64,000 nucleotides of DNA from Chitinophagales bacterium. GTDB lineage: Bacteria > Bacteroidota > Bacteroidia > Chitinophagales > JADJOU01. Numbering within the stretch: position 1 is the first letter of the stretch; each line of letters starts with the position of its first letter. The translations under genes were made by a program, and so were the position numbers. The DNA lies in assembly GCA_016787225.1 (NCBI GenBank), contig JAEUUY010000022.1, positions 1 to 64,000 of the forward strand, in the 5' to 3' direction. This document shows, in pieces, positions 1-64,000 of the stretch. The notes beneath the pieces were generated by a model. It was not told where the DNA came from and ran no database searches. It saw nothing but the letters and a program-made list of their open reading frames with translations.

Positions 1-2
1 AT

Positions 3-83
3 GGTGTTTACTACTACTTACTAGAGCTAGAAGATGAGTTCAAGACGACCAAGACAGGTTTCATTGAAATCATGAGACAGTAA
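3..83 (+). CDS. C-terminal tail of a T9SS CHU_C (type B sorting) protein, partial
   Basis: An open frame runs from the left edge to a TAA at 81-83. Its residues include GVYYYLLELEDEF and end in GFIEIMRQ. This matches the last strand of the gliding-motility-associated C-terminal domain (CHU_C), where G-x-Y-Y-Y is followed by a Gly-hydrophobic stretch and a terminal Arg. The family member would be a large surface protein exported by the type IX system, whose body lies outside the window. A strong terminator follows directly. Only 26 residues are visible, so the call rests on a short pattern. Confidence 0.55.
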   Translation, partial: GVYYYLLELEDEFKTTKTGFIEIMRQ

Positions 84-111
84 AACAAGTTTAAAATTAA
101 ACAAAATAAAG

Positions 112-140
112 AAAGACCTCCATTTGGAGGTCTTTTTTTT
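112..140 (+). terminator. Rho-independent terminator
   Basis: A perfect 10-bp stem AAAGACCTCC / GGAGGTCTTT has loop ATTT and runs into eight or more T residues. It ends the CHU_C gene transcript before pheT. Confidence 0.9.
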
Positions 141-166
141 ACATTTGCCATTTATATATAAGGATC

Positions 167-2587
167 ATGAAAATATCATGGAATTGGCTCAATGAATATA
201 TTGACTGTTCAAGTTTATCTGTGCAACAGGCTGCTGAAGTATTGACCTCTATAGGTTTGGAAGTAGAAGGTATAGAGAAATTTGAATCTATTCGAGGGGG
301 ACTAGCTAATTTTTTTGTAGGGGAAGTGATTTCATGCAGCAAACATCCTAATGCAGACAAGCTGAGCCTTACGCAAGTAAATTTAGGAGAAACTCTAGGT
401 ATTAAAAAAATAGTGTGTGGAGCACCCAATGTAGCAGCAGGCCAGAAAGTGGTAGTAGCCACTGAAGGTGCTGTAGTTTATTTACCTAACGGAGAATCAT
501 TTACCATTAAAAATTCTAAGATACGTGGAGAAGAAAGTCAAGGCATGATATGTGCAGAAGACGAATTGAGCTTAGGGCATAATCACGATGGAATATTAGT
601 GCTTGAAAGTAGCGCACAAATAGGTACACCAGCAGCTGATTATTTTCACATATCGAATGATTTCATTTTTGAAATTGGCTTGACCCCAAATAGAACAGAT
701 GCCATGTGTCATAGGGGAGTAGCTAGAGATTTAGCTGCTGCTATGAATGCGAGAGGTGGTCAATGTATCTTTCATTCGGACGGGAAGACGACTATGCCAA
801 CTCATTGTACTCCAATTGATGAAAAATTAAAAATAAATATTCTTACGGAGAAATCTCCTAAGTTCGGAGGCATAGTTATCCGTGATATAGAGAATTTGAC
901 TTCACCAGCTTGGTTAAAAAATCGCTTAAGTGCCATCGGAGAGTCTTCGAAAAATTTATTAGTAGACGTGACCAATTATATTTTACATGATTTAGGTCAG
1001 CCTTTACATGCTTATGATTTAGACAAGTTACAAGGGAACGAAATAGTAATAGATGAGCTATCTGATGAACAAAATTTCACAGCCTTGAATGGCAGTGAAT
1101 TGAAACTAAAGTCAGGAGATATTATCATAAAAAATAGTGGAAATACTATTGGTATAGCTGGCGTTATGGGTTCGATGTCCTCATGCATAGATGAGCGTAC
1201 AAAGTCTATCTTTTTAGAAGGAGCTTTTTTCCATTCAACTGCTGTCAGACAGACCAGTCAGCGTTTGCTATTGCGGTCAGAAGCTGCTATCAAATTTGAA
1301 AAAGGAGTTGATCCAAATGGAACAGAATATGCTTTAGAAAAAGCGAGAAACATAATTATTTCTGCGAGTGAAAAATTAAAAGTGGGGCCTCTGGTTATGG
1401 AATCTAAATCGGACTTTCCATTTTGGCAGGTTTCTTTGACTAGGGCCAAACTCGATTTGTACAGCAATACTTCGATAGAAAAGAGCAAGGTAGATTTTAT
1501 ATTAAAGGCACTGGGCATTGAGATAGTAAGCAGCGATAACCAAAGTTGGCAACTCAGTATCCCCCGATTTAAAGAGGATGTAAAAAGGGAAGAAGATGTG
1601 ATAGAAGAGGTATTGCGTATTTATGGGTATAACTTATTGCCTTACCCTAAATTTTTAAAATCAAATCTGAGTTTCAGTGAAGGTCTCATTTATGCGCAGT
1701 TTGAAGAGAATATTTCAGGATTATTGACAGGTCAGGGTTATCAAGAGATATTAACCAATTCAATTTCGCAATCGAAATATTTTAAAGATTCTACACCGGT
1801 ACGGCTACTTAATTCTATGACCAGTGAGCTGGATTGTTTGCGATCGTCAATGATTCCTGGTTTCCTAGAAGTCATCGAATATAATCTCAATAGAGATCAA
1901 AAAGACTTGAATCTTTATGAATTCGGACATGAATACTTCATGGATAAGTCAGGAAAATTTAGACAAAGAAAGAGGCTTATTTTAGCATGTACAGGTATGC
2001 ATACTAGTCCTAATTGGCAACAAATAAAAGGAAGTCCGAATGATTATTATCAATTAAAGGCCGCAGTAGAGAACCTTTTTAAAGTATTGAAATTAGAATT
2101 AAAATTCAAGGAAGCAGAGCATCCTCATTTTTCCTTTGGATTAAACCTACTTATAGGGCAGCGTGACATTGGATATTTAGGTGAGCTCAAATGGAATAAA
2201 AAGATGTTTGATATCAAACAAAGAATATTTTTAGCAGATTTAGATATTGAATATTTATATACTCTGAAGGCTAAAGAAAAAATTGAATACAAAGAAGTTT
2301 CAAAGTTTCCCACAGTTCGCAGGGATTTAGCGCTTATTCTTACTAGTGAAGTGCGATTTGATCAGATTGAAGTTATTGCAAGGAAAACTTTAGGTAAATT
2401 ATTGACAGATATTATTCTATTCGATGTTTTCAAAGACAAGTCGCTAGGTGAAGACAAAAAATCCTATGCGGTAAGGTTTATTTTAAATAGTACAGATAAG
2501 ACCCTTTCAGATAAGGAAATAGATGAAATGATTCAAAAACTCATCAAAGTGTATCAGAAGGAGTTATCTGCCGAGATACGTTCATAG
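167..2587 (+). CDS. pheT: Phenylalanine-tRNA ligase beta subunit
   Basis: Cytosolic subunit of the PheRS alpha2/beta2 enzyme that charges tRNA-Phe. The 806-aa length is normal for bacterial PheT. In order it shows an EMAPII-like tRNA-binding OB fold (about residues 42-152, with HPNADKLSLTQV and IVCGAPN), the B3/4 editing domain (about 215-390), the B5 domain, a catalytic-like core, and a C-terminal FDX-ACB anticodon-binding domain starting near residue 712 (KFPTVRRDLAL). The ATG lies 26 nt after a terminator and is preceded by AAGGA, so it is probably the first gene of its unit. pheS is not adjacent, as is common in this phylum. Confidence 0.97.
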   Translation: MKISWNWLNEYIDCSSLSVQQAAEVLTSIGLEVEGIEKFESIRGGLANFFVGEVISCSKHPNADKLSLTQVNLGETLGIKKIVCGAPNVAAGQKVVVATEGAVVYLPNGESFTIKNSKIRGEESQGMICAEDELSLGHNHDGILVLESSAQIGTPAADYFHISNDFIFEIGLTPNRTDAMCHRGVARDLAAAMNARGGQCIFHSDGKTTMPTHCTPIDEKLKINILTEKSPKFGGIVIRDIENLTSPAWLKNRLSAIGESSKNLLVDVTNYILHDLGQPLHAYDLDKLQGNEIVIDELSDEQNFTALNGSELKLKSGDIIIKNSGNTIGIAGVMGSMSSCIDERTKSIFLEGAFFHSTAVRQTSQRLLLRSEAAIKFEKGVDPNGTEYALEKARNIIISASEKLKVGPLVMESKSDFPFWQVSLTRAKLDLYSNTSIEKSKVDFILKALGIEIVSSDNQSWQLSIPRFKEDVKREEDVIEEVLRIYGYNLLPYPKFLKSNLSFSEGLIYAQFEENISGLLTGQGYQEILTNSISQSKYFKDSTPVRLLNSMTSELDCLRSSMIPGFLEVIEYNLNRDQKDLNLYEFGHEYFMDKSGKFRQRKRLILACTGMHTSPNWQQIKGSPNDYYQLKAAVENLFKVLKLELKFKEAEHPHFSFGLNLLIGQRDIGYLGELKWNKKMFDIKQRIFLADLDIEYLYTLKAKEKIEYKEVSKFPTVRRDLALILTSEVRFDQIEVIARKTLGKLLTDIILFDVFKDKSLGEDKKSYAVRFILNSTDKTLSDKEIDEMIQKLIKVYQKELSAEIRS

Positions 2588-2664
2588 CTGCATTTAAGTA
2601 AAGATAATGAGTTATTCAAATACAGCGCAAGTTAAAAAAAAGGCATACAAACATTTCTTTTACA

Positions 2665-2672
2665 TAAATTTG
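2665..2672 (+). promoter_or_regulatory. Bacteroidota -7 box, TAAATTTG
   Basis: Match to the TANNTTTG box used by the Bacteroidota primary sigma factor, 31 nt before the OmpA-family start. No clear TTG box is seen at -33. Confidence 0.45.
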
Positions 2673-2703
2673 TGCTTCTTTATTAAGAATTATTCAACAT
2701 AAT

Positions 2704-5007
2704 ATGCGATTAGCAATTGCTTTAATTTTTCTCACCTTAGTTTCTAAACTATCGTCGCAGATGAATTTTGGGGAGTTTAATACTCCATATTCAGGTGTGC
2801 ATGGGCTAAGTTTTAATCCAGCAGAAATCGTAGATAGTAGATATCGTTTTCATATGAACTTAATGGGATTCGGATTGAGAACGGCAAATAATTTTATCGG
2901 TGCTAGTTCGGATATGATTTCATTTTCCCCTCCGAATTTAAATGATAGCACAAAAAAAATATTCTTACCTAGGAATCTCAATGGCTCTCCCAAACATATT
3001 TTTTTGCAAGCAGATTTGATAGGACCAAGTTTTATGCTCTCTGTTGGGAGGAAAAATAAATTTAGTATCGGATTAAGTAGTAATTTTAAGACCCTCATTA
3101 CGGCGAATAATGTAAGTGAGCGGTTGGCAAATTATATGTTTGATAATAAGGATACGAATAACTGGAAAGAATCTACTAGCAAGGATCTCATGGCTAATGC
3201 TTCTATGTGGGTAAATTTCGGATTAACAGTAGGAGCAGTCATTCTAGATAAACCAGGATATTCTTTGAAGGGTGCAGTTACACCTAAAATAAATGTGGGA
3301 CTGATAAACACCTATCTGCAGTCCCGAGAATTGAAGGTGGAATTTGCGGGTCAAAATGCAATAAGAAATGCTAACGGTATTCTAGATAATCAAATATCTG
3401 TACCTTTTATTGTGAACAATGAATACCGAGGTGATAGCGTAAAATTCTTTGAAAATATGGGTTTCGGTGCTGATATAGGAATTATTTTCGAAAAGAAGAA
3501 AAAGCAGGATTTTACCTATGAAATGGATTGTCGGACGGATAATGTGAGACGGGATTTAAATAAATATGTTTATAGAATCGGTCTGAGCTTGATAGATTAT
3601 GGATTTATTCAGTGGAAAGGAAAAGCACCTATAAGACGAATGGCTATAGATGAGAATGCTTTTACGACGGATATAGAAAACAATCAATTTAGTAAGTTTC
3701 CAGATGTCCAAGAACATACCCAACGGGTATCAGGATTGAGCGGCAATGGTGTTACTTTAGATACCTCTCGAGCAGATTATTTCATGTGGACACCTACCAA
3801 GTTAAATGCATTTATAGATGTCAATCTTTATAAAGGGATAAGTCTAGCTGCCAATGGCACTTACGGATTTGTTATCAATAATTTTGCTTCATCTATGACA
3901 CAAAACATTCAATTTTCTATTATCCCAAGAGTGGAAAATAAATTGTTTGGATTATATCTACCGGTAACTTACAGTATGCTGGCTCAGGAGGTCAATTCTG
4001 GTATCGGATTTAGACTGTTATTTTTCAATTTTGCACTCTATGATTGGATGGGTATTGCGGGTGTAAAATCTCAGACAAGGAATGCTGCATTTAATTTCAG
4101 TTTCAATATTCCTTTCCATCAAAAGGCAAAACCAAAAGATAATGATGGCGACCTCATGTCTAATAAGAAGGATAAATGTCCTAATGACGCTGGAGACTGC
4201 AATGGCGATGGTTGTCCTGAGGCTGACGATGATGGTGATGGAATAGGAAATTCTATCGATAAATGTCCTAATCAGAAAGGAGTAAAGGCATTTGATGGCT
4301 GTCCTGATACGGATGAAGATGGTGTGCCTGATCAGCTAGATCGATGCCCTAAGAAGAAAGGCCTGAAAGAATTAGGTGGCTGTCCTGACAAGGATGGTGA
4401 TGGTCTACCGGATCATGAAGATAAGTGTCCAAACGATAGAGGATTGAAAAAGTTTGATGGTTGCCCAGATTCGGATAATGATGGTGTACCAGATATTGCA
4501 GATGACTGTCCTACTGTCGTGGGAGTTTATGAAAATAGAGGTTGTCCGCCTATAATACCTCCAAAAGATACAGATGAAGATGGGTTGATTGACTCATTAG
4601 ATAAGTGTCCATTTGAAAAAGGTCCAAAATCTAATAAAGGTTGCCCTATTACAGCAGAGGCCATCTCTATCGTCAAGGTAGCTATGGAAAAATTGGAATT
4701 TGAAACTGGAAGTGCTGTCATAAAGAAGGAATCTCATCAATCCCTTACGACCTTGGCATATTACTTGGTTCGAAATCCGGATTTGAAAGTGAACTTAAAA
4801 GGTCATACAGATAATGTAGGCGCCTCAGAAAAGAATTTGAAATTGTCCATTGACAGAGCTAATGCAGTCAAAAAATTCCTGGAAGATAAGGGCGTGGCGG
4901 TCACACGCATGGAGTCCGAAGGCTTTGGTATGCAATACCCAATAGCAGACAATAGAACACCCGCAGGTAGAGCAGCCAATAGACGCGTAGATATTCTTAT
5001 CAAGTAA
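2704..5007 (+). CDS. OmpA-family outer-membrane protein with thrombospondin type-3 repeats
   Basis: Begins with a signal peptide (MRLAIALIFLTLVSKLSSQ). Residues 20 to about 475 look like an outer-membrane beta-barrel region, rich in alternating aromatic strands with GFGADIG-type turns. Residues about 479-649 hold roughly six thrombospondin type-3 repeats of the D-x-D-x-DG-x-x-D form with paired Cys (for example DTDEDGVPDQLDRCP), which bind calcium in this family. Residues about 660-767 are an OmpA domain with the peptidoglycan-binding pattern GHTDNVG and NRRVDILIK. The likely role is a barrel tethered to peptidoglycan. The TAA abuts the ATG of the next gene with no gap, so the two are probably coupled. 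Confidence 0.9.
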   Translation: MRLAIALIFLTLVSKLSSQMNFGEFNTPYSGVHGLSFNPAEIVDSRYRFHMNLMGFGLRTANNFIGASSDMISFSPPNLNDSTKKIFLPRNLNGSPKHIFLQADLIGPSFMLSVGRKNKFSIGLSSNFKTLITANNVSERLANYMFDNKDTNNWKESTSKDLMANASMWVNFGLTVGAVILDKPGYSLKGAVTPKINVGLINTYLQSRELKVEFAGQNAIRNANGILDNQISVPFIVNNEYRGDSVKFFENMGFGADIGIIFEKKKKQDFTYEMDCRTDNVRRDLNKYVYRIGLSLIDYGFIQWKGKAPIRRMAIDENAFTTDIENNQFSKFPDVQEHTQRVSGLSGNGVTLDTSRADYFMWTPTKLNAFIDVNLYKGISLAANGTYGFVINNFASSMTQNIQFSIIPRVENKLFGLYLPVTYSMLAQEVNSGIGFRLLFFNFALYDWMGIAGVKSQTRNAAFNFSFNIPFHQKAKPKDNDGDLMSNKKDKCPNDAGDCNGDGCPEADDDGDGIGNSIDKCPNQKGVKAFDGCPDTDEDGVPDQLDRCPKKKGLKELGGCPDKDGDGLPDHEDKCPNDRGLKKFDGCPDSDNDGVPDIADDCPTVVGVYENRGCPPIIPPKDTDEDGLIDSLDKCPFEKGPKSNKGCPITAEAISIVKVAMEKLEFETGSAVIKKESHQSLTTLAYYLVRNPDLKVNLKGHTDNVGASEKNLKLSIDRANAVKKFLEDKGVAVTRMESEGFGMQYPIADNRTPAGRAANRRVDILIK

Positions 5008-5973
5008 ATGCATACATTAGGCATTGTAGGCTTAGGGCATTTAGGTGAGATTCACCTCAAGCAGTGGCTCGAGATCTTACCCAAAACATCGATTAGCTGT
5101 TTTGATAATGATGAGGAAAAACTCAAAGTAATTTCTGAGAAGTATCAAGTAAATTCTACAGTGAGTTACGATGAGTTGCTCCGACAAAGCACAATTATTG
5201 ACGTAGTGACCCCTACTGATTCGCACCATTATTATGCTGCATTAGCTTTAAAACATCAGAAACATGTGTTTATAGAAAAACCTGTCTGCACTAATATGGC
5301 TGAAGTTGAAGATTTGATAGCATTGCAAAATGAATCAAAAACCATCGTGCAAATAGGTCATGTAGAACGATACAATCCAGCATTTCAATCGGTGAAGGAT
5401 GTGATAAAAAACCCAAAGTTTTTCGAGGTCCATCGTTTAGCTCCTTTTGTTGCTAGAGGAACAGAGGTTTCTGTCATTATGGATCTCATGATTCATGATC
5501 TCGATATAATTTTAAGTTTAGTGGATTCTCCCATCAAAGATATTGCAGCCAAAGGTGTAGCTATTTTGAGCCGGACCCCAGATATAGCCAATGTACGATT
5601 AGAATTCGAGAATGGTTGTGTCGCTAATCTGACGGCAAGTCGTATTTCCATGAAAAAAATGCGCAAGATGAGAGTATTTTCAGATGATGGTTATACCGCA
5701 ATCGATTTTTTAGATAAAAGTGCGGAGAAAATGATTATTAGCGAGCTAGGTGAGGGCATTCCTTTCATTACCAATGAGGGTAAAGAAAAGCGATTAGAAC
5801 TAAAATCGTATGATAAATTGGACAAAAATGCCATCTTTGAAGAGTTAGATGAATTTTACAAAATCATAAAACAAGGGGCTACTAGCCCTACGATTGACCT
5901 GTTAAGTGCTTCAAAAACAATGAATTTAGCAATTAGAATCCAAGAATCCTTAGGCTTAACGGATAGTAATTAA
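5008..5973 (+). CDS. Gfo/Idh/MocA-family NAD(P)-dependent oxidoreductase
   Basis: The 321-aa protein has an N-terminal Rossmann fold (GIVGLGHLGEIHLKQW) and the family EKP motif (FIEKPVC, near residue 90), where the Lys takes part in catalysis. It also has the DLMIHDLDI segment typical of the second domain. The family oxidises or reduces sugars, inositols, biliverdin or related ring alcohols; the substrate cannot be told here. The ATG follows the TAA of the OmpA gene directly. Protein length and motifs are complete. Confidence 0.88.
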   Translation: MHTLGIVGLGHLGEIHLKQWLEILPKTSISCFDNDEEKLKVISEKYQVNSTVSYDELLRQSTIIDVVTPTDSHHYYAALALKHQKHVFIEKPVCTNMAEVEDLIALQNESKTIVQIGHVERYNPAFQSVKDVIKNPKFFEVHRLAPFVARGTEVSVIMDLMIHDLDIILSLVDSPIKDIAAKGVAILSRTPDIANVRLEFENGCVANLTASRISMKKMRKMRVFSDDGYTAIDFLDKSAEKMIISELGEGIPFITNEGKEKRLELKSYDKLDKNAIFEELDEFYKIIKQGATSPTIDLLSASKTMNLAIRIQESLGLTDSN

Positions 5974-6015
5974 AAAAAATACTAAAAAATATTCAAACAT
6001 TATTCCAAACTCCAT

Positions 6016-6023
6016 TAGATTTG
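6016..6023 (+). promoter_or_regulatory. Bacteroidota -7 box, TAGATTTG
   Basis: TANNTTTG match 25 nt before the porP start. It would drive the porP/porE-like pair. Confidence 0.5.
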
Positions 6024-6048
6024 CCCTCGAATTTTAATAAACTTATAT

Positions 6049-7041
6049 ATGAAGAAAAGGTTTTTACTATTTATGATTATGATTGCGCTAGGTAAGTCCG
6101 CTCAGGCACAGCAAGATTTATCGTTTAGTATGTACAATTTTAATCCGCTTTTTGCGAATCCAGCGACTGCTGGCTACCAAGATAAACAGTGGTTGTCTGC
6201 ATTGGGCAGATATCAGTGGGTAGGAATTGAAGGAGCTCCGAAGTCTGCGGTCGTTTCTTTTCAGACCCCATTTAAAAATGAAAATTTAGCTATTGGTGCT
6301 TTATTCAAGTACGATGCTATAGGGCTAATGAAAAACATGGGTTTAGACCTTAGTTTTGCCTATAGAATTCGTTTAGACGAAAAAACTAGGTTGAGTCTGG
6401 GTTTAATGGCTTCTATGTTTCACTACAATGACCAAAGAAGAGATGCCCAGGGAGTCGCATTAAACGATCCTACCCTTAGCAATGTGACTGCATGGATTCC
6501 AAATTTCGGTGGTGGTTTATATTTATATAGCGATAGATATTTCATTGGAGCTTCAGCTCCGCATTTATTGAATTTAAGAATAACTGATCCTCAAGCTAAC
6601 GTTGTAGGTGCAACTTTAAGCAGAATATACAATCACTATTTTGCTAGTGCGGGTTATGTTTTCGGTAAGGAAGGCGGGGTTAAATTTAAGCCTACCACTT
6701 TTGTAAAGTTTTCTGAAAACTCATCTCTTAATGTAGATATCAATGGAAACATTTTATTACAAGATCGTTTTTGGTTTGGTCTAGGGTATAGAAGTGGAGG
6801 AGACGTTATCAGCGAAGCTGGTGAGTTTAAACAATTCCAAGGTCTGCGCGGAGAATCTGTCATAGCTACTTTTAAAATGATGGCCACTAATTTCTTAGAG
6901 GTTGGTTATTCCTACGATTATCCTTTATCCAGATTAAACGTCAACACCTCAGGTTCTCATGAGATTTATATCGGTATGGAGCTAGGTAAGAGATCTGGTG
7001 GAATGAGATACGTATCTCCACGATATGTAAATTACTTCTAA
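6049..7041 (+). CDS. PorP/SprF-family type IX secretion membrane protein
   Basis: The signal peptide (MKKRFLLFMIMIALGKSAQA) is followed directly by the family hallmark QQDLSFSMYNFNPLFANPATAGY. The rest alternates hydrophobic beta strands with Gly-rich turns, as in the 14-strand-like barrel of the PorP/SprF family. The 330-aa length is normal. In characterised systems these outer-membrane proteins work with the T9SS, and SprF helps deliver specific large adhesins. A PorE-like protein follows 42 nt downstream, the usual pairing. Several paralogs per genome are common, so this may serve a particular cargo rather than the core machine. Confidence 0.93.
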   Translation: MKKRFLLFMIMIALGKSAQAQQDLSFSMYNFNPLFANPATAGYQDKQWLSALGRYQWVGIEGAPKSAVVSFQTPFKNENLAIGALFKYDAIGLMKNMGLDLSFAYRIRLDEKTRLSLGLMASMFHYNDQRRDAQGVALNDPTLSNVTAWIPNFGGGLYLYSDRYFIGASAPHLLNLRITDPQANVVGATLSRIYNHYFASAGYVFGKEGGVKFKPTTFVKFSENSSLNVDINGNILLQDRFWFGLGYRSGGDVISEAGEFKQFQGLRGESVIATFKMMATNFLEVGYSYDYPLSRLNVNTSGSHEIYIGMELGKRSGGMRYVSPRYVNYF

Positions 7042-7083
7042 ATTTTAAATAACCTAAAATCTAAAAACTTAAAGAAGAACGAT

Positions 7084-9315
7084 ATGAAAAAGTTTCAGAT
7101 ATTAATTGTAGCGGTTTTGTTTGCCTTTTCAGCAATCGCCCAAGGAACGGATGTTACAGAAATGCTAAAGAAAGGAGAATCAGCCTTAGCAGGTTATGAT
7201 TTAGATAAAGCAATAAAAATTTATACAGAGGTACTAACCGCCAATGCAGATAATACCGAAGCCAAGGAAAAATTGGGATATATTTATTCAGCACCAGGAC
7301 CTAAGCAAGATCTTAATAGTGCAGATAAGTATTTCGGAGAAGCTTTTGCCTCAGGCTTCATGTCCCCATCTGCCATGCTGCGTTATGCTAACCTATTGCA
7401 AATGCAGAACAATTATGATAAAGCACGCTCAGTATATAACTTCTATTCTAATAGAGGTTATTCATCTAACTCATTAATTCGTAGTATCAATCCAGGGTAT
7501 TTCTCCAAATTAGCAGAGCCGAATACTGGTATTGTCGTAAAAAATGTTGAGGACATAAATACTGCCAATTCAGATTTCTCTCCTTCTTATTATAGAAATG
7601 GTATTACCTATGTATCTACCAGAAAAAATAGAACTAAGACTGGATATAGATCAGATGATGAAATTGTAAAAAGTTTTACAGATATTTTTAAAGCGACACA
7701 AAAAGAGAAAGTAAAGGGTACCTTCAATGAGTCAGAACTATTGCTTAAGTCAAATGAGAAATATATGCAAGGTCCAATGACATTCTCAGAGGATTTTGGT
7801 GTTGCATATATTACAAGGTCAACAACTAAGGATGGTCGTTCCTTTGCCAAGGATGACAAAAGAACAGTATTGATGGAAATCTGCAAGGTAAATTATTCTA
7901 ATGGCGATGTAGAAAATTGGGATGATGTAACTTCTGTAGTTCTAAATAGAGGAGAAGGATATCAGAATTTTTCTTATGCTCACCCTGCTTTTATTAATGG
8001 AAAAGGAGATGAAATGATTTTTGCAAGTAATATGCCAGGTGGCCTTGGTGGTAATGATTTATGGTATTCAAAATTAGTAGGATCGGAATGGTCTACCCCT
8101 GTGAACCTAGGTCCTGAGGTGAATACTTCTGGAGATGAGCTCTTCCCTTTTGTATCTAAAGATGGCAGTTTATTTTATGCATCAAACGGACTTCCAGGTA
8201 TGGGTGGTTTAGATTTATACAGAGCTGCTAAATTAGAGGATATGAAATACGGACAAGTAGAAAATATGGGTGCACCATATAACTCAAAATATGATGATTT
8301 TGGCTACATAGCAAATGAAACAGGTAGAGAGGGTTACTTTACTTCTAATCGAATGGGTGGCAAAGGTCTTGATGATATCTATTCTTGGAGAACAGATGAG
8401 ACTCAACTATGTATTAAAGTTTACGAACTAGTGTCAAAAAATCCTATTAAGAATTCAGCAGTTAAGATTCCATGTTTAGGTAGTAAGACATATTACACAG
8501 ATGCTAATGGCCTAGCTTGTGTTACTGTTACCGCATTGAAAAATTGTGATGTAAAAGCTAGTGCAGATGGTTATAAAAATAATTCTATTACCATCAAAAA
8601 TCTTCAATCAAACAAAATAGTTGAGATTCCTTTAGACAAGGATTTAGAAGACCGTTGCAAGTTTGTAATTGTAGTTTTAGACAAAGAGACTAACCAACCG
8701 ATATCTGGAGCTAATGTAAATATCCGTCAAACTTCAACTAATGAGGAAATTGAGGGATCAACAAAGGCGGATGGCTCTATTAGAGTAAAAGGCATCAGTA
8801 TGAATGAATTCTATGAGGTAAATGCCTCAAAGACATTACCTGATGGTACTCGTTATATCGGACTACCTGAAAGTGCTATCTGTAAAGGATTACGAAATGG
8901 CGATTCAATAGTAAAGACAGTTTATGTAAGAAAAATGGGAGCTGGTCTAGCTTTTGAAATTGAAAATATTCTATATGACCTTAATAAGTGGAATATACGT
9001 CCTGACGCAGCAGCGGAATTAGATAAAGTAGTTTCTTTACTACGCCAATATCCTTCTATGGAAATAGAAATGGGTTCGCATACAGACTGTAGAGCTACAG
9101 TGAAGTATAATGAGTCACTTTCATCTAAGAGGGCTGCAGCTTGTGTAGAATATTTGATAAGCAAAGGTATAGCACCTTCCAGACTGACATCAAGAGGTTA
9201 TGGCGAGTCACAATTAAAAAATGGTTGCGCTTGTGAAGGTAAGGTAAAATCTAACTGCTCCGACAAAGACCATCAAGCTAATAGAAGAACTGAAATTAAG
9301 ATCGTTAAGTTTTAA
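7084..9315 (+). CDS. PorE-like TPR / PD40 propeller / CRD / OmpA envelope protein
   Basis: The 743-aa protein carries the four-part architecture known from the T9SS protein PorE. After the signal peptide (MKKFQILIVAVLFAFSAIAQ) come TPR helices (about 24-140), a WD40-like PD40 propeller (about 160-440, with repeated GG-x-D-(I/L)-(Y/W) ends), carboxypeptidase-regulatory-like beta sandwiches (about 445-615) and an OmpA peptidoglycan-binding domain (from about 622, with HTDCRA and NRRTEI). Unlike PorE of Porphyromonas there is no lipobox Cys after the signal peptide. It follows the porP gene in the same unit and likely ties the secretion or adhesin complex to the cell wall. Confidence 0.92.
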   Translation: MKKFQILIVAVLFAFSAIAQGTDVTEMLKKGESALAGYDLDKAIKIYTEVLTANADNTEAKEKLGYIYSAPGPKQDLNSADKYFGEAFASGFMSPSAMLRYANLLQMQNNYDKARSVYNFYSNRGYSSNSLIRSINPGYFSKLAEPNTGIVVKNVEDINTANSDFSPSYYRNGITYVSTRKNRTKTGYRSDDEIVKSFTDIFKATQKEKVKGTFNESELLLKSNEKYMQGPMTFSEDFGVAYITRSTTKDGRSFAKDDKRTVLMEICKVNYSNGDVENWDDVTSVVLNRGEGYQNFSYAHPAFINGKGDEMIFASNMPGGLGGNDLWYSKLVGSEWSTPVNLGPEVNTSGDELFPFVSKDGSLFYASNGLPGMGGLDLYRAAKLEDMKYGQVENMGAPYNSKYDDFGYIANETGREGYFTSNRMGGKGLDDIYSWRTDETQLCIKVYELVSKNPIKNSAVKIPCLGSKTYYTDANGLACVTVTALKNCDVKASADGYKNNSITIKNLQSNKIVEIPLDKDLEDRCKFVIVVLDKETNQPISGANVNIRQTSTNEEIEGSTKADGSIRVKGISMNEFYEVNASKTLPDGTRYIGLPESAICKGLRNGDSIVKTVYVRKMGAGLAFEIENILYDLNKWNIRPDAAAELDKVVSLLRQYPSMEIEMGSHTDCRATVKYNESLSSKRAAACVEYLISKGIAPSRLTSRGYGESQLKNGCACEGKVKSNCSDKDHQANRRTEIKIVKF

Positions 9316-9335
9316 TTTTTCTTTCCTATATTTAT

Positions 9336-9368
9336 AAAAGGTCGAGGTTTTTCTCGACCTTTTTTTTT
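9336..9368 (+). terminator. Rho-independent terminator after the porP/porE-like pair
   Basis: Perfect stem AGGTCGAG / CTCGACCT with loop GTTTTT, followed by a run of nine T residues; outer A/T pairs lengthen the stem. Confidence 0.93.
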
Positions 9369-9392
9369 GGTTTCGCATCATTAGAATTGATT

Positions 9393-9400
9393 TATTTTTG
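9393..9400 (+). promoter_or_regulatory. Bacteroidota -7 box, TATTTTTG, at the recR start
   Basis: TANNTTTG match ending 4 nt before the recR ATG, so transcription would begin at or next to the start codon and the mRNA would be nearly leaderless. A TTTG lies at 9366-9369, 23 nt upstream, slightly more than the usual spacing. Confidence 0.45.
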
Positions 9401-9404
9401 ATGC

Positions 9405-10019
9405 ATGTATTTATCAAAATCTATCGAGGAATTAGTCAATGAATTTTCAAAACTACCAGGGGTAGGTAAAAAGACTGCATTTAGATACGCACTTCATTTT
9501 TTAAATGCTACAAGGGAAGAAAACGATCGGTTTTCAAAAACCCTGACTCAACTGAAAGAGAATATAAAATTCTGCAAAGTATGCCATACTCCAAATGACG
9601 ATGAAGTATGTACTATTTGCTCCAATCCAGTAAGAATAAAAAATCTTATCTGTGTGGTAGAGACCTACAAAGATCTAGTCGCTATAGAAAATACCAATCA
9701 ATTTTTTGGACAATATCACGTTTTAGGTGGCGTTATTAGTCCAATTGACGGTATTGGTCCTGATAAGCTGACGATTCATTCGCTTGTGAAACGAGTAAGC
9801 GAACTGGGTGAGGCAGAACTTATAATGGCACTAAATCCTACCATAGAAGGGGATACCACCATTTACTATATGACCAATTTGATAAAGCAATATCCGGTAA
9901 AGATAACAACGATTTCACGTGGGATATCTTTCGGTGGAGAGTTAGAGTATACGGATGATCTCACATTGGGTAGAAGTATACAGGCTAGACAACCTTATGA
10001 ATTACTAATAAATAAATAA
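9405..10019 (+). CDS. recR: Recombination mediator RecR
   Basis: DNA repair protein that works with RecO to load RecA on gapped DNA. It shows an N-terminal helix-hairpin-helix (LPGVGKKTAFRYAL), a C4 zinc finger (Cys57, Cys60, Cys69, Cys72) and a TOPRIM domain with ALNPTIEGDTT, then the C-terminal GGELEYTDDLTLGRSI stretch. The length of 204 aa is normal. The ATG at 9405 is chosen because it gives the standard MYLSKSIEEL-x-x-EFSKLPGVG start. The stop overlaps the region where the next gene must begin. Confidence 0.96.
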   Translation: MYLSKSIEELVNEFSKLPGVGKKTAFRYALHFLNATREENDRFSKTLTQLKENIKFCKVCHTPNDDEVCTICSNPVRIKNLICVVETYKDLVAIENTNQFFGQYHVLGGVISPIDGIGPDKLTIHSLVKRVSELGEAELIMALNPTIEGDTTIYYMTNLIKQYPVKITTISRGISFGGELEYTDDLTLGRSIQARQPYELLINK

Positions 10020-10021
10020 GC

Positions 10022-11794
10022 ATTCATATCAAACCTATACTCAGTGTCATTATTGTTAGTTATAATGCTAAATATTATTTGCATTTGACACTATCTACCT
10101 TACAGAAGATAAAAGCGAAAATGAACATAGAAGTTATTGTCGTAGATAATAACTCTAGTGCAGATACGCTTGCTTATGTTAAACCACGTTTCCCTGAAGT
10201 TATTTTTATATCCAGTGACATCAATCTTGGTTTTTCAAAGGCTAATAATTTAGGAGTTAATCATGCCAACTCAGATAATATTCTTATTCTAAATCCCGAT
10301 ACCATCATCTCAGAAGAAGTTATTCAAAGAGCATTAGAATTATTAAAAGCGGATAACGATACTGGTGCTGTCGCAGTGAAAATGTTAGATGGTCAAGGAA
10401 ATTTTTTGCCTGAGAGTGCAAGAGGTTTCCCAGACTTAAAGTCTAGTTTTTTTAAAATACTTGGCTTTAAAAAATGGTCGAGTTATTATAAGACTCAAGA
10501 TAGCAATGACAAAATAGAAGTCATGTCAGGGGCATGTATGTTTTTTCAAAAAGAAATCTATCAAAAATTAGGTGGACTCGACGAACGTTATTTTATGTAT
10601 GGTGAAGATATCGACATCTCCTATCAGTTACATAAAAATGGATTACATATTAAGTATATCCATGACCTGGAAATCGTGCATTTTAAAGGAAGAAGCTCCG
10701 TGAAATCAAATTGGCGGTATCAAACGGCTTTTTATAATGCGATGAAACTCTATTGGCAGAAAAATTTTCAATGGGGTCAGCACTCCGTCTTAAATTTTTT
10801 TCTTAGCCTAGCCTTATGGGGATTGAAATTTATCTCAGCTATGCGCCATGGACTAAAGCAAGTATTTTTCCCATTAGCTGATTTTATTGGTATCATGGCA
10901 GTATCTTCTATGTTTACCTATTTCTGGTCAATATGGATTAAAAACGATCTAGGTTTTTTACCTCCATTTTTCTACTATTTGGTTCTACCTATTTATACCT
11001 TAGTAGCTATTGTATCTATGCTTTTTGCCAAATTTTATTTGAATGAAATCGATATCTCTAAACTTGTAAAAGCATCTATTGCTAATCTCGCTTTGTTTCT
11101 AACGATATATTTTATCCTACCTATAGACTTTAAATACTCAAGGGCGGTAATTATCATCTTATGGTTCATTAGTTTTTTCGTCCCCTTAGTTTTTCGTTGG
11201 AGCTATTCTAAATATAGACAGATACCGCTTTTATTTAATGACGCCCGATATCTAGAATCAGAAATAGTCCCAGATAACCGCAATGAAACAAGCATAGCAA
11301 AGTTATTATCCAACTATTCCAATTACCGACTATTGAAGAGTCAAAAGCCTGCAGTTTCCTTTATTGTAGATATGGATAATTCGACGAATTCAGAAACTAT
11401 TCAGTGGATAGGAAATTCGAATCACAAGTATCATGTTTGGATATATTCGGAAAGTGGTGATTACCTCATAAAATCTCATGGCAAGGATGAAAATGGATAC
11501 ATTATAGCTGCAGACGAGAACTTTACGTTTTTTGAATGGACAAATATGTTAAGAAAGCGAATTTTAGATGTGGGGCTGACTTGTCTAGCCTTACCGCTGT
11601 CGATATTCTCCAAACAAACTGTATCTGAAATATTTAGTGCTAGTAAGCGGGTGCTTTTCAACGGCTACTCATGGGTTCATTTCAATGAAAATGCAATCTA
11701 TCGCCTACCTGACGACATCGTAGAGGATTATAAGAGAAATTATAGCCTTAAAGCGGATGTTTATTATTTTTTTAGGTATATGTTTATATCCTAA
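10022..11794 (+). CDS. GT2 glycosyltransferase, multi-domain, no canonical start codon
   Basis: Transfers a sugar from a nucleotide donor at the membrane. The GT-A domain shows SVIIVSYN, VVDNNSSADT, LNPDT and the GGLDERYFMYGEDIDISYQ stretch typical of rhamnosyl/GlcNAc-like GT2 enzymes. Four to five membrane segments follow (about 11,020-11,240). A last domain of about 90 residues begins RKRILDVGLTCLALPLS and loosely resembles the start of the PglC/WecP-type sugar transferase fold. The first ATG/GTG/TTG in frame is TTG 10079, but the essential first strand PILSVIIVSYNAKYY is coded upstream in the same frame (10034-10078). The frame opens after a TAA at 10013-10015 and offers only ATA 10016, ATT 10022 or ATC 10028; ATT 10022 is used here as a working start. 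Confidence 0.8.
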   Translation: MHIKPILSVIIVSYNAKYYLHLTLSTLQKIKAKMNIEVIVVDNNSSADTLAYVKPRFPEVIFISSDINLGFSKANNLGVNHANSDNILILNPDTIISEEVIQRALELLKADNDTGAVAVKMLDGQGNFLPESARGFPDLKSSFFKILGFKKWSSYYKTQDSNDKIEVMSGACMFFQKEIYQKLGGLDERYFMYGEDIDISYQLHKNGLHIKYIHDLEIVHFKGRSSVKSNWRYQTAFYNAMKLYWQKNFQWGQHSVLNFFLSLALWGLKFISAMRHGLKQVFFPLADFIGIMAVSSMFTYFWSIWIKNDLGFLPPFFYYLVLPIYTLVAIVSMLFAKFYLNEIDISKLVKASIANLALFLTIYFILPIDFKYSRAVIIILWFISFFVPLVFRWSYSKYRQIPLLFNDARYLESEIVPDNRNETSIAKLLSNYSNYRLLKSQKPAVSFIVDMDNSTNSETIQWIGNSNHKYHVWIYSESGDYLIKSHGKDENGYIIAADENFTFFEWTNMLRKRILDVGLTCLALPLSIFSKQTVSEIFSASKRVLFNGYSWVHFNENAIYRLPDDIVEDYKRNYSLKADVYYFFRYMFIS

Positions 11795-11862
11795 TACTCA
11801 TTTTTAATTCAAATTGAGTTTATTTGTCTTTTATAATTTTCAGAAGAGAATAGAATCTATTT

Positions 11863-14436
11863 ATGTCCGATCCGAATAAAACCCTTCATGTCGACGACCT
11901 TTATGAAAAATGGTTTCTCGAGTATGCCTCCTATGTCAATCTGGACAGGGCTATTCCGCATATACAGGATGGGTTAAAACCTGTGCAGCGCAGAATTCTG
12001 CATGCTATGAAGGAGCAGGATGATGGACGATATACCAAAGTAGCCAACCTCATAGGTCAAACCATGCAGTACCACCCTCATGGTGATGCTAGTATAGGCG
12101 ATGCTTTGGTCAAAATAGGTCAGAAGGAGTTGATGATCGATACACAGGGAAACTGGGGAGATGTGCGCACAGGTGATGTGGCGGCTGCCCCTCGATATAT
12201 CGAAGCTCGATTGACACCGTTTGCTCTTTTCACAGCATTTCACGACGAAAATACAGAATGGCAACTGAGCTATGACGGTCGAAAGCGAGAACCTGTGAAA
12301 TTGCCGATAAAGTTTCCATTATTGCTAGCTCATGGCGCAGAAGGTATAGGTGTGGGCTTGCGTTCTTATATTCTACCGCATAATTATATCGAACTCTGCA
12401 ATGCCTCTATTGCGGCTATCAAAGGAAAAAAATTCGAATTGTATCCCGATTTTCAAACGGGCGGTTATATCGATGTAAGCAATTACCAGCAAGGTCTCCA
12501 AGGGGGCAAAGTGAAGTGTAGAGCCAAAATTGAAAAAGATGGCAAAAATCTCGTTATTACATCCGTTCCATTTTCTGAAACCACGGGAAGTCTTATAGAT
12601 AGTATTTTAGCAGAGAATGAAAAAGGAAGAATCAAGATAAAAAAAGTAATAGACAATACCTCGAGTGAAGTAGAAATCTTGCTCGAATTGCAGCCAGGAG
12701 TATCGCCTGACCTTACTATAGATGCTCTCTATGCTTTTACGAAATGTGAAATTTCACTCAGCCCACTAGGCTGCTGTATAGTAGGAGATAAGCCTACCTT
12801 TCTCGGAGTAGATGAAATGCTGCGCCTATCTACTGAAAATACGGTGCAATTATTACTCCAAGAATTACAAATAAAAAAGCAAGAGCTAGAGAATAGGTGG
12901 CATTACCTTTCCTTAGAGAAAATATTTTTTGAAGAAAAAATCTATAAAGAGTTAGAGAAAAAACATAGTGATTGGGAGACTGTTCTCAAAGCTATAGAGA
13001 GAGCATTCAAGCCATTTTTGAAGAACCTTAAGCGTGAAGTAACAAATGAAGACTATGAAAAGTTAACCGAAAAACCTGTACGCAGAATCTACAAACTAGA
13101 TATTGATGAGCTTCAGGATAAAATTAAAAAACTTGAGGGCGAACTCAAAGAGGTCAAGCATCATATTGCGAATATCGATGACTATGCGGTAGAATATTTT
13201 AAGACATTGATTTCTAAATTCGGCAAAGGAAAAGAGCGAAAATCAGAGATTCGAAAGTTCGAACAAATCGAAGTGAAAAATGTAGCTGTCAATAATCAAA
13301 AGCTCTACGCTAATTTCAAAGAAGGATTCATCGGACATGGATTGAAAAAAGAAGAATTTATCTGTGACTGCACGGATATGGATGATATTATCGTGATACG
13401 CAAAGACGGCAAAATGCTGGTCACTAGAATATCAGATAAAAAGTTTGTAGGTAAAGATATCCTTCATGTCGGAGTCTGGAAAAAAGATGATGAGCGCACG
13501 ATATACAATTTAATCTATGCAGAAGCGAAGTCCAATAAAAACTTCGTGAAGCGGTTTAATGTTACTGGAATTACGCGTGACAAAGAGTACGAGATAGCCA
13601 AAGGAGAAAAGTGCAAGGTCATTTACCTAACTGTCAATCCTAATGGTGAGGCGGAAGTCGTTACGATTAAACTAAAAGATGATAGCAAAGCGCGTATCAA
13701 GATTTTTGATTTTGACTTTGCAAGTGTGATTGTCAAAGGTAGAAGCAGTCTAGGCAATATTCTTTCTACCTATCCTATTCACAAGATAGAATTGAAAAAA
13801 GCGGGAACATCTACCCTAGGAGGTGTCAAACTATGGCTAGATAAAGATGTAGGACGTATCAATAAAAATAGATATGGACAGTACCTTGGCGAATTTTTCG
13901 CAGAGGATTTGATATTGACCTTGCAGAAAAATGGAACATATGCCTTACAGAGTTATGAAAACATTGTGAGGGTAGATATGGATTTATTATTGGCTATCGA
14001 AAAATTCGACGCAGATAAACCTATATCAGCAGTCTATTATGATGGCAATAGCAAGAATTACTATGTCAAAAGATTCTTAATAGAAACCAAAGAGGATGGT
14101 AAAGTGCATAGCTTCATATCTGATCATAAAGATAGCAAATTAGTGTTTGCCTCTACTTCTGCCAATCCTTTGATACAAGTCGAAATTTTTAAAGGTAAAG
14201 CCAAGGTCAAGGAAATACTCGATATAGATCTTGTAGAGTTTATAGATATAAAGGGTTGGAAAGCATTAGGCAATAGACTCACACAGTTCGATTTCAAAGG
14301 AAAGCTTAAGGACTTTAGCACTTACGAGACACCAGTAGAGACTGAAATTATCGAAGAAAAAAAAGATGAAAAAACAAACTTCGACAATTTGCCTAAGCCC
14401 ACTTTTAAAGATGGTGTGCAGGGAACCTTGTTTTAG
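11863..14436 (+). CDS. parC: Type IIA topoisomerase A subunit (topoisomerase IV ParC / gyrase A-like)
   Basis: DNA breakage-rejoining subunit. The 857-aa protein has the winged-helix/tower core with QIGQTMQYHPHGDASIGDAL and the catalytic Tyr112 in AAAPRYIEARLTPFA. A long coiled-coil region (about 320-440) and a C-terminal beta-pinwheel follow. No Gln-Arg-Arg-Gly-Gly-Lys-Gly GyrA box is seen, which favours ParC over GyrA. The C-terminal tail is charged (EEKKDEK). No parE is adjacent within the window. It converges on the 2416-aa T9SS gene across a repeat-bearing spacer. Confidence 0.9.
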   Translation: MSDPNKTLHVDDLYEKWFLEYASYVNLDRAIPHIQDGLKPVQRRILHAMKEQDDGRYTKVANLIGQTMQYHPHGDASIGDALVKIGQKELMIDTQGNWGDVRTGDVAAAPRYIEARLTPFALFTAFHDENTEWQLSYDGRKREPVKLPIKFPLLLAHGAEGIGVGLRSYILPHNYIELCNASIAAIKGKKFELYPDFQTGGYIDVSNYQQGLQGGKVKCRAKIEKDGKNLVITSVPFSETTGSLIDSILAENEKGRIKIKKVIDNTSSEVEILLELQPGVSPDLTIDALYAFTKCEISLSPLGCCIVGDKPTFLGVDEMLRLSTENTVQLLLQELQIKKQELENRWHYLSLEKIFFEEKIYKELEKKHSDWETVLKAIERAFKPFLKNLKREVTNEDYEKLTEKPVRRIYKLDIDELQDKIKKLEGELKEVKHHIANIDDYAVEYFKTLISKFGKGKERKSEIRKFEQIEVKNVAVNNQKLYANFKEGFIGHGLKKEEFICDCTDMDDIIVIRKDGKMLVTRISDKKFVGKDILHVGVWKKDDERTIYNLIYAEAKSNKNFVKRFNVTGITRDKEYEIAKGEKCKVIYLTVNPNGEAEVVTIKLKDDSKARIKIFDFDFASVIVKGRSSLGNILSTYPIHKIELKKAGTSTLGGVKLWLDKDVGRINKNRYGQYLGEFFAEDLILTLQKNGTYALQSYENIVRVDMDLLLAIEKFDADKPISAVYYDGNSKNYYVKRFLIETKEDGKVHSFISDHKDSKLVFASTSANPLIQVEIFKGKAKVKEILDIDLVEFIDIKGWKALGNRLTQFDFKGKLKDFSTYETPVETEIIEEKKDEKTNFDNLPKPTFKDGVQGTLF

Positions 14437-14456
14437 TAGCTGGTTACAAGTTACTA

Positions 14457-14587
14457 GTTATACCAATAGCGGTTTTAAAATGGTCCAACCCATTTTAAAA
14501 CCTTGCTATGGTTAATGCCGTAGCTGTATTTGTTTAGTGTAATGAGCCATGCGACATTGGACTATTACTAATACGCTAACGGTATTA
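14457..14587 (+). repeat. 131-bp dispersed double-hairpin repeat, copy 1
   Basis: This segment and 33778-33908 are the same 131-nt sequence in the same orientation, with about six mismatches. It contains a perfect 13-bp inverted repeat GGTTTTAAAATGG / CCATTTTAAAACC around TCCAAC, lengthened imperfectly by ACCAATAGC / GCTATGGT. A second, larger arm pair follows (AATGCCGTA ... ACGGTATT). No coding frame was recognised in it. It sits between two convergent gene ends. Confidence 0.85.
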
Positions 14588-14719
14588 CTAGCGACTGACT
14601 TCTGCCCACTGACAAATGCTTACTGACAACTGCCCACTCTCAATTTATTGCCACAAAGGCGCTAAGGAAAGTAATTCTGAGCCAACAGTAGCTAGTCACT
14701 GGTTACTAGTTACTAGTAA
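14588..14719. repeat. Spacer of short degenerate direct and inverted repeats
   Basis: This non-coding stretch is built of repeated words such as ACTGACAA(A/C)TG, TGCCCACT and ACTAGTTACTAGTAACTAGT, and contains GCCACAAAGGCGCTA. Related words occur after the second T9SS gene (22158-22210), after lpdA and before lspA. No gene is seen. Confidence 0.6.
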
Positions 14720-17700
14720 CTAGTACCTATTCACCCTAAACACTTCCTTACCTTGTCCGTTTTGGACTTCGATAAAGTAAACTCCTGGCGCAAGAGGACT
14801 CATATCAAAAGATTCTTCAATATACTCTGTGCTAGGTGTGAAGTTTAGATTTCGTATCACCTTACCAGTAATATCCGACATAGATATATGCATAGAGCTT
14901 TTATCAATTCCTTTCACCGATACATTTACGATATTATCATTCTCCATAGGGATAGGGTACACCTTAACGACAAAGCTAGGTCCTTCACTGCGCTTGGCTA
15001 GTTTTATCACAGAATACTCAAACTGCCCATCGAGATCCACCTGCTTGATACGATAATAAATGAAAGGTGTAAAATCACTATGCGTATAAGTATAGGTTCT
15101 TAAATCCGCACTATTTCCTGCTGCTGGTATCTGACCACTAATGATTGACCACTGTAGTGCATCGTAGCTATATTCTACTTGAAAATAGTCTGTATTTTTC
15201 TCGGAGGCAGTCTTCCATGTGAGTTCATTTCCTATCTCCTTGGTCTCTATCTCAAAGCCTGCCCAGGTTACAGGGAGACCTACGCCACCTCCTCCTGCGC
15301 CACTAGGGCCGAAACCAGCACCACCTGTACCGCCAGAGAAGGAAGATACAGCAAATTCAACATAGCGTATTCCGTTCTGATTACCATAGCCCAGCGGAGT
15401 CAATATATCATAAGTACCCGCAGTAAATTGATTACCTCTTACATTGGTAGAACGCCATGCGGTATAAGCTGTGTTTTTTGACTTAAACCATGTAAATGGT
15501 GTATTTCTTAACAAGGAATTCGGGTTTGACCCTTTGAGAGTGACGGAGTCCGCATCACGCGCTGCCACGACATCAGAGCTATCGGTAGCATCGTAGAAAA
15601 AGCGCACATTTACAGGAGGAGTAAACCCTGGTGTAGCCGTAACATCCCAGCTGCGTTTCATAAATATACTCTTATGCTCCTGATTAGCACCATTCGATGA
15701 GGAATTACTAAAATTAGTGCCATCTACAGTTATAGAAACGGATTCACCCGTCAAGCCTGAAGAACCCTTTTGAATAGCAAAAATCAATTTATCAGGATTT
15801 GCCGCTGTACCATAATAGGTCCAGCCCCCATCGGTGCACTGCGCTATCGCACTAGATGTGGTTGCACCTACCAAGGTCACCATATTCGCAGCCGTATTCG
15901 CACTGTCTATGATGCTGTCTCTGACGATACAGTTACCTAGCTGCGACTGTGCATAATACTTGGTAGTAGATGTATTTTTGGTATAAAGTTTAGCAGCATG
16001 ACCAGATGAATATGGAACCGTGGCAGCACTATTGGTAAATAGGCCTGAAGTAGGAGACCAAGTAACATTCGGCACAGAATATGTTAATCGCAGATTCGGT
16101 CTGTTTGTGGTTGTTGTAGGTGCTGTAGTATTGGTACATACGGTTGCATTGTTATCTTGTGACAAGTAAAGATTTAATCCACTCGCTACAGTAGTTGACT
16201 CTACGGAAATATTATTAGAACTAACACCTCCGCCATCATTATTATTAAAGCACGAAGCTACAAGAAGATGGGAGCTACCATCCCATGTGAGTGGTGTCGA
16301 AAGAGCAAAGTCTAAATTGCCTATTCCAGTGGAAGGAACATAACTAGAAGCTGAAAAAACAGTATTGTTATCTCCTGTAATAAATGCCGCTCCAAGAGTA
16401 GCAGCAGTTACAAATCCTGCTGTTATGCTAAAATTAGTGGTGCTACCCATAGCAGCAGGTGTACCTGAAAGTGCTACCCAACCTATCGAAGAAATTATGC
16501 TGCCATTTACTAACCCTAGCGCAGTCAATTCAGCAGGTGTATATAATGCTTGAGACCTACTTCCACCAAACCATCTCCTAAAAGGTGTAGACGAAGTATT
16601 AGTGGCGGTTCCTGAACCGATTTTACCAGACTGAGTTACAAACCCCCCACTCACCATCAAACTATCAATTCGCTCACTACAATTTGTCTTAGACATGCCT
16701 TGTGAAAGTGTAAGGCGACTAGGAGTATCTGCTGAGGTTATGGTAATAGAAGCCGTTCTGCTACAGGTGCCATCTGTACCGCTTAAGGTATAAGCTGTAG
16801 TGGCCGTAGGAGTGAATGTCGTACTCGATGAATTCGGACTAGTAACACCAGTAGTAGGGCTCCATGAGTAGGTCGTATAATTACCTACAGTAGTAGATGT
16901 AGCACTAACTGTCGCAGAGGTAGCTCCTTTACAGACTGAGAAATTAGGAGAATCTAAAGCCAAAGCAGGTGGGGTGTTTAAGGTAGCGGTAACTGGCACA
17001 CGAGTGCCAGTACACCCAGTTTGGATACTTAAATTGTGAAAATAATTATATGAGGTATTCACTGCTCCATCGTATCCCGCCACTATCTGACCTACAGACC
17101 CTAAAGCAAATGGATAAGTAACTACACCTGTTCCATGTCTGCTGACAGAAATAGTCGAAAATGCAGCCAATAGTCTATAACTACCGACAGGAATATTCCA
17201 ATCTAGATTCATCGTGTACCATGCTGAGGCGGCACCATGGGTCATATTAATTGTTTTGGTATATATCTGTGTTCCTGTGGTACTATCTAATAGGCGAACC
17301 GTTACTGACCCAGATGTACTCGTGACTGTGGAATAGTATTGAGCGGAAACTAATCGAAATGCAGATGTTGCGCGTATGATTATACCTCTTTCCGCAGATG
17401 CACCTGTCGTAACAGGAGTTGAGGTGTTCCCTAATCCTGCTGTTAAACCCGATCTTTCTTCTACATAATAAGTCGTTGTAGAGCTAATACTTGGTGTTGT
17501 ATAGTTAGCTCCTGTGGCCAAAATTGTATCTGAAGTATTTGACGCATACCATAGCAGAGAGTCACCTGCCGTAGCCACCGTTGCTCCTAGAGTAAATGTC
17601 GTTGCACCCGAGCACTTTGTCTGCGGAGTTACACTAGGGGTAGGATTATTCACAGTAATGGCTATGCTCTGGGTAATAGAGGTGCCTGCATTATCTGTTA

Positions 17701-20700
17701 CGGTCACATTATAAGTGCCTGTGACACTGGCAGATAGTGTAGCACTAGTGCCCGAAGCTCCACCTGGTCCTGACCAACTATAGGTGTAAGGAGTACAACC
17801 TCCACTAGCATTGGTCGATAATGTTGTAGGTGCATCGCTGGCACAGAAGCTAGCCCCTTTGCTCGAACTCACTGTAGTAAATGCAAAAGCAGGTACACTA
17901 TTATTTATGGTCACTGTGTTTGATACCACTGGGCAATTATTGATAATGACCGAATCTTTGTAACCATTAGAACCAGCTGCTACAGAGAATGTATATGGAT
18001 GTGCAGTAGATACCACTGTCGTATTATTCTGAATCCAGTTGTGAGAGGTAGGGGTAGGTAATAATCGTATCATAAGACTATCTATTAGCCAACCATAGTA
18101 ATTACTGCTTCCATCTGTCGTCATTCTGAATCTAATTTTAAACTGTGAGCTAGATAGTGCAGCGGCTGGTATATTGATAGTTTCCTTCTTCCAAAGGGAA
18201 GTAGCCGGCCCTGTCCCTGGCGTGGAAGCAACTGCTGTAAACTGAGTATTCCAATCTGCGTAACTAGACTTGTCAAAGCTAACCACAGAATTCTTTAACG
18301 TACCAGTGCCAGCATAGCTCGTGGTTGGGAATGAGGTCCAGCTACTACCATTATTCGTAGAATACTGCACATATCCATAATCCCAGCCTGCTTCAGTAGC
18401 ACAGATATGATAAAAAGTTAACTGCGCACTTGCTGGACTACCCATATTGATACTATTAGTCTGAGTGAATTGAACATCTGCGCTTGTACTCGCTGTATTA
18501 AACAATACTGAACTAGCTCCCTCGGAAAAGTAGGTACTATTCTGTGTCGCACTTCCAGTGCCAGCAGTATTGATTAGAGAAAATTGAGTGGTAGGGGAAC
18601 TATTAAAAAGATCTGTAAAAGGTATGGAAACTAATACCACTCTCAACGTATCTGGACTACCCGCACAAGCCGAAGTAGCCGTAGCAGATGCGGTGGCGGT
18701 AATGCCTGTATTGGGTTCATCCGAATAAGATGTACCCGAAAATGTAGTGCTAAGGCTAGCAGAATTTACAGCCTTGACCGACCATGCTACAATAGCAGTG
18801 GTAGGCGAGGCTACAGGGATGGTATATTGGAAAGTATCCGGCGATATGAAAGTGCCGGCAGGAACTGCTGTAGTAGCTCCTCCATTATAGCTATAAAATA
18901 GTGTATCTGCAGTGATAGTTGTAGGGGATGGCGTGGTAATTCGTACTTTGATCGTACGCGCCGTTGCAGCGCACTGACTAGTCAGCGACGGTGATGCTGT
19001 GGCGAAACTAATAGAAGGTGCCGGTGATATACCATTAAATTCGATAGCGCCGACATCGTAGGCTGTACCTGGTGAAACTGGGCGTGTAGCTCCACTATAA
19101 TCCGATGAGGTAAGCGCGATCGTTTCTCCCCCACTCTCTGCTTGGGTGGTCGTACCAAAAGCAGGTTTTAAAAATGTATCGTGCGCTCCTGTAGTAGATG
19201 CAAAATAGGTAGCAGGAGTCACCGTAGCTACAAATGAATTTGCCTCTCTTGTACTACCCACAGCTGTAAAGTAGGTACCATAGGTTTGATAAAAGTTTGT
19301 GCCATCAGTCATGATAGTCCTGTTAGCAGCCGCAGTTCCAGCGAAATACATATTTCGGTTGGAGGTTGTAGCAAAATTGGTTAATGCAGTGGAACTTCTC
19401 CTCAGTGTCGTGACAACTCCTGTCGATCCTGGAGAGGAGGTATTGATTACCATATTATTTCTCAGGTCTAGAGCGGCTGTAGTAGCTGTACCACTAGTTG
19501 CATGAAAAATACCCGTAGTGCCGAATGCAGAACCAGAAGAAGAAGCATTTAGATATACTGTATTGTTATATAATCGATAGTTCGATGTAGTTCCTGTAGC
19601 TGTAACAGATAAACCTCGTATAGCATCTGCTGAGTTGGCTGCGGCAGCTCGTAAATCTCCAATAACATTGTTATATACCTGCGCAGTAACTGATGATGTA
19701 GTTCCTGATAAAACAATACCATTCACGCCTGGTGTAGTAGTAAATGCCCCAGTAGTAGATAAATCATATATTTTATTTCTATAAATATTAACTGCAGTAC
19801 CTCCAGTCACCATTATCCCATTCGTGACTCCAGAGGTAGTTCCCGTGCAGGAAAGTGTATTAATCGTATTCTGAAAAATATTGGCGGATGCACTTGTAGA
19901 GATTCCTGCTACTGTAGCTGTGGTACTGGTAGAGGACAAATTATTAATCGTATTGGCATTGATATTTGTAGTGGTGGCTGGTGAGGTATTACTGATACCA
20001 GTTACTGCCCCTCCAGAGCCAGTTGAAGATAAACCTGTAATTGTATTGGATCCAATAGTGAGAGTTGTTATTGTTCCACTTGACCCTTGTAAATAACCTG
20101 TAATAGAGCCAGTTCCTGATATATTCGTTATTGTATTGGAAGAAGCATTGGTAGTTCCACCAAAATTACTCTGCAGAACATTCACAGCACTTGAACCACA
20201 AGTCCAGTTATTAAAAGTATTTCCCGTTATAGTTTTTTGTGGAGTCGACCCTGTACCATCATTATTAAACCAACCTGTAATTGTAGTAGCACCTGTCACA
20301 GTAATATTTGAAAAGTCATTATTGTTGTTTTGGACAGGTGTGGTGCATGTAGAAATTCCTCCATCGGTATATAAAGCAACAGTTCCACCTGCTCCCGCTT
20401 TATTAAATGCAGTCATTATCCTATTGTTATTAATAATTTTTGAACCTGCTGCAGGCGCATTTACACTATTTGATATAAAAGTAACAGAACCCGTAGTATT
20501 TACATTCAGGTTCGTAAAAGTATCGAAGCTAATATTTTGAGATAAAGTTGTAGCTGTATTTCTAAAATATGTATGAGATGATGAGCCTGCCACAGAATGG
20601 GTAATACCTCTAATGTTATTATTAGAGATTGACAAAGCACAAGTACTAGCCCCTCCATCATTCGTAATGCCTAAAAGAGTACCTGAGGTAGCGGCACTAA

Positions 20701-21970
20701 AAGTGATAAAATTTCCACTAGAATTACCTAACTGGTTATTGTTCAAATTGATAGCTGTTACTATTGCCCCAGTGTTAGAAATTCCCGTAATACCACCTGT
20801 AGTAGCGGTAGAGGTGAGTCCTCGTAAAATGTTATTATTTATATTTAATGTTCCCCATGCTGAAGAGTTTACTATTCCTACTATGGTGGTGCTCGATGAA
20901 GCCCCTCCCATTGAAGAATTGAGTATAGTATTATTGTTTAGATTGCACGTAGATGTATTAGCCACAGTTCCTTGAGTACGAATATGTTCAAAAGTGCCGG
21001 AAATAAAATTGTCTGTAATCGTGATCGTATTATTAGTTATACTCGTAGTGCCCACAAGTGTTGCTGCTGTTCCATAGTCTTTAAAAATACCTCTCAGTGT
21101 GACACTAGTTCCTGAAATTGTGGCACTAGTTATTGTATTGTACGAAACGTTTTCACCCACTTGATGATTGAGGTAGATACAATATGATGTGCCAGAATTA
21201 GAAATATAAGAACTACTAGCTGCAGCTCCACCCCAGTTTGTAATCGTGTTTCCAGTAGTGGTAGATGTACCTCCTATATCATTTCCAATATCTTGATTAG
21301 CTGCGGTGGAGGTTCCTATGAATGCAATACCCATATTTACATTGCTAATTGTATTCCCATATATTTTGTTACCACTTGCAGGTCCAGTAGTGTTATTTGT
21401 TACACTTTCTGTAGTGCCTATGACTGTGGCACTATGATTGTTATTTGAATAGATACCAAAAGTATTCAGATTAGTTTTATTTAGAGTTATTGTATTATTT
21501 TGAATCGTATTATTTTGCGATCCATTTGTTGTCGATGCGTGTAGAAGAGCTACTCCCCATTCTACTTGTTGGGTAGAAGTTGTATTGCTCCCAGATTCTT
21601 GCATAGTGAAATTTTGAAGTGTAATGTAATCAGCACCTACTAATTTAAATATAGCATCGGTTGTTGTAGAAGTACCTACTCCTGCAGTAATCGTACTACC
21701 GCTACCCTGAATTATAATGGTATTCGTACTTGTGCCCTGCGCCGTGATAGAATACCCACCAGCTGGAGCCGTTTCATTGCCAGTCAGGGTGATCACTACA
21801 GGAGATGTAATCGACGCCGCATTGAGTGCTGTAATGGCATTGGCTAAGCTGGTATATGTAGCTGCCAATCCAGAGCCACTATTGGTGGTTACCTGCCCCC
21901 ACACATTCCCCCACATTAGGGTAGTTATAGCAGTAACTGCCAACAAATTTTTGAAGTAAATTTTCTTCAT
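14720..21970 (-). CDS. Giant T9SS cargo protein: beta-helix plus Ig-like modules, type A sorting domain
   Basis: The 2416-aa protein starts with a signal peptide (MKKIYFKNLLAVTAITTLMWGNVWGQ). Residues about 30-1000 are Asn/Thr/Ser-rich parallel beta-helix repeats (NNNTI, ITGISNTG), ending in AYDVGAIEF-x-G as in outer-membrane or surface beta-helix proteins. Then come PKD/Ig-like modules with paired Cys and a jelly-roll-like module. A conserved block is shared with the neighbouring protein, followed by the sorting domain (VKVYPIPMENDNIVNVSVKG to the end), which directs T9SS export and surface attachment. The likely role is adhesion or glycan binding. A TATCTTTG box on the minus strand lies about 110 nt upstream. 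Confidence 0.92.
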   Translation of the reverse strand: MKKIYFKNLLAVTAITTLMWGNVWGQVTTNSGSGLAATYTSLANAITALNAASITSPVVITLTGNETAPAGGYSITAQGTSTNTIIIQGSGSTITAGVGTSTTTDAIFKLVGADYITLQNFTMQESGSNTTSTQQVEWGVALLHASTTNGSQNNTIQNNTITLNKTNLNTFGIYSNNNHSATVIGTTESVTNNTTGPASGNKIYGNTISNVNMGIAFIGTSTAANQDIGNDIGGTSTTTGNTITNWGGAAASSSYISNSGTSYCIYLNHQVGENVSYNTITSATISGTSVTLRGIFKDYGTAATLVGTTSITNNTITITDNFISGTFEHIRTQGTVANTSTCNLNNNTILNSSMGGASSSTTIVGIVNSSAWGTLNINNNILRGLTSTATTGGITGISNTGAIVTAINLNNNQLGNSSGNFITFSAATSGTLLGITNDGGASTCALSISNNNIRGITHSVAGSSSHTYFRNTATTLSQNISFDTFTNLNVNTTGSVTFISNSVNAPAAGSKIINNNRIMTAFNKAGAGGTVALYTDGGISTCTTPVQNNNNDFSNITVTGATTITGWFNNDGTGSTPQKTITGNTFNNWTCGSSAVNVLQSNFGGTTNASSNTITNISGTGSITGYLQGSSGTITTLTIGSNTITGLSSTGSGGAVTGISNTSPATTTNINANTINNLSSTSTTATVAGISTSASANIFQNTINTLSCTGTTSGVTNGIMVTGGTAVNIYRNKIYDLSTTGAFTTTPGVNGIVLSGTTSSVTAQVYNNVIGDLRAAAANSADAIRGLSVTATGTTSNYRLYNNTVYLNASSSGSAFGTTGIFHATSGTATTAALDLRNNMVINTSSPGSTGVVTTLRRSSTALTNFATTSNRNMYFAGTAAANRTIMTDGTNFYQTYGTYFTAVGSTREANSFVATVTPATYFASTTGAHDTFLKPAFGTTTQAESGGETIALTSSDYSGATRPVSPGTAYDVGAIEFNGISPAPSISFATASPSLTSQCAATARTIKVRITTPSPTTITADTLFYSYNGGATTAVPAGTFISPDTFQYTIPVASPTTAIVAWSVKAVNSASLSTTFSGTSYSDEPNTGITATASATATSACAGSPDTLRVVLVSIPFTDLFNSSPTTQFSLINTAGTGSATQNSTYFSEGASSVLFNTASTSADVQFTQTNSINMGSPASAQLTFYHICATEAGWDYGYVQYSTNNGSSWTSFPTTSYAGTGTLKNSVVSFDKSSYADWNTQFTAVASTPGTGPATSLWKKETINIPAAALSSSQFKIRFRMTTDGSSNYYGWLIDSLMIRLLPTPTSHNWIQNNTTVVSTAHPYTFSVAAGSNGYKDSVIINNCPVVSNTVTINNSVPAFAFTTVSSSKGASFCASDAPTTLSTNASGGCTPYTYSWSGPGGASGTSATLSASVTGTYNVTVTDNAGTSITQSIAITVNNPTPSVTPQTKCSGATTFTLGATVATAGDSLLWYASNTSDTILATGANYTTPSISSTTTYYVEERSGLTAGLGNTSTPVTTGASAERGIIIRATSAFRLVSAQYYSTVTSTSGSVTVRLLDSTTGTQIYTKTINMTHGAASAWYTMNLDWNIPVGSYRLLAAFSTISVSRHGTGVVTYPFALGSVGQIVAGYDGAVNTSYNYFHNLSIQTGCTGTRVPVTATLNTPPALALDSPNFSVCKGATSATVSATSTTVGNYTTYSWSPTTGVTSPNSSSTTFTPTATTAYTLSGTDGTCSRTASITITSADTPSRLTLSQGMSKTNCSERIDSLMVSGGFVTQSGKIGSGTATNTSSTPFRRWFGGSRSQALYTPAELTALGLVNGSIISSIGWVALSGTPAAMGSTTNFSITAGFVTAATLGAAFITGDNNTVFSASSYVPSTGIGNLDFALSTPLTWDGSSHLLVASCFNNNDGGGVSSNNISVESTTVASGLNLYLSQDNNATVCTNTTAPTTTTNRPNLRLTYSVPNVTWSPTSGLFTNSAATVPYSSGHAAKLYTKNTSTTKYYAQSQLGNCIVRDSIIDSANTAANMVTLVGATTSSAIAQCTDGGWTYYGTAANPDKLIFAIQKGSSGLTGESVSITVDGTNFSNSSSNGANQEHKSIFMKRSWDVTATPGFTPPVNVRFFYDATDSSDVVAARDADSVTLKGSNPNSLLRNTPFTWFKSKNTAYTAWRSTNVRGNQFTAGTYDILTPLGYGNQNGIRYVEFAVSSFSGGTGGAGFGPSGAGGGGVGLPVTWAGFEIETKEIGNELTWKTASEKNTDYFQVEYSYDALQWSIISGQIPAAGNSADLRTYTYTHSDFTPFIYYRIKQVDLDGQFEYSVIKLAKRSEGPSFVVKVYPIPMENDNIVNVSVKGIDKSSMHISMSDITGKVIRNLNFTPSTEYIEESFDMSPLAPGVYFIEVQNGQGKEVFRVNRY

Positions 21971-22078
21971 ACAAATAATTATTTTTTTGTTTATACCTCT
22001 CAGTTTACAGTGTATAATCTACACACGATTTTGTCAAGAGAAAAATCGGCTACCTTATTTTATTGTAAAATGAACAAA

Positions 22079-22086
22079 CAAAGATA
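22079..22086 (-). promoter_or_regulatory. Bacteroidota -7 box, TATCTTTG (minus strand)
   Basis: TANNTTTG match read on the minus strand, about 110 nt upstream of the 2416-aa T9SS gene. It would give a leader of about 100 nt, longer than at other genes here. Confidence 0.4.
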
Positions 22087-22157
22087 ACTATTTAGTAATA
22101 TTTAAAGAAAATTATTTGAATTGTGAAGAAGCTTGAAGAACTAGATTGTTTCTTTTA

Positions 22158-22235
22158 GCCACAAAGGCACTCTAGCAGTCGCTAGCAACTAGTAACTAGT
22201 AACTTGCGACTGTCAACTGACCACAGACATATGAC
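22158..22235. repeat. Degenerate short-word repeat spacer after the second T9SS gene
   Basis: The words GCCACAAAGGCACT, CTAGCAACTAGTAACTAGTAACT and GTCAACTGACC match the spacer beyond the first T9SS gene (14651-14726). The duplication that produced the two C-terminal halves therefore seems to include the downstream spacer. The motif is broken here only by this punctuation of words; no gene is seen between 21971 and 22240. Confidence 0.5.
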
Positions 22236-22240
22236 TTCTA

Positions 22241-24205
22241 TTACCTACTCACCTTAAACACTTCTCTACCTTGTCCATTCTGGACTTCGATAAAGTAGAT
22301 ACCTGGTGTGAGAGGGCTCATATCAAAGGATTCTCCGACAATCTCAGAGCTTGGTTTGAAGTTGATATTGCGTATTACCTTGCCTGTCATATCCTTCATA
22401 GAAATATTCATTGGACTCTTGTCGATTCCTTTGACCGATACATTTACAATATTATCATTCTCCATAGGAATAGGATATACCTTGACGACAAAGCTAGGTC
22501 CTGCGCTGCGCTTGGCTAGTTTTATCCCCGAATAATCAAACTTTCCATCGAGGTCTACCTGCTTGATGCGATAGTAAACAAAAGGCTCAAAATTGCTGTG
22601 TGTATAATTATACATTCTCGAGTCGGCACTATTGCCTGCTGCTGCTATCCGATCACTGACCACGGACCATTGTTTACTGTCATAAGAATATTCCACTTGG
22701 AAAAAGTCCGTATTTTGCTCAGAAGCAGTTTTCCATATCAATTCATTACCTGCCTCTGTGGTCACTACGTCAAAGCCTGCCCAGGTTACAGGGAGGCCTA
22801 CACCACTAGAACCACCACCAGCACCAGGTCCAAATCCTACACCGCCAGAACCACCTGAAAATGAGGTAATACCTGAAAATTCTACATATCTCACCCCATT
22901 CTGGCTACCATAGGTGGGAGTCAAGATATCATAAGTACCCGCCGTAAAATGATTTCCTCTCACATTGGCGGAGCGCCATGTGGTATAGGCAGCATTTTTT
23001 GACTTAAACCATGTAAATGGCGTATTCCTTAGGTGCGAGCTCGGGTTAGCTGTTTTTTTAGCTATAGAATCCGTATTCCTAGCTGCTACGGCATCCGCAC
23101 TGTCTGTGGACTCATAGTAAAATCTGACCTTAGCAGCACCTGTAAAGGCAGGAGCGGTCACATCCCAGCCGCGTTTCATAAAGAAGCTAGCATGTTCTTG
23201 ATTCGCACCATTTGAGGAATTGCTGGAAAAAGCTGTACCATCTATCGAGATATCAACTGTTTCTCCAGTTAGACCTGAAACTCCACTGGTATCTATGGCA
23301 AAGTATATTCCAGAATTATCACCATAATATTTCCAACTTGCATCTCTACATTTCACAGTAAGTCCAGTTTTTGAAGCCGCATTAATTTCGGGCTCGCATG
23401 CCACTTTTATATATACATTATCAAAAAAAGCTGTTTGATTAGCCGCTGTATTTCCTTGCCAATAACCTCCTGTAAAGTTCATGTTAGCAGTGCCTGTATA
23501 GGTCGAATTAACTACCTTTCCTTGACTGGTCAGTGTACCAGTTGTAGGGTCAGCAAATGTCGAGGCACCATCATTTCTAATAAATAACTCCCAAGTATCA
23601 TTGATTGGCTTATATGTAACACGAATACTTAAGTATTCTGCTCCAAAATCTGTTAATCCTGACGTATTACTTGTGATAATATCGGTTAATGTTCCGCTCA
23701 ATCCATTATTATAATGAGCAAGTCTTAAAGGATCCGTAGTGCCACCTTGGCCTAATACGACAGCATATCCTTGCCCATTTGAATTGGGTATGTCAGAGGT
23801 TCCGGCTAGTATAAATGCAACACCATAATTACCAGATACGAATCCTGCGGGATCTGTACGAATTTGTCTCATATTAAATTCCCAGGTCACAGTTCCTGGA
23901 TTTACATTTAGAGTAGAGTTCCATGGAAAACTTGCATGAGTATTATTGTTGAAGTGCCCAAACCCCCATCCTGTAGTATTAGCTGCACCGCTAGCATCAT
24001 TTGTTAAATCGAGGATGTTGGCATCAATTTTTGCCCCCCAATCAGCTCCTGATCTTCTTAGACGCCATCTACCATCAGTTCCAATAGGACTATTTGAAGC
24101 GTTTGTGTATGTAGAACCAGTGCTTGTGTTAAAGTTATCACTAAATACTGTAGTCTGCCCCCACAATCCTATAGGCAATAACATTAGAATCATCAACTTT
24201 TTCAT
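22241..24205 (-). CDS. T9SS cargo protein with lectin/LamG-like N-terminus and type A sorting domain
   Basis: The 654-aa protein uses the ATG at 24205: it gives a compact signal peptide (MKKLMILMLLPIGLWGQ), and the longer start at 24229 lies inside a TANNTTTG promoter box. Residues about 20-260 resemble a concanavalin-like/LamG-type carbohydrate-binding sandwich (WEFNMRQIRTDP, TAFFDNVYIK). From about residue 270 it parallels the end of the 2416-aa neighbour: the DGTAFSSNSSNGANQEH stretch, the RNTPFTWFKSKN and FTAGTYDILTP motifs, and the sorting domain (VKVYPIPMENDNIVNVSVKG). It probably arose from the same module by duplication. Exported and anchored by T9SS. Confidence 0.9.
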   Translation of the reverse strand: MKKLMILMLLPIGLWGQTTVFSDNFNTSTGSTYTNASNSPIGTDGRWRLRRSGADWGAKIDANILDLTNDASGAANTTGWGFGHFNNNTHASFPWNSTLNVNPGTVTWEFNMRQIRTDPAGFVSGNYGVAFILAGTSDIPNSNGQGYAVVLGQGGTTDPLRLAHYNNGLSGTLTDIITSNTSGLTDFGAEYLSIRVTYKPINDTWELFIRNDGASTFADPTTGTLTSQGKVVNSTYTGTANMNFTGGYWQGNTAANQTAFFDNVYIKVACEPEINAASKTGLTVKCRDASWKYYGDNSGIYFAIDTSGVSGLTGETVDISIDGTAFSSNSSNGANQEHASFFMKRGWDVTAPAFTGAAKVRFYYESTDSADAVAARNTDSIAKKTANPSSHLRNTPFTWFKSKNAAYTTWRSANVRGNHFTAGTYDILTPTYGSQNGVRYVEFSGITSFSGGSGGVGFGPGAGGGSSGVGLPVTWAGFDVVTTEAGNELIWKTASEQNTDFFQVEYSYDSKQWSVVSDRIAAAGNSADSRMYNYTHSNFEPFVYYRIKQVDLDGKFDYSGIKLAKRSAGPSFVVKVYPIPMENDNIVNVSVKGIDKSPMNISMKDMTGKVIRNINFKPSSEIVGESFDMSPLTPGIYFIEVQNGQGREVFKVSR

Positions 24206-24226
24206 AATCTTCTTAAATTTAAAGTA

Positions 24227-24234
24227 CAAAAATA
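24227..24234 (-). promoter_or_regulatory. Bacteroidota -7 box, TATTTTTG (minus strand)
   Basis: Minus-strand TANNTTTG. It predicts transcription from about 24222 and an 18-nt leader to the ATG at 24205, and it overlaps the alternative ATG at 24229. Confidence 0.5.
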
Positions 24235-24245
24235 TATAGTTCCAT

Positions 24246-24265
24246 TTCGTTTAATATTAAACGAA
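24246..24265. promoter_or_regulatory. Perfect 20-nt palindrome, possible operator
   Basis: TTCGTTTAATATTAAACGAA is a perfect inverted repeat without spacer. It lies about 24-43 nt upstream of the predicted start of transcription of the minus-strand T9SS gene, in the intergenic region divergent to lpdA. Position and symmetry fit a dimeric regulator site; no regulator gene is next to it. Confidence 0.45.
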
Positions 24266-24332
24266 TGTTAAGCTATACCTTTCAGATGTCGTGCAATCAA
24301 TAATTATTCCAAAAGGACTAAGCGAATAAGCT

Positions 24333-24340
24333 TATTTTTG
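24333..24340 (+). promoter_or_regulatory. Bacteroidota -7 box, TATTTTTG, upstream of lpdA
   Basis: TANNTTTG match 32 nt before the lpdA ATG. Confidence 0.45.
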
Positions 24341-24372
24341 CCTTTTAGTAAATTTAATAATTTTTATAAGAT

Positions 24373-25761
24373 ATGAATTTTGATATCATTGTGATAGGAT
24401 CGGGACCAGGCGGCTATGTGACGGCTATTCGGGCTTCTCAGTTAGGTATGAAAGTAGCTGTAGTAGAAAAGGAAAGTTTGGGCGGGGTTTGCCTCAATTG
24501 GGGTTGTATCCCTACCAAGGCTCTCCTAAAAAGTGCACAGGTTTTCGAATATATACATCATGCCGAGGAATATGGCATTACGGTAGGTAAATCTAGCGCC
24601 GATTTTACCAAGGTGGTGGGTCGTAGCCGTGGAGTGGCAGATGGTATGAGCAAAGGTGTTCAGTTTCTCATGAAGAAAAATAAAATAGAAGTGATCAATG
24701 GCACGGCCAAGCTGAAAAGAGGTAAAGTGGTAGAGGTGACTGCTACAGATGGCTCTAAGAAGGATTATTTGGCTAAAAATATCATCATAGCCACTGGTTC
24801 GAGAAGTAGAGAGCTACCTAATTTGAAACAAGATGGGAAAAATGTTATCGGTTACCGAGAGGCTATGACGCTGGATAAAATGCCCAAGTCTATGATAGTT
24901 GTGGGCACTGGCGCGATAGGCGTAGAATTCGGCTATTTCTATCATACCATGGGTTGTGAAGTCACCTTGGTAGAATTTTTGCCGAACATCATGCCGAGAG
25001 AAGATGTCGATGTGAGTAAAGAATTGGAGAAAATTTACAAGAAAAAAGGTATGAAGATTATGACCAATGCCTCGGTAGAAAAAGTAACTGTGGGTAAAGG
25101 TGGATGTGAGGTAGAAATCAAAACTGCAAATGGTCTAGAAAAAATGAATGCCGAAATTGTACTCTCCGCAGTGGGTATTCAGGCGAATATTGAGAATTTA
25201 GGCTTGGAAGACTTGGGTATCAAAACAGAAAAAGGAAAAATCACGGTCGATAATTTTTATCAAACCAATGTAGCAGGTATTTTTGCTATAGGTGATGTGA
25301 TCGATACGCCTGCGCTGGCTCACGTGGCTAGTGCGGAGGGCATCACCTGCGTAGAAAAAATAGCAGGTATGCATGTAGAAGCTATCGATTATGGAAATAT
25401 TCCGGGTTGCACCTATTGCGTGCCTGAAGTGGCCTCGGTAGGTATGACCGAAAAAGAGGCAAAAGACAAAGGATATGAATTGAAAGTAGGTAAGTTTCCA
25501 TTCTCTGCGAGTGGCAAGGCGAGTGCAGCTGGAGCCAAGGAAGGCTTTGTGAAGGTCATCTATGATGCGAAATACGGCGAATTATTGGGTGCCCATATGA
25601 TAGGTATGAATGTCACGGAGATGATAGCCGAAATGGTAGCCGCTAAAAAATTGGAAACTACAGGTCATGAGATATTAAAAGCTATACATCCACACCCTAC
25701 TATGAGTGAAGCCGTCATGGAAGCTACTGCTGCTGCTTATGGTGAAGTGATACATTTATAG
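24373..25761 (+). CDS. lpdA: Dihydrolipoyl dehydrogenase
   Basis: E3 flavoprotein that reoxidises dihydrolipoamide with NAD+ in the pyruvate/2-oxoglutarate/branched-chain dehydrogenase or glycine cleavage complexes. The 462-aa protein has the FAD site GSGPGGYVTA, the redox disulfide Cys40/Cys45 in GGVCLNWGCIPTK, the NAD site VGTGAIGVEFGYF, the second FAD motif GIFAIGDV and the C-terminal active-site His in HPHPTMSEAVMEA. Complete and typical. E1/E2 partners are not nearby, so the complex served cannot be told. Confidence 0.96.
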   Translation: MNFDIIVIGSGPGGYVTAIRASQLGMKVAVVEKESLGGVCLNWGCIPTKALLKSAQVFEYIHHAEEYGITVGKSSADFTKVVGRSRGVADGMSKGVQFLMKKNKIEVINGTAKLKRGKVVEVTATDGSKKDYLAKNIIIATGSRSRELPNLKQDGKNVIGYREAMTLDKMPKSMIVVGTGAIGVEFGYFYHTMGCEVTLVEFLPNIMPREDVDVSKELEKIYKKKGMKIMTNASVEKVTVGKGGCEVEIKTANGLEKMNAEIVLSAVGIQANIENLGLEDLGIKTEKGKITVDNFYQTNVAGIFAIGDVIDTPALAHVASAEGITCVEKIAGMHVEAIDYGNIPGCTYCVPEVASVGMTEKEAKDKGYELKVGKFPFSASGKASAAGAKEGFVKVIYDAKYGELLGAHMIGMNVTEMIAEMVAAKKLETTGHEILKAIHPHPTMSEAVMEATAAAYGEVIHL

Positions 25762-25879
25762 CCGTCAGTCTCGATAGCTATTGAGAGTCGCAGTTGTCAG
25801 TAACAGTGGTCATTGAAATGCACTTAGTTATATCTCAACCTGTAAACCTCTCAACCCTTAAACTCTTCAACCATTCTTA
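25762..25879. repeat. Short-word repeat spacer between lpdA and the membrane protein gene
   Basis: Starts with a near-palindrome TCTCGATAGCTATTGAGA (25769-25786), then GTTGTCAGTAACAG and three degenerate copies of a CTCAACC-x-x-TAAAC word ending just before the next ATG. The words resemble the other repetitive spacers in the window. There is no T-run, so it is not a clear terminator. Confidence 0.4.
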
Positions 25880-26611
25880 ATGGAACTAAAAACATACAAA
25901 GATATCTTCATGCGAACCATGCATTTTATGCGTTTGAATTATTTGCATTTGATTCCGTTTTCTTTTGTGCTTTTTGTTCTCTTGCTTCTCGTTGGTTTCG
26001 TTTCCGTCACGTCAAATAAGCTCTCTCTGATTATCTTAGCTATGGTCAGTCCCTTGCTTTTTTCCTTTGCCTTTTACATGCACCGACTGGAAAAATATGG
26101 GGAACATACCTGGAAAAATTTCTTCAATATTTATGGCGATATTGTCCGTTTTTATAAGGTTCAGGGTATTAAATACTTGATGTTTCTCATTGCATTATTG
26201 CCTATGATTATTATTCTACAGTTTGAGTTAGCTGCTTTTGGATTTGACCTTGAATTATTTTACCATGCTGAGAAAAGCGGTGCATATTTGCCTTCGCCCT
26301 ATCTCTATCTCAGTACTTTTTTCAGTGTCACCTTGACTATGCTATGTTATCCTTTTGTCATTTTCCCAGAGTATTTTTATATTTTTGAGAAACTTGATAT
26401 CAAGACTGCTTACAGAAAATCTTTTGAACTGGCAAAGAGAAATTACTTCACCTTGCTTTTCCTTATGGTCATTCAGATAGTTATTTTTTCATTAGGCACC
26501 TTCTTATCGTGTGGCTTCTTATTCGTATTGGCGCTCCCTTTTTTCAGTATTTTGACTTACTACGTCTATGATAGCGACTTAAATCCCAGTAAATCAAGTA
26601 CAGAGGGATAA
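25880..26611 (+). CDS. Multi-pass membrane protein, function unknown
   Basis: 243 aa with about five to six hydrophobic segments (about 24-48, 50-70, 100-122, 150-175 and 195-230) and a short charged C-terminus (DSDLNPSKSSTEG). The overall form, a long membrane bundle with re-entrant Phe/Leu-rich hairpins, resembles DUF975 or glycerophosphodiesterase membrane-domain proteins, but no diagnostic motif is visible. I do not assign a function. It lies between lpdA and ileS, with its own spacers. Confidence 0.75.
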   Translation: MELKTYKDIFMRTMHFMRLNYLHLIPFSFVLFVLLLLVGFVSVTSNKLSLIILAMVSPLLFSFAFYMHRLEKYGEHTWKNFFNIYGDIVRFYKVQGIKYLMFLIALLPMIIILQFELAAFGFDLELFYHAEKSGAYLPSPYLYLSTFFSVTLTMLCYPFVIFPEYFYIFEKLDIKTAYRKSFELAKRNYFTLLFLMVIQIVIFSLGTFLSCGFLFVLALPFFSILTYYVYDSDLNPSKSSTEG

Positions 26612-26653
26612 AATAGTTTCTAAAAAAAATCTACCAATTTATTTGAAAATCAG

Positions 26654-26661
26654 TACTTTTG
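26654..26661 (+). promoter_or_regulatory. Bacteroidota -7 box, TACTTTTG, upstream of ileS
   Basis: TANNTTTG match 38 nt before the ileS ATG. It would drive ileS and the DksA-like gene 5 nt after it. Confidence 0.5.
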
Positions 26662-26699
26662 CACCTTTTTTAAGAGAAGGGTTAATTCGCTGATTAGAA

Positions 26700-29600
26700 A
26701 TGATATATAAAGAATACAAGGGTTTAAATCTACCTGAGATAGAAAAGGAAGTTCTCCAGTTTTGGGAGCAGAATTCTATTTTTCAGCAGTCGATAGATTC
26801 TAGACCAGAAGATAAGTCTTTTGTATTCTATGAGGGTCCGCCATCAGCGAATGGATTACCGGGTATACACCACGTGGTGGGTCGTACGATTAAAGATATA
26901 TTCTGCAGATATAAGACGCTACAAGGATACCGAGTAGAGCGCAAAGGAGGCTGGGATACGCATGGACTACCTGTAGAGCTGAAAGTAGAACAGGAGCTGG
27001 GTATTACCAAAGAAGATATTGGCACTAAAATTTCCATAGAAGAATATAATGTCAAATGCCGTGAGACGGTTATGCAATTTAAGTCTCAATGGGATGACCT
27101 TACAAAAATCATGGGATTCTGGTTAGATTTAGAGCACCCATATATCACTTTTGAGAATAGCTATATAGAGTCGGTATGGCACATCATATCAGAAATTTAT
27201 AAAAAAAATCTGATGTATCAGGGTTATACGATTCAGCCTTATTCGCCAGCTGCAGGCACGGGTCTCAGTACTCATGAACTCAATCAACCAGGTTCCTACA
27301 GAGATGTGACCGATACCACTATTGTCGCGTGTTTTGAGGTAAAATCTTGTTGCATAGATAAAATCAACAAAGCATTTCAATCCCAAGTAGAATATGCACA
27401 CTTCCTAGCATGGACTACGACCCCATGGACTTTGCCATCCAATACAGCGCTATCCCTAGGTGCAAAAATTGAATATGCATTGGTAGCATCGTTCAATCCT
27501 TACACCAAAGCTAGACAGAATTTTATTTTGGCAAGGGATTTGGTGTCGAAATGGTTTAAATCAGAGCAAGAAGTTCAGTCAATTGATGAACTGAATATAG
27601 ATGAAAAGACATTTACTTACTTTATCGAGGGAACAGCTTTAGGCACTGAGCTGAAAGGAATCGAGTACCACCAGCTTTTACCATTTGATGCCAATAGTCC
27701 ACATGCTATAGATGGCAAATCTTTTCAGGTAATTACAGGAGACTTTGTCACCACGACTGATGGTACTGGTATCGTGCATACTGCACCTTCTTTTGGTGCG
27801 GATGATAGTAAGGTCGCCAAGGAAAATGGTATAGGTAGTTTGACTATGGTCGATACTGAAGGTAAGTTAATCGAAGGGATGGGCTTTCTATCAGGAAGAT
27901 TTGTCAAAAATTATAGAGATGAAAAGGACTACAAAAGTCCAGACGTAGATATAGCTATAGAACTCAAAACAAAAGGTCTTGCATTTAATGTGCAGAAGTA
28001 TGTGCATAGTTATCCGCATTGCTGGCGTACGGACAAACCTGTGATTTATTATCCTATGGATAGCTGGTTCATCAGCACGACTTCTGTTAAAGATAAATTG
28101 ATAGCAAACAATAAAAAAATCAATTGGAAGCCAGAGAGCACGGGAAGTGGCAGGTTTGGTCATTGGTTAGAAAATATTCAAGATTGGAATTTGACACGCT
28201 CACGATTTTGGGGAATACCTTTACCTATCTGGCGATCAAAAGATGGAGAAGAAATTCTTTGTATTAGTGGTCAACAAGATCTATTGAATCACATCGATAT
28301 AGCCAATGAAAGTGGACTTCTGACAGAAAGTGCGATATCCGAAAATGAAAAATTTAAATCGGACATTAATGCAGGTAAAGGAGATTTGCACAAGCCTTAT
28401 ATAGACAGAGTTACCTTGGTTCAGAATGGTCAAGTTCTCAAGCGAGAAGAAGACGTGATCGATGTATGGTTCGATAGTGGTTCTATGCCGTATGCGCAGT
28501 GGAACTATCCTTTTTCAAATCAGGAAAAATTCAAACAAGCATATCCTGCTGACTTCATAGCCGAAGGCGTGGATCAGACACGCGGTTGGTTTTATACATT
28601 GCATACAATTTCTACGATTCTTTTTGACCAACCCGCCTATAAAAATGTGGTGTCTAATGGACTTGTTTTAGATAAGAACGGCGAAAAAATGTCAAAGCGC
28701 AAAGGCAATGTCATCAATCCTTTTGACGCTATCCCTAAATATGGAGCCGATGCTATTAGATGGTATATTATTTCGAATTCTGCTCCGTGGGATAATTTGA
28801 AATTTGATATCAATGGCGTGGATGAGGTCAAGCGAAAACTTTTCGGAACGCTGTATAATACATATTCGTTTTTTACACTCTATGCCAATATAGATCAATT
28901 CATTTTAGATGAAAGGAATGTGACACCTATAGCAGAGCGAACGGAGTTAGATCGATGGATTATTTCCAAATTGAATACGCTGAAAAAAGAGGTACAAGCG
29001 TCTTTTGAGAATTATGAACCAACGGAAGCTGCTAGAGCTATTGATACTTTTGTAGACAGGAATTTATCCAACTGGTATGTGAGACTTTGTCGTAGAAGAT
29101 TCTGGAAAAATGATGTGAGCGCCGATAAGCGCGCAGCATATGAGACGCTATATGAATGTTTGATGATGGTAGCACAATTGATGAGTCCCATAGCTCCATT
29201 CTTTAGTGAGTGGCTATATCGGTCTCTTTCGAATCCTTTGCGAGAAAATGCAATAAAGAACAACACTCCTCTTCGACATACCTCAGTGCACTTGACGGCT
29301 TGGGGGCCTATTGAAGAGACTTATATAGATTCTAATCTCGAGAGACGTGTCGAGCTAGCTCAGGATGTATCATCAATGATTTTATCATTACGAAAAAAAG
29401 AACAAATAAAAGTGCGTCAGCCTTTACAAAAAGTTATTGTTCCCGTTTTGAGCGAACAGGATAAAGCACTATATCAATCTATCGAAGATATCGTAAAGGC
29501 AGAAGTCAATATTAAAGACTTCGAATATGTGGATGAAAATTCAGGATTGTTCGTAAAAAGCGCAAGAGCTAATTTCAAGCTACTAGGTAAGAAACTTGGT

Positions 29601-30074
29601 AAAGATATGGCAGCTATAGCCAAGAAAATAACAGAGTTTGATCAGACTAAAATCAATATCCTAGAGAAGGAAGGAAAAATAGTATTGGAAGAAGGAGGAG
29701 CGAACTACGAAATAGTCAAAGAAGAAATCGAGATCAGCACTTCAGATATGCCAGGTTTTTTAGTAGTATCTGAAAATGGAATCACACTAGCACTAGATAT
29801 AAGTCTAACAGAAGATTTATTGGATGAAGGAGTCGCTCGAGAGTTGATTAATAAAGTTCAAAACTATCGTAAGGATCAAAATTTTAATGTTACAGATCGT
29901 ATAAAGATTAGTTACGCTCCAGAATCGAATATGGATAGGGTCATAAAGAAATTCGGCACCTTTATTTCTACCGAGGTTTTAGCCAATGAAATAGCGCCTT
30001 CGGCCTCTATGGAGCTTCCATTAGAGGTAGAGTTGAACGAATTAAATACAAAAATTGAAATTTCTAAATTGTAA
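26700..30074 (+). CDS. ileS: Isoleucine-tRNA ligase
   Basis: Charges tRNA-Ile in the cytosol. The 1124-aa class I synthetase has the HIGH-like motif in PGIHHVVGR (residues 57-60), a CP1 editing domain (FLAWTTTPWTLPSNTALSLG ... DGTGIVHTAPSFGADD), and KMSKR at 663-667 in NGEKMSKRKGN. It also has an anticodon-binding domain and a long C-terminal extension. Length and C-terminus fit the long IleRS form usual in Bacteroidota. The next gene starts 5 nt after its stop, so they share a transcript. Confidence 0.97.
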   Translation: MIYKEYKGLNLPEIEKEVLQFWEQNSIFQQSIDSRPEDKSFVFYEGPPSANGLPGIHHVVGRTIKDIFCRYKTLQGYRVERKGGWDTHGLPVELKVEQELGITKEDIGTKISIEEYNVKCRETVMQFKSQWDDLTKIMGFWLDLEHPYITFENSYIESVWHIISEIYKKNLMYQGYTIQPYSPAAGTGLSTHELNQPGSYRDVTDTTIVACFEVKSCCIDKINKAFQSQVEYAHFLAWTTTPWTLPSNTALSLGAKIEYALVASFNPYTKARQNFILARDLVSKWFKSEQEVQSIDELNIDEKTFTYFIEGTALGTELKGIEYHQLLPFDANSPHAIDGKSFQVITGDFVTTTDGTGIVHTAPSFGADDSKVAKENGIGSLTMVDTEGKLIEGMGFLSGRFVKNYRDEKDYKSPDVDIAIELKTKGLAFNVQKYVHSYPHCWRTDKPVIYYPMDSWFISTTSVKDKLIANNKKINWKPESTGSGRFGHWLENIQDWNLTRSRFWGIPLPIWRSKDGEEILCISGQQDLLNHIDIANESGLLTESAISENEKFKSDINAGKGDLHKPYIDRVTLVQNGQVLKREEDVIDVWFDSGSMPYAQWNYPFSNQEKFKQAYPADFIAEGVDQTRGWFYTLHTISTILFDQPAYKNVVSNGLVLDKNGEKMSKRKGNVINPFDAIPKYGADAIRWYIISNSAPWDNLKFDINGVDEVKRKLFGTLYNTYSFFTLYANIDQFILDERNVTPIAERTELDRWIISKLNTLKKEVQASFENYEPTEAARAIDTFVDRNLSNWYVRLCRRRFWKNDVSADKRAAYETLYECLMMVAQLMSPIAPFFSEWLYRSLSNPLRENAIKNNTPLRHTSVHLTAWGPIEETYIDSNLERRVELAQDVSSMILSLRKKEQIKVRQPLQKVIVPVLSEQDKALYQSIEDIVKAEVNIKDFEYVDENSGLFVKSARANFKLLGKKLGKDMAAIAKKITEFDQTKINILEKEGKIVLEEGGANYEIVKEEIEISTSDMPGFLVVSENGITLALDISLTEDLLDEGVARELINKVQNYRKDQNFNVTDRIKISYAPESNMDRVIKKFGTFISTEVLANEIAPSASMELPLEVELNELNTKIEISKL

Positions 30075-30079
30075 TAAAC

Positions 30080-31342
30080 ATGGCAAAAAAGGTAAAAAAA
30101 TCAGCAAAGCCAGTAGCTAAAAAAGCTACAACAAAGAAAACTAATGTGAAGCCCGCTGCTAAGAAAGCAGCTTCCAAACCTGCAGCTAAGAAATTAGTCG
30201 CTAAAGCTTTACCGAAAAAAGCAGCACCGAAAAATAACAAGCTCAAAGAAGTTAAAGCAAAGGATGTGAATAAAAAAGCTATTGCAAAAATGGGAAAGGC
30301 TAAACCAACACCTAAGAAGGCAGCAGTTATCAAAAAAGCAGCATCAAAGCCAACAGCCAAGAAAGTAGTAGCTAAGAAAGCTGCCCCAAAGAAAACAACA
30401 GTAAAACCAGCGACTAAAAAAGTAGCAGCGAAGAAAGCTGTTCCAAAGAAAACAACAGTAAAACCAGTGGCTAAAAAAGTAGCAGCGAATAAAATAGCTG
30501 CAAAGCCAGCAGCCAAGAAAGCGGTAGCGAAGAAATCTACAACTGCAAAACCAGTTGCCAAGAAAGTAGTAGCTAAGAAAGCTGCACCAAAAGCTGCTAT
30601 AAAGAAAACAGTCGTAAAACCAGTGGCTAAAAAGGCAACAGCAAAGAAGGGTACGGAGAAGTCATCGACTAAAAAAACCGCATTAAGAGTGCCTCCTAGT
30701 GTGAGAGGCGTAGTGATAGATAAGAAGCTATTAAGCAAGGATAAAAAACAAGCATCGGTAAATCCAAAAGAAAAACCTCAAGCTAAGAAAAAACTTGAGA
30801 AAAAAATAGTAAATGAAAAACCAACAAGCGCCAAGTTAAATCTGACTTTAAAAGAAGATAAAACAGCTAAGTTGGCATTGCGTAGAAAGAAAATTATGGA
30901 AATAAAGAATAACTACGAGACTCCAAGAAATGCGGAAGATGATGACTATGGAGATGTGCGTCTTCCTATCATTGGTAGAACCAGATTTTCTGATGCAGAA
31001 TTGAATGAGTTTAAAACCTTAATCAATAAAAAATTAGAAGAAGCTAGAGAAGAATTGAACTTCTATCAGGATCAGATGAAAGAAAGTGAGATGAACGATG
31101 ATGACATCAAATTTTCAGGCATGGAAGATGGAGGTCATACCAATGACAAAGAACATCTAAGCGCTATGGCTAATAGACAAATAAAATTTATTCAAGGTCT
31201 AGAAGCTGCATTAGTGCGCATTGAGAATAAAACGTATGGAATCTGTAGAATGACAGGTAATCTAATCGATAAGAAAAGATTGATGGCCGTACCGCATGCT
31301 ACCCTGAGTATGGAAGCAAAAGTAGGCGCGAAGAAAAGATAA
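30080..31342 (+). CDS. DksA/TraR-family protein with Lys/Ala/Pro-rich histone-H1-like N-terminal extension
   Basis: 420 aa in two parts. Residues 1 to about 205 are a low-complexity basic region made of degenerate units such as KPAAKKVVAKKAAPKKTTV, like eukaryotic H1 tails and bacterial AlgP/Hc1 proteins, and expected to bind DNA. A charged linker follows. From about residue 300 a DksA/TraR-like coiled coil (ELNEFKTLINKKLEEAREEL) is followed by a zinc-finger remnant (YGICRMTGNLIDKKRLMAVPHA). Only one Cys of the C4 finger remains, as in many Bacteroidota DksA-like proteins. It likely modulates RNA polymerase or nucleoid structure (inference). Cotranscribed with ileS. Confidence 0.88.
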   Translation: MAKKVKKSAKPVAKKATTKKTNVKPAAKKAASKPAAKKLVAKALPKKAAPKNNKLKEVKAKDVNKKAIAKMGKAKPTPKKAAVIKKAASKPTAKKVVAKKAAPKKTTVKPATKKVAAKKAVPKKTTVKPVAKKVAANKIAAKPAAKKAVAKKSTTAKPVAKKVVAKKAAPKAAIKKTVVKPVAKKATAKKGTEKSSTKKTALRVPPSVRGVVIDKKLLSKDKKQASVNPKEKPQAKKKLEKKIVNEKPTSAKLNLTLKEDKTAKLALRRKKIMEIKNNYETPRNAEDDDYGDVRLPIIGRTRFSDAELNEFKTLINKKLEEAREELNFYQDQMKESEMNDDDIKFSGMEDGGHTNDKEHLSAMANRQIKFIQGLEAALVRIENKTYGICRMTGNLIDKKRLMAVPHATLSMEAKVGAKKR

Positions 31343-31422
31343 ATATATTAGTTACTAGTTTCTAGTTACAAGTGATATCACAAAACTAGAAACTCGTAAC
31401 TAGAAACTCGTAACTAGAAAAA
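31343..31422. repeat. ACTAG-type short-word repeat spacer upstream of lspA
   Basis: TTACTAGTTTCTAGTTAC is followed by tandem words AACTAGAAACTCGT and AACTAGAAACTCGTAACTAG. The 14-nt unit recurs about two and a half times and pairs with the first part, so it could fold. It separates the DksA-like gene from lspA. Confidence 0.5.
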
Positions 31423-32046
31423 ATGAATCAAAGTAAAAATAATGCTTGGGTCTACTGGCTATTTGTCGTTTTCCTTATAGCTGTGGATCAAGCTTCTAAG
31501 ATTTATGTAAAGACCCATTTTCACATGGGTGAAGAGGTTATGGTGATTCCTACTTGGTTTCGTCTCGTATTTACTGAAAATCCTGGTGTAGCCTTCGGAA
31601 TGGAGTGGGGTGGCACTACAGGTAAGTATTTTCTGTCGCTGTTTAGAATTGTATTCTCTATAGTCATTGCTTTTTTTCTGTATAAAAATATTCAGAAAGG
31701 GGAGCATAAAGGGTTGTTAATCGCAGGGGTTTTAATCCTAGCTGGAGCCATTGGCAATGTCATTGATGGTGTATTCTATGGAGCTATATTCTCTGCGAGT
31801 AGTTTTCACATGCCTAATTTAGCGCAGTTTGTGCCATTTGGACAGGGATACGCCCCTTTACTACAAGGCAAGGTGGTAGATATGTTCTACTTTCCTTTGT
31901 TTGATGGGCAGCTTCCGAGCTGGCTTCCTATTTATGGTGGACAACCGTTCTCCTTTTTCAATGCTATTTTTAATGTAGCAGATGCTTGTATTTCAGTAGG
32001 ACTCGTTTTACTACTGATATTTATGAGAAAGTATAAAGAAGATTAG
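31423..32046 (+). CDS. lspA: Lipoprotein signal peptidase (signal peptidase II)
   Basis: Inner-membrane aspartyl protease that cleaves prolipoprotein signal peptides. The 207-aa protein has four membrane segments and both catalytic Asp motifs: Asp115 in GNVIDGVFYG and Asp187 in FNVADACIS. The conserved VDQASK and NPGVAFGM segments are also present. A loop between the two catalytic motifs is longer than in Escherichia coli, as is usual in Bacteroidota. It follows the DksA-like gene in the same direction. Confidence 0.96.
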   Translation: MNQSKNNAWVYWLFVVFLIAVDQASKIYVKTHFHMGEEVMVIPTWFRLVFTENPGVAFGMEWGGTTGKYFLSLFRIVFSIVIAFFLYKNIQKGEHKGLLIAGVLILAGAIGNVIDGVFYGAIFSASSFHMPNLAQFVPFGQGYAPLLQGKVVDMFYFPLFDGQLPSWLPIYGGQPFSFFNAIFNVADACISVGLVLLLIFMRKYKED

Positions 32047-32098
32047 CACTTCTGAGAAGTAGAAACGTTTTTCTAGCTAACTTTTACCTATAAACCAT

Positions 32099-32106
32099 TA
32101 TTTTTG
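32099..32106 (+). promoter_or_regulatory. Bacteroidota -7 box, TATTTTTG
   Basis: TANNTTTG match 14 nt before the ATG of the DUF1640-like gene, giving a leader of about 10 nt. Confidence 0.45.
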
Positions 32107-32120
32107 TATAAGCAAATAAT

Positions 32121-32417
32121 ATGACGGCCTCACAAAGTTTACAGATTTACGAAATACTTAGTGTTTACTTTAGTAATAAAGAGGATGCTAAACGTGTCAT
32201 AGAGTCTATCGAGCGTGTAGTTGATGAGAAAGTAGATGCAAGAACAGAAGCATTTGAGAGACTTCTCAATAAAGATTTAGATAATCTAAGAACAGAGATG
32301 TATAAGACCTATGCTACCAAAGAAGATTTGTCAAATGCAAAACTCGACATTATAAAGTGGATGGTCGGCATGTGGGTCGCACAAATGGCAGCAATAGTAT
32401 TTCTTATTATCAAGTAA
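32121..32417 (+). CDS. DUF1640/CCDC90-like coiled-coil protein with C-terminal membrane anchor
   Basis: 98 aa. Residues about 18-75 form a charged helix/coiled coil (IERVVDEKVDARTEAFERLL, TYATKEDLSNAKLDIIKW). Residues about 76-97 are one hydrophobic segment (MVGMWVAQMAAIVFLIIK) that ends the protein. This is the layout of bacterial DUF1640 proteins, relatives of the mitochondrial MCUR1/CCDC90 family that trimerise as stalks. The cellular role in bacteria is not established. It has its own promoter box and precedes the unknown module genes. Confidence 0.7.
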   Translation: MTASQSLQIYEILSVYFSNKEDAKRVIESIERVVDEKVDARTEAFERLLNKDLDNLRTEMYKTYATKEDLSNAKLDIIKWMVGMWVAQMAAIVFLIIK

Positions 32418-32460
32418 AAACAGCCTTTCTTCTGCTACTTTCAGAAAGTCCTAGGACTTT

Positions 32461-32781
32461 ATGAAAGCAAATGGAGATTATCTCGAATTCTTAATCGATT
32501 CTGCATTTTCTAATGCAGAATTTGTACTAGATAGGTATGATGATATACTCAAAGAAAAGATAACCGAAGCCGTACTGCAGACCTATCGGAATTCAACTAT
32601 GGAGATAGAGCGTAGGAAACTAGTTGAGCGGGCAGGTCTTTCTTTACCTCGTATAGATTACTACTTGTATACTATCCTAACCTATTCATTTACCAAGCTG
32701 CATAAAGGCGATAAAGTTAGAGCCTATGAAATTATAAATGAAATGAAGAACGAAATATTAGAGACAAGACTTGTGAACTGA
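32461..32781 (+). CDS. Unrecognised small helical protein, one copy of a module found twice in its neighbour
   Basis: 106 aa, no signal peptide and no Cys, predicted mostly helical. The module reads: an aromatic/acidic start (FVLDRYDDILKEKI), an E-R-R-x-L-V-x-R segment, a Ser/Pro-rich turn with PRIDYYL, an aromatic helix ending in KLHKGD, then AYEIINEMK. The same order appears twice in the 197-aa protein encoded 273 nt downstream. No family was recognised from memory. The ATG lies 43 nt after the stop of the DUF1640-like gene. Confidence 0.65.
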   Translation: MKANGDYLEFLIDSAFSNAEFVLDRYDDILKEKITEAVLQTYRNSTMEIERRKLVERAGLSLPRIDYYLYTILTYSFTKLHKGDKVRAYEIINEMKNEILETRLVN

Positions 32782-33054
32782 TATGAGTAGAAATAATTGA
32801 GTAGTATTTTAACTAGAATTGAGTTTTATAGATATTCTAGGTGTAATTAAATGGTGATCTCACTCAATTTATAAGGATTCATTGAGTAGTGTTATTCTCC
32901 GTTACAGTTTTGTAGAAAAAATAATAAAATCTATAGGTTAAAAAGTTTACTTAAGTTATAATAGTTAAGAGTTAGTTCTATCTTCACATAAAAATTTTAC
33001 TTGAGAATATAGTCATGCAGGAAAACATTCCACCTATTGCCTCTCTAATTATAT
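32782..33054. other. AT-rich gap with no recognised gene
   Basis: No RNA gene, terminator or coding frame of useful length was recognised. The word ATTGAGTAGT occurs twice (about 32797 and 32880). A 15-codon frame at 33015-33062 overlaps the next ATG but has nothing else to support it. Confidence 0.4.
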
Positions 33055-33648
33055 ATGAATAAACAAGAGAAAGAAATAAAAGAAATATTCGATAATTATA
33101 ATTCACTAATAATAGAAAAACTGATTAGTGAATTGATTGATTCCTATGGTCATGTGCTAAATGAAGTTGAGAGACGGGGCTTAATTAGAAACAAAAAAAA
33201 TGACTACCCTCGGTTAAATTATTTTCTAAGGAAATTCTTTTTAAAGTTGTTTGAGAAATTGCACAGGGGCGAAGAGCATTTGGCCTCCGATTTGATTCAA
33301 GAGTTAAAAATACATTCTCCATTGTTTATGGAGGATAATACGTGTCATGAACTTTCGGATTATGTAAATGATGATCGTGCTTTTGCGAGGTTTGAATATG
33401 ATATAATTATCAAAAGGCAGGATAAAATTTTAAAAAGTCAAATCAAGGAGATAATTATGGATTGCTTCAATAAAGCGGTCGCTGAGATTAATTCAAAAAA
33501 TATAGCCAAGAGAAGTGATTGTTCTGAACCTAGATTAGAAGATTTCATCAAGATAGCTTTCTCTTATCTTTTTTCAAAACTACATAAAGGAGAGATATCG
33601 AAGGCCCAAGAAATAATAGATATGGAGATGCCAAAGCTAAAAGCATAA
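33055..33648 (+). CDS. Unrecognised protein made of two tandem copies of the same helical module
   Basis: 197 aa. The first half has IIEKLISELIDSY, EVERRGLIRN, PRLNYFLRKFFLKLFEKLHR and ASDLIQELK. The second half has DKILKSQIKEIIMDCF, KNIAKRSDCSEPRLEDF, AFSYLFSKLHKGE and AQEIIDMEM. Both align with the single module of the 106-aa protein upstream, with PR-(I/L) and KLH-(K/R)-G as anchors. It is probably cytosolic. Function unknown; paralogy and neighbouring location suggest local duplication and fusion. Confidence 0.68.
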   Translation: MNKQEKEIKEIFDNYNSLIIEKLISELIDSYGHVLNEVERRGLIRNKKNDYPRLNYFLRKFFLKLFEKLHRGEEHLASDLIQELKIHSPLFMEDNTCHELSDYVNDDRAFARFEYDIIIKRQDKILKSQIKEIIMDCFNKAVAEINSKNIAKRSDCSEPRLEDFIKIAFSYLFSKLHKGEISKAQEIIDMEMPKLKA

Positions 33649-33725
33649 CTCTAAACTAGAGGTAAACAATAGAAAATTGTCGATTTTTAGTTTGTCCAAC
33701 CTTTCATTCTTTAAATTATCGGCAA

Positions 33726-33755
33726 TTAGGGCAGACTGGTTCTGCCCTTTTTTTT
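33726..33755 (+). terminator. Rho-independent terminator after the two-module gene
   Basis: Perfect 8-bp stem AGGGCAGA / TCTGCCCT with loop CTGGT, followed by eight T residues. Confidence 0.92.
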
Positions 33756-33777
33756 GGTAGTGTTCACTAAAATGTGA

Positions 33778-33908
33778 GTTATACCAATAGCGGTTTTAAA
33801 ATGGTCCAACCCATTTTAAAACCTTGCTATGGTAAATGCCGTAGCTGTATTTGTTAAGTGCAATGAGCCATGCGACATAGGACTACTACTAATACGCTTA
33901 CGGTATTA
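33778..33908 (+). repeat. 131-bp dispersed double-hairpin repeat, copy 2
   Basis: Second copy of the element at 14457-14587, same orientation, about six mismatches over 131 nt, with the GGTTTTAAAATGG / CCATTTTAAAACC stem fully conserved. It ends 5 nt before the stop of the 2337-aa T9SS gene and so again lies on the 3' side of a giant minus-strand cargo gene facing a plus-strand gene. Confidence 0.85.
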
Positions 33909-33913
33909 AAATC

Positions 33914-36900
33914 CTAGCGAATCAAATTAACATCACCTTTTCGTATGACTTTTCGCCCATCTATATAAGTGAGGTCAAGATGGTAGTAGAAGATGCCCGA
34001 ATTCAAAATTTCACCCTTGTATTCTCCGTTCCAGCCTATACGATGTGGCTCGTCTGATTCATACACTTTTTCTCCCCATCGATTATATATAGATAGACTA
34101 GCTCGCAGGATATTATTGGAGTATATCTTAAATGTACGATTTTCTAATTTGTCTGAATATGGATAAAATGCTGATGGGATATATAATTCATCTTTTGATT
34201 CCACTTTGATTTTGATTTTATCAGAGGTCTGACATTCGACTGCATATTCTACATCTAATGTATAGCTCTCGCTACTATATGGAGAAGCTATTGGCGCTTC
34301 ACAATCACTACAATTCAGGCCAGCACTAGGACTCCAACGCAGTCGCTCTATAAGATTAGAATCACCTTCTATAACCCTGAACCCAAGTTGAACTTGTTCG
34401 CCAAGTTCTATCGTTTTTTCTTGAGGCTCTAGTTTTATTTTGATTAGGCTCTGATATCCTATAGTCACAGAATCTTTAACTAAACATAGATTTCTATCTA
34501 GCACACTGAGCGGGAATAAGCCAGTCTTATGTATGCGGAATAGACTATCTTTTTTATAAATATCGCCACCATTGATACTATAGAGATATGGTGGACTACC
34601 TTGCGATACCACAAAACGTATTTCTGCATTATCATTACAGTTCAAATCTTTCTTAGGGACAGAGTCTATTCTGAGTTTACGTGGATCTTCTAAATGCACA
34701 CGGAAACTATCGCTGCAAAGATTTCTATCCTGAATAGTCAGTCGGTAAACTCCTTCTTTTAATTTGTCAATTTCCTGTGTGGCTTTACCATTGCTCCAAT
34801 AGTAATTATAAGGTTCTGTGCCACCGTTAGCTATCGCCTTAATTTTACCTAGAGAATCACCGAAGCATGGGTTAGGGTATTTAATGGTATCGGAGAGAAA
34901 AATTCTCGCTGGTTCTTGGAGTATGACTGGATATTGCTTTGAGCAAAAACTATCATCTCTAATAGTGACTATGTGTTCGCCACTAGCTAGTTTATCTGCT
35001 ATCGAATCCGTGCTTGAACTTCTATTCCATGAAAATTGATAAGGAGGTGTGCCTCCACTAACTTCTATAGCTATCTTCCCAGAACTATCATTAAAGCATT
35101 TAAGATTATCTTTTACTATCGTAGTGATGCGAATAGAATCTGGTTGCGTAATAACAAAAGCTCCAGAAAATAAACAGCCTTTATTGTCTATAATGGTATA
35201 AACAGCCGATGGAGTTGCAGATAGATTTCCTATGATATTAGAAGAAATATAATTATTCATCACATTGACTTTGTAGCCATAAGGTTGGTAGCCATTGCTA
35301 GCTTGTATATTCAACTGTCCAGAGAAATCATTATAACATCGAAGATTTCTAACTACAGCGCTACCAGTTAGCTTGCTATTGAGCGTATCCACCTCTACCG
35401 TATCGCTCGCTTGACAGCCTGTAATGCTATTCGTTACTAGGAGGGCATATCGGGTTTTCACAGTTGCCTTTGAATAAGGATTGGCTAATGTAGGAGATTG
35501 AAGAGCGACGTACGGTGTCCACAAATAAGTATAGGATGGTGTAGGAGCTACGCCTAGCTGTACACTATCGCCATCACAGTTCACACGTATTTTGTCTGGA
35601 CCAGCATTGGCTATCGGCAGCGGGTTGACTATTAAGGTTAGGGTGATAAAACTATCACAGCCATTTTTGTTTATGAGTGTGTCATAATACGTTCCAGAAG
35701 TAGTTTCAGATTTTCCTTTGAAGAAATAGGATTGACCTTGACAGATATTGATTGTTCTGGCAGAAGAGGTAGTAGGATGCACGACAAGATTTAGTATGAC
35801 AAAACTATCGCAGCCAAGATTGTTTGAAAAAGTATCACGATAGATTCCTGATACATTTAAATTTTGATTATTAAAAAAATAAAATTCGTTGCTACATATC
35901 GTATCTCTTAAGATTTGTGTACTATTATTATAGACTAATAAGTTTAAATAAACAAAGCTATCACAACCTACTGCATTGACCAAAGTATCGCGATATATTC
36001 CTGTGACATCTTTCCATGCTCCATTGAATAGGACAGGTTGATTTTTACAAATAGTATCAGCATATACATATCTGCTAGTGTCTTTAAATGCGAGATTTAG
36101 GGTTGCAAAACTATCACAACCTACAGCATTAATCAGCGTATCACGATAAGTACCTGCTAGGCTTCTTGGCTGACCTTTAAAGAAAAATGTCTGCCCTCTG
36201 CATAGCGTCGTATCTATCGTGCGAGAGGATAGTGACTTTACCGAAAGATTGAGTGTAATAAAGCTATCGCAACCTCTTGCATTTGGCAGGGTATCTCTGT
36301 AGGTTCCAGCTGTAGTTCTAAACTGTCCTCTGAAAAAATAAGATTGATTGGCGCAGATAGCGATATTATTGATTGAACTTGATGTAGATTTGACAAACAA
36401 GTTGAGGTAGATTAAACTATCACAGCCTAGTGAATTGACCAATGTGTCGCGATAAACGCCAGACGTCGTTCTATTGATACCGTTGAATGTTTTAAATTGA
36501 TTGCTGCATATCGTATCGTATAATTGTCTTGAACTAGTGTCTTTTACCAGGAGGTGCAAATATAGGAAACTGTCGCAGCCTTTTGCATTGACTAACGTAT
36601 CTTTATAAATACCTGTATTATTCAGAAAATTTCCATTAAAAAGTCGTAGAGAATTTTTGCAGATAGTGTCCCTTATAATTCGTGTGCTGGTATCTTTGGT
36701 GCTGAGATTTAAAGTTACTACACTGTCGCATCCCACTGTATTCACAAGGGTATCGATGAGTGTCATATTGCTGCTTCTCGGCTGTCCTTTGAAGAAATAA
36801 GTTTTCCCCTGACAAATTGCAGTATCTATCGTTCTGAAGGTTTTAGGCAATACCGTTAGATTGAGAATTATAAAACTATCACAACTCTTAGTGGTTAGTA

Positions 36901-39900
36901 AGGTGTCTCGATAAATTCCATTGGTAGTTCTTGGTGTTCCTTTAAAGTTTACACTTTGTCCCTGACATATTGTGAGATTAATATTCGTCGTAGGGGTTGG
37001 ATTTACTGTGAGATTAAGCGTTACGACACTATCACAGTTTTTTGAGTTTAAAAATGTATCTCTATAGGTACCCGTTGTGGTTCTATTCTGACCTTTGAAA
37101 AACACAGAACGACCCTGACATATTTGGCTATCTATAGTCTTAGAGGAGGTATTATTCACTGTGAGATATAGCACTATGAAGCTATCACAGCCTTTAGAAG
37201 TCATAGCAGTTTGGAAATAAGTGCCTGCAGTCGTGCGAGGTGCTCCATTGAAGAAAAAGCTCTGACCAGCGCATATTGCAGGTCTTAGAGTGTCAAATTT
37301 TTGAGGATGAATTTGTATAGTTATGGTATCGAGCAGGGAACAAGTATTGCTGCTATCTGTTACATTGAGAATATATTGATAACTACCAGCAGTAGTGGAA
37401 TTGAAATTAGGATTAGCTATATTCGACGAACTTAACCCTGTAACAGGGTTCCAAGAGTAATTTATCTTGGTTTGGGGTGGCTTGCCTATAGTTAAGTTTG
37501 CATTCCTACAAACATTGGTATCTCTGCCTGCTGCGTTTCTAGGAAGTGAATCAATGATCACTAAGCAAGTGTCACGTGCTATGCAGCCTTTATTATCGGT
37601 TATTTGCACCACATAAGTATTGCTGCTATGCTGCATGGAGACTAGGCTAGGATTAGCTACAGTATTGCTGCTGAGATAGGTATTCGGTGTCCATAAATAG
37701 GTATAAGGACCAGTGCCTCCGCTTGCTGTAGGAGTACCGCCAATGCTTTGACCCGAAGCACCTCTACAAGTGCGAAGATATTTTCGCACAGAGGCATTGA
37801 CTGTACTCGGAAGTACAGTAACGATAATGGTATCTTTCAGTTTACAACCACTAGACGTAAGGGTTGCTTCTAAGATATAGCTCGTGGTCGATGTAGGCTT
37901 AGCCCAAGGCTGGGCTATAGAGCCCGAACTCAATCCAGTATTTGGCGTCCATAGATAGGTTTGCCCTGCTATGGCTACGCTACCCAGTCGCACACTATCT
38001 GTGGCACAATTCACTCGCGAAGTATCTAATCCTGCATTGATTGCAGGAATAGCCTTTACGAATAAATTTAAATTTATAAAGCTATCGCAACCTACTGCAT
38101 TTATGAGTGTATCTCTATAAATTCCTGTTGTAGTTCTTGGAACTCCCTTGAATAGGACACTTTGACCTTGACATATCGTATCAAACAAATTGCGTGTAGA
38201 TGTATTTTTTACCGTTAGATTGAGTGTGATGATACTGTCGCAGCTCGGCGATGGATTTACAATGGTATCGCGATAGGTGCCTGCAGTGGTTCGATTCTGC
38301 CCTTTGAAGAAAACAGATTTTCCTTGACATATCGCACTATCAATAGTTCTATTGAGACTAGGTAAAACACTTAAATTTAAAATGATAAAACTATCACAAT
38401 TAAAGGCAGTCTTAATAGTATCTCGATATATACCTGTTGTCATTCTATTCTGCCCTTTGAAAAAATAAGAATTACCGGCACAAATCGAGATATTCAAGTT
38501 GGTTGTATTAATGGGGTGAACTGTGAGATTAAGAGTCACGAAAGAATCACATCCGACAGCATTCGTCAGCGTATCTCGATATACTCCGCTTGTGGTTCTA
38601 TTTTGCCCTTTGAAGACTACAAAACTTCCTTGACAAATATTTAATGTAATATTGGTGCTACTCGTATTTTTAATCGTCAAGTTTAGTATCACAATAGAAT
38701 CACAGCCTTTTGAATTAACTAATGTATCACGATAGGTTCCTGCTGTGGTTCTATTCTGCCCTTTGAAGAGAATTGATTTCCCTTGACAGATGGCGGTGTC
38801 TATTGTTTTAGCCGAAGTAGATTTTACATGGAGATTGAGTAGAATAAAACTATCGCAATTTTTAGATGTGAGGAGCGTATCGCGATAAACGCCTGAGGTC
38901 GTCCTCAAAATACCATTGAATAGTCGAGAGCCTCCTTGACAAATGGTATCAAAAATATTTGTTGTGGGAGTAGGATTTACAGTTAGGTTTAAGGTTATGA
39001 AGCTATCACAACCATTTGCACTTAGGAGGGTATCCAAATACGTGCCAGTGGTAGTTCGCACTATAGAATTAAAAATGATAGATTGTCCAGCACATATCTG
39101 GGTATTGAGTGTGGTGAAACTATGCGGCTTCACTGTAAGATTTAAAATGATAATACTATCACAACCGACAGCATTGACTAGGGTATCACGATATGTTCCT
39201 GTGGTAGTCCTATTTTGTCCTTTGAATACCACGAAATTTCCTTGGCATATGGATAGATTGATGGTAGTCGTACTCGTATTCTTAATCGTCAAGTTTAGTA
39301 TCACAAAAGAATCACAGCCTTTAGCGTTGACTAAGGTATCACGATAGGTTCCTGCTGTGGTTCTATTCTGTCCTTTAAAGAAAACAAATTTTCCTTGACA
39401 AATGGCAGTATCTATAGTTTTCGAGGAGGATGGCTTTACATGTAGATTTAAAAGAATAAAACTATCGCAGTTTTTAGAAGTTAAAAATGTGTCACGATAG
39501 ATACCACTGGTCGTTCTCAAAATTCCATTAAAGAGTCGAGAGCCACCTTGGCATATGGTATCAAAAATATTCGTTGTGGCAGTTGGATTAACGGTTAGGT
39601 TTAAGGTTAAAAAACTATCACAACCATTAGCACTCGTAAGAGTATCTAAATATGTCCCTGTGGTCGTGCGCAATGCGGAATTAAAAAGAATAGATTGCCC
39701 GGAACAAATCTGAGTATTCAGGGTATTGAAGCTATTAGGTTTGATGGATAAATTAAGTATCAATATGCTATCACAGCCATTCGTTTTGACAAGAGTATCT
39801 CTATAGGTACCTGCTGTCGTTCTATTCTGCCCCTTGAAGAAAATAGATCTTCCTTGGCATATGCTGGTGTCAATAGTGGTAGTCGATGTGGGACGAATAG

Positions 39901-40927
39901 TGAGATTGAAAATACGGATAGAATCTATTACTGTGGCAGCACCGCAGGGTTTAAATATAGTATCGCGATAGGTTCCTGCTGTGGTTCTAGGAATGCCCGC
40001 AACAATAATACTTTTCCCATTACAGATGGATAAATTTTGGGTAATCGTTTTAGCGATAACTGGGCTATCTGTTCTAATAGTAAAATTACAATTAGAACCA
40101 AAATTCCCATTCACAAGAATATAAATGGTTGTTCCTAACGTTTGTCCAACAACAGGATAAGAAGTATTCCCTCCTGTGCCTGATTGGCAGCCATAATATG
40201 ACAATGAGCTACAATTACCAGTATAATAGAATATATTATATCCGGAAGATGCAATACTTCCGCCTACACAGTTTATATTCCCATAATAGAATCTAGCAAA
40301 GGTGTCACAGGTCAGAACATGTTTAAACCATCTAGATTTTTTTAAACTAGTAGCTCCACAAGCATTATTGGGCTCTTTTGTAGCATCATGGGAATAGCAT
40401 GAAGTGTTATAGCTGGTAGCCACATAGGGCACAGTAGTAGCTCCAAGGCAGGTGTCGTCTGCGGGTCGTGCACTCAATTGTCTGCACATTTGAAATGTAC
40501 CGGTATCCTTTGTCCAAATGGCAGCTACATAGCAAGTATTAGCTGCTAGTCCTAGCCCCTCTGTGGAGTAGAAGCCTGAAGACCCATTGATGCATTTATA
40601 TGAATTATTTATATATCCACTTGGACTATTTGTCCAGCAGCTAGAGAATAAAGTAATTTCCATATTCCCAGTATAGGTTCCAGGAGAGACCGTTAAATTG
40701 ATACAATTGGGAATGCTGTCTGTACATACTTTAACTACCGTATATCGTCCTGAGCCAGTATATCCAGTAGTAGAGCAAAATTGTGCCCAACCCACATATG
40801 GACCAATATTATAGGTACTACAGGTATTTGTTAGTGTTGGTTTGAATGAATCTCTATAGGTACAAGGCTGTGCATCCGCCTTATTGAAGAAGAAAATAAA
40901 AGAAAGAAAAAGTACATAGTTTTTCAT
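33914..40927 (-). CDS. Giant T9SS adhesin with 24 repeats of about 51 aa, SprB repeats and CHU_C domain
   Basis: 2337 aa. The signal peptide (MKNYVLFLSFIFFFNKADAQ) is followed by a Cys-rich N-terminal part of about 280 residues. Then come 24 units of the form ICQGQSxFFKGQNRTTxG with YRDTL and GCDSFIxLNLTV. Thirteen are before and eleven after an insert of Ig-like modules that carry DTNVCRNANLTIG and LRTCRGASGQS. Next are SprB-type repeats (NLRCYNDFSGQLNI, LKCFNDSSGKIAI) and a CHU_C/type B sorting domain (IYNRWGEKVYESDEP ... GIFYYHLDLTYIDG). SprB-like proteins are mobile surface adhesins of gliding bacteria. The start ATG overlaps the stop of the small upstream gene. Confidence 0.93.
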   Translation of the reverse strand: MKNYVLFLSFIFFFNKADAQPCTYRDSFKPTLTNTCSTYNIGPYVGWAQFCSTTGYTGSGRYTVVKVCTDSIPNCINLTVSPGTYTGNMEITLFSSCWTNSPSGYINNSYKCINGSSGFYSTEGLGLAANTCYVAAIWTKDTGTFQMCRQLSARPADDTCLGATTVPYVATSYNTSCYSHDATKEPNNACGATSLKKSRWFKHVLTCDTFARFYYGNINCVGGSIASSGYNIFYYTGNCSSLSYYGCQSGTGGNTSYPVVGQTLGTTIYILVNGNFGSNCNFTIRTDSPVIAKTITQNLSICNGKSIIVAGIPRTTAGTYRDTIFKPCGAATVIDSIRIFNLTIRPTSTTTIDTSICQGRSIFFKGQNRTTAGTYRDTLVKTNGCDSILILNLSIKPNSFNTLNTQICSGQSILFNSALRTTTGTYLDTLTSANGCDSFLTLNLTVNPTATTNIFDTICQGGSRLFNGILRTTSGIYRDTFLTSKNCDSFILLNLHVKPSSSKTIDTAICQGKFVFFKGQNRTTAGTYRDTLVNAKGCDSFVILNLTIKNTSTTTINLSICQGNFVVFKGQNRTTTGTYRDTLVNAVGCDSIIILNLTVKPHSFTTLNTQICAGQSIIFNSIVRTTTGTYLDTLLSANGCDSFITLNLTVNPTPTTNIFDTICQGGSRLFNGILRTTSGVYRDTLLTSKNCDSFILLNLHVKSTSAKTIDTAICQGKSILFKGQNRTTAGTYRDTLVNSKGCDSIVILNLTIKNTSSTNITLNICQGSFVVFKGQNRTTSGVYRDTLTNAVGCDSFVTLNLTVHPINTTNLNISICAGNSYFFKGQNRMTTGIYRDTIKTAFNCDSFIILNLSVLPSLNRTIDSAICQGKSVFFKGQNRTTAGTYRDTIVNPSPSCDSIITLNLTVKNTSTRNLFDTICQGQSVLFKGVPRTTTGIYRDTLINAVGCDSFINLNLFVKAIPAINAGLDTSRVNCATDSVRLGSVAIAGQTYLWTPNTGLSSGSIAQPWAKPTSTTSYILEATLTSSGCKLKDTIIVTVLPSTVNASVRKYLRTCRGASGQSIGGTPTASGGTGPYTYLWTPNTYLSSNTVANPSLVSMQHSSNTYVVQITDNKGCIARDTCLVIIDSLPRNAAGRDTNVCRNANLTIGKPPQTKINYSWNPVTGLSSSNIANPNFNSTTAGSYQYILNVTDSSNTCSLLDTITIQIHPQKFDTLRPAICAGQSFFFNGAPRTTAGTYFQTAMTSKGCDSFIVLYLTVNNTSSKTIDSQICQGRSVFFKGQNRTTTGTYRDTFLNSKNCDSVVTLNLTVNPTPTTNINLTICQGQSVNFKGTPRTTNGIYRDTLLTTKSCDSFIILNLTVLPKTFRTIDTAICQGKTYFFKGQPRSSNMTLIDTLVNTVGCDSVVTLNLSTKDTSTRIIRDTICKNSLRLFNGNFLNNTGIYKDTLVNAKGCDSFLYLHLLVKDTSSRQLYDTICSNQFKTFNGINRTTSGVYRDTLVNSLGCDSLIYLNLFVKSTSSSINNIAICANQSYFFRGQFRTTAGTYRDTLPNARGCDSFITLNLSVKSLSSRTIDTTLCRGQTFFFKGQPRSLAGTYRDTLINAVGCDSFATLNLAFKDTSRYVYADTICKNQPVLFNGAWKDVTGIYRDTLVNAVGCDSFVYLNLLVYNNSTQILRDTICSNEFYFFNNQNLNVSGIYRDTFSNNLGCDSFVILNLVVHPTTSSARTINICQGQSYFFKGKSETTSGTYYDTLINKNGCDSFITLTLIVNPLPIANAGPDKIRVNCDGDSVQLGVAPTPSYTYLWTPYVALQSPTLANPYSKATVKTRYALLVTNSITGCQASDTVEVDTLNSKLTGSAVVRNLRCYNDFSGQLNIQASNGYQPYGYKVNVMNNYISSNIIGNLSATPSAVYTIIDNKGCLFSGAFVITQPDSIRITTIVKDNLKCFNDSSGKIAIEVSGGTPPYQFSWNRSSSTDSIADKLASGEHIVTIRDDSFCSKQYPVILQEPARIFLSDTIKYPNPCFGDSLGKIKAIANGGTEPYNYYWSNGKATQEIDKLKEGVYRLTIQDRNLCSDSFRVHLEDPRKLRIDSVPKKDLNCNDNAEIRFVVSQGSPPYLYSINGGDIYKKDSLFRIHKTGLFPLSVLDRNLCLVKDSVTIGYQSLIKIKLEPQEKTIELGEQVQLGFRVIEGDSNLIERLRWSPSAGLNCSDCEAPIASPYSSESYTLDVEYAVECQTSDKIKIKVESKDELYIPSAFYPYSDKLENRTFKIYSNNILRASLSIYNRWGEKVYESDEPHRIGWNGEYKGEILNSGIFYYHLDLTYIDGRKVIRKGDVNLIR
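35615..37290 (-). repeat. Second block of 51-aa coding repeats (11 units)
   Basis: Units are about 153 nt long and more diverged than in the first block. Some have lost the RTT motif, such as the unit reading FNGAWKDVTGIYRDTL. They code for the DTIC-x-N and GCDSF(I/V) anchors throughout. Confidence 0.85.
38045..40030 (-). repeat. First block of 51-aa coding repeats (13 units) with a duplicated four-unit cassette
   Basis: Units of about 153 nt. Units 3-6 and 7-10 are near copies of each other, 612 nt apart (compare ATCTGAGTATTCA near 39708 with ATCTGGGTATTGA near 39096). A four-unit cassette was therefore duplicated as a block after the single units had diverged. Confidence 0.85.
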
Positions 40928-41163
40928 GGCGCAGTATATTCTGTGACGACGCGTATTTTTCTTCCCTCATAATAGGTCTCATGAATCGTGGTTATAGGGA
41001 AGCTGTCTCTTTTCTTCTCTACATTGAGATTTGTGTTAGTATTCGTATGCTCTTGCTTATTAATTTTCAAGATAGGGGTGCTGTCTATTATTTTATCTAT
41101 TTTATTTTGAGAATAGACAGAAACGGCTAAAAATGGAATACAAATGACTAGTAGTAAGCGCAT
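40924..41163 (-). CDS. Small secreted protein translationally coupled to the giant adhesin
   Basis: 79 aa from the ATG at 41163, with a clean signal peptide (MRLLLVICIPFLAVSVYSQ) and a short mature part (NKIDKIIDSTPILKINK ... YYEGRKIRVVTEYTAP). An upstream in-frame ATG at 41175 lies inside the TATATTTG promoter box and is rejected. The stop overlaps the adhesin ATG as ATGA, so the two are made together. No family was recognised. It may be a periplasmic or surface partner of the adhesin (inference). Confidence 0.72.
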   Translation of the reverse strand: MRLLLVICIPFLAVSVYSQNKIDKIIDSTPILKINKQEHTNTNTNLNVEKKRDSFPITTIHETYYEGRKIRVVTEYTAP

Positions 41164-41172
41164 GGGGTGACG

Positions 41173-41180
41173 CAAATATA
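41173..41180 (-). promoter_or_regulatory. Bacteroidota -7 box, TATATTTG (minus strand)
   Basis: Minus-strand TANNTTTG, ending 10 nt before the ATG at 41163. It would drive the small secreted protein and the 2337-aa adhesin from a leader of only a few nt. Confidence 0.5.
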
Positions 41181-41214
41181 CTACAAAATAGTTGAAAAAA
41201 ATAAATTTTTAAGA

Positions 41215-41994
41215 CTAAACGGAGGCGTTCAAAAGCTCTACAATATCGAGAACCTTGACTTCATTTTGTTTTTCGAATGATTTGACACCATCCTCAAGCA
41301 TGGTAGTGCAGAAAGGGCAATTAGCTATAATGACTTCGGCGCCTGTTTCTAAGGCTTCCTTCGTTCTATTGGTATTGATGCGCTCAGCACCATGTTCTTC
41401 TTCTTTAAACATTTGAGCACCTCCAGCTCCACAGCACATACCATTTTTCTTACTTCTGCCCATTTCCGCTAAATCTACATCGAGTGCAGCTAATACAGCT
41501 CTTGGAGCTTCATACACATCATTGGCTCTACCCAGATAGCAAGAGTCGTGATAGGTTATGCGCTTACCTTTAAATTCAGAAGCATCTGAGATTTTGATTT
41601 TTCCTTGATCTATTAATTCTTGTAGCAATTGAGTATGATGAATCACTTCATAATTCCCCCCTAACTCGGGATATTCATTCTTTAACGTATTGAAGCAATG
41701 CGGGCAAGCGGTGACGATTTTTTTGACCTCATAACCATTTAGGATTTGTATATTTTGGTAAGCCATCATTTGGAAGAGAAACTCATTGCCCGCGCGGCGT
41801 GCTGGGTCTCCCGTGCAGCTTTCTTCCTGACCGAGAATAGCGAATTTGACTCCGCACTTGGTTAATATTTCTGAAAATGCTTTCGATATGCGCTTGGCTC
41901 TATCATCGAAGCTACCTGCACACCCCACCCAGAAGAGGATTTCAGGGTTTTCGCCTGCGGCTAAATACTCCGCCATTGTTTTTATTTGTATCAT
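41215..41994 (-). CDS. CCG-domain Fe-S protein, HdrB/GlpC-like
   Basis: 259 aa with two Cys-rich CCG-type segments. The first includes Cys97/Cys100 (ACPHCFNTLK), with Cys25 and Cys60 before it and Cys152 (YHDSCYLGR) after it. The second has Cys187/Cys188 (GMCCGAGGAQMF) and Cys226/Cys229 (ANCPFC). In HdrB these bind noncubane [4Fe-4S] clusters and pass electrons. Sixteen nt separate it from the upstream membrane Fe-S gene, in one operon with the desaturase. The longest start is kept; an internal Met at residue 7 (MAEYLAAGE) is an alternative. Confidence 0.88.
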   Translation of the reverse strand: MIQIKTMAEYLAAGENPEILFWVGCAGSFDDRAKRISKAFSEILTKCGVKFAILGQEESCTGDPARRAGNEFLFQMMAYQNIQILNGYEVKKIVTACPHCFNTLKNEYPELGGNYEVIHHTQLLQELIDQGKIKISDASEFKGKRITYHDSCYLGRANDVYEAPRAVLAALDVDLAEMGRSKKNGMCCGAGGAQMFKEEEHGAERINTNRTKEALETGAEVIIANCPFCTTMLEDGVKSFEKQNEVKVLDIVELLNASV

Positions 41995-42010
41995 CTCTTA
42001 TAACTTAAAA

Positions 42011-43315
42011 TTACTTTGACCAGTTGCCTCTTTCGCTCTGAGCAAATTTCCATGGAGCACCGTTATTCTCGATATTGCCAAACATACCATTCCACTCTTG
42101 AGGAGAATTGGATTCTTCCATGATGAGATTTCGGCGCAGCTGAACGATGATATCCAATGGTGAAATATTCACAGGACACTCTTCTACACAGGCGTTACAA
42201 GTAGTGCAGCCTCTAAGTTCTTCTACCGAAATATAAGAATGTAATAGTGATTTGCCATCGTCTTTCCATTCGTTATTATTACTATCTAAAATTTTACCGA
42301 CTTCTTCGAGTCTATCTCGCGTATCCATCATAATCTTTCTAGGCGAAAGTTTTTTCCCAGTTTGATTGGCAGGACAAGCAGATGTGCATCGACCACACTC
42401 AGTGCAGGCATAGGCATCTAATAAGTTCTTCTGAGATAAATCAAAGACATCCTTGGCTCCAAATTTAGGAATTACATTCGGGTCAGAAGCCTCGACAGAT
42501 TCACCCATCATCGACTTTATTTCATGCAATATCTCTGGCATGTAATCCATCTTGCCCTTGGCATTAGGATTAGATAAATATGCGTTAGGGAATGCGAGCA
42601 ATATATGAAGGTGTTTGGAGTGTGGCAGATAGAGTATAAATCCAAAAATGCCAATAAGATGCATCCACCATCCAGTTTGTGACAGATAATGCAATGTTTC
42701 AGAATTCAATCCTATAAATAAATTTCCAAGCATACTGCTTAGAATAAAATGATAACCTTCTTGTGCATTCGTGTTTAGCCAAGCCGATTCCGCACTATTC
42801 ATTAAGAAAATACCAAATACTAGAAAAATTTCCCCTATCAAAATGATGTTGGCATCTTTCATAGGCCATCCTTTTAGCTCTGCCATGTTGAGACGCGGAA
42901 GTTTTAAAAGATTTCTTCTACTGAGAAAAACTAAAGTGGCTATCAATGCTAGTAAGGATAGAATTTCAATTAAATTGATTAATCCTGAATAAACCATCGG
43001 ACAGCAATTCATCATAGCATGCCCCAGTATTCTATGCGAACCTGTAAATCCGTCTATGAGAATTTCAATAAGCTCTAACTGCGTAAATACAAATGCAACA
43101 TAAATGAACAAATGAAATATAGCAGCCACAGGGCGTGAAAACATTTTTTTCTGCCCTAGCGCTATAAGGGTCATGTTTTTTAGTTTTTCCGAGGTAGGAT
43201 TTGGATTGCTATATTCTCTGCCTAATTTAATATTGGCAAAAATTCGCTTGTATTTTTTATACGAAAAAAATAAAACCCCACTAAAAAGCAGACAAAATAC
43301 TATGATTGTCATCAT
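42011..43315 (-). CDS. Membrane-anchored 2x[4Fe-4S] ferredoxin-type protein, HdrC/NarI-like
   Basis: 434 aa. The N-terminal half has about five membrane segments, of the type seen in NarI/HdrE-like cytochrome-b domains. The C-terminal half holds two [4Fe-4S] motifs: CTECGRCTSACP (from about residue 303) and CTTCNACVEECP (from about 369), each with the following Pro. It lies between the desaturase (2 nt gap) and the CCG protein. Together they look like an electron-transfer pair that takes electrons from a quinol or ferredoxin and passes them to a partner. Which reaction is served is inference. Confidence 0.88.
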   Translation of the reverse strand: MMTIIVFCLLFSGVLFFSYKKYKRIFANIKLGREYSNPNPTSEKLKNMTLIALGQKKMFSRPVAAIFHLFIYVAFVFTQLELIEILIDGFTGSHRILGHAMMNCCPMVYSGLINLIEILSLLALIATLVFLSRRNLLKLPRLNMAELKGWPMKDANIILIGEIFLVFGIFLMNSAESAWLNTNAQEGYHFILSSMLGNLFIGLNSETLHYLSQTGWWMHLIGIFGFILYLPHSKHLHILLAFPNAYLSNPNAKGKMDYMPEILHEIKSMMGESVEASDPNVIPKFGAKDVFDLSQKNLLDAYACTECGRCTSACPANQTGKKLSPRKIMMDTRDRLEEVGKILDSNNNEWKDDGKSLLHSYISVEELRGCTTCNACVEECPVNISPLDIIVQLRRNLIMEESNSPQEWNGMFGNIENNGAPWKFAQSERGNWSK

Positions 43316-43317
43316 TC

Positions 43318-44352
43318 TTATCCTACTTCTACAGCTTCTTTAGAAAGAACTAACTCATTGCGTTCCATGAAATCTTTATCTACACCATATCTACCTTCTT
43401 TATTTCTCACAATTCTTGAAAATAAATCGTATTTAGGATTGAATATAAAGTTAAAAAAAAGTTTGACCCATGAAGTGTGGTGGTCTAATTTTAAATAATA
43501 GTCTGGCGCTATTTTTCTCAATTCAGGCAGCTTATTCCATGGAATACTAGGAAAATCGTGGTGTTCATTATGCAGTCCAACATTTAAACTCACTAAATTG
43601 AGAGGTCCTTCGTAGTTAAAAGATTCTTGCGGATTTCCTTCAGGTGTATAATGTTCCTGAATCCAACGAGCACCTAAAGGATGAAGACCAATAGAAAAGG
43701 CAAAGCTAAGAAACAAGTATAATATACCATTCCAGCCAAAAACATAACCTAAAAGCCAAGCAAAGCCAAAGGTTGTAATCACATTCAGTACGACCCATGG
43801 ATTCCACATTTTAATATTTTTTAATCTAAATGGTCTTAACCCCTGAACTACAGGAAAAAACAAGAGCCAAATCATTTTAAAAATAGGGTTATTACCAATG
43901 GTTTTAGCTTCGTGTTTATAAGGTAAATCCGCGTCAAACTCATAGTCGCCTTGATGGGCATGATGGCGAATATGATATACTCTGAACCCCTCTGCAGAAG
44001 GAAAAACATTGATTAAATCTACAATACAAGCTGCAAATCTGTTGAGTATCTTTTTATTAAAGACAGCATTGTGTGAGGTTTCATGAATTATGACGAAACT
44101 GGCATGATTGAAAAATGCTCCGAAACAATAGGCAGCTATAGCTGAAAGCCACCAATATTCTAATCCAGCCATCCCTAAAAAAATAGCCATAATAGTTTGA
44201 GAAATAACAATTTGAAGGATGATAATCATAGTTTTAGGCTCTGCGCCGAAGAGGGATTTTATCTGGGGAAAAGACTGAAGCATAGCCTTTGCTCTTGCTG
44301 GATGTGGTTGATTTCTATCAGTATAATAAAATTCTTTTTTAGGCTCAGACAT
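43318..44352 (-). CDS. Fatty-acid desaturase related to sphingolipid delta-4 desaturase (DES1)
   Basis: 344 aa from the ATG at 44352. Three His boxes are present: HETSHN (90-95), HIRHH (127-131) and HNEHH (261-265), the diiron ligands of membrane desaturases, among about four membrane segments. Beyond the boxes, the N-terminal EFYYTD-x-x-QPHPAR segment and GPLNLVSLNVGLHNEHHDFP match the dihydroceramide delta-4 desaturase family specifically. Bacteroidota make dihydroceramides, so the substrate may be sphingoid, though a fatty-acyl substrate is possible. The longer start at 44397 lies above the predicted start of transcription. Confidence 0.9.
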   Translation of the reverse strand: MSEPKKEFYYTDRNQPHPARAKAMLQSFPQIKSLFGAEPKTMIIILQIVISQTIMAIFLGMAGLEYWWLSAIAAYCFGAFFNHASFVIIHETSHNAVFNKKILNRFAACIVDLINVFPSAEGFRVYHIRHHAHQGDYEFDADLPYKHEAKTIGNNPIFKMIWLLFFPVVQGLRPFRLKNIKMWNPWVVLNVITTFGFAWLLGYVFGWNGILYLFLSFAFSIGLHPLGARWIQEHYTPEGNPQESFNYEGPLNLVSLNVGLHNEHHDFPSIPWNKLPELRKIAPDYYLKLDHHTSWVKLFFNFIFNPKYDLFSRIVRNKEGRYGVDKDFMERNELVLSKEAVEVG

Positions 44353-44374
44353 ATCTAATTTTTTAATGTTAGGG

Positions 44375-44382
44375 CAAATATA
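44375..44382 (-). promoter_or_regulatory. Bacteroidota -7 box, TATATTTG (minus strand), desaturase operon
   Basis: Minus-strand TANNTTTG about 23 nt before the ATG at 44352. It predicts transcription from about 44370 and excludes the longer start at 44397. Confidence 0.5.
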
Positions 44383-44458
44383 GTTTAGTATTTTCAAATG
44401 CTTTTGGTGAGATTTTAATTAAAAACCAAGTTTTCTTAATTTTTTATAACAAACTCCT

Positions 44459-44466
44459 TATATTTG
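44459..44466 (+). promoter_or_regulatory. Bacteroidota -7 box, TATATTTG (plus strand)
   Basis: TANNTTTG match 33 nt before the ATG at 44500, divergent from the desaturase promoter. It overlaps a TTG at 44464 that would give a longer ORF. Confidence 0.5.
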
Positions 44467-44499
44467 AGGTTTCAAAAAAACAATTTAACCTTATTAAAT

Positions 44500-47400
44500 A
44501 TGAAGCTAAGATATACATATTTATTTTTCGTGGTCGTTGCCGCTTGGGTACTTTTAAAAAGTAACTCATCTGGAAGGGTTAGCACAGGAACCCCTATGCA
44601 GGCTTGTGCTGGTGGAGGGTGCCATAGTTCTACAGGTTTTGGTACTACAACCAGTATAGATAGTATTTTAGTCTATGATAGAGCTACCAACCTACCCGTT
44701 AGTCAATATATGCCTGGTCAGTCCTATAGAATAGCTATTTTTGGTAGAGTTACTAATTTCATGGCAATGCCGAATTTACCAAAATTTGGATTTGCTGTTG
44801 ACAATGCAGGTAAGGGTACATTTAGTGGAACCTCATCTGGTTCTACAACAGCCTCAAGTGGAAGATATTGGGGTCATAGTTCGAAAAAAGATAGTATCTT
44901 AAGTATCTCTGCCATTCGTACTATTTTTTATTTTGATTCTTGTAATTGGACTGCTCCTTCTGCAGGGGCAGGGTTGGTTACCTACACTGCTAGATTGAAT
45001 GCGGTAAATAATGACAACGGATCTACTGGTGATTTTTCTAATGCAACTGCATTTACAAGAACATTGCCTGAATTCAATAATACTGCAGGCGTATCAATAA
45101 CTATGACGCCACCTGCGAATCCATTTTGTGCTGGTACCACTAAAACCTTTATAGCTACGCCCACCAACCCTGGCACTACTCCCGTCTATCAGTGGTTTGT
45201 TAATAGCACACCCGTAGGCACTGGGGGTGTATCCTATACCACGTCTTCCTTAGTAAATAATGATAGCGTATGGGTACGAATGACATCAAGTATAGCAGGT
45301 ATTACGAATAATCCGGCTAACTCTGCGAAAATAGGTGCTAGAGTGAATCCAGCCTTTAATAATAGTGTAACAATTATTGGAAATAAGACTACGGCATGTG
45401 CTGGTGATACCGTTATTTTCACGGCCACTCCTGCTGCTGGATCCACTATGCCTCAATATCGTTGGTATAGAAATATGACTCAGATACAAGGACCTGGAGC
45501 ACCGTTTCCTGCACCTACCACAAACTCTGCAACCTGTCAGGTTATTGGCCTTACTGCAGGGGATTCTTTTTCTTGTCGAGTGCAGGTTACCAATGCCTGC
45601 GCCACTCCAGCCAATGACACTTCAAATTATTTAAAAATAACAGTGACGCCTTCTCCCGTAATCACTGGACATATTAATGACACCATTTGTGCTGGGGATA
45701 GCTCGAAAGCTACCAATTGGCAGAGCACCATAGCAGGTACTACCTATACTTGGACGAATAGCAATCCTGCAATTGGTTTACCTGCAAGTGGTACAGGACA
45801 GATACCTAAATTTAAATCACCAGATGCAATTGCAGGTCCGCAGATAACAGCTACTATTACAATTCGATCTTTTGGTGGGGGTTGTTCGGGATCACCAGTT
45901 ACTTATAATATTCTAGTGCGAAGAAAGCCTACCATCTCTATTTCGGGTCATCAGCGATCATATTGTGAAGGAGCTTCTCCTAATATTACCATTGGTAGTA
46001 CCGGCGGGGGCAATACGTTTTCGTGGACGAATGACAACACAGCCATAGGACTTCCTGCTAGTGGCTCTGGAGCCACTATAGCATTTACTGCTAGCAATAC
46101 GACTACAGATAGTCTTGTAGCTAATGTCACCGCCAGTGTGTTCAATTCAGCAGCTCGATGCACAAAAGATACCAGCATCCGAATTGTAGTTTTTCCAAAA
46201 CCTAATGTAAATGCAATTTCAAATATAGCACCATGCGAGGGGAATACTGTTCCAGCTTTTAACCTGAACTCCACGGTGCCTGGTACTACCTTTACCTGGG
46301 TTAATAGCAATACAGCAATAGGTTTAGGAGCTAGCGGTACTGGGAATATTCCTTCCTTTACTGCTACTAATACCTCTAGTGGACCAATAACTGGCACAGT
46401 TACCATAAGTCCAGCCTATAAAACCTGCCTCGGAACAAATAGATCGTTTACTATTACTGTGGAGAAAAATGCAACCCCATCGGTTTCAATCTCTACTAGT
46501 GCTATGAACTTATGCTCTGGAGCATCGGCATTGTTTACAGCTACTCCTACCAACGGTGGAACAGCGCCAGTGTACGAATGGACGCGAAATGGAATAACGA
46601 TTTCTGGTGCAACAAAAGATACTGTGACCATTACCAATGTGCAGAATAACGATAAAATTGTCTGCAAAATAACTTCGAATTCCCCATGTGCAACTACTCC
46701 TAATGCAAGCTCTAATGAATACTCAATTACTACAATTACGAACCTTGTACCTAAAGTTACATTAAGTACTATTAGTGATACTACATGTGTGGGAGCTGTA
46801 TTGGTCATCAATACGTCTATTGTCAATGGTGGAGCTTCACCTACTTATCAGTGGTATCTCAACGGCAATCCGATTTTTGGAGCCAATTCAGATATTTTCT
46901 TTTCTAATACATTTGTCATGGATGACGAGATTTATTGTGAAATGACTTCGAGTTCTGGGTGCGCCAATCCAAAAACAGTAGTTTCAAATACTAAAAAGAT
47001 AAAAGTATTCAAGCCTACTCCTACAACCATTAATTTGACGAAAAGCGCGAATAAAATATGTTCTGATGAATATGTAACCTTTACTACTACATTTACAGGT
47101 GGAGGATTAAATCCAAAAGTAAACTGGACGCTCAATGGTCAACAGATGAATACAAATAAAAAATTCATTACCGTGCCTATTAATAGTCAGTTTGATGTCG
47201 TGGAGTTGAATGTTAAATCTAGTGAACCTTGTCCAAGCCCGCCATATCCTACCCTGACAATGTCGGTGGATTCTGTTTCTCAAGGCCCCATCGTCATAGT
47301 TACTCCTAACCCTTATATTGCATTCTGCGAAGGTGACTCTGCAGAAATTAGAATTCTCAATGGTGCGCCTAATTATAAGTATAATTGGAGTAATGGCTCG

Positions 47401-47973
47401 AATGCGAGCAACTTCTATTCTAAAGTGACGAATTCATATACGCTGACTGTGACAGAAACAGGCAATGCATGTCCGAGATATTATGGCCCAATAACCACAG
47501 TAGCCAATCCTTTACCATTTAAACCAACCATTAGCGCAGATAGAGACGTCTTGGTCTCATCTGCCTCGGATAGATATCAGTGGCAGCTAAATAAACAAGA
47601 TATTGTATCAGCTGATAGCATGCGTTATAAACCCATTATTACAGGATTATATAGAGTCAAAGTGACTAATAATGCTGGTTGTATTGCCTATTCTGATGAG
47701 TTTAATTCTGCAAAATTGGGAGTTTCGAGTTTTTCCGGCTCTAACAAGATTCTTATATATCCAAATCCATCGAATGGTATATTTACTATCAGTTCTAAAG
47801 ATGTGCGTATTGATGATCTTATTGTTTATGACCTGATGGGCAAGGTCGTATATCAATCAAAGGTCGGAGATATAGAAAAGGAAATAAAATTGAATGAAGT
47901 CTCGAAGGGTATATACTTTCTGCATATCAATTTAGATGGTCGACAAGAAGTGCAAAAGTTGGAAATTAAATAA
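44500..47973 (+). CDS. T9SS cargo protein with Cys-rich N-terminal domain, Ig-like modules and type A sorting domain
   Basis: 1157 aa from ATG 44500, which starts a hydrophobic signal/anchor segment (MKLRYTYLFFVVVAAWVLL). Next is a segment with CAGGGCHSS and MPGQSYRIAIFGRV, close to the choice-of-anchor V/Reeler-like domain. The CxxxxCH arrangement only resembles a c-type heme motif. Residues about 190-1060 are Ig-like repeats with paired Cys (FIATPTNPGTTPVYQWFVN, ATPTNGGTAPVYEW). The last 80 residues are the T9SS sorting domain (ILIYPNPSNGIFTIS ... GIYFLHINLDG). Surface-exposed adhesin or structural protein. A terminator follows. Confidence 0.9.
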   Translation: MKLRYTYLFFVVVAAWVLLKSNSSGRVSTGTPMQACAGGGCHSSTGFGTTTSIDSILVYDRATNLPVSQYMPGQSYRIAIFGRVTNFMAMPNLPKFGFAVDNAGKGTFSGTSSGSTTASSGRYWGHSSKKDSILSISAIRTIFYFDSCNWTAPSAGAGLVTYTARLNAVNNDNGSTGDFSNATAFTRTLPEFNNTAGVSITMTPPANPFCAGTTKTFIATPTNPGTTPVYQWFVNSTPVGTGGVSYTTSSLVNNDSVWVRMTSSIAGITNNPANSAKIGARVNPAFNNSVTIIGNKTTACAGDTVIFTATPAAGSTMPQYRWYRNMTQIQGPGAPFPAPTTNSATCQVIGLTAGDSFSCRVQVTNACATPANDTSNYLKITVTPSPVITGHINDTICAGDSSKATNWQSTIAGTTYTWTNSNPAIGLPASGTGQIPKFKSPDAIAGPQITATITIRSFGGGCSGSPVTYNILVRRKPTISISGHQRSYCEGASPNITIGSTGGGNTFSWTNDNTAIGLPASGSGATIAFTASNTTTDSLVANVTASVFNSAARCTKDTSIRIVVFPKPNVNAISNIAPCEGNTVPAFNLNSTVPGTTFTWVNSNTAIGLGASGTGNIPSFTATNTSSGPITGTVTISPAYKTCLGTNRSFTITVEKNATPSVSISTSAMNLCSGASALFTATPTNGGTAPVYEWTRNGITISGATKDTVTITNVQNNDKIVCKITSNSPCATTPNASSNEYSITTITNLVPKVTLSTISDTTCVGAVLVINTSIVNGGASPTYQWYLNGNPIFGANSDIFFSNTFVMDDEIYCEMTSSSGCANPKTVVSNTKKIKVFKPTPTTINLTKSANKICSDEYVTFTTTFTGGGLNPKVNWTLNGQQMNTNKKFITVPINSQFDVVELNVKSSEPCPSPPYPTLTMSVDSVSQGPIVIVTPNPYIAFCEGDSAEIRILNGAPNYKYNWSNGSNASNFYSKVTNSYTLTVTETGNACPRYYGPITTVANPLPFKPTISADRDVLVSSASDRYQWQLNKQDIVSADSMRYKPIITGLYRVKVTNNAGCIAYSDEFNSAKLGVSSFSGSNKILIYPNPSNGIFTISSKDVRIDDLIVYDLMGKVVYQSKVGDIEKEIKLNEVSKGIYFLHINLDGRQEVQKLEIK

Positions 47974-47985
47974 AATGGAATGATA

Positions 47986-48016
47986 GGGGAGGATGCAAAA
48001 CATTCTCCCTTTTTTT
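47986..48016 (+). terminator. Rho-independent terminator
   Basis: Stem GGGAGGATG / CATTCTCCC (one G-T wobble) with loop CAAAA, followed by a run of T residues. The next ATG begins 4 nt beyond the T-run. Confidence 0.85.
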
Positions 48017-48020
48017 ATAT

Positions 48021-48722
48021 ATGAATTACAGAGCCACTCTCATTTACCTGTTAGTGCTTTTTTCAAAGATAGTAGCTGCACAGACAGATTTAAATTCCTA
48101 TGGTTTTAAAGGAAGAGTAAAGGCTGTCATATACCGTATTCACAACGAAGCAAATTTTGATTCATTTGGTAAATTTATAGACGAGAAACGACAACCTTTC
48201 ATTGAGAAGGCCATATATTTTGACAAGTTTGGGAATATCGATTCTATTGTAGAAATACTGTCTGAAGGACGTTTTTTTGAAAAGTATATTACCTACCATA
48301 CTCATGGTGGAAATAGAATACGGTCTACCATTAAGTATCGATATTATACAAATGAAGTAATCGAAGAAGTAAAATATACTTGGACAGAAGGAAACTCGAA
48401 GTGTAGTTTTAAAGGTAAAGGTATTACGACAATGACCTCTGGTTATCGAAAACTTACTTATAACCACAGAGAGAGTAAGGGAGAGTATATTCAAGAGACT
48501 AAAAAAGGGGTCGTGTTACTCAAAGAATCGTATAAGAATGAATTCGATGGCAATTGGAATTTAGTAAAAACGATCTATACCAATGATAAGACTGGCATAT
48601 ATACGATAGTATATGATTACGATGATATGGATGATAATGGCAATTATACTTTGGTCAAACTCGTCTATGAAGAAACCAAAAAGCTACAACGCCTGGTTCA
48701 AAAGGAATTTCATTATTACTAA
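48021..48722 (+). CDS. Secreted protein of unknown function, RHS/YD-like strand pattern
   Basis: 233 aa with a signal peptide (MNYRATLIYLLVLFSKIVAAQ). The mature part is rich in Tyr, Lys and Glu, in alternating beta-strand patterns such as YRIHNEANFDSFGK, YFDKFGNIDSIVE and YDYDDMDDNGNY. These resemble the YD/toxin-complex-like repeats found in many small periplasmic proteins of this phylum. No catalytic motif is seen. It starts directly after a terminator, so its own promoter is unclear. Confidence 0.7.
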   Translation: MNYRATLIYLLVLFSKIVAAQTDLNSYGFKGRVKAVIYRIHNEANFDSFGKFIDEKRQPFIEKAIYFDKFGNIDSIVEILSEGRFFEKYITYHTHGGNRIRSTIKYRYYTNEVIEEVKYTWTEGNSKCSFKGKGITTMTSGYRKLTYNHRESKGEYIQETKKGVVLLKESYKNEFDGNWNLVKTIYTNDKTGIYTIVYDYDDMDDNGNYTLVKLVYEETKKLQRLVQKEFHYY

Positions 48723-49033
48723 GTCCTTATTACCTGAACCCAAGAGAACGACTTGATTATTAAATTTGGTATGGTATCGACGAATAAAATTTGAAGCTTA
48801 AAGGCTATACCTTCTTTTTAGTTAATTAATTCAAATTTAAGCTATTAATCCCAAATTAATGATTAGAAGCCAAAACGTGGCGAACTATATGATTTAGTTG
48901 GGGTTATCCCGATTTAGAATTTATTTCAATCCCGTACGTACGGGATTGCAAATGATTGAAATACAAATTCTTAATCAATTCCGTATCTTCTAGTGTGGAA
49001 TTCGGGTTTATTGATTTAATATCCCTAGACTAC
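48723..49033. other. Non-coding region upstream of queA, with long inverted repeat
   Basis: No gene is recognised in these bases. They hold the 66-nt inverted repeat at 48911-48976 and direct repeats of GAATTT/AATTC words, and lead into the queA promoter. Confidence 0.6.
48911..48976. repeat. 66-nt imperfect inverted repeat with a perfect 22-nt palindromic core
   Basis: Positions 48927-48948 form a perfect palindrome centred on CCCGTACGTACGGG. Outside it, GATTTAGAATTTATTTCAAT (left, 48911-48930) pairs with ATTGAAATACAAATTCTTAA plus TC (right, 48955-48976) with two bulged bases and one mismatch. Two alternative foldings compete for the ATTTCAAT arm. Confidence 0.8.
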
Positions 49034-49065
49034 TTGACAAAGCACATAGCCAGCATGTATATTTG
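49034..49065 (+). promoter_or_regulatory. Bacteroidota promoter of queA: TTG at -33 and TATATTTG at -7
   Basis: TTG (49034-49036) and TATATTTG (49058-49065) are separated by 21 nt, the spacing of the Bacteroidota consensus. It predicts a leader of about 46 nt to the queA ATG. This is the most complete promoter in the window. Confidence 0.65.
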
Positions 49066-49115
49066 CCCGCTCAATATTTAAAAGCTATCAACAGTTAAAA
49101 GAAAATCAATTCATT

Positions 49116-50183
49116 ATGTCTGAAGTATATAAGTTAAGTAAGTTTGACTATCCATTGACAGAAGATCATGTAGCATTATATCCACCTAAGGAAAGAGGTA
49201 ATTGTAAAATGGTTGTCGTTCACAGGGATACAGGCAAAATAGAGCATAAAAAATTTAGAGATATACTCAATTACTTTACGGATGAAGATTTAATTTTAAT
49301 CAACAATACAAAGGTTATTCCCGCCAGAATGTGGGCTACCAAAGAAAAGACAGGAGCAAAAATCGAAGTATTTTTATTGAGAGAGCTCAATTCTGAGCAG
49401 TTGGTATGGGATGTATTGGTAGATCCCGCTAGAAAGATACGTGTAGGCAACAAACTATATTTCGGAGATGACGAAATACTCGTAGCAGAGGTTATAGACA
49501 ATACTACTTCGCGAGGACGCACGATACGATTTTTGTACGACGGAGATCCATCTGGATTTACAGATTATCTTTTTAGTTTTGGAGAAACGCCTTTACCTAA
49601 ATGGATACAACAAAAAAGAGGTTTAGACCCTTCGGACAAAGAGCGTTATCAGTCTATATTTGCTAAGGAAATTGGTGCAGTGGCTGCGCCTTCGTCTAGT
49701 CTGCATTTTACTAAAGAAATCATGAAAAGATTGGAGATAAAAGGTGCAGAATTTGGAGAAATGACGGTACACACAGGATTGGGTTCATTTCGAACGATTG
49801 ATGTCGAAGATTTATCGAAACATAGAGTAGATGCAGAGTATGTCAATATCCCTGAAAAGTTAGCCAATAAAATCAATAAAACGAAGGCGAATGGTAGAAA
49901 AGTATGTGCTGTAGGAACCTCCATTATGCGCGGTCTCGAAAGCTCAGTTACAAGTACTGGTGAGGTCAAGCCTTATGATGGTTGGACCAATTTGTTTATT
50001 TATCCACCCTTCGATTTTAATGTTGCGAATTGTCTGCTAACAAATTTGCATGTACCAAAATCTAGTTTGCAAATCATGGTGAGTTCCTATGCAGGTTATG
50101 ACCTCATTATGAAAGCTTATGAAGAATGTATGGAAAAGGATTATAAATTCTTTGTCTATGGTGATTGTATGCTAATTTTGTAA
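49116..50183 (+). CDS. queA: S-adenosylmethionine:tRNA ribosyltransferase-isomerase
   Basis: Makes epoxyqueuosine in tRNA by adding the ribosyl part of SAM to preQ1. The 355-aa protein starts with KFDYPLTEDHVALYPP and has RDTGKIEHKKF, ARMWATKEKTGAKIEVFLLR, GAVAAPSSSLHFT, MTVHTGLGSFRTIDVED and NLHVPKSSLQIMVSSYAG, all in the family order. Its normal length and single start agree. The downstream small gene starts 20 nt after its stop. Confidence 0.95.
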   Translation: MSEVYKLSKFDYPLTEDHVALYPPKERGNCKMVVVHRDTGKIEHKKFRDILNYFTDEDLILINNTKVIPARMWATKEKTGAKIEVFLLRELNSEQLVWDVLVDPARKIRVGNKLYFGDDEILVAEVIDNTTSRGRTIRFLYDGDPSGFTDYLFSFGETPLPKWIQQKRGLDPSDKERYQSIFAKEIGAVAAPSSSLHFTKEIMKRLEIKGAEFGEMTVHTGLGSFRTIDVEDLSKHRVDAEYVNIPEKLANKINKTKANGRKVCAVGTSIMRGLESSVTSTGEVKPYDGWTNLFIYPPFDFNVANCLLTNLHVPKSSLQIMVSSYAGYDLIMKAYEECMEKDYKFFVYGDCMLIL

Positions 50184-50203
50184 CCATATATAAATTTTCA
50201 ATT

Positions 50204-50590
50204 ATGAAATATTTAGGTTTTGGTTTTTTATTAGTCTTAATTATCGGTGGAGGATTTTTCTATTGGAATTATTTCTTCGTATATAGCGATGGCTACAGAG
50301 AAGGTGTACTCAATAAGTTTTCTACGAAGGGCACAATTTTCAAAACAAATGAAGGAGAATTGCTTATGCCTGGAGTCGTACCTACCATGAATCAATTGTC
50401 CAATAATTTCTTTTATTTTTCTTCTACAGATAGCAAAGTCACTGAGGAGCTCAATGCAGCCATTGGTAAAAAAATCAAGGTTCATTATGTTCAATTTAAT
50501 TCATCACTCCCTTGGAGAGGGGATAGCTATACCGACAAGAACAAAGAAAAAGGTCAATATATTGTAGATAAGGTTGAGTTGGTACCTTAA
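50204..50590 (+). CDS. Small membrane-anchored protein of unknown function
   Basis: 128 aa from ATG 50204. The longer frame from 50165 would overlap queA and puts 13 odd residues before the natural start. One N-terminal hydrophobic helix (MKYLGFGFLLVLIIGGGFFYW) is followed by a soluble part (SDGYREGVLNKFSTKGTIFKTNEGELL ... KIKVHYVQFNSSLPWRGDSY). This is a conserved unassigned family common in Bacteroidota, sometimes mislabelled a 6-phosphogluconate dehydrogenase. It probably faces the periplasm. Likely cotranscribed with queA. Confidence 0.75.
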   Translation: MKYLGFGFLLVLIIGGGFFYWNYFFVYSDGYREGVLNKFSTKGTIFKTNEGELLMPGVVPTMNQLSNNFFYFSSTDSKVTEELNAAIGKKIKVHYVQFNSSLPWRGDSYTDKNKEKGQYIVDKVELVP

Positions 50591-50639
50591 TTTACATATA
50601 AAGAGCAGAGACTTTTCACTTTTCACTTTCATCTGACAT

Positions 50640-50948
50640 ATGTCCATAGTATATAGTGTTACCGTTAAGCCCGATAGAGATATAGAACTAGCCTACCTAG
50701 ATTGGTTGCAGTCAGAACATATAGCCGAAGTAGTATCAACAGGTTGTTTTGACTCTTACCGTTTTTTTAAAGTGCTGGCAGAAGATGAAACCGATGGAGC
50801 TTCTTATAATATACAGTACCTTACAACAGATATGAGCCGATACTTTGATTATATCAATAATTTCGCTCCACTTATGCGCTCCAAAGGTCGCGAAAAGTTT
50901 GGTGAAAAATTTCATGCATTTCGAACAGTTTTGAAGCAACTGCAATAA
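50640..50948 (+). CDS. DUF4286-family protein
   Basis: 102 aa, no signal peptide. It matches the family pattern: an N-terminal YSVTVKPD strand, a YLDWLQSEHIAEVVSTGCFDS segment, SYNIQYLTTDMSRY, and the conserved C-terminal FGEKFHAFRTVL. The function of DUF4286 is not known; it is a dimeric alpha/beta fold of ferredoxin-like type in related families. The next gene begins 1 nt after its stop, which suggests coupling. Confidence 0.85.
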   Translation: MSIVYSVTVKPDRDIELAYLDWLQSEHIAEVVSTGCFDSYRFFKVLAEDETDGASYNIQYLTTDMSRYFDYINNFAPLMRSKGREKFGEKFHAFRTVLKQLQ

Positions 50949-50949
50949 A

Positions 50950-51393
50950 ATGATTATAAATCACCTAAAAAATATTGCCAACTATCATTCAACTTATCCT
51001 CACATAGGTGAAGCGATAGACTATATATCTACAAATGAATTTCACCTCTTGAAAGAAGGCAAGAATGAATTTTCAGAGAACTTCTATGTAGTCAAAATCA
51101 TAGGAGATAAAAAGTCAAATTTTGATGGCACCTTGGAGGTTCATCGGGAGTGGATTGACATACATATACCATTAACCGACGATGAAATTATAGCCTTTAA
51201 AGAAATCTCAGAATGTCAAAAACTAGATAAAGAATACGACACTGAAAATGACTATGCGTTATACAATGAAAGCGACATATCACAGCTAACTCTAGCCAAA
51301 GGTTACTTTTGCATTATAGATACCACTATATGCCATATGGCTAATCTAGGCGAAGGAAAACTTGAAAAACTTGTTTTCAAAATTCGCAAGTAG
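50950..51393 (+). CDS. YhcH/YjgK/YiaL-family protein
   Basis: 147 aa of the cupin-like DUF386 family (EbgC-related, sugar-linked). It shows KIIGDKKSNFDGTLEVHREWIDIHIPLTDDEII, with the metal-site region VHREWIDIH, and the DYALYNES and CIIDTTICHMANLGEG segments that supply further ligands. Some family members are sialic-acid or sugar anomerases. The substrate here is unknown. Starts 1 nt after the DUF4286 stop. Confidence 0.85.
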   Translation: MIINHLKNIANYHSTYPHIGEAIDYISTNEFHLLKEGKNEFSENFYVVKIIGDKKSNFDGTLEVHREWIDIHIPLTDDEIIAFKEISECQKLDKEYDTENDYALYNESDISQLTLAKGYFCIIDTTICHMANLGEGKLEKLVFKIRK

Positions 51394-51479
51394 TTTGATT
51401 CTGCTATAAATCAAATAGGAGCTTGAAATCATAGTTAGCCTATTTACATTTATATAATGCCTACAACTCAATTTATTAT

Positions 51480-51487
51480 TATATTTG
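51480..51487 (+). promoter_or_regulatory. Bacteroidota -7 box, TATATTTG, of the polysaccharide locus
   Basis: TANNTTTG match 73 nt before the upxY ATG. It would start a leader of about 69 nt, long compared with other genes in this window, as expected for an antiterminator-controlled operon. Confidence 0.55.
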
Positions 51488-51527
51488 CCTAATGTAGCAC
51501 TTACTTATGATTTCCTCTGGGACTCAT

Positions 51528-51537
51528 GTGGCGGAGC
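51528..51537 (+). promoter_or_regulatory. Leader motif GTGGCGGAGC resembling an ops/JUMPstart core
   Basis: Located in the upxY leader. The RfaH ops element in Escherichia coli has the core GGCGGTAGC; here GGCGGAGC lacks one base. Similarity is short and may be chance. Confidence 0.25.
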
Positions 51538-51560
51538 TTTGCAAATTATGATATTTTAGA

Positions 51561-52037
51561 ATGACGACAGAAAACTGGAATGCACTTTATCTCAAACCTC
51601 GTACGGAAAAAAAAGTCAAAGAGAGACTCATCCAAAAAGGATTTGAGGTGTATCTTCCTATCTGCATAGTCAAAAAGAAATATAGCGATCGTCTAAAAAA
51701 GGTAGAAGAACCTCTGCTTAAATCCTACATATTTGTGGTAGCAGAAGGAAATAAAAACCCTGAAATTTTGAGAACGGATGGCGTATTAAATTATGTGCAT
51801 AGCACCACAACAGGTAAAGTAGCCATCATAAAAAAGAAGGAATTAGATGACATTCAAGAATACTTGAGTCATAAAATTTTCGATGAGAGCGAATGGGATA
51901 ATTTAAAAATTGGGGACAACACTTTTTTGACCTATTCTGCATTTCAGGGCAAGCAAGCTACCGTCATGGAAATTAAAAAAAATACCATGAAACTGATTAT
52001 TGAAGATTTAGGATTTGTATGGGAAGTGAAAAGATAA
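51561..52037 (+). CDS. UpxY/RfaH-type transcription antiterminator (NusG family)
   Basis: 158 aa with an NGN domain (WNALYLKPRTEKKVKERLIQ, GFEVYLPI) and a KOW-like C-terminal domain (FLTYSAFQGKQATVMEIKKN). These proteins bind RNA polymerase near their own operon leader and stop premature termination of long capsule or O-antigen transcripts. It is the first gene of the locus, as usual. Its last codons are duplicated downstream of the next gene, next to the wzm start. Promoter box and leader lie upstream. Confidence 0.9.
   Translation: MTTENWNALYLKPRTEKKVKERLIQKGFEVYLPICIVKKKYSDRLKKVEEPLLKSYIFVVAEGNKNPEILRTDGVLNYVHSTTTGKVAIIKKKELDDIQEYLSHKIFDESEWDNLKIGDNTFLTYSAFQGKQATVMEIKKNTMKLIIEDLGFVWEVKR
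52000..52036 (+). repeat. 37-bp direct repeat, copy 1 (3' end of upxY)
   Basis: Perfectly identical to 53427-53463. Contains GATTTAGGATTTGTATGGGA and the upxY C-terminal codons for EDLGFVWEVKR. Confidence 0.95.
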
Positions 52038-52059
52038 TATTAGATTTAACACTAATAGT

Positions 52060-53406
52060 ATGATGAGTCTTGAATCTATAAAAGAATTAAGGGAGAGTCA
52101 GACAGTAGAATTTAAGTTAAGTTTTGGTAATGAGACTATAGAAACTTTAGTTGCCTTTGCCAATGCTCAAGGAGGTTCCGTTTATCTGGGGATCACTGAT
52201 AATGGTGAAATAATGGGATTGCATATCGCAAAAGAAACCGTGGCGGAATGGATCAATGAAATCAAGACCAAAACAGCTCCAGCCATTATTCCAGATGTGG
52301 ATATTCTTGAACTGGAGAATAAAGTTTTAGTTGTATTAGGGATGAAAGAATATCCCATCAAGCCAGTTTCATTTAAAGGAAGATATTTAAAACGGGTAGC
52401 TAATTCGAATCATTTATTATCGGTGGCTGAGGTCGCCAATATGCATTTAAGTGCCTTCAATTCTAGTTGGGATTATTATACGAATAATCATTTCAAAATA
52501 GATGATTTAGCCTTAGCAAAAGTTCAATCAGTGATTGATAACTTAAAAACAAATGGTCAAAATATTAATGATGATCCATTGTCATTTCTTTATAAACAAG
52601 ATCTGATTCGAGATGAAAAGATCACAAATGCAGCTTTTCTACTTTTCACAGAAAGAGATACAAGAATGACTACTATAGAAATGGGGCGCTTTCAAACGGA
52701 TATTCTCATAAAAGATAGCCTCCGCTCTCAGTCTGACATTATCAGTCAGGTGAATCAGGTGATTGACTTTGTCAAAAAACATATGAATAAAGCCATCATT
52801 ATAACTGGTCAAGCACAGAATACCCAGCAGTGGCAATATCCTTTGGAGGCTATTCGAGAAATAGTGATGAATATGATTGTGCATAGAGACTATAGAGATA
52901 CCGCTGATTCGATTATAAAAATTTATGATGATAAGATCGAGTTTTTCAATCCGGGTAAGCTTCCAGATGCTATAACAGAGGACGATTTATTGACGAATAG
53001 TTACAAATCTACCCCGAGAAATAAAACGATAGCAGATATATTCCGCACTATGGGCCTAATCGAAAAATATGGGTCAGGAATTCAAAGAATTATCAATTAT
53101 TTTATGGAGGCGGGTCTTCCGAAGCCCAGCTTTAAAAATCAATCAAGCGGTTTTCTAGTCACTATTTATTCAAATGTTACAGAAAATGTTACAGAAAATG
53201 TTACAGAAAATGTTACAGAAAATAGAATTCAAGCCATTATTGACCTTATAAGAAAGAACCCCAAATTGACCACTACCGCCATGTCCAATCAGTTAAACAT
53301 AACAAGAATGACTCTCCATAGAGAACTTGAAAAGCTGAAAGAAAAAGGAATACTCAAAAGAATAGGTCCTGATAAAGGCGGGCACTGGGAAATTAAAGAA
53401 AACTAA
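52060..53406 (+). CDS. AlbA_2 (Schlafen-like) DNA-binding protein with ATPase-like and winged-helix domains
   Basis: 448 aa. Residues about 10-125 are an AlbA_2/Schlafen-type domain (ESQTVEFKLSFGNETIETLVAFANAQGG and LGITDNGEIMGL). Residues about 260-350 are an HATPase_c_4-like segment (EAIREIVMNMIVHRDYRD, FFNPGKLPDAI, MGLIEKYGSGIQRI). A four-fold VTEN linker (about 372-387) joins it to a winged helix (MSNQLNITRMTLHRELEKLKEKGILKR). Family members are transcription regulators or defence-related. The gene sits between two copies of the upxY 3' end, so it seems a late insertion into the locus. Confidence 0.9.
   Translation: MMSLESIKELRESQTVEFKLSFGNETIETLVAFANAQGGSVYLGITDNGEIMGLHIAKETVAEWINEIKTKTAPAIIPDVDILELENKVLVVLGMKEYPIKPVSFKGRYLKRVANSNHLLSVAEVANMHLSAFNSSWDYYTNNHFKIDDLALAKVQSVIDNLKTNGQNINDDPLSFLYKQDLIRDEKITNAAFLLFTERDTRMTTIEMGRFQTDILIKDSLRSQSDIISQVNQVIDFVKKHMNKAIIITGQAQNTQQWQYPLEAIREIVMNMIVHRDYRDTADSIIKIYDDKIEFFNPGKLPDAITEDDLLTNSYKSTPRNKTIADIFRTMGLIEKYGSGIQRIINYFMEAGLPKPSFKNQSSGFLVTIYSNVTENVTENVTENVTENRIQAIIDLIRKNPKLTTTAMSNQLNITRMTLHRELEKLKEKGILKRIGPDKGGHWEIKEN
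53173..53220 (+). repeat. Tandem 12-nt repeat, four copies, inside the AlbA_2 gene
   Basis: Four perfect copies of AATGTTACAGAA code for (NVTE)4 in the linker before the winged helix. The unit is divisible by three, so copy-number change alters linker length without breaking the frame. Confidence 0.95.
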
Positions 53407-53407
53407 T

Positions 53408-53464
53408 GTGGCAATAAAGCTAATTCTTGAAGATTTAGGATTTGTATGGGAAGTGAAAAGATAG
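53408..53464 (+). pseudogene. Remnant of the upxY 3' end
   Basis: Frame VAIKLILEDLGFVWEVKR ending in TAG. Compared with the intact end (TMKLIIEDLGFVWEVKR) it is identical over the last 11 residues. Before that the differences are mostly third-position changes (AAA/AAG, CTG/CTA), so it is a decayed coding copy and not a chance match. It overlaps the wzm start in another frame. Confidence 0.85.
53427..53463 (+). repeat. 37-bp direct repeat, copy 2 (flanking wzm start)
   Basis: Perfect copy of 52000-52036, 1427 nt away. It contains the ATG (53446) used by wzm. Confidence 0.95.
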
Positions 53465-54327
53465 AGAAAAAAGATATTTACAGCGATGACTATTGGGATC
53501 TCATCATAGAGCCTCGCTCTTCTTTATTTCAGATAGATTTCAAAGAGATATGGAAATTTCGCGATCTCCTGCGCATGTTTGTTAAGCGAGAGATTGTACA
53601 ATTCTATAAGCAAACTATACTGGGTCCATTGTGGTTTTTTATTCAGCCCTTGCTTACTACCATAGTCTATATGATAGTCTTTGGGCAAATAGCTAAGCTC
53701 TCTCCCGCTGGCAAACCGCAGATTTTATTTTATCTCTCTGGTGTGGTGCTATGGAATTATTTCGCAGATGTATTGAATAACACAGCAGCCACCTTCCGCG
53801 AGAATGCACAGCTATTCGGCAAAGTATATTTCCCCAGAATCATAGCTCCAGCATCCAAGGCGATATCCAATCTACTAAAACTTTTCATTCAGCTCGGATT
53901 GTTTTTTGCTATTTATATTTATATGGGGGTCACAGGGCAGTTTGAATTCTCTATTTCTTGGACTGTTTTATTATTGCCTTTTTTGATTTTAATATTATTC
54001 AACCTCGGCATGGGTCTAGGCATGATCGTCACGTCAATGACAGCTAAGTATAAAGATTTAATTTTCCTTATCACCTTCGGGGTGCAGCTACTCATGTACG
54101 CTACGCCAGTCATTTATTCGTTGGAGACGATTAGAGATAAGCAGTTCTACACGTGGATAGCCTTTAATCCATTATCACCAGTCATAGAAATTTTTAGAAA
54201 TAGTCTGTTAGGTGGAAATGTAGATTTTGCAATGCTAGGATATTCACTTATTTCATCATTGTTTGTTCTCATACTTGGATTGATGATCTTTAATAAAATA
54301 GAAAAAACATTTATAGATACTGTATAA
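53446..54327 (+). CDS. wzm: Polysaccharide ABC transporter permease, Wzm-type
   Basis: 293 aa, about six membrane segments. The N-terminal IEPRSSLFQIDFKEIWKFRD amphipathic helix and the LLRMFVKREIVQFYKQTILGPLWF segment are typical of O-antigen/teichoic-acid exporters. The family exports a complete lipid-linked glycan across the inner membrane together with Wzt. The ATG at 53446 is coded within the duplicated upxY tail, so in the ancestral order upxY and wzm overlapped. wzt begins 2 nt after its stop. Confidence 0.92.
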   Translation: MGSEKIEKKDIYSDDYWDLIIEPRSSLFQIDFKEIWKFRDLLRMFVKREIVQFYKQTILGPLWFFIQPLLTTIVYMIVFGQIAKLSPAGKPQILFYLSGVVLWNYFADVLNNTAATFRENAQLFGKVYFPRIIAPASKAISNLLKLFIQLGLFFAIYIYMGVTGQFEFSISWTVLLLPFLILILFNLGMGLGMIVTSMTAKYKDLIFLITFGVQLLMYATPVIYSLETIRDKQFYTWIAFNPLSPVIEIFRNSLLGGNVDFAMLGYSLISSLFVLILGLMIFNKIEKTFIDTV

Positions 54328-54328
54328 T

Positions 54329-55576
54329 ATGGCTCTTGCAATTCGTGTAGAAAACCTTTCTAAACAATATCGCCTCGGTCAGATAGGTACAGGTACGATT
54401 AGCCATGACCTGAATCGATTCTGGGCGCAACTGAGAGGCAAGGAAGACCCTTATTCCCAAATAGGCGTAGCCAATGACCGCTCGCAGAAAGCGACTAGCG
54501 ACTATGTATGGGCACTCAAAGACATTAACTTCGAGATAGAACAAGGTGATGCCGTAGGTATTATAGGTAGAAATGGGGCTGGTAAATCTACGCTGCTCAA
54601 AATATTAAGCAGAACGACGCTACCTACGACTGGCTCGGTCAAGATGAAAGGGCGTATCGCTTCACTTCTCGAAGTAGGCACAGGCTTTCACCCAGAGATG
54701 ACAGGGCGTGAAAACATCTATCAAAACGGAGCTATCCTCGGTATGACTCGTCATGAAATCACGCGCAAGTTTGACGAAATCGTGGACTTCAGTGGCTGCG
54801 AAGCATATATCGATACCCCTGTAAAGCGCTATAGCTCGGGCATGTATGTTCGACTCGCCTTCGCAGTAGCAGCCCACCTTGAGAGCGAAATACTCATAGT
54901 AGATGAAGTGCTAGCCGTAGGTGATGCCGAGTTTCAAAAAAAATGCCTAGGCAAAATGAATGATGTAGCCAAGGGTGAAGGGAGGACAGTGCTGTTTGTG
55001 AGTCACAATATGGGGGCAGTATCTCAATTATGTAAGCATTCTATCTTGATGGTAAATGGAAAAACACAAGAAATAGATAAAACAAAAAAAGTTTTAGATA
55101 AATATACAGAACAGCAAATTATCAATTCTATTTATGAGTCAAAGGTAATCAATAAATTGAATTTTTTAAGAAAAATCCATTTCATCAGCACTAACGATAC
55201 TATATGTAATTCATTCAATCACGATGAGGAAATTCAAATTAAGTTTGACATTCAGATTGATTTTTGGAAAAATGATTTATTATTGGTCTATGGAATTCAG
55301 AATAACTTGAACACAAGAGTTTGCCTTGACTTTATATCTATTGATACGAAAGCTAGAAATGTTATTTATTCAGTAAAACTGCCAAAAGAGTTTTTAACGC
55401 CTGGAGTTTATTCAATCGATGTGTCTTTATTGTCTTCAACGGAAGGAGCATTTGATATAATATTCGGGGCATGCACATTTGAAGTAATAAACAATAAATC
55501 AAGACTAACTCCTTTCTTAGGAATGGATTATGGTAACGTATTTTTAAATTCAAAATATTTTCACATAAATAAATAA
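54329..55576 (+). CDS. wzt: Polysaccharide ABC transporter ATP-binding protein, Wzt-type
   Basis: 415 aa. The ATPase domain (to about residue 240) has Walker A GRNGAGKST, signature YSSGMYVRLAFA, Walker B EILIVDEVLAVGD and the H-loop SHN. The last 165 residues form a separate beta-sandwich domain that in Wzt recognises the end of the exported glycan. Base composition breaks sharply near 55,015: lines before it are about 45-50 percent GC and lines after it about 22-25 percent. The substrate domain seems to have been replaced by recombination. Confidence 0.93.
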   Translation: MALAIRVENLSKQYRLGQIGTGTISHDLNRFWAQLRGKEDPYSQIGVANDRSQKATSDYVWALKDINFEIEQGDAVGIIGRNGAGKSTLLKILSRTTLPTTGSVKMKGRIASLLEVGTGFHPEMTGRENIYQNGAILGMTRHEITRKFDEIVDFSGCEAYIDTPVKRYSSGMYVRLAFAVAAHLESEILIVDEVLAVGDAEFQKKCLGKMNDVAKGEGRTVLFVSHNMGAVSQLCKHSILMVNGKTQEIDKTKKVLDKYTEQQIINSIYESKVINKLNFLRKIHFISTNDTICNSFNHDEEIQIKFDIQIDFWKNDLLLVYGIQNNLNTRVCLDFISIDTKARNVIYSVKLPKEFLTPGVYSIDVSLLSSTEGAFDIIFGACTFEVINNKSRLTPFLGMDYGNVFLNSKYFHINK

Positions 55577-55577
55577 A

Positions 55578-56402
55578 ATGAATAAATTACAACTAAGCTA
55601 TTTAGAGCTACTAAAAAAAGTATTAATTGATTTAGATCGTGTAAAATATTCCGAGTATTTACCTATCGAAGGTAGAATTGCTAAGGTTATTAACTGGTTT
55701 TTAAAGAATACTAGATTTTACCATAAACAAAATGCATATGTATGTAATAAGGTAGAATATAGTTATGAAAAAAGGATGAACGGAGAGGATTGGCCTCTAT
55801 ATGCTGATAGTATGATTGGATATAAACGCATGTCAAATGTACAGAATTGCATGATAGATGTTATTCAAAATAATATTCCTGGAGATTTTATTGAAACAGG
55901 GGTTTGGAGAGGTGGAACTGTAATTTTCATGGCTGCAATTTTAAAAGCTTTTGAAATAACTGATAGAAAAGTATGGGTAGCTGATTCATTCGAGGGTCTA
56001 CCAAAACCTAATGAGGAAAAATATGAAGCAGACAAAGGAGATAAGCATTATGTCTTTAATGAGTTAAAAGTATCGTTAGAAAATGTAATGGATAACTTTA
56101 GGAAGTATGATTTATTAGGGGATAATGTTAAATTTTTAAAAGGGTGGTTTAGTGAAACCTTACCAATAGCGCCAATAGAAAAACTCGCAGTTTTACGATT
56201 GGATGGTGACATGTATGAGTCTACAATGGACGGATTAGTAAATTTATATCCAAAATTATCTGTTGGTGGTTATTGTATAATAGATGATTGGAATGCAGTT
56301 GTTGGATGTAAAAAGGCGGTAAATGATTATATACAACAACATAATATTACCGCTGAAATAATTACAATAGATAACATTGCTGTTTATTGGAAAAAAAGTT
56401 AA
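55578..56402 (+). CDS. TylF/MycF-family methyltransferase
   Basis: 274 aa. It shows DWPLYADSMIGYKRM, the SAM site DFIETGVWRGGTVIFMAAIL, and the metal-binding region LRLDGDMYESTMDGL ... GGYCIIDDWNAV. Family members O-methylate sugars or sugar-like rings with Mg2+. In this locus the target is probably a sugar of the exported polysaccharide; Wzt substrate domains sometimes recognise such terminal methyl groups (family knowledge). Starts 1 nt after wzt. The AT-rich composition matches the following genes. Confidence 0.9.
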   Translation: MNKLQLSYLELLKKVLIDLDRVKYSEYLPIEGRIAKVINWFLKNTRFYHKQNAYVCNKVEYSYEKRMNGEDWPLYADSMIGYKRMSNVQNCMIDVIQNNIPGDFIETGVWRGGTVIFMAAILKAFEITDRKVWVADSFEGLPKPNEEKYEADKGDKHYVFNELKVSLENVMDNFRKYDLLGDNVKFLKGWFSETLPIAPIEKLAVLRLDGDMYESTMDGLVNLYPKLSVGGYCIIDDWNAVVGCKKAVNDYIQQHNITAEIITIDNIAVYWKKS

Positions 56403-56481
56403 TTGGATTAATTGATAATATCTTTTACTTCTCTATTATAATTTTCAACTAGCCCAGCGATTACAATGTATAATTTCAAAA

Positions 56482-57183
56482 ATGGAAAACGGAATAGTAT
56501 ATAACAGACCATTAGAGAAAGATTTTAACAAGTTGAATTCGGAACATAAAATTGTTTTAGGATTTGTTAAAGAAGGTAGTTCTGTATTAGAAATAGGCTG
56601 TCATACTGGGTATTTTTCATTTTGGTTGAAATCTAAACAATGTAAGGTATATGGTGTAGATATATATGGACCAGCAGTGGAAAGAGCGAAACCATATCTT
56701 GACTCATTTTATATAGGAGATATTGAGAAAATTCAATTTTATAAGACCCTAAGTGGGTGCAAATTTGACACTATAATTCTTATGCACGTTTTAGAACACT
56801 TGAAGAGACCAGATATTGTTTTAGAGGAGCTGATAAAATTTTTAAACCCAGAAGGAAATATTATTATTGCACTTCCAAATATTTCGAATTGGAATTCTAG
56901 AATGAATATAATGAAAGGAAACTTTAGCTATACTGACACAGGTTTAATGGATAAGACACATCTGAGATTTTTCAATTACTATACATCGATAGAATTAATT
57001 GAAAATGCGGGCATTAAGGTTAAAGATTTTGTAGGCAATGGAGAGTCAGATTTTCATTTTTTACCAAATTTAAAATTGATATGGAGAGCCAATAGTTTAA
57101 TGACTAAAGTGGGTCGTTGGATTTTTAGGAATTATCCAAACGCACTTTTTCACACATTAATTTTTAATACACAGAAAAACTAA
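56482..57183 (+). CDS. Class I SAM-dependent methyltransferase
   Basis: 233 aa with SAM motif I VLEIGCHTGYFSFWL, acidic motif II VYGVDIYGPAV, motif III-like GDIEKI and the FDTIILMHVLEHLKRPDIVLEEL segment typical of Methyltransf_11/23 proteins of glycan loci. The C-terminus is positively charged. Substrate unknown. Its TAA lies 2 nt before the TTG start of the next gene. Confidence 0.88.
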   Translation: MENGIVYNRPLEKDFNKLNSEHKIVLGFVKEGSSVLEIGCHTGYFSFWLKSKQCKVYGVDIYGPAVERAKPYLDSFYIGDIEKIQFYKTLSGCKFDTIILMHVLEHLKRPDIVLEELIKFLNPEGNIIIALPNISNWNSRMNIMKGNFSYTDTGLMDKTHLRFFNYYTSIELIENAGIKVKDFVGNGESDFHFLPNLKLIWRANSLMTKVGRWIFRNYPNALFHTLIFNTQKN

Positions 57184-57185
57184 CT

Positions 57186-58109
57186 TTGATTGCAATATTA
57201 CTTTCTGTATATAATGGAGAGCAATTTCTTTGCGAACAATTAGATTCTATAGTATCCCAATCTTTTCAAGACTTTATTGTTTGGGTTAGAGATGATGGAA
57301 GTCATGACTCTAGCAAGGAGATTATTGAGAAGTATAAAACACTATATCCTAGTAAATTTGAATTAGTAGATTGGAATTCACATCAGAACTTAGGATTTGG
57401 TTCTTCATTTCTTAGACTTCTAGAGGTAGCAGCTGGTGAACTCTATTTTTTTTGTGATCAAGATGATGTATGGCACTATACAAAATTAGCGGATTATCTT
57501 GAATGTTACGAAGCTTGCAAGACTAAAAATTTACCCTTATTGCTAATTTCAGATTTCAGCATTTTCAAAAAAGAAATAAATTTTAAAAGCTTTTATAAAA
57601 GTTTAGGAATAAGAACTTCACAAGATGTTTCAATTCAATTTTCTTTTTTATTCTCTGGGTGTACTTATTGTCTTAACACGAACCTCCGGAATACTGTGGT
57701 GAGTAGTAAGGTTATGCACAAATTTGGGCATGATGTTAAAACATTTTTTATTGCCTTATTGGAAGGAGAAATTAGATTCCTTCCTAAATCGACTATGAAA
57801 TACAGAATTCATAGTAATAATCTATGTGGATATAAGAGAACCCAGGGAATAATCGTGTCTATAAAAGACTTTATGAAGTATTTCTACAGCTCAAATGAAT
57901 ATCGAAAAATAATTCTAAGACCTTATTTCGAATTGTACGAAAATCTAAAATTAAGTTACGATAAAGACATTCTTCAAACAAATGAACTATATTGTGAAGA
58001 GGATATAAATTCTTTAAATTTTATACAACGTAAGTTATGGTATCAGAAGCACTTTCTACCATTCTTTCCAAGTTATATTGAAGGAATATTAAAAGTACTA
58101 ACATTTTGA
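57186..58109 (+). CDS. GT2 glycosyltransferase, rhamnosyltransferase-like
   Basis: 307 aa. It uses a TTG start (no ATG in frame before the core) and begins at once with the first strand IAILLSVYNGEQFLCEQLDSI. The GT-A features are VRDDGSHDSS and FCDQDDVWHYTKL, the second carrying the metal-binding acidic motif. This layout fits rhamnosyl- and related transferases that act on short oligosaccharides. The TGA overlaps the ATG of the next gene by 1 nt. Confidence 0.88.
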   Translation: MIAILLSVYNGEQFLCEQLDSIVSQSFQDFIVWVRDDGSHDSSKEIIEKYKTLYPSKFELVDWNSHQNLGFGSSFLRLLEVAAGELYFFCDQDDVWHYTKLADYLECYEACKTKNLPLLLISDFSIFKKEINFKSFYKSLGIRTSQDVSIQFSFLFSGCTYCLNTNLRNTVVSSKVMHKFGHDVKTFFIALLEGEIRFLPKSTMKYRIHSNNLCGYKRTQGIIVSIKDFMKYFYSSNEYRKIILRPYFELYENLKLSYDKDILQTNELYCEEDINSLNFIQRKLWYQKHFLPFFPSYIEGILKVLTF

Positions 58110-58969
58110 TGCTTAATTTTAAAAAAGTGTATTTATTTAATCTAGTAGAGACAATACAAATAGTTATCTATTCTCTATGCTCGCGAATTATACACGCTAT
58201 TCCACGAAATTTAAAAAACACTTATGAATTCACCAATATTCTATTAGGCAAAGGAATTCGTTTAAATAAAGAAGGATACGGATTTTATTCATTTCCCTAT
58301 TCCATAGGTAATACTATATTTCATTTTTTTATGAAGATTGATTCTTCAGATTCTAGAGTGTTTGAACAAATAATATTGAATAAAGAGTACGAACCCGTTG
58401 TAAACGAAATTAGAAATAAGAAAATTAAAATAGATTTCATACTTGACTTAGGAGCGAATATAGGTTTAAGCTCTATTTATCTATATGCGCATTTGACACC
58501 ATCAAAAATAATAGCGATAGAACCATCAAATAAAACATATAGAAGGCTTCTAAAGAATATGGAGGCGAATAATCTCTCCAATGTAAAATGCATTCCAAAA
58601 GGAGTATGGAGCAAGCCTACTTTTTTAAACCCAGATATTAGTTTCAGAGATGGTGAAGATTGGTCATTTCGCTTAATAGAAGGTGATGAGAAAGGCGAGG
58701 AAGGGATTGAAGTAACTACCATCAATCAGATTTGTGAAGAAGAAAATATTACAACTTTAGATTTAGCCAAAATGGATATAGAGGGAGGTGAAATAGAAAT
58801 TTTTCTTAATAGTAATTTAGATTGGCTTACTAAAACTAAGGTTATAGCACTAGAAATCCATGATGAATTCAATTGTAGGGAGAAGATTGAAGAAATACTT
58901 TTAGATCGAAACTTTGAATTAACGCATTCTGGGGAGTTGACGATTGGGTTTAATAAAAACCTAATCTAA
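58109..58969 (+). CDS. FkbM-family methyltransferase
   Basis: 286 aa from the ATG overlapping the previous stop (TGATG); a TTG one codon upstream is in frame but less likely. It has the FkbM core DFILDLGANIGLSSIYLYAH, the IIAIEPSNKTYRRLLKNMEAN segment and the C-terminal LAKMDIEGGEIEIF motif. FkbM proteins O-methylate sugar or polyketide hydroxyls; in glycan loci they modify residues of the polymer. The N-terminal 80 residues contain a hydrophobic patch. Confidence 0.9.
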   Translation: MLNFKKVYLFNLVETIQIVIYSLCSRIIHAIPRNLKNTYEFTNILLGKGIRLNKEGYGFYSFPYSIGNTIFHFFMKIDSSDSRVFEQIILNKEYEPVVNEIRNKKIKIDFILDLGANIGLSSIYLYAHLTPSKIIAIEPSNKTYRRLLKNMEANNLSNVKCIPKGVWSKPTFLNPDISFRDGEDWSFRLIEGDEKGEEGIEVTTINQICEEENITTLDLAKMDIEGGEIEIFLNSNLDWLTKTKVIALEIHDEFNCREKIEEILLDRNFELTHSGELTIGFNKNLI

Positions 58970-58999
58970 CATTGCCCTAACCTATTTGATAATACCAGT

Positions 59000-59938
59000 T
59001 TGACTTGTAAAAATTCTATAGCCCTCCTAATTCCATACTTCGGAAAATTTCCCGAATGGGCGCCATTGTATTTTGAGACCCTTCGTCAAAATTCTACAAT
59101 TGATTTTTACTTTTATACCGATTGTGACTATACTCCTTATGCGCATATACCTAATGCTATATTTCGCAAATTCGAGTATGAGGATTATTTAAATATGGTG
59201 CGCAGTAATGCAGAAATTGATTTTAAACCTTCATCGGCTTACAAATTATGCGACCTTAGACCTTTGTATCCTCTCATTCACTTCGAAGATATTCAAAGCT
59301 ATGATTTCTATGGGTGGACGGATATGGATATTTTGTTGGGAGATATACGCTCCTTTTATACTGATGAATTACTTCAAAACTACGATGTTTTTTCTACTCA
59401 TGAGATACGAATATCAGGTCATCTAGCTATTTTCCGCAATACAGCTAAGAATAGAAATGCATATAAAAGCATTTATAATTGGCGTGAGAATTTAGCGCAT
59501 CCAGATTTTGTAGGTATCGATGAGCATGGTATTACCAATGCCTTAACTATGACTTTTTTTGACAAGTTAAATGAAAAAATGCATTGGAAGATAGATAATT
59601 TTATTACTCGCTGGCTCAAAAAAATAAAAATGGCCAGGCTCTATTTGTTGGAGCAATACACAACTCCATTTATAAGCACCCCATGGATTGATGGCAGTGT
59701 CAATAGCGCCCAACCAGATGTTTGGTATTATAAAGATGGACACATAACAAACAATAGAGATGGTAATCGGAATTTTATTTACCTACATTTTATGAACTTC
59801 AAATCGAGTCAATGGCGCCATGATAGTACACAAGCCCCATGGGAGGGTAAAAGAAATATTGTTAGTGCCAAAGTGGAAGATATGAAACAGGGAATAGTAA
59901 TTGATACGAATGGAATATATAAATTGTCAGAAGATTAA
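59000..59938 (+). CDS. DUF6625-like, putative glycosyltransferase
   Basis: 312 aa, TTG start at 59000, chosen because no ATG or GTG occurs upstream in frame and the conserved core begins at residue 5. The core reads NSIALLIPYFGKFPEWAPLYFETLRQN, FYFYTDCDY, GWTDMDILLGDI, HLAIFRN and YLHFMNFKS. This GT-A-like set, with an acidic DMD metal site, resembles the family labelled DUF6625 found in polysaccharide loci. The donor sugar is unknown. Base composition is less AT-rich than in the four genes before it. Confidence 0.72.
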   Translation: MTCKNSIALLIPYFGKFPEWAPLYFETLRQNSTIDFYFYTDCDYTPYAHIPNAIFRKFEYEDYLNMVRSNAEIDFKPSSAYKLCDLRPLYPLIHFEDIQSYDFYGWTDMDILLGDIRSFYTDELLQNYDVFSTHEIRISGHLAIFRNTAKNRNAYKSIYNWRENLAHPDFVGIDEHGITNALTMTFFDKLNEKMHWKIDNFITRWLKKIKMARLYLLEQYTTPFISTPWIDGSVNSAQPDVWYYKDGHITNNRDGNRNFIYLHFMNFKSSQWRHDSTQAPWEGKRNIVSAKVEDMKQGIVIDTNGIYKLSED

Positions 59939-60898
59939 ATGCGAATTTTAATAACAGGTATCGCTGGTTTCATAGGCTCTCATCTGGCAGAGAGACTTAT
60001 AAGTGAAGGAAATGAAATCATTGGTATCGACAATTTTGATTCCTTTTATTCACGTTCTCAGAAGGAGAAAAATTTAGCAGCGCTTTCTATAAGCCCCATT
60101 TTTAAATTATATGAAGGAGATATTTGTGATTCCGATTTCTTACAAACGATATTTTCATCCCATAAAATTGAGCTTGTGATTCACCTGGCAGCCAAAGCAG
60201 GTGTGAGGCCATCTATTTTAGATCCTGAATCATATTACAATGTGAATGTGATGGGGACTCTAGGTCTACTAAGAACTATGCAAAACCATAGTGTCAAGAG
60301 TTTGATTTTTGCTTCATCTTCTTCTGTGTATGGAAATAATAAAAAAATCCCATTCTCCGAGACAGATAATGTTGATTTTCCAATTTCGCCCTATGCGGCT
60401 AGCAAAAAAGCAGGAGAGCTACTAACTTATACTTACCATCATCTTCATCACTTTAAAGTGATGAATCTTCGATTTTTTACAGTATATGGGCCACGCCAGA
60501 GGCCAGACCTAGCCATTCATAAATTTTTTAACAATATCTATAAGTCTCTGCCAATTGATATTTATGGAGATGGATCTACTAGTAGAGATTATACTTATGT
60601 TGATGATATCGTAGAAGGAATATTTCAGTCTATAATTTATCTAAAGTCAAAAAAGTCAATTTATGAGATTGTAAATCTTGGAAATAATAGCCCCTTAAGT
60701 TTAAGTGATTTAGTTTGGAATTTGGAATTAATCATAGGGACTACAATTCAAAAGAAATATTATAATACGCAAGAAGGAGATGTAGATAAAACGTTTGCTG
60801 ATATAAAAAAGGCTAGACAATTATTAGGTTTTAACCCAGAGACAACGATTGAAGATGGACTTAGGAAATTCAAAATCTGGTATGAAGCGAATATTTAA
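59939..60898 (+). CDS. NAD-dependent sugar epimerase, UDP-glucuronate 4-epimerase-like
   Basis: 319 aa SDR-extended enzyme: NAD site TGIAGFIGSHLAERL, then GIDNFDSFYSR, the LAAKAGVRPS segment, catalytic YxxxK (YAASK) and FFTVYGPRQRPDLAIHKF. The last motif is the one used by UDP-glucuronate 4-epimerases. It would make a hexuronic precursor for the polysaccharide. Abuts the preceding stop and overlaps the next gene by 17 nt. Confidence 0.9.
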   Translation: MRILITGIAGFIGSHLAERLISEGNEIIGIDNFDSFYSRSQKEKNLAALSISPIFKLYEGDICDSDFLQTIFSSHKIELVIHLAAKAGVRPSILDPESYYNVNVMGTLGLLRTMQNHSVKSLIFASSSSVYGNNKKIPFSETDNVDFPISPYAASKKAGELLTYTYHHLHHFKVMNLRFFTVYGPRQRPDLAIHKFFNNIYKSLPIDIYGDGSTSRDYTYVDDIVEGIFQSIIYLKSKKSIYEIVNLGNNSPLSLSDLVWNLELIIGTTIQKKYYNTQEGDVDKTFADIKKARQLLGFNPETTIEDGLRKFKIWYEANI

Positions 60899-62321
60899 TT
60901 ATCAACTGTTGATGCCTCAACCATCCCATTGGACATTTTGGATTGGAACTGCACTTTTGTTTAAGTTTTTATATTTCATTTTTTTTATAAAATTCTTCTC
61001 AAATGTGACTTTAGATGTTCATTTGTTCACTAATTTCTGGGGAACATTAGCGCCTGATACCTATACTTATTTTGAACCGATAGAACATTTAATACTTCAG
61101 CAAGATTTTTCATTTCTTTTTAAATTTAGGATGTATGGTTATGGTTTACCGTATTTATTTCTTAGGTATTTTTTCGAGCCATCCACAGCATTGAATGTAT
61201 TAATAACTATTCAAACAATACTTTCTGCCATTTCAGTTTATTACCTAAGTCTAATGGCAAGCAATTGGCTAAAAAATTCAGCTGTTTTTTATTTCGTTTT
61301 TATTGTATACTTCCTGCTGATAAGTATATCTTTTTATGATATTGTTGCTTTGACTGAAAGTTTCAGCACATCCTGCTTGATAATAAGTATTTATTTTTTA
61401 GCGCATTCAAATTCAAATGTGAAAATATTTCTATCGGGAGGGTTCTTAGCTTGGGGAATTTTTATGAGACCTGTTTTCTTTCCATTAGTTCTTTTTTTTA
61501 TCATATATCATATTTATCAGAATTATTCATTACAGACTAAGAAACTTTTGATTCATATATTCATTTTTCTAATTCCAATTATAATTTTTGAAAGTATTTG
61601 GCTGGTCGGTATGAAAAAGTATAATGGAAAATTCTATTTAACTACACCTTCCCTCTTTCACCCTTCATATCTAGATTCAAATCATCATTCTATGGAAAAA
61701 ATCAATTTTTTAAAAACTATAGGAGAGGATTGGGAGAAGACAAATTGGTTTACATCCAATGATCCAGAGTTAGCATTGCCCTATGTAACTCAAACATCTA
61801 TTTTTAACATGGACTCTTTGAGACAATTAAAATTGGAGCTAATTCAGTTTGACACGATTTCTAATACAGCATCAAAGTTAAAGCTAAATATAGATTTGAA
61901 AAGGAAATTAAATAGTTATGCCCAAGCTATTAAAATAGACTATCCTTTAGTATATTACATAATAAACCCTATTAAAAATCTAATTCGAATATCAGTTAAG
62001 AGTTCTACTCATAGAATGTTTGGGGAGTATAGTATTATGAATTCTAGCCTTAAATTTTTTAGATTTTTTTTAGATCTTATTTTTTGGTTGATAGAAATTG
62101 TTTGTATTCTGACACCATTCTTTTATGTTAGAGTAAAGTATTGTCGAAGTTTTTTTGTATTACTGCTATCAATAATCGCTTACTTTTATATTATTCATAG
62201 CCTTGTATTTAAGTCCTCAGATAATAGATATTTACTACCAGTAATGCCATTGATGGCTATGGTTTTTTCTTATTCCATTTCGCTTTTTACCTCATATCTC
62301 AATTCTTTTAAACGAAATTAG
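60882..62321 (+). CDS. Multi-pass membrane protein, probable GT-C/GT39-like glycosyltransferase
   Basis: 479 aa from ATG 60882 (MKRIFNYQLLMPQ), which overlaps the epimerase by 17 nt; the longer TTG reading at 60849 is rejected. About nine to eleven membrane segments are visible. The first loop has DTYTYFEPIEHLILQQDF, like the acidic first loop of PMT/GT39-type lipid-sugar transferases. The last part ends in SDNRYLLPVMPLMAM, also common in that group. The acceptor is unknown; it may add a sugar to the lipid-linked glycan or to lipid A. It pairs with the following DPM1-like enzyme. Confidence 0.72.
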   Translation: MKRIFNYQLLMPQPSHWTFWIGTALLFKFLYFIFFIKFFSNVTLDVHLFTNFWGTLAPDTYTYFEPIEHLILQQDFSFLFKFRMYGYGLPYLFLRYFFEPSTALNVLITIQTILSAISVYYLSLMASNWLKNSAVFYFVFIVYFLLISISFYDIVALTESFSTSCLIISIYFLAHSNSNVKIFLSGGFLAWGIFMRPVFFPLVLFFIIYHIYQNYSLQTKKLLIHIFIFLIPIIIFESIWLVGMKKYNGKFYLTTPSLFHPSYLDSNHHSMEKINFLKTIGEDWEKTNWFTSNDPELALPYVTQTSIFNMDSLRQLKLELIQFDTISNTASKLKLNIDLKRKLNSYAQAIKIDYPLVYYIINPIKNLIRISVKSSTHRMFGEYSIMNSSLKFFRFFLDLIFWLIEIVCILTPFFYVRVKYCRSFFVLLLSIIAYFYIIHSLVFKSSDNRYLLPVMPLMAMVFSYSISLFTSYLNSFKRN

Positions 62322-62332
62322 ACACCTAAGTT

Positions 62333-63271
62333 ATGATATCAATTATTCTACCTATTTATAATGAAGCTGAGAGTATTCCTGAGTTGTTTCAGGAAATAGA
62401 GAAGGCATTGAAAACTTTTGATTATGAAATCGTGGCTGTGAATGATGGCTCCAAAGATCATTCATTTCAGATAATCAAAGAGTACACAACGAAGGATAGA
62501 CATATAAAATTGATCAACTTTAAATATAATTCAGGGCAAACAGCAGCTATCAATGCTGGGATTCAACATGCATCTGGAGATATCATTGTTTTTATGGATT
62601 CTGATTTGGAAAATCTACCAAGTGATATTCCTGCAATGATTGATAAGTTAAATGAAGGCTACGATGTAGTCAGTGGCTGGCGGCGCGACCGGTGGCAGGG
62701 TCAGTTTCTCACCCGTAAACTACCTTCACTTTTAGCAAACAAGCTAATAAGCAAAATTTCTGGGGTCAAACTTAATGATTATGGTTGTACCTTAAAAGTA
62801 TATAGGAGTGATGTGATTAAAGATGTCAAATTGTATGGACAAATGCACCGTTTTATCCCAGTGTATTGCAAGTGGCAAGGAGGCAAGGTTGCAGAGCTCC
62901 CCGTTCAATACCAACCTAGAAAATATGGTGCCAGTAACTACGGAATTGGAAGAACATTTAAAGTGTTATTAGATTTAATTGTCATTAAATTTTTAGATAG
63001 ATATATGCAGCGTCCGATTCATTTTTTTGGAGGTTTCGGATTCTTCTCTATGTTACTTTCGATAATTTCCTTTTTACTTGCTTTATACTTTAAACTATCA
63101 GGTCAGAAAGATTTTGTACAAACACCTTTGCCCACATTTACAGCTATGTTTTTTGTAGTTGGCTTAGTGATGATATTGATGGGTGTTCTGGCTGAAATGC
63201 TTATGCGAACTTACTATGAGAGCCAAAATAAATTTCCATTCATAATAAAAGAAAAAATAAATTTTGATTAG
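62333..63271 (+). CDS. DPM1/GtrB-like GT2 glycosyltransferase making a polyprenyl-phosphate sugar
   Basis: 312 aa. The GT-A domain has ISIILPIYNEAESIPELFQEI, AVNDGSKDHS, MDSDLENLPSDIPAM, and RKYGASNYGIGRTFKVL, which is family-specific. Two C-terminal membrane segments follow (about 225-255 and 265-290). Such enzymes attach glucose or mannose to polyprenyl phosphate, the donor used by GT39-like transferases such as the preceding gene product. A gap of 11 nt suggests they are coupled. Confidence 0.92.
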   Translation: MISIILPIYNEAESIPELFQEIEKALKTFDYEIVAVNDGSKDHSFQIIKEYTTKDRHIKLINFKYNSGQTAAINAGIQHASGDIIVFMDSDLENLPSDIPAMIDKLNEGYDVVSGWRRDRWQGQFLTRKLPSLLANKLISKISGVKLNDYGCTLKVYRSDVIKDVKLYGQMHRFIPVYCKWQGGKVAELPVQYQPRKYGASNYGIGRTFKVLLDLIVIKFLDRYMQRPIHFFGGFGFFSMLLSIISFLLALYFKLSGQKDFVQTPLPTFTAMFFVVGLVMILMGVLAEMLMRTYYESQNKFPFIIKEKINFD

Positions 63272-63408
63272 GTGATAAATGTTTCGTTTAAATATTTGTA
63301 AAATACGCATCCAAACAAGATAAGGTTTGTGTGATAAATCATTATCTTTTTAATATCGTGAAGACCCGAATTCATTAATTCCATTAAAATAATTTACATC
63401 ATAAAGTA

Positions 63409-64000
63409 TGGCTGAAAAAGACATAAAAACAGCAGAAGCCTTTGCAAATTCATGGAATAATTTACCGAACGGTTCTATTTATACGTTTGATCAATTCGAA
63501 GATTGGTTTCAACCCTTAGATCAAATTGATTTTGAAAACAAGGATATATTAGAATTAGGCTGCGGTAATGCAAGCCTATTAATGCATGCAATACGTTGGA
63601 ATCCAAAGTCGATAATTGGCGTGGATTTGGGAGATTCCGTATTATCAGCGAATACGAATATGCGTGAAACAGGATTCGCTAATTTTAAAATCGAACAATC
63701 GGATTTAACTTCTTTTGATTCAGCGGTTCAGTTTGATTTAGTATATTCTATAGGTGTTCTCCATCATTTGAAAGAACCTAAAAAGGGGTTCGAGTCCGTA
63801 ATTCGAAATACAAAATCAGGTGGAAATTTCCATTGCTGGGTTTATGCAAGAGAAGGAAACACTATAATTCGATATATCGTGGATCCTATTAGGAAACTAG
63901 TCTCTAAATTGCCTTGGTGGGTAACTAAATATCTTGTAGCGACACCACTTTCCTTTCTTTATTATCTCTATGCACATGCCATCACCTTCTTACATCTATC
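63409..64000 (+). CDS. Class I SAM-dependent methyltransferase, partial at right edge
   Basis: An open frame starts at ATG 63409 (MAEKDIKTAEAFANSW) and runs past the window end, 197 codons so far. The SAM motif DILELGCGNASLLMHAI, the acidic strand IIGVDLGDSVLSAN, a VYSIGVLHHLKEPKKGF segment and a membrane-like later part (VATPLSFLYYLYAHAI) are visible. It resembles methyltransferases of polysaccharide loci. Spacer 63272-63408 holds nothing recognised. Confidence 0.85.

Follow-up and report, generated by a model that had tools for sequence, protein, structure and literature searches.

Passenger genes and serial upxY 3' ends at the upxY-wzm junction of a Chitinophagales polysaccharide operon

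In a genus of Chitinophagales, the junction between the antiterminator gene upxY, with which a polysaccharide operon begins, and the exporter gene wzm occurs in empty, single-insert and multiple-insert states. The inserts are accompanied by additional copies of the upxY 3' end (tails), the inner tails of the multiple-insert state have lost the wzm ATG, and the phylogeny of upxY conflicts with that of the chromosomal flank. We consider it reasonably probable that the passenger genes were exchanged along with upxY by recombination, and that a tail was kept because wzm needs it. The analysis centers on a window of 64,000 nt (contig JAEUUY010000022.1, positions 1 to 64,000), whose genome (G000) was compared with four genomes of the same genus (G001 to G004) and one from another genus of the family (G005).

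Genes and Repeats at the Window Junction

The following features of the window define the junction:

51521..51538, plus strand: ops-like element GACTCATGTGGCGGAGCT, proposed from its conservation upstream of upxY as the antiterminator loading site of the operon
51561..52037, plus strand: upxY, NusG-like transcription antiterminator and first gene of the polysaccharide operon (PF02357, E 2e-13; NF033644)
51987..52036, plus strand: tail copy 1, with which the intact upxY ends (no difference from copy 2 over 52000-52036)
52038..52059, plus strand: short leader with the core ATTAGATTTAAC in the gap between upxY and the AlbA_2 gene, common to both AlbA_2 units of G003
52060..53406, plus strand: passenger gene encoding a 448-aa protein with Schlafen-type AlbA_2, HATPase_c_4 and winged-helix domains, assigned by domain matches
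53172..53231, plus strand: 12-bp tandem repeat encoding VTEN four times, in the linker that joins the HATPase and winged-helix domains
53414..53463, plus strand: tail copy 2, a upxY 3' remnant that includes the start codon of wzm and its immediate upstream sequence (G003 tail 4 occupies the same place)
53446..54327, plus strand: wzm, ABC-2 type permease of polysaccharide export (PF01061, E 2e-17)
54329..55576, plus strand: wzt, ATPase of the wzm exporter, beginning 1 nt past the end of wzm, no overlap

The upxY product combines a NusG N-terminal domain with a full-length UpxY-type match (NF033644, E 7e-28, at 97.8 bits just below the 100-bit cut-off), and its gene heads a polysaccharide operon that continues with wzm-wzt and glycosyltransferases. 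It is the single upxY match in the genome. The 37-nt exact direct repeat of the preliminary description was re-found at 52000-52036 and 53427-53463, and a chance origin was discarded, as 200 composition shuffles of the 5-kb stretch gave exact repeats of at most 16 nt. The repeat stretches to 50 nt at 92% identity (51987-52036 versus 53414-53463). Copy 2 is, as had been proposed, a remnant of upxY coding sequence, although to call its differences mostly synonymous was generous: in the five codons 5' of the 37 nt, which read IKLIL in copy 2 and MKLII in copy 1, two changes are synonymous and two are conservative amino acid changes. The wzm ATG was correctly placed inside the tail, at 53446 within copy 2, which contains the first 18 nt of wzm. 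Tail copy 2 showed no RNA folding beyond that of shuffled sequences.

The insert had been described as carrying one gene, and a single ORF indeed occupies it (52060-53406), with SLFN_AlbA_2, HATPase_c_4 and DeoR-type winged-helix domains. Across ten homologues, the AlbA_2 residues E12, E17 and K19 (the E..E.K motif) and the HATPase N-box residues E267 and N271 (E...N) are invariant, and an Asp near position 46/47 is mostly present; with its C-terminal winged helix, the protein has the hallmarks of the SLFN_AlbA_2/COG2865-like group. Schlafen-type ribonucleases cleave RNA or tRNA with an E/E/D centre, to which E12, E17 and the Asp might correspond. It matches PDB 3lmm both in sequence (E 4e-11) and, through a Foldseek search with a predicted model, in fold (E 1e-22); its fold is also weakly similar to SLFN12 and to the tRNase domain of SAMD9. 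Because the AlphaFold model is only moderate (mean pLDDT 69.6, pTM 0.43), just the fold-level match to 3lmm is relied on. A dN/dS of about 0.09 between the window and G003 genes, with dS close to saturation, indicates that the gene is under purifying selection. PADLOC defence models gave no confident full-length match, only partial ones (pAgo-associated and others) via shared domains. Close relatives were absent from viral contigs, and on plasmids and phages identity reached at most about 35% among the matches listed; in the genome contigs searched, G003 has the only close relative. Judged by its domains, the protein is most likely a nucleic-acid-acting regulator or a conflict gene, and its gene probably shares the transcript of the capsule operon, subject to UpxY antitermination. 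Its four-residue (12-bp) linker repeat after the HATPase domain belongs to a type seen in 7 of 30 AlbA_2-HATPase-winged-helix matches, with units that differ (VTEN, VVEN, DLNK, TEQV, TPHD, TVND, KGGQ); the carriers besides the window are L024, L029, L034, L037, L046 and L049.

Of 46 upxY loci in the order (L001-L020 and L069-L094), 21 have a 17-nt element (GACTGAGNTGGCGAAGC) some 30-100 nt 5' of the gene, counted at 13 or more of 16 matches, against 0.005 expected from shuffles. This expectation is optimistic because these loci also supplied the consensus. The element has a single copy in the window's genome, and the stretch folds no better than shuffled sequences. The ops element of RfaH is GGCGGTAGCGTG, which we take the core GGCG(A/G/T)AGC to resemble. 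The conserved element is a candidate site for recruiting UpxY antiterminators. The leader 5' of upxY is where UpxY acts (PMC7819879), and E. coli RfaH is the one RfaH-like protein whose recruitment is known in detail (PMC7593976).

The Same Junction in Related Genomes

Both an empty site and further insertions with the same end had been predicted, and both are present. In G001, no gene separates upxY from wzm and the two overlap by 19 nt, which supports the earlier view of an ancestral overlap with later insertion; this locus has another upxY type (64-69% amino acid identity) and does not form a direct before-and-after pair with the window. In G003 (JAURJQ010000006.1, a Chitinophagales MAG), three extra upxY tails were found. 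There, upxY with tail 1 is followed by the leader and the apparent first codons of an AlbA_2 gene, then by glycosyltransferase fragments flanking an AAA_14/DUF4143 ATPase gene, the winged-helix part with which the decayed AlbA_2 gene ends, and tail 2; a second AAA_14/DUF4143 ATPase gene leads to tail 3 with another leader, an AlbA_2 gene whose product is 62% identical to that of the window, and tail 4 with the wzm start. Each unit closes with a tail (AlbA_2a remnant-tail 2, ATPase-tail 3, AlbA_2b-tail 4-wzm). The AlbA_2 3' end together with tail 2 aligns to the window as a single 133-nt unit (E 2e-14), and tail, leader and first AlbA_2 codons form an internal repeat of 115 nt at 88%. As read from these arrangements, the upxY-wzm junction is a repeated landing place where each unit ends in a upxY tail.

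The glycosyltransferase fragments of G003 (L053 7500-7724 and 9043-9224, minus strand) stand in swapped order on either side of the ATPase gene and are homologous to window positions 59000-59938; the G003 genome has no intact copy. A Uma2-type gene lies between DUF4286 and DUF386 in G001 (L054 5256-5855) and is absent from the window, G002 and G003. Genes of 23S rRNA IVP type follow wzm in two genomes (L053 620-2200 and L054 7850-8579), with long repeats of the CCCTCAA/TTGAGGG type nearby.

In the remaining genomes, G002 retains a upxY pseudogene and no wzm was found in it, G004 (62% complete) gave no match, and in G005 upxY is followed by DUF386, a DoxX-like gene and then wzm, without a second tail. 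Only two genomes carry the inserts, the window's and G003, which points to few independent insertions. As controls, 40 other upxY loci of the order were inspected, most over about 12 kb and some over less. None showed a clear second upxY tail (weak blastn matches to the tail occur in L127 and L124, E 0.002 and 0.007), an AlbA_2 gene or an ATPase of the AAA_14/DUF4143 kind. None of the 40 has a upxY-wzm overlap either, and the overlap therefore seems special to this genus.

Persistence of the Last Tail

The wzm ATG is retained in the tail next to wzm in the window (copy 2), in G003 (tail 4) and in G001, and in the first two the wzm reading frame is retained as well. The inner G003 tails lack it: tail 2 reads ATT and tail 3 ATA, the latter with an in-frame stop. 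Between the intact upxY genes of the window and G003, a 32-nt exact run extends from -17 to +15 relative to the wzm ATG; by codon-order shuffling, such a run has P 5e-5 at the 3' end and 0.004 anywhere in the gene. Since the run covers the wzm start, the 37-nt block is most likely a two-function part rather than an attachment core, with identity highest at the wzm end because of selection on the start signal. The unusual identity of tail 1 between the two genomes could also stem from gene conversion or from sequence-specific recombination. In the G003 tail equivalent to copy 2, homology spans 24-26 codons, and the duplicated stretch in that genome exceeds 37 nt. The 37-nt limit, as these alignments place it, is that of the wzm start region and not a border of the duplication.

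The neighboring junction provides a contrast. Between wzm and wzt of G003, genes for a second AlbA_2 protein, a RhuM-like protein and a 23S rRNA IVP-type product are inserted without a duplicated gene end, and wzm and wzt do not overlap in the window. This is a single comparison, and it fits retention of the tail through the overlap.

Horizontal Exchange and Rival Histories

From queA to DUF386, G002 and G003 are nearly identical (amino acid identity 0.95-0.99, with 0.79-0.95 of synonymous codons identical). The window is distant in this flank; for DUF4286 and DUF386, G001 stands nearer to G002 and G003 than the window does. For upxY, identity is 0.79 between the window and G003, 0.69 between G003 and G001 and 0.64 between the window and G001, while the G002 pseudogene is of the G001 type (66% to G001, 50% to the window and G003). 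Because the upxY tree conflicts with the flank tree, the upxY haplotype of G003 was probably acquired horizontally, most likely from a window-like source, the left breakpoint falling between DUF386 and upxY. On the other side, the window Wzm is 92% identical to that of G003 and 84% to that of G001. Synonymous divergence between the window and G003 is about 0.95 in wzm/wzt versus more than 2 or saturated in the upstream genes, and this lower value suggests further exchange to the right.

We propose the following history. In the ancestor, upxY and wzm would have overlapped, the last ~50 nt of upxY also holding the wzm translation start. A passenger would then have come to lie between them on a haplotype consisting of upxY, the passenger and the 3' end of another upxY; the joining of an AlbA_2 3' end to a upxY tail is a step that we infer. 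The second tail would have been kept, and the rest of that upxY lost, because wzm could not be translated without the tail. Ordinary homologous recombination, swapping blocks of upxY and passenger between species, may have spread and changed the haplotype, several tail-ended units would have piled up in G003, and a dedicated integrase would not be needed. The preliminary description had offered unequal recombination between two upxY genes as its alternative. This fits better than an integrase, given the conflict between upxY and flank in G003. Two upxY genes in the window's genome can be discarded as the source of the repeat, as the genome has a single upxY match.

A bolder version, which we put forward only tentatively and think unlikely, makes the overlap of upxY with the next gene a landing platform, with gene-plus-tail units moving by recombination between tails and the capsule antiterminator reading through them. 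If true, this would be a cassette system without a recombinase of its own, whose cargo is unrelated conflict-type genes (AlbA_2/HATPase proteins and AAA_14-DUF4143 ATPases). Exchangeable cassettes of this kind, excised as circles by tail recombination and reinserted so that the array grows and shrinks, would account for G003 units that are alike at their ends (115 nt at 88%) and unlike inside, for AlbA_2 proteins just 62% identical between the window and G003 beside a Wzm at 92%, and for a 37-nt identity in the window that looks recently homogenised. Yet excised or reordered arrays were not seen, a single array is known, 37 nt is short for RecA-dependent exchange and the inner tails decay; we regard such cassette cycling as doubtful.

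The first reading of the repeat was of an integrating element that restored the gene end from its own copy, and this did not find support. A small element using the upxY 3' end as attachment site, its integrase since lost or supplied in trans, would explain tail-flanked inserts of differing content at one site, the perfect 37-nt repeat and the unusual conservation of tail nucleotides between the window and G003 upxY genes, and the window's genome does encode three tyrosine recombinases (PF00589). None of these lies within the window. A 399-aa tyrosine recombinase frame is present on the window's contig, about 120 kb away (G000:C22:174154-174627). The AlbA_2 ORF is alone in its insert, as had been noted, and the G003 inserts likewise contain no integrase. 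A search for the 32-mer tail core elsewhere in the window's genome found no copy with up to 3 mismatches. A repeat like an attachment core does exist, yet its boundaries coincide with those of the wzm start region, which explains the conserved run, and the G003 tails are longer, with homology that varies from about 50 to 78 nt and is not highest at one fixed inner point. Site-specific integration is accordingly improbable. Least probable of all is one old insertion that the genus inherited from its ancestor and that was later lost in G001 and decayed in G003, without horizontal exchange. Such a history suits the identical kind of gene, leader and place in the window and G003 but not the conflict between the upxY tree and the chromosomal flank, nor the G001-type pseudogene of G002.

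Comparison With Known Systems

Gene overlap is commonly held to prevent insertion, and here the overlap region is duplicated. With the duplicate retained by selection for the downstream start codon, insertions would become visible as a string of tails, a readable record of what entered the capsule operon. The host group consists of little-known water bacteria, and the locus shows how a capsule operon may gain passengers.

The passenger resembles COG2865-type AlbA_2/HATPase/winged-helix proteins of solved structure (PDB 3lmm, 2kyy) in domain order and fold; unlike them, it sits in a capsule operon. As in the capsule operons of Bacteroides, a NusG-type antiterminator gene heads its own polysaccharide operon (PMC7593976, PMC7819879). 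These operons differ from the present one in that no upxZ was seen adjoining upxY here, upxY and wzm overlap in G001, and passengers lie between them in the window and G003. The orphan cdiA-CT and rhs-CT modules, whose movement is attributed to recombination within conserved gene sequence (PMC3150448), likewise form a series of units, each of which includes a piece of the upstream gene's 3' part. In those modules the 3' part is a variable toxin, whereas here the tail is conserved and the passengers are unrelated to upxY. Mobile elements can integrate into the 3' ends of genes and restore the tail, as e14 does in E. coli icd. The present locus has the same succession of intact gene, insert and second copy of the gene's 3' end, but it has a one-gene insert without an integrase, serial tails in G003, and an identity pattern that tracks the wzm start instead of an attachment core. 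When the 3' end of a gene recurs beside an insert, this need not imply an integrase, since a doubly constrained overlap looks alike.
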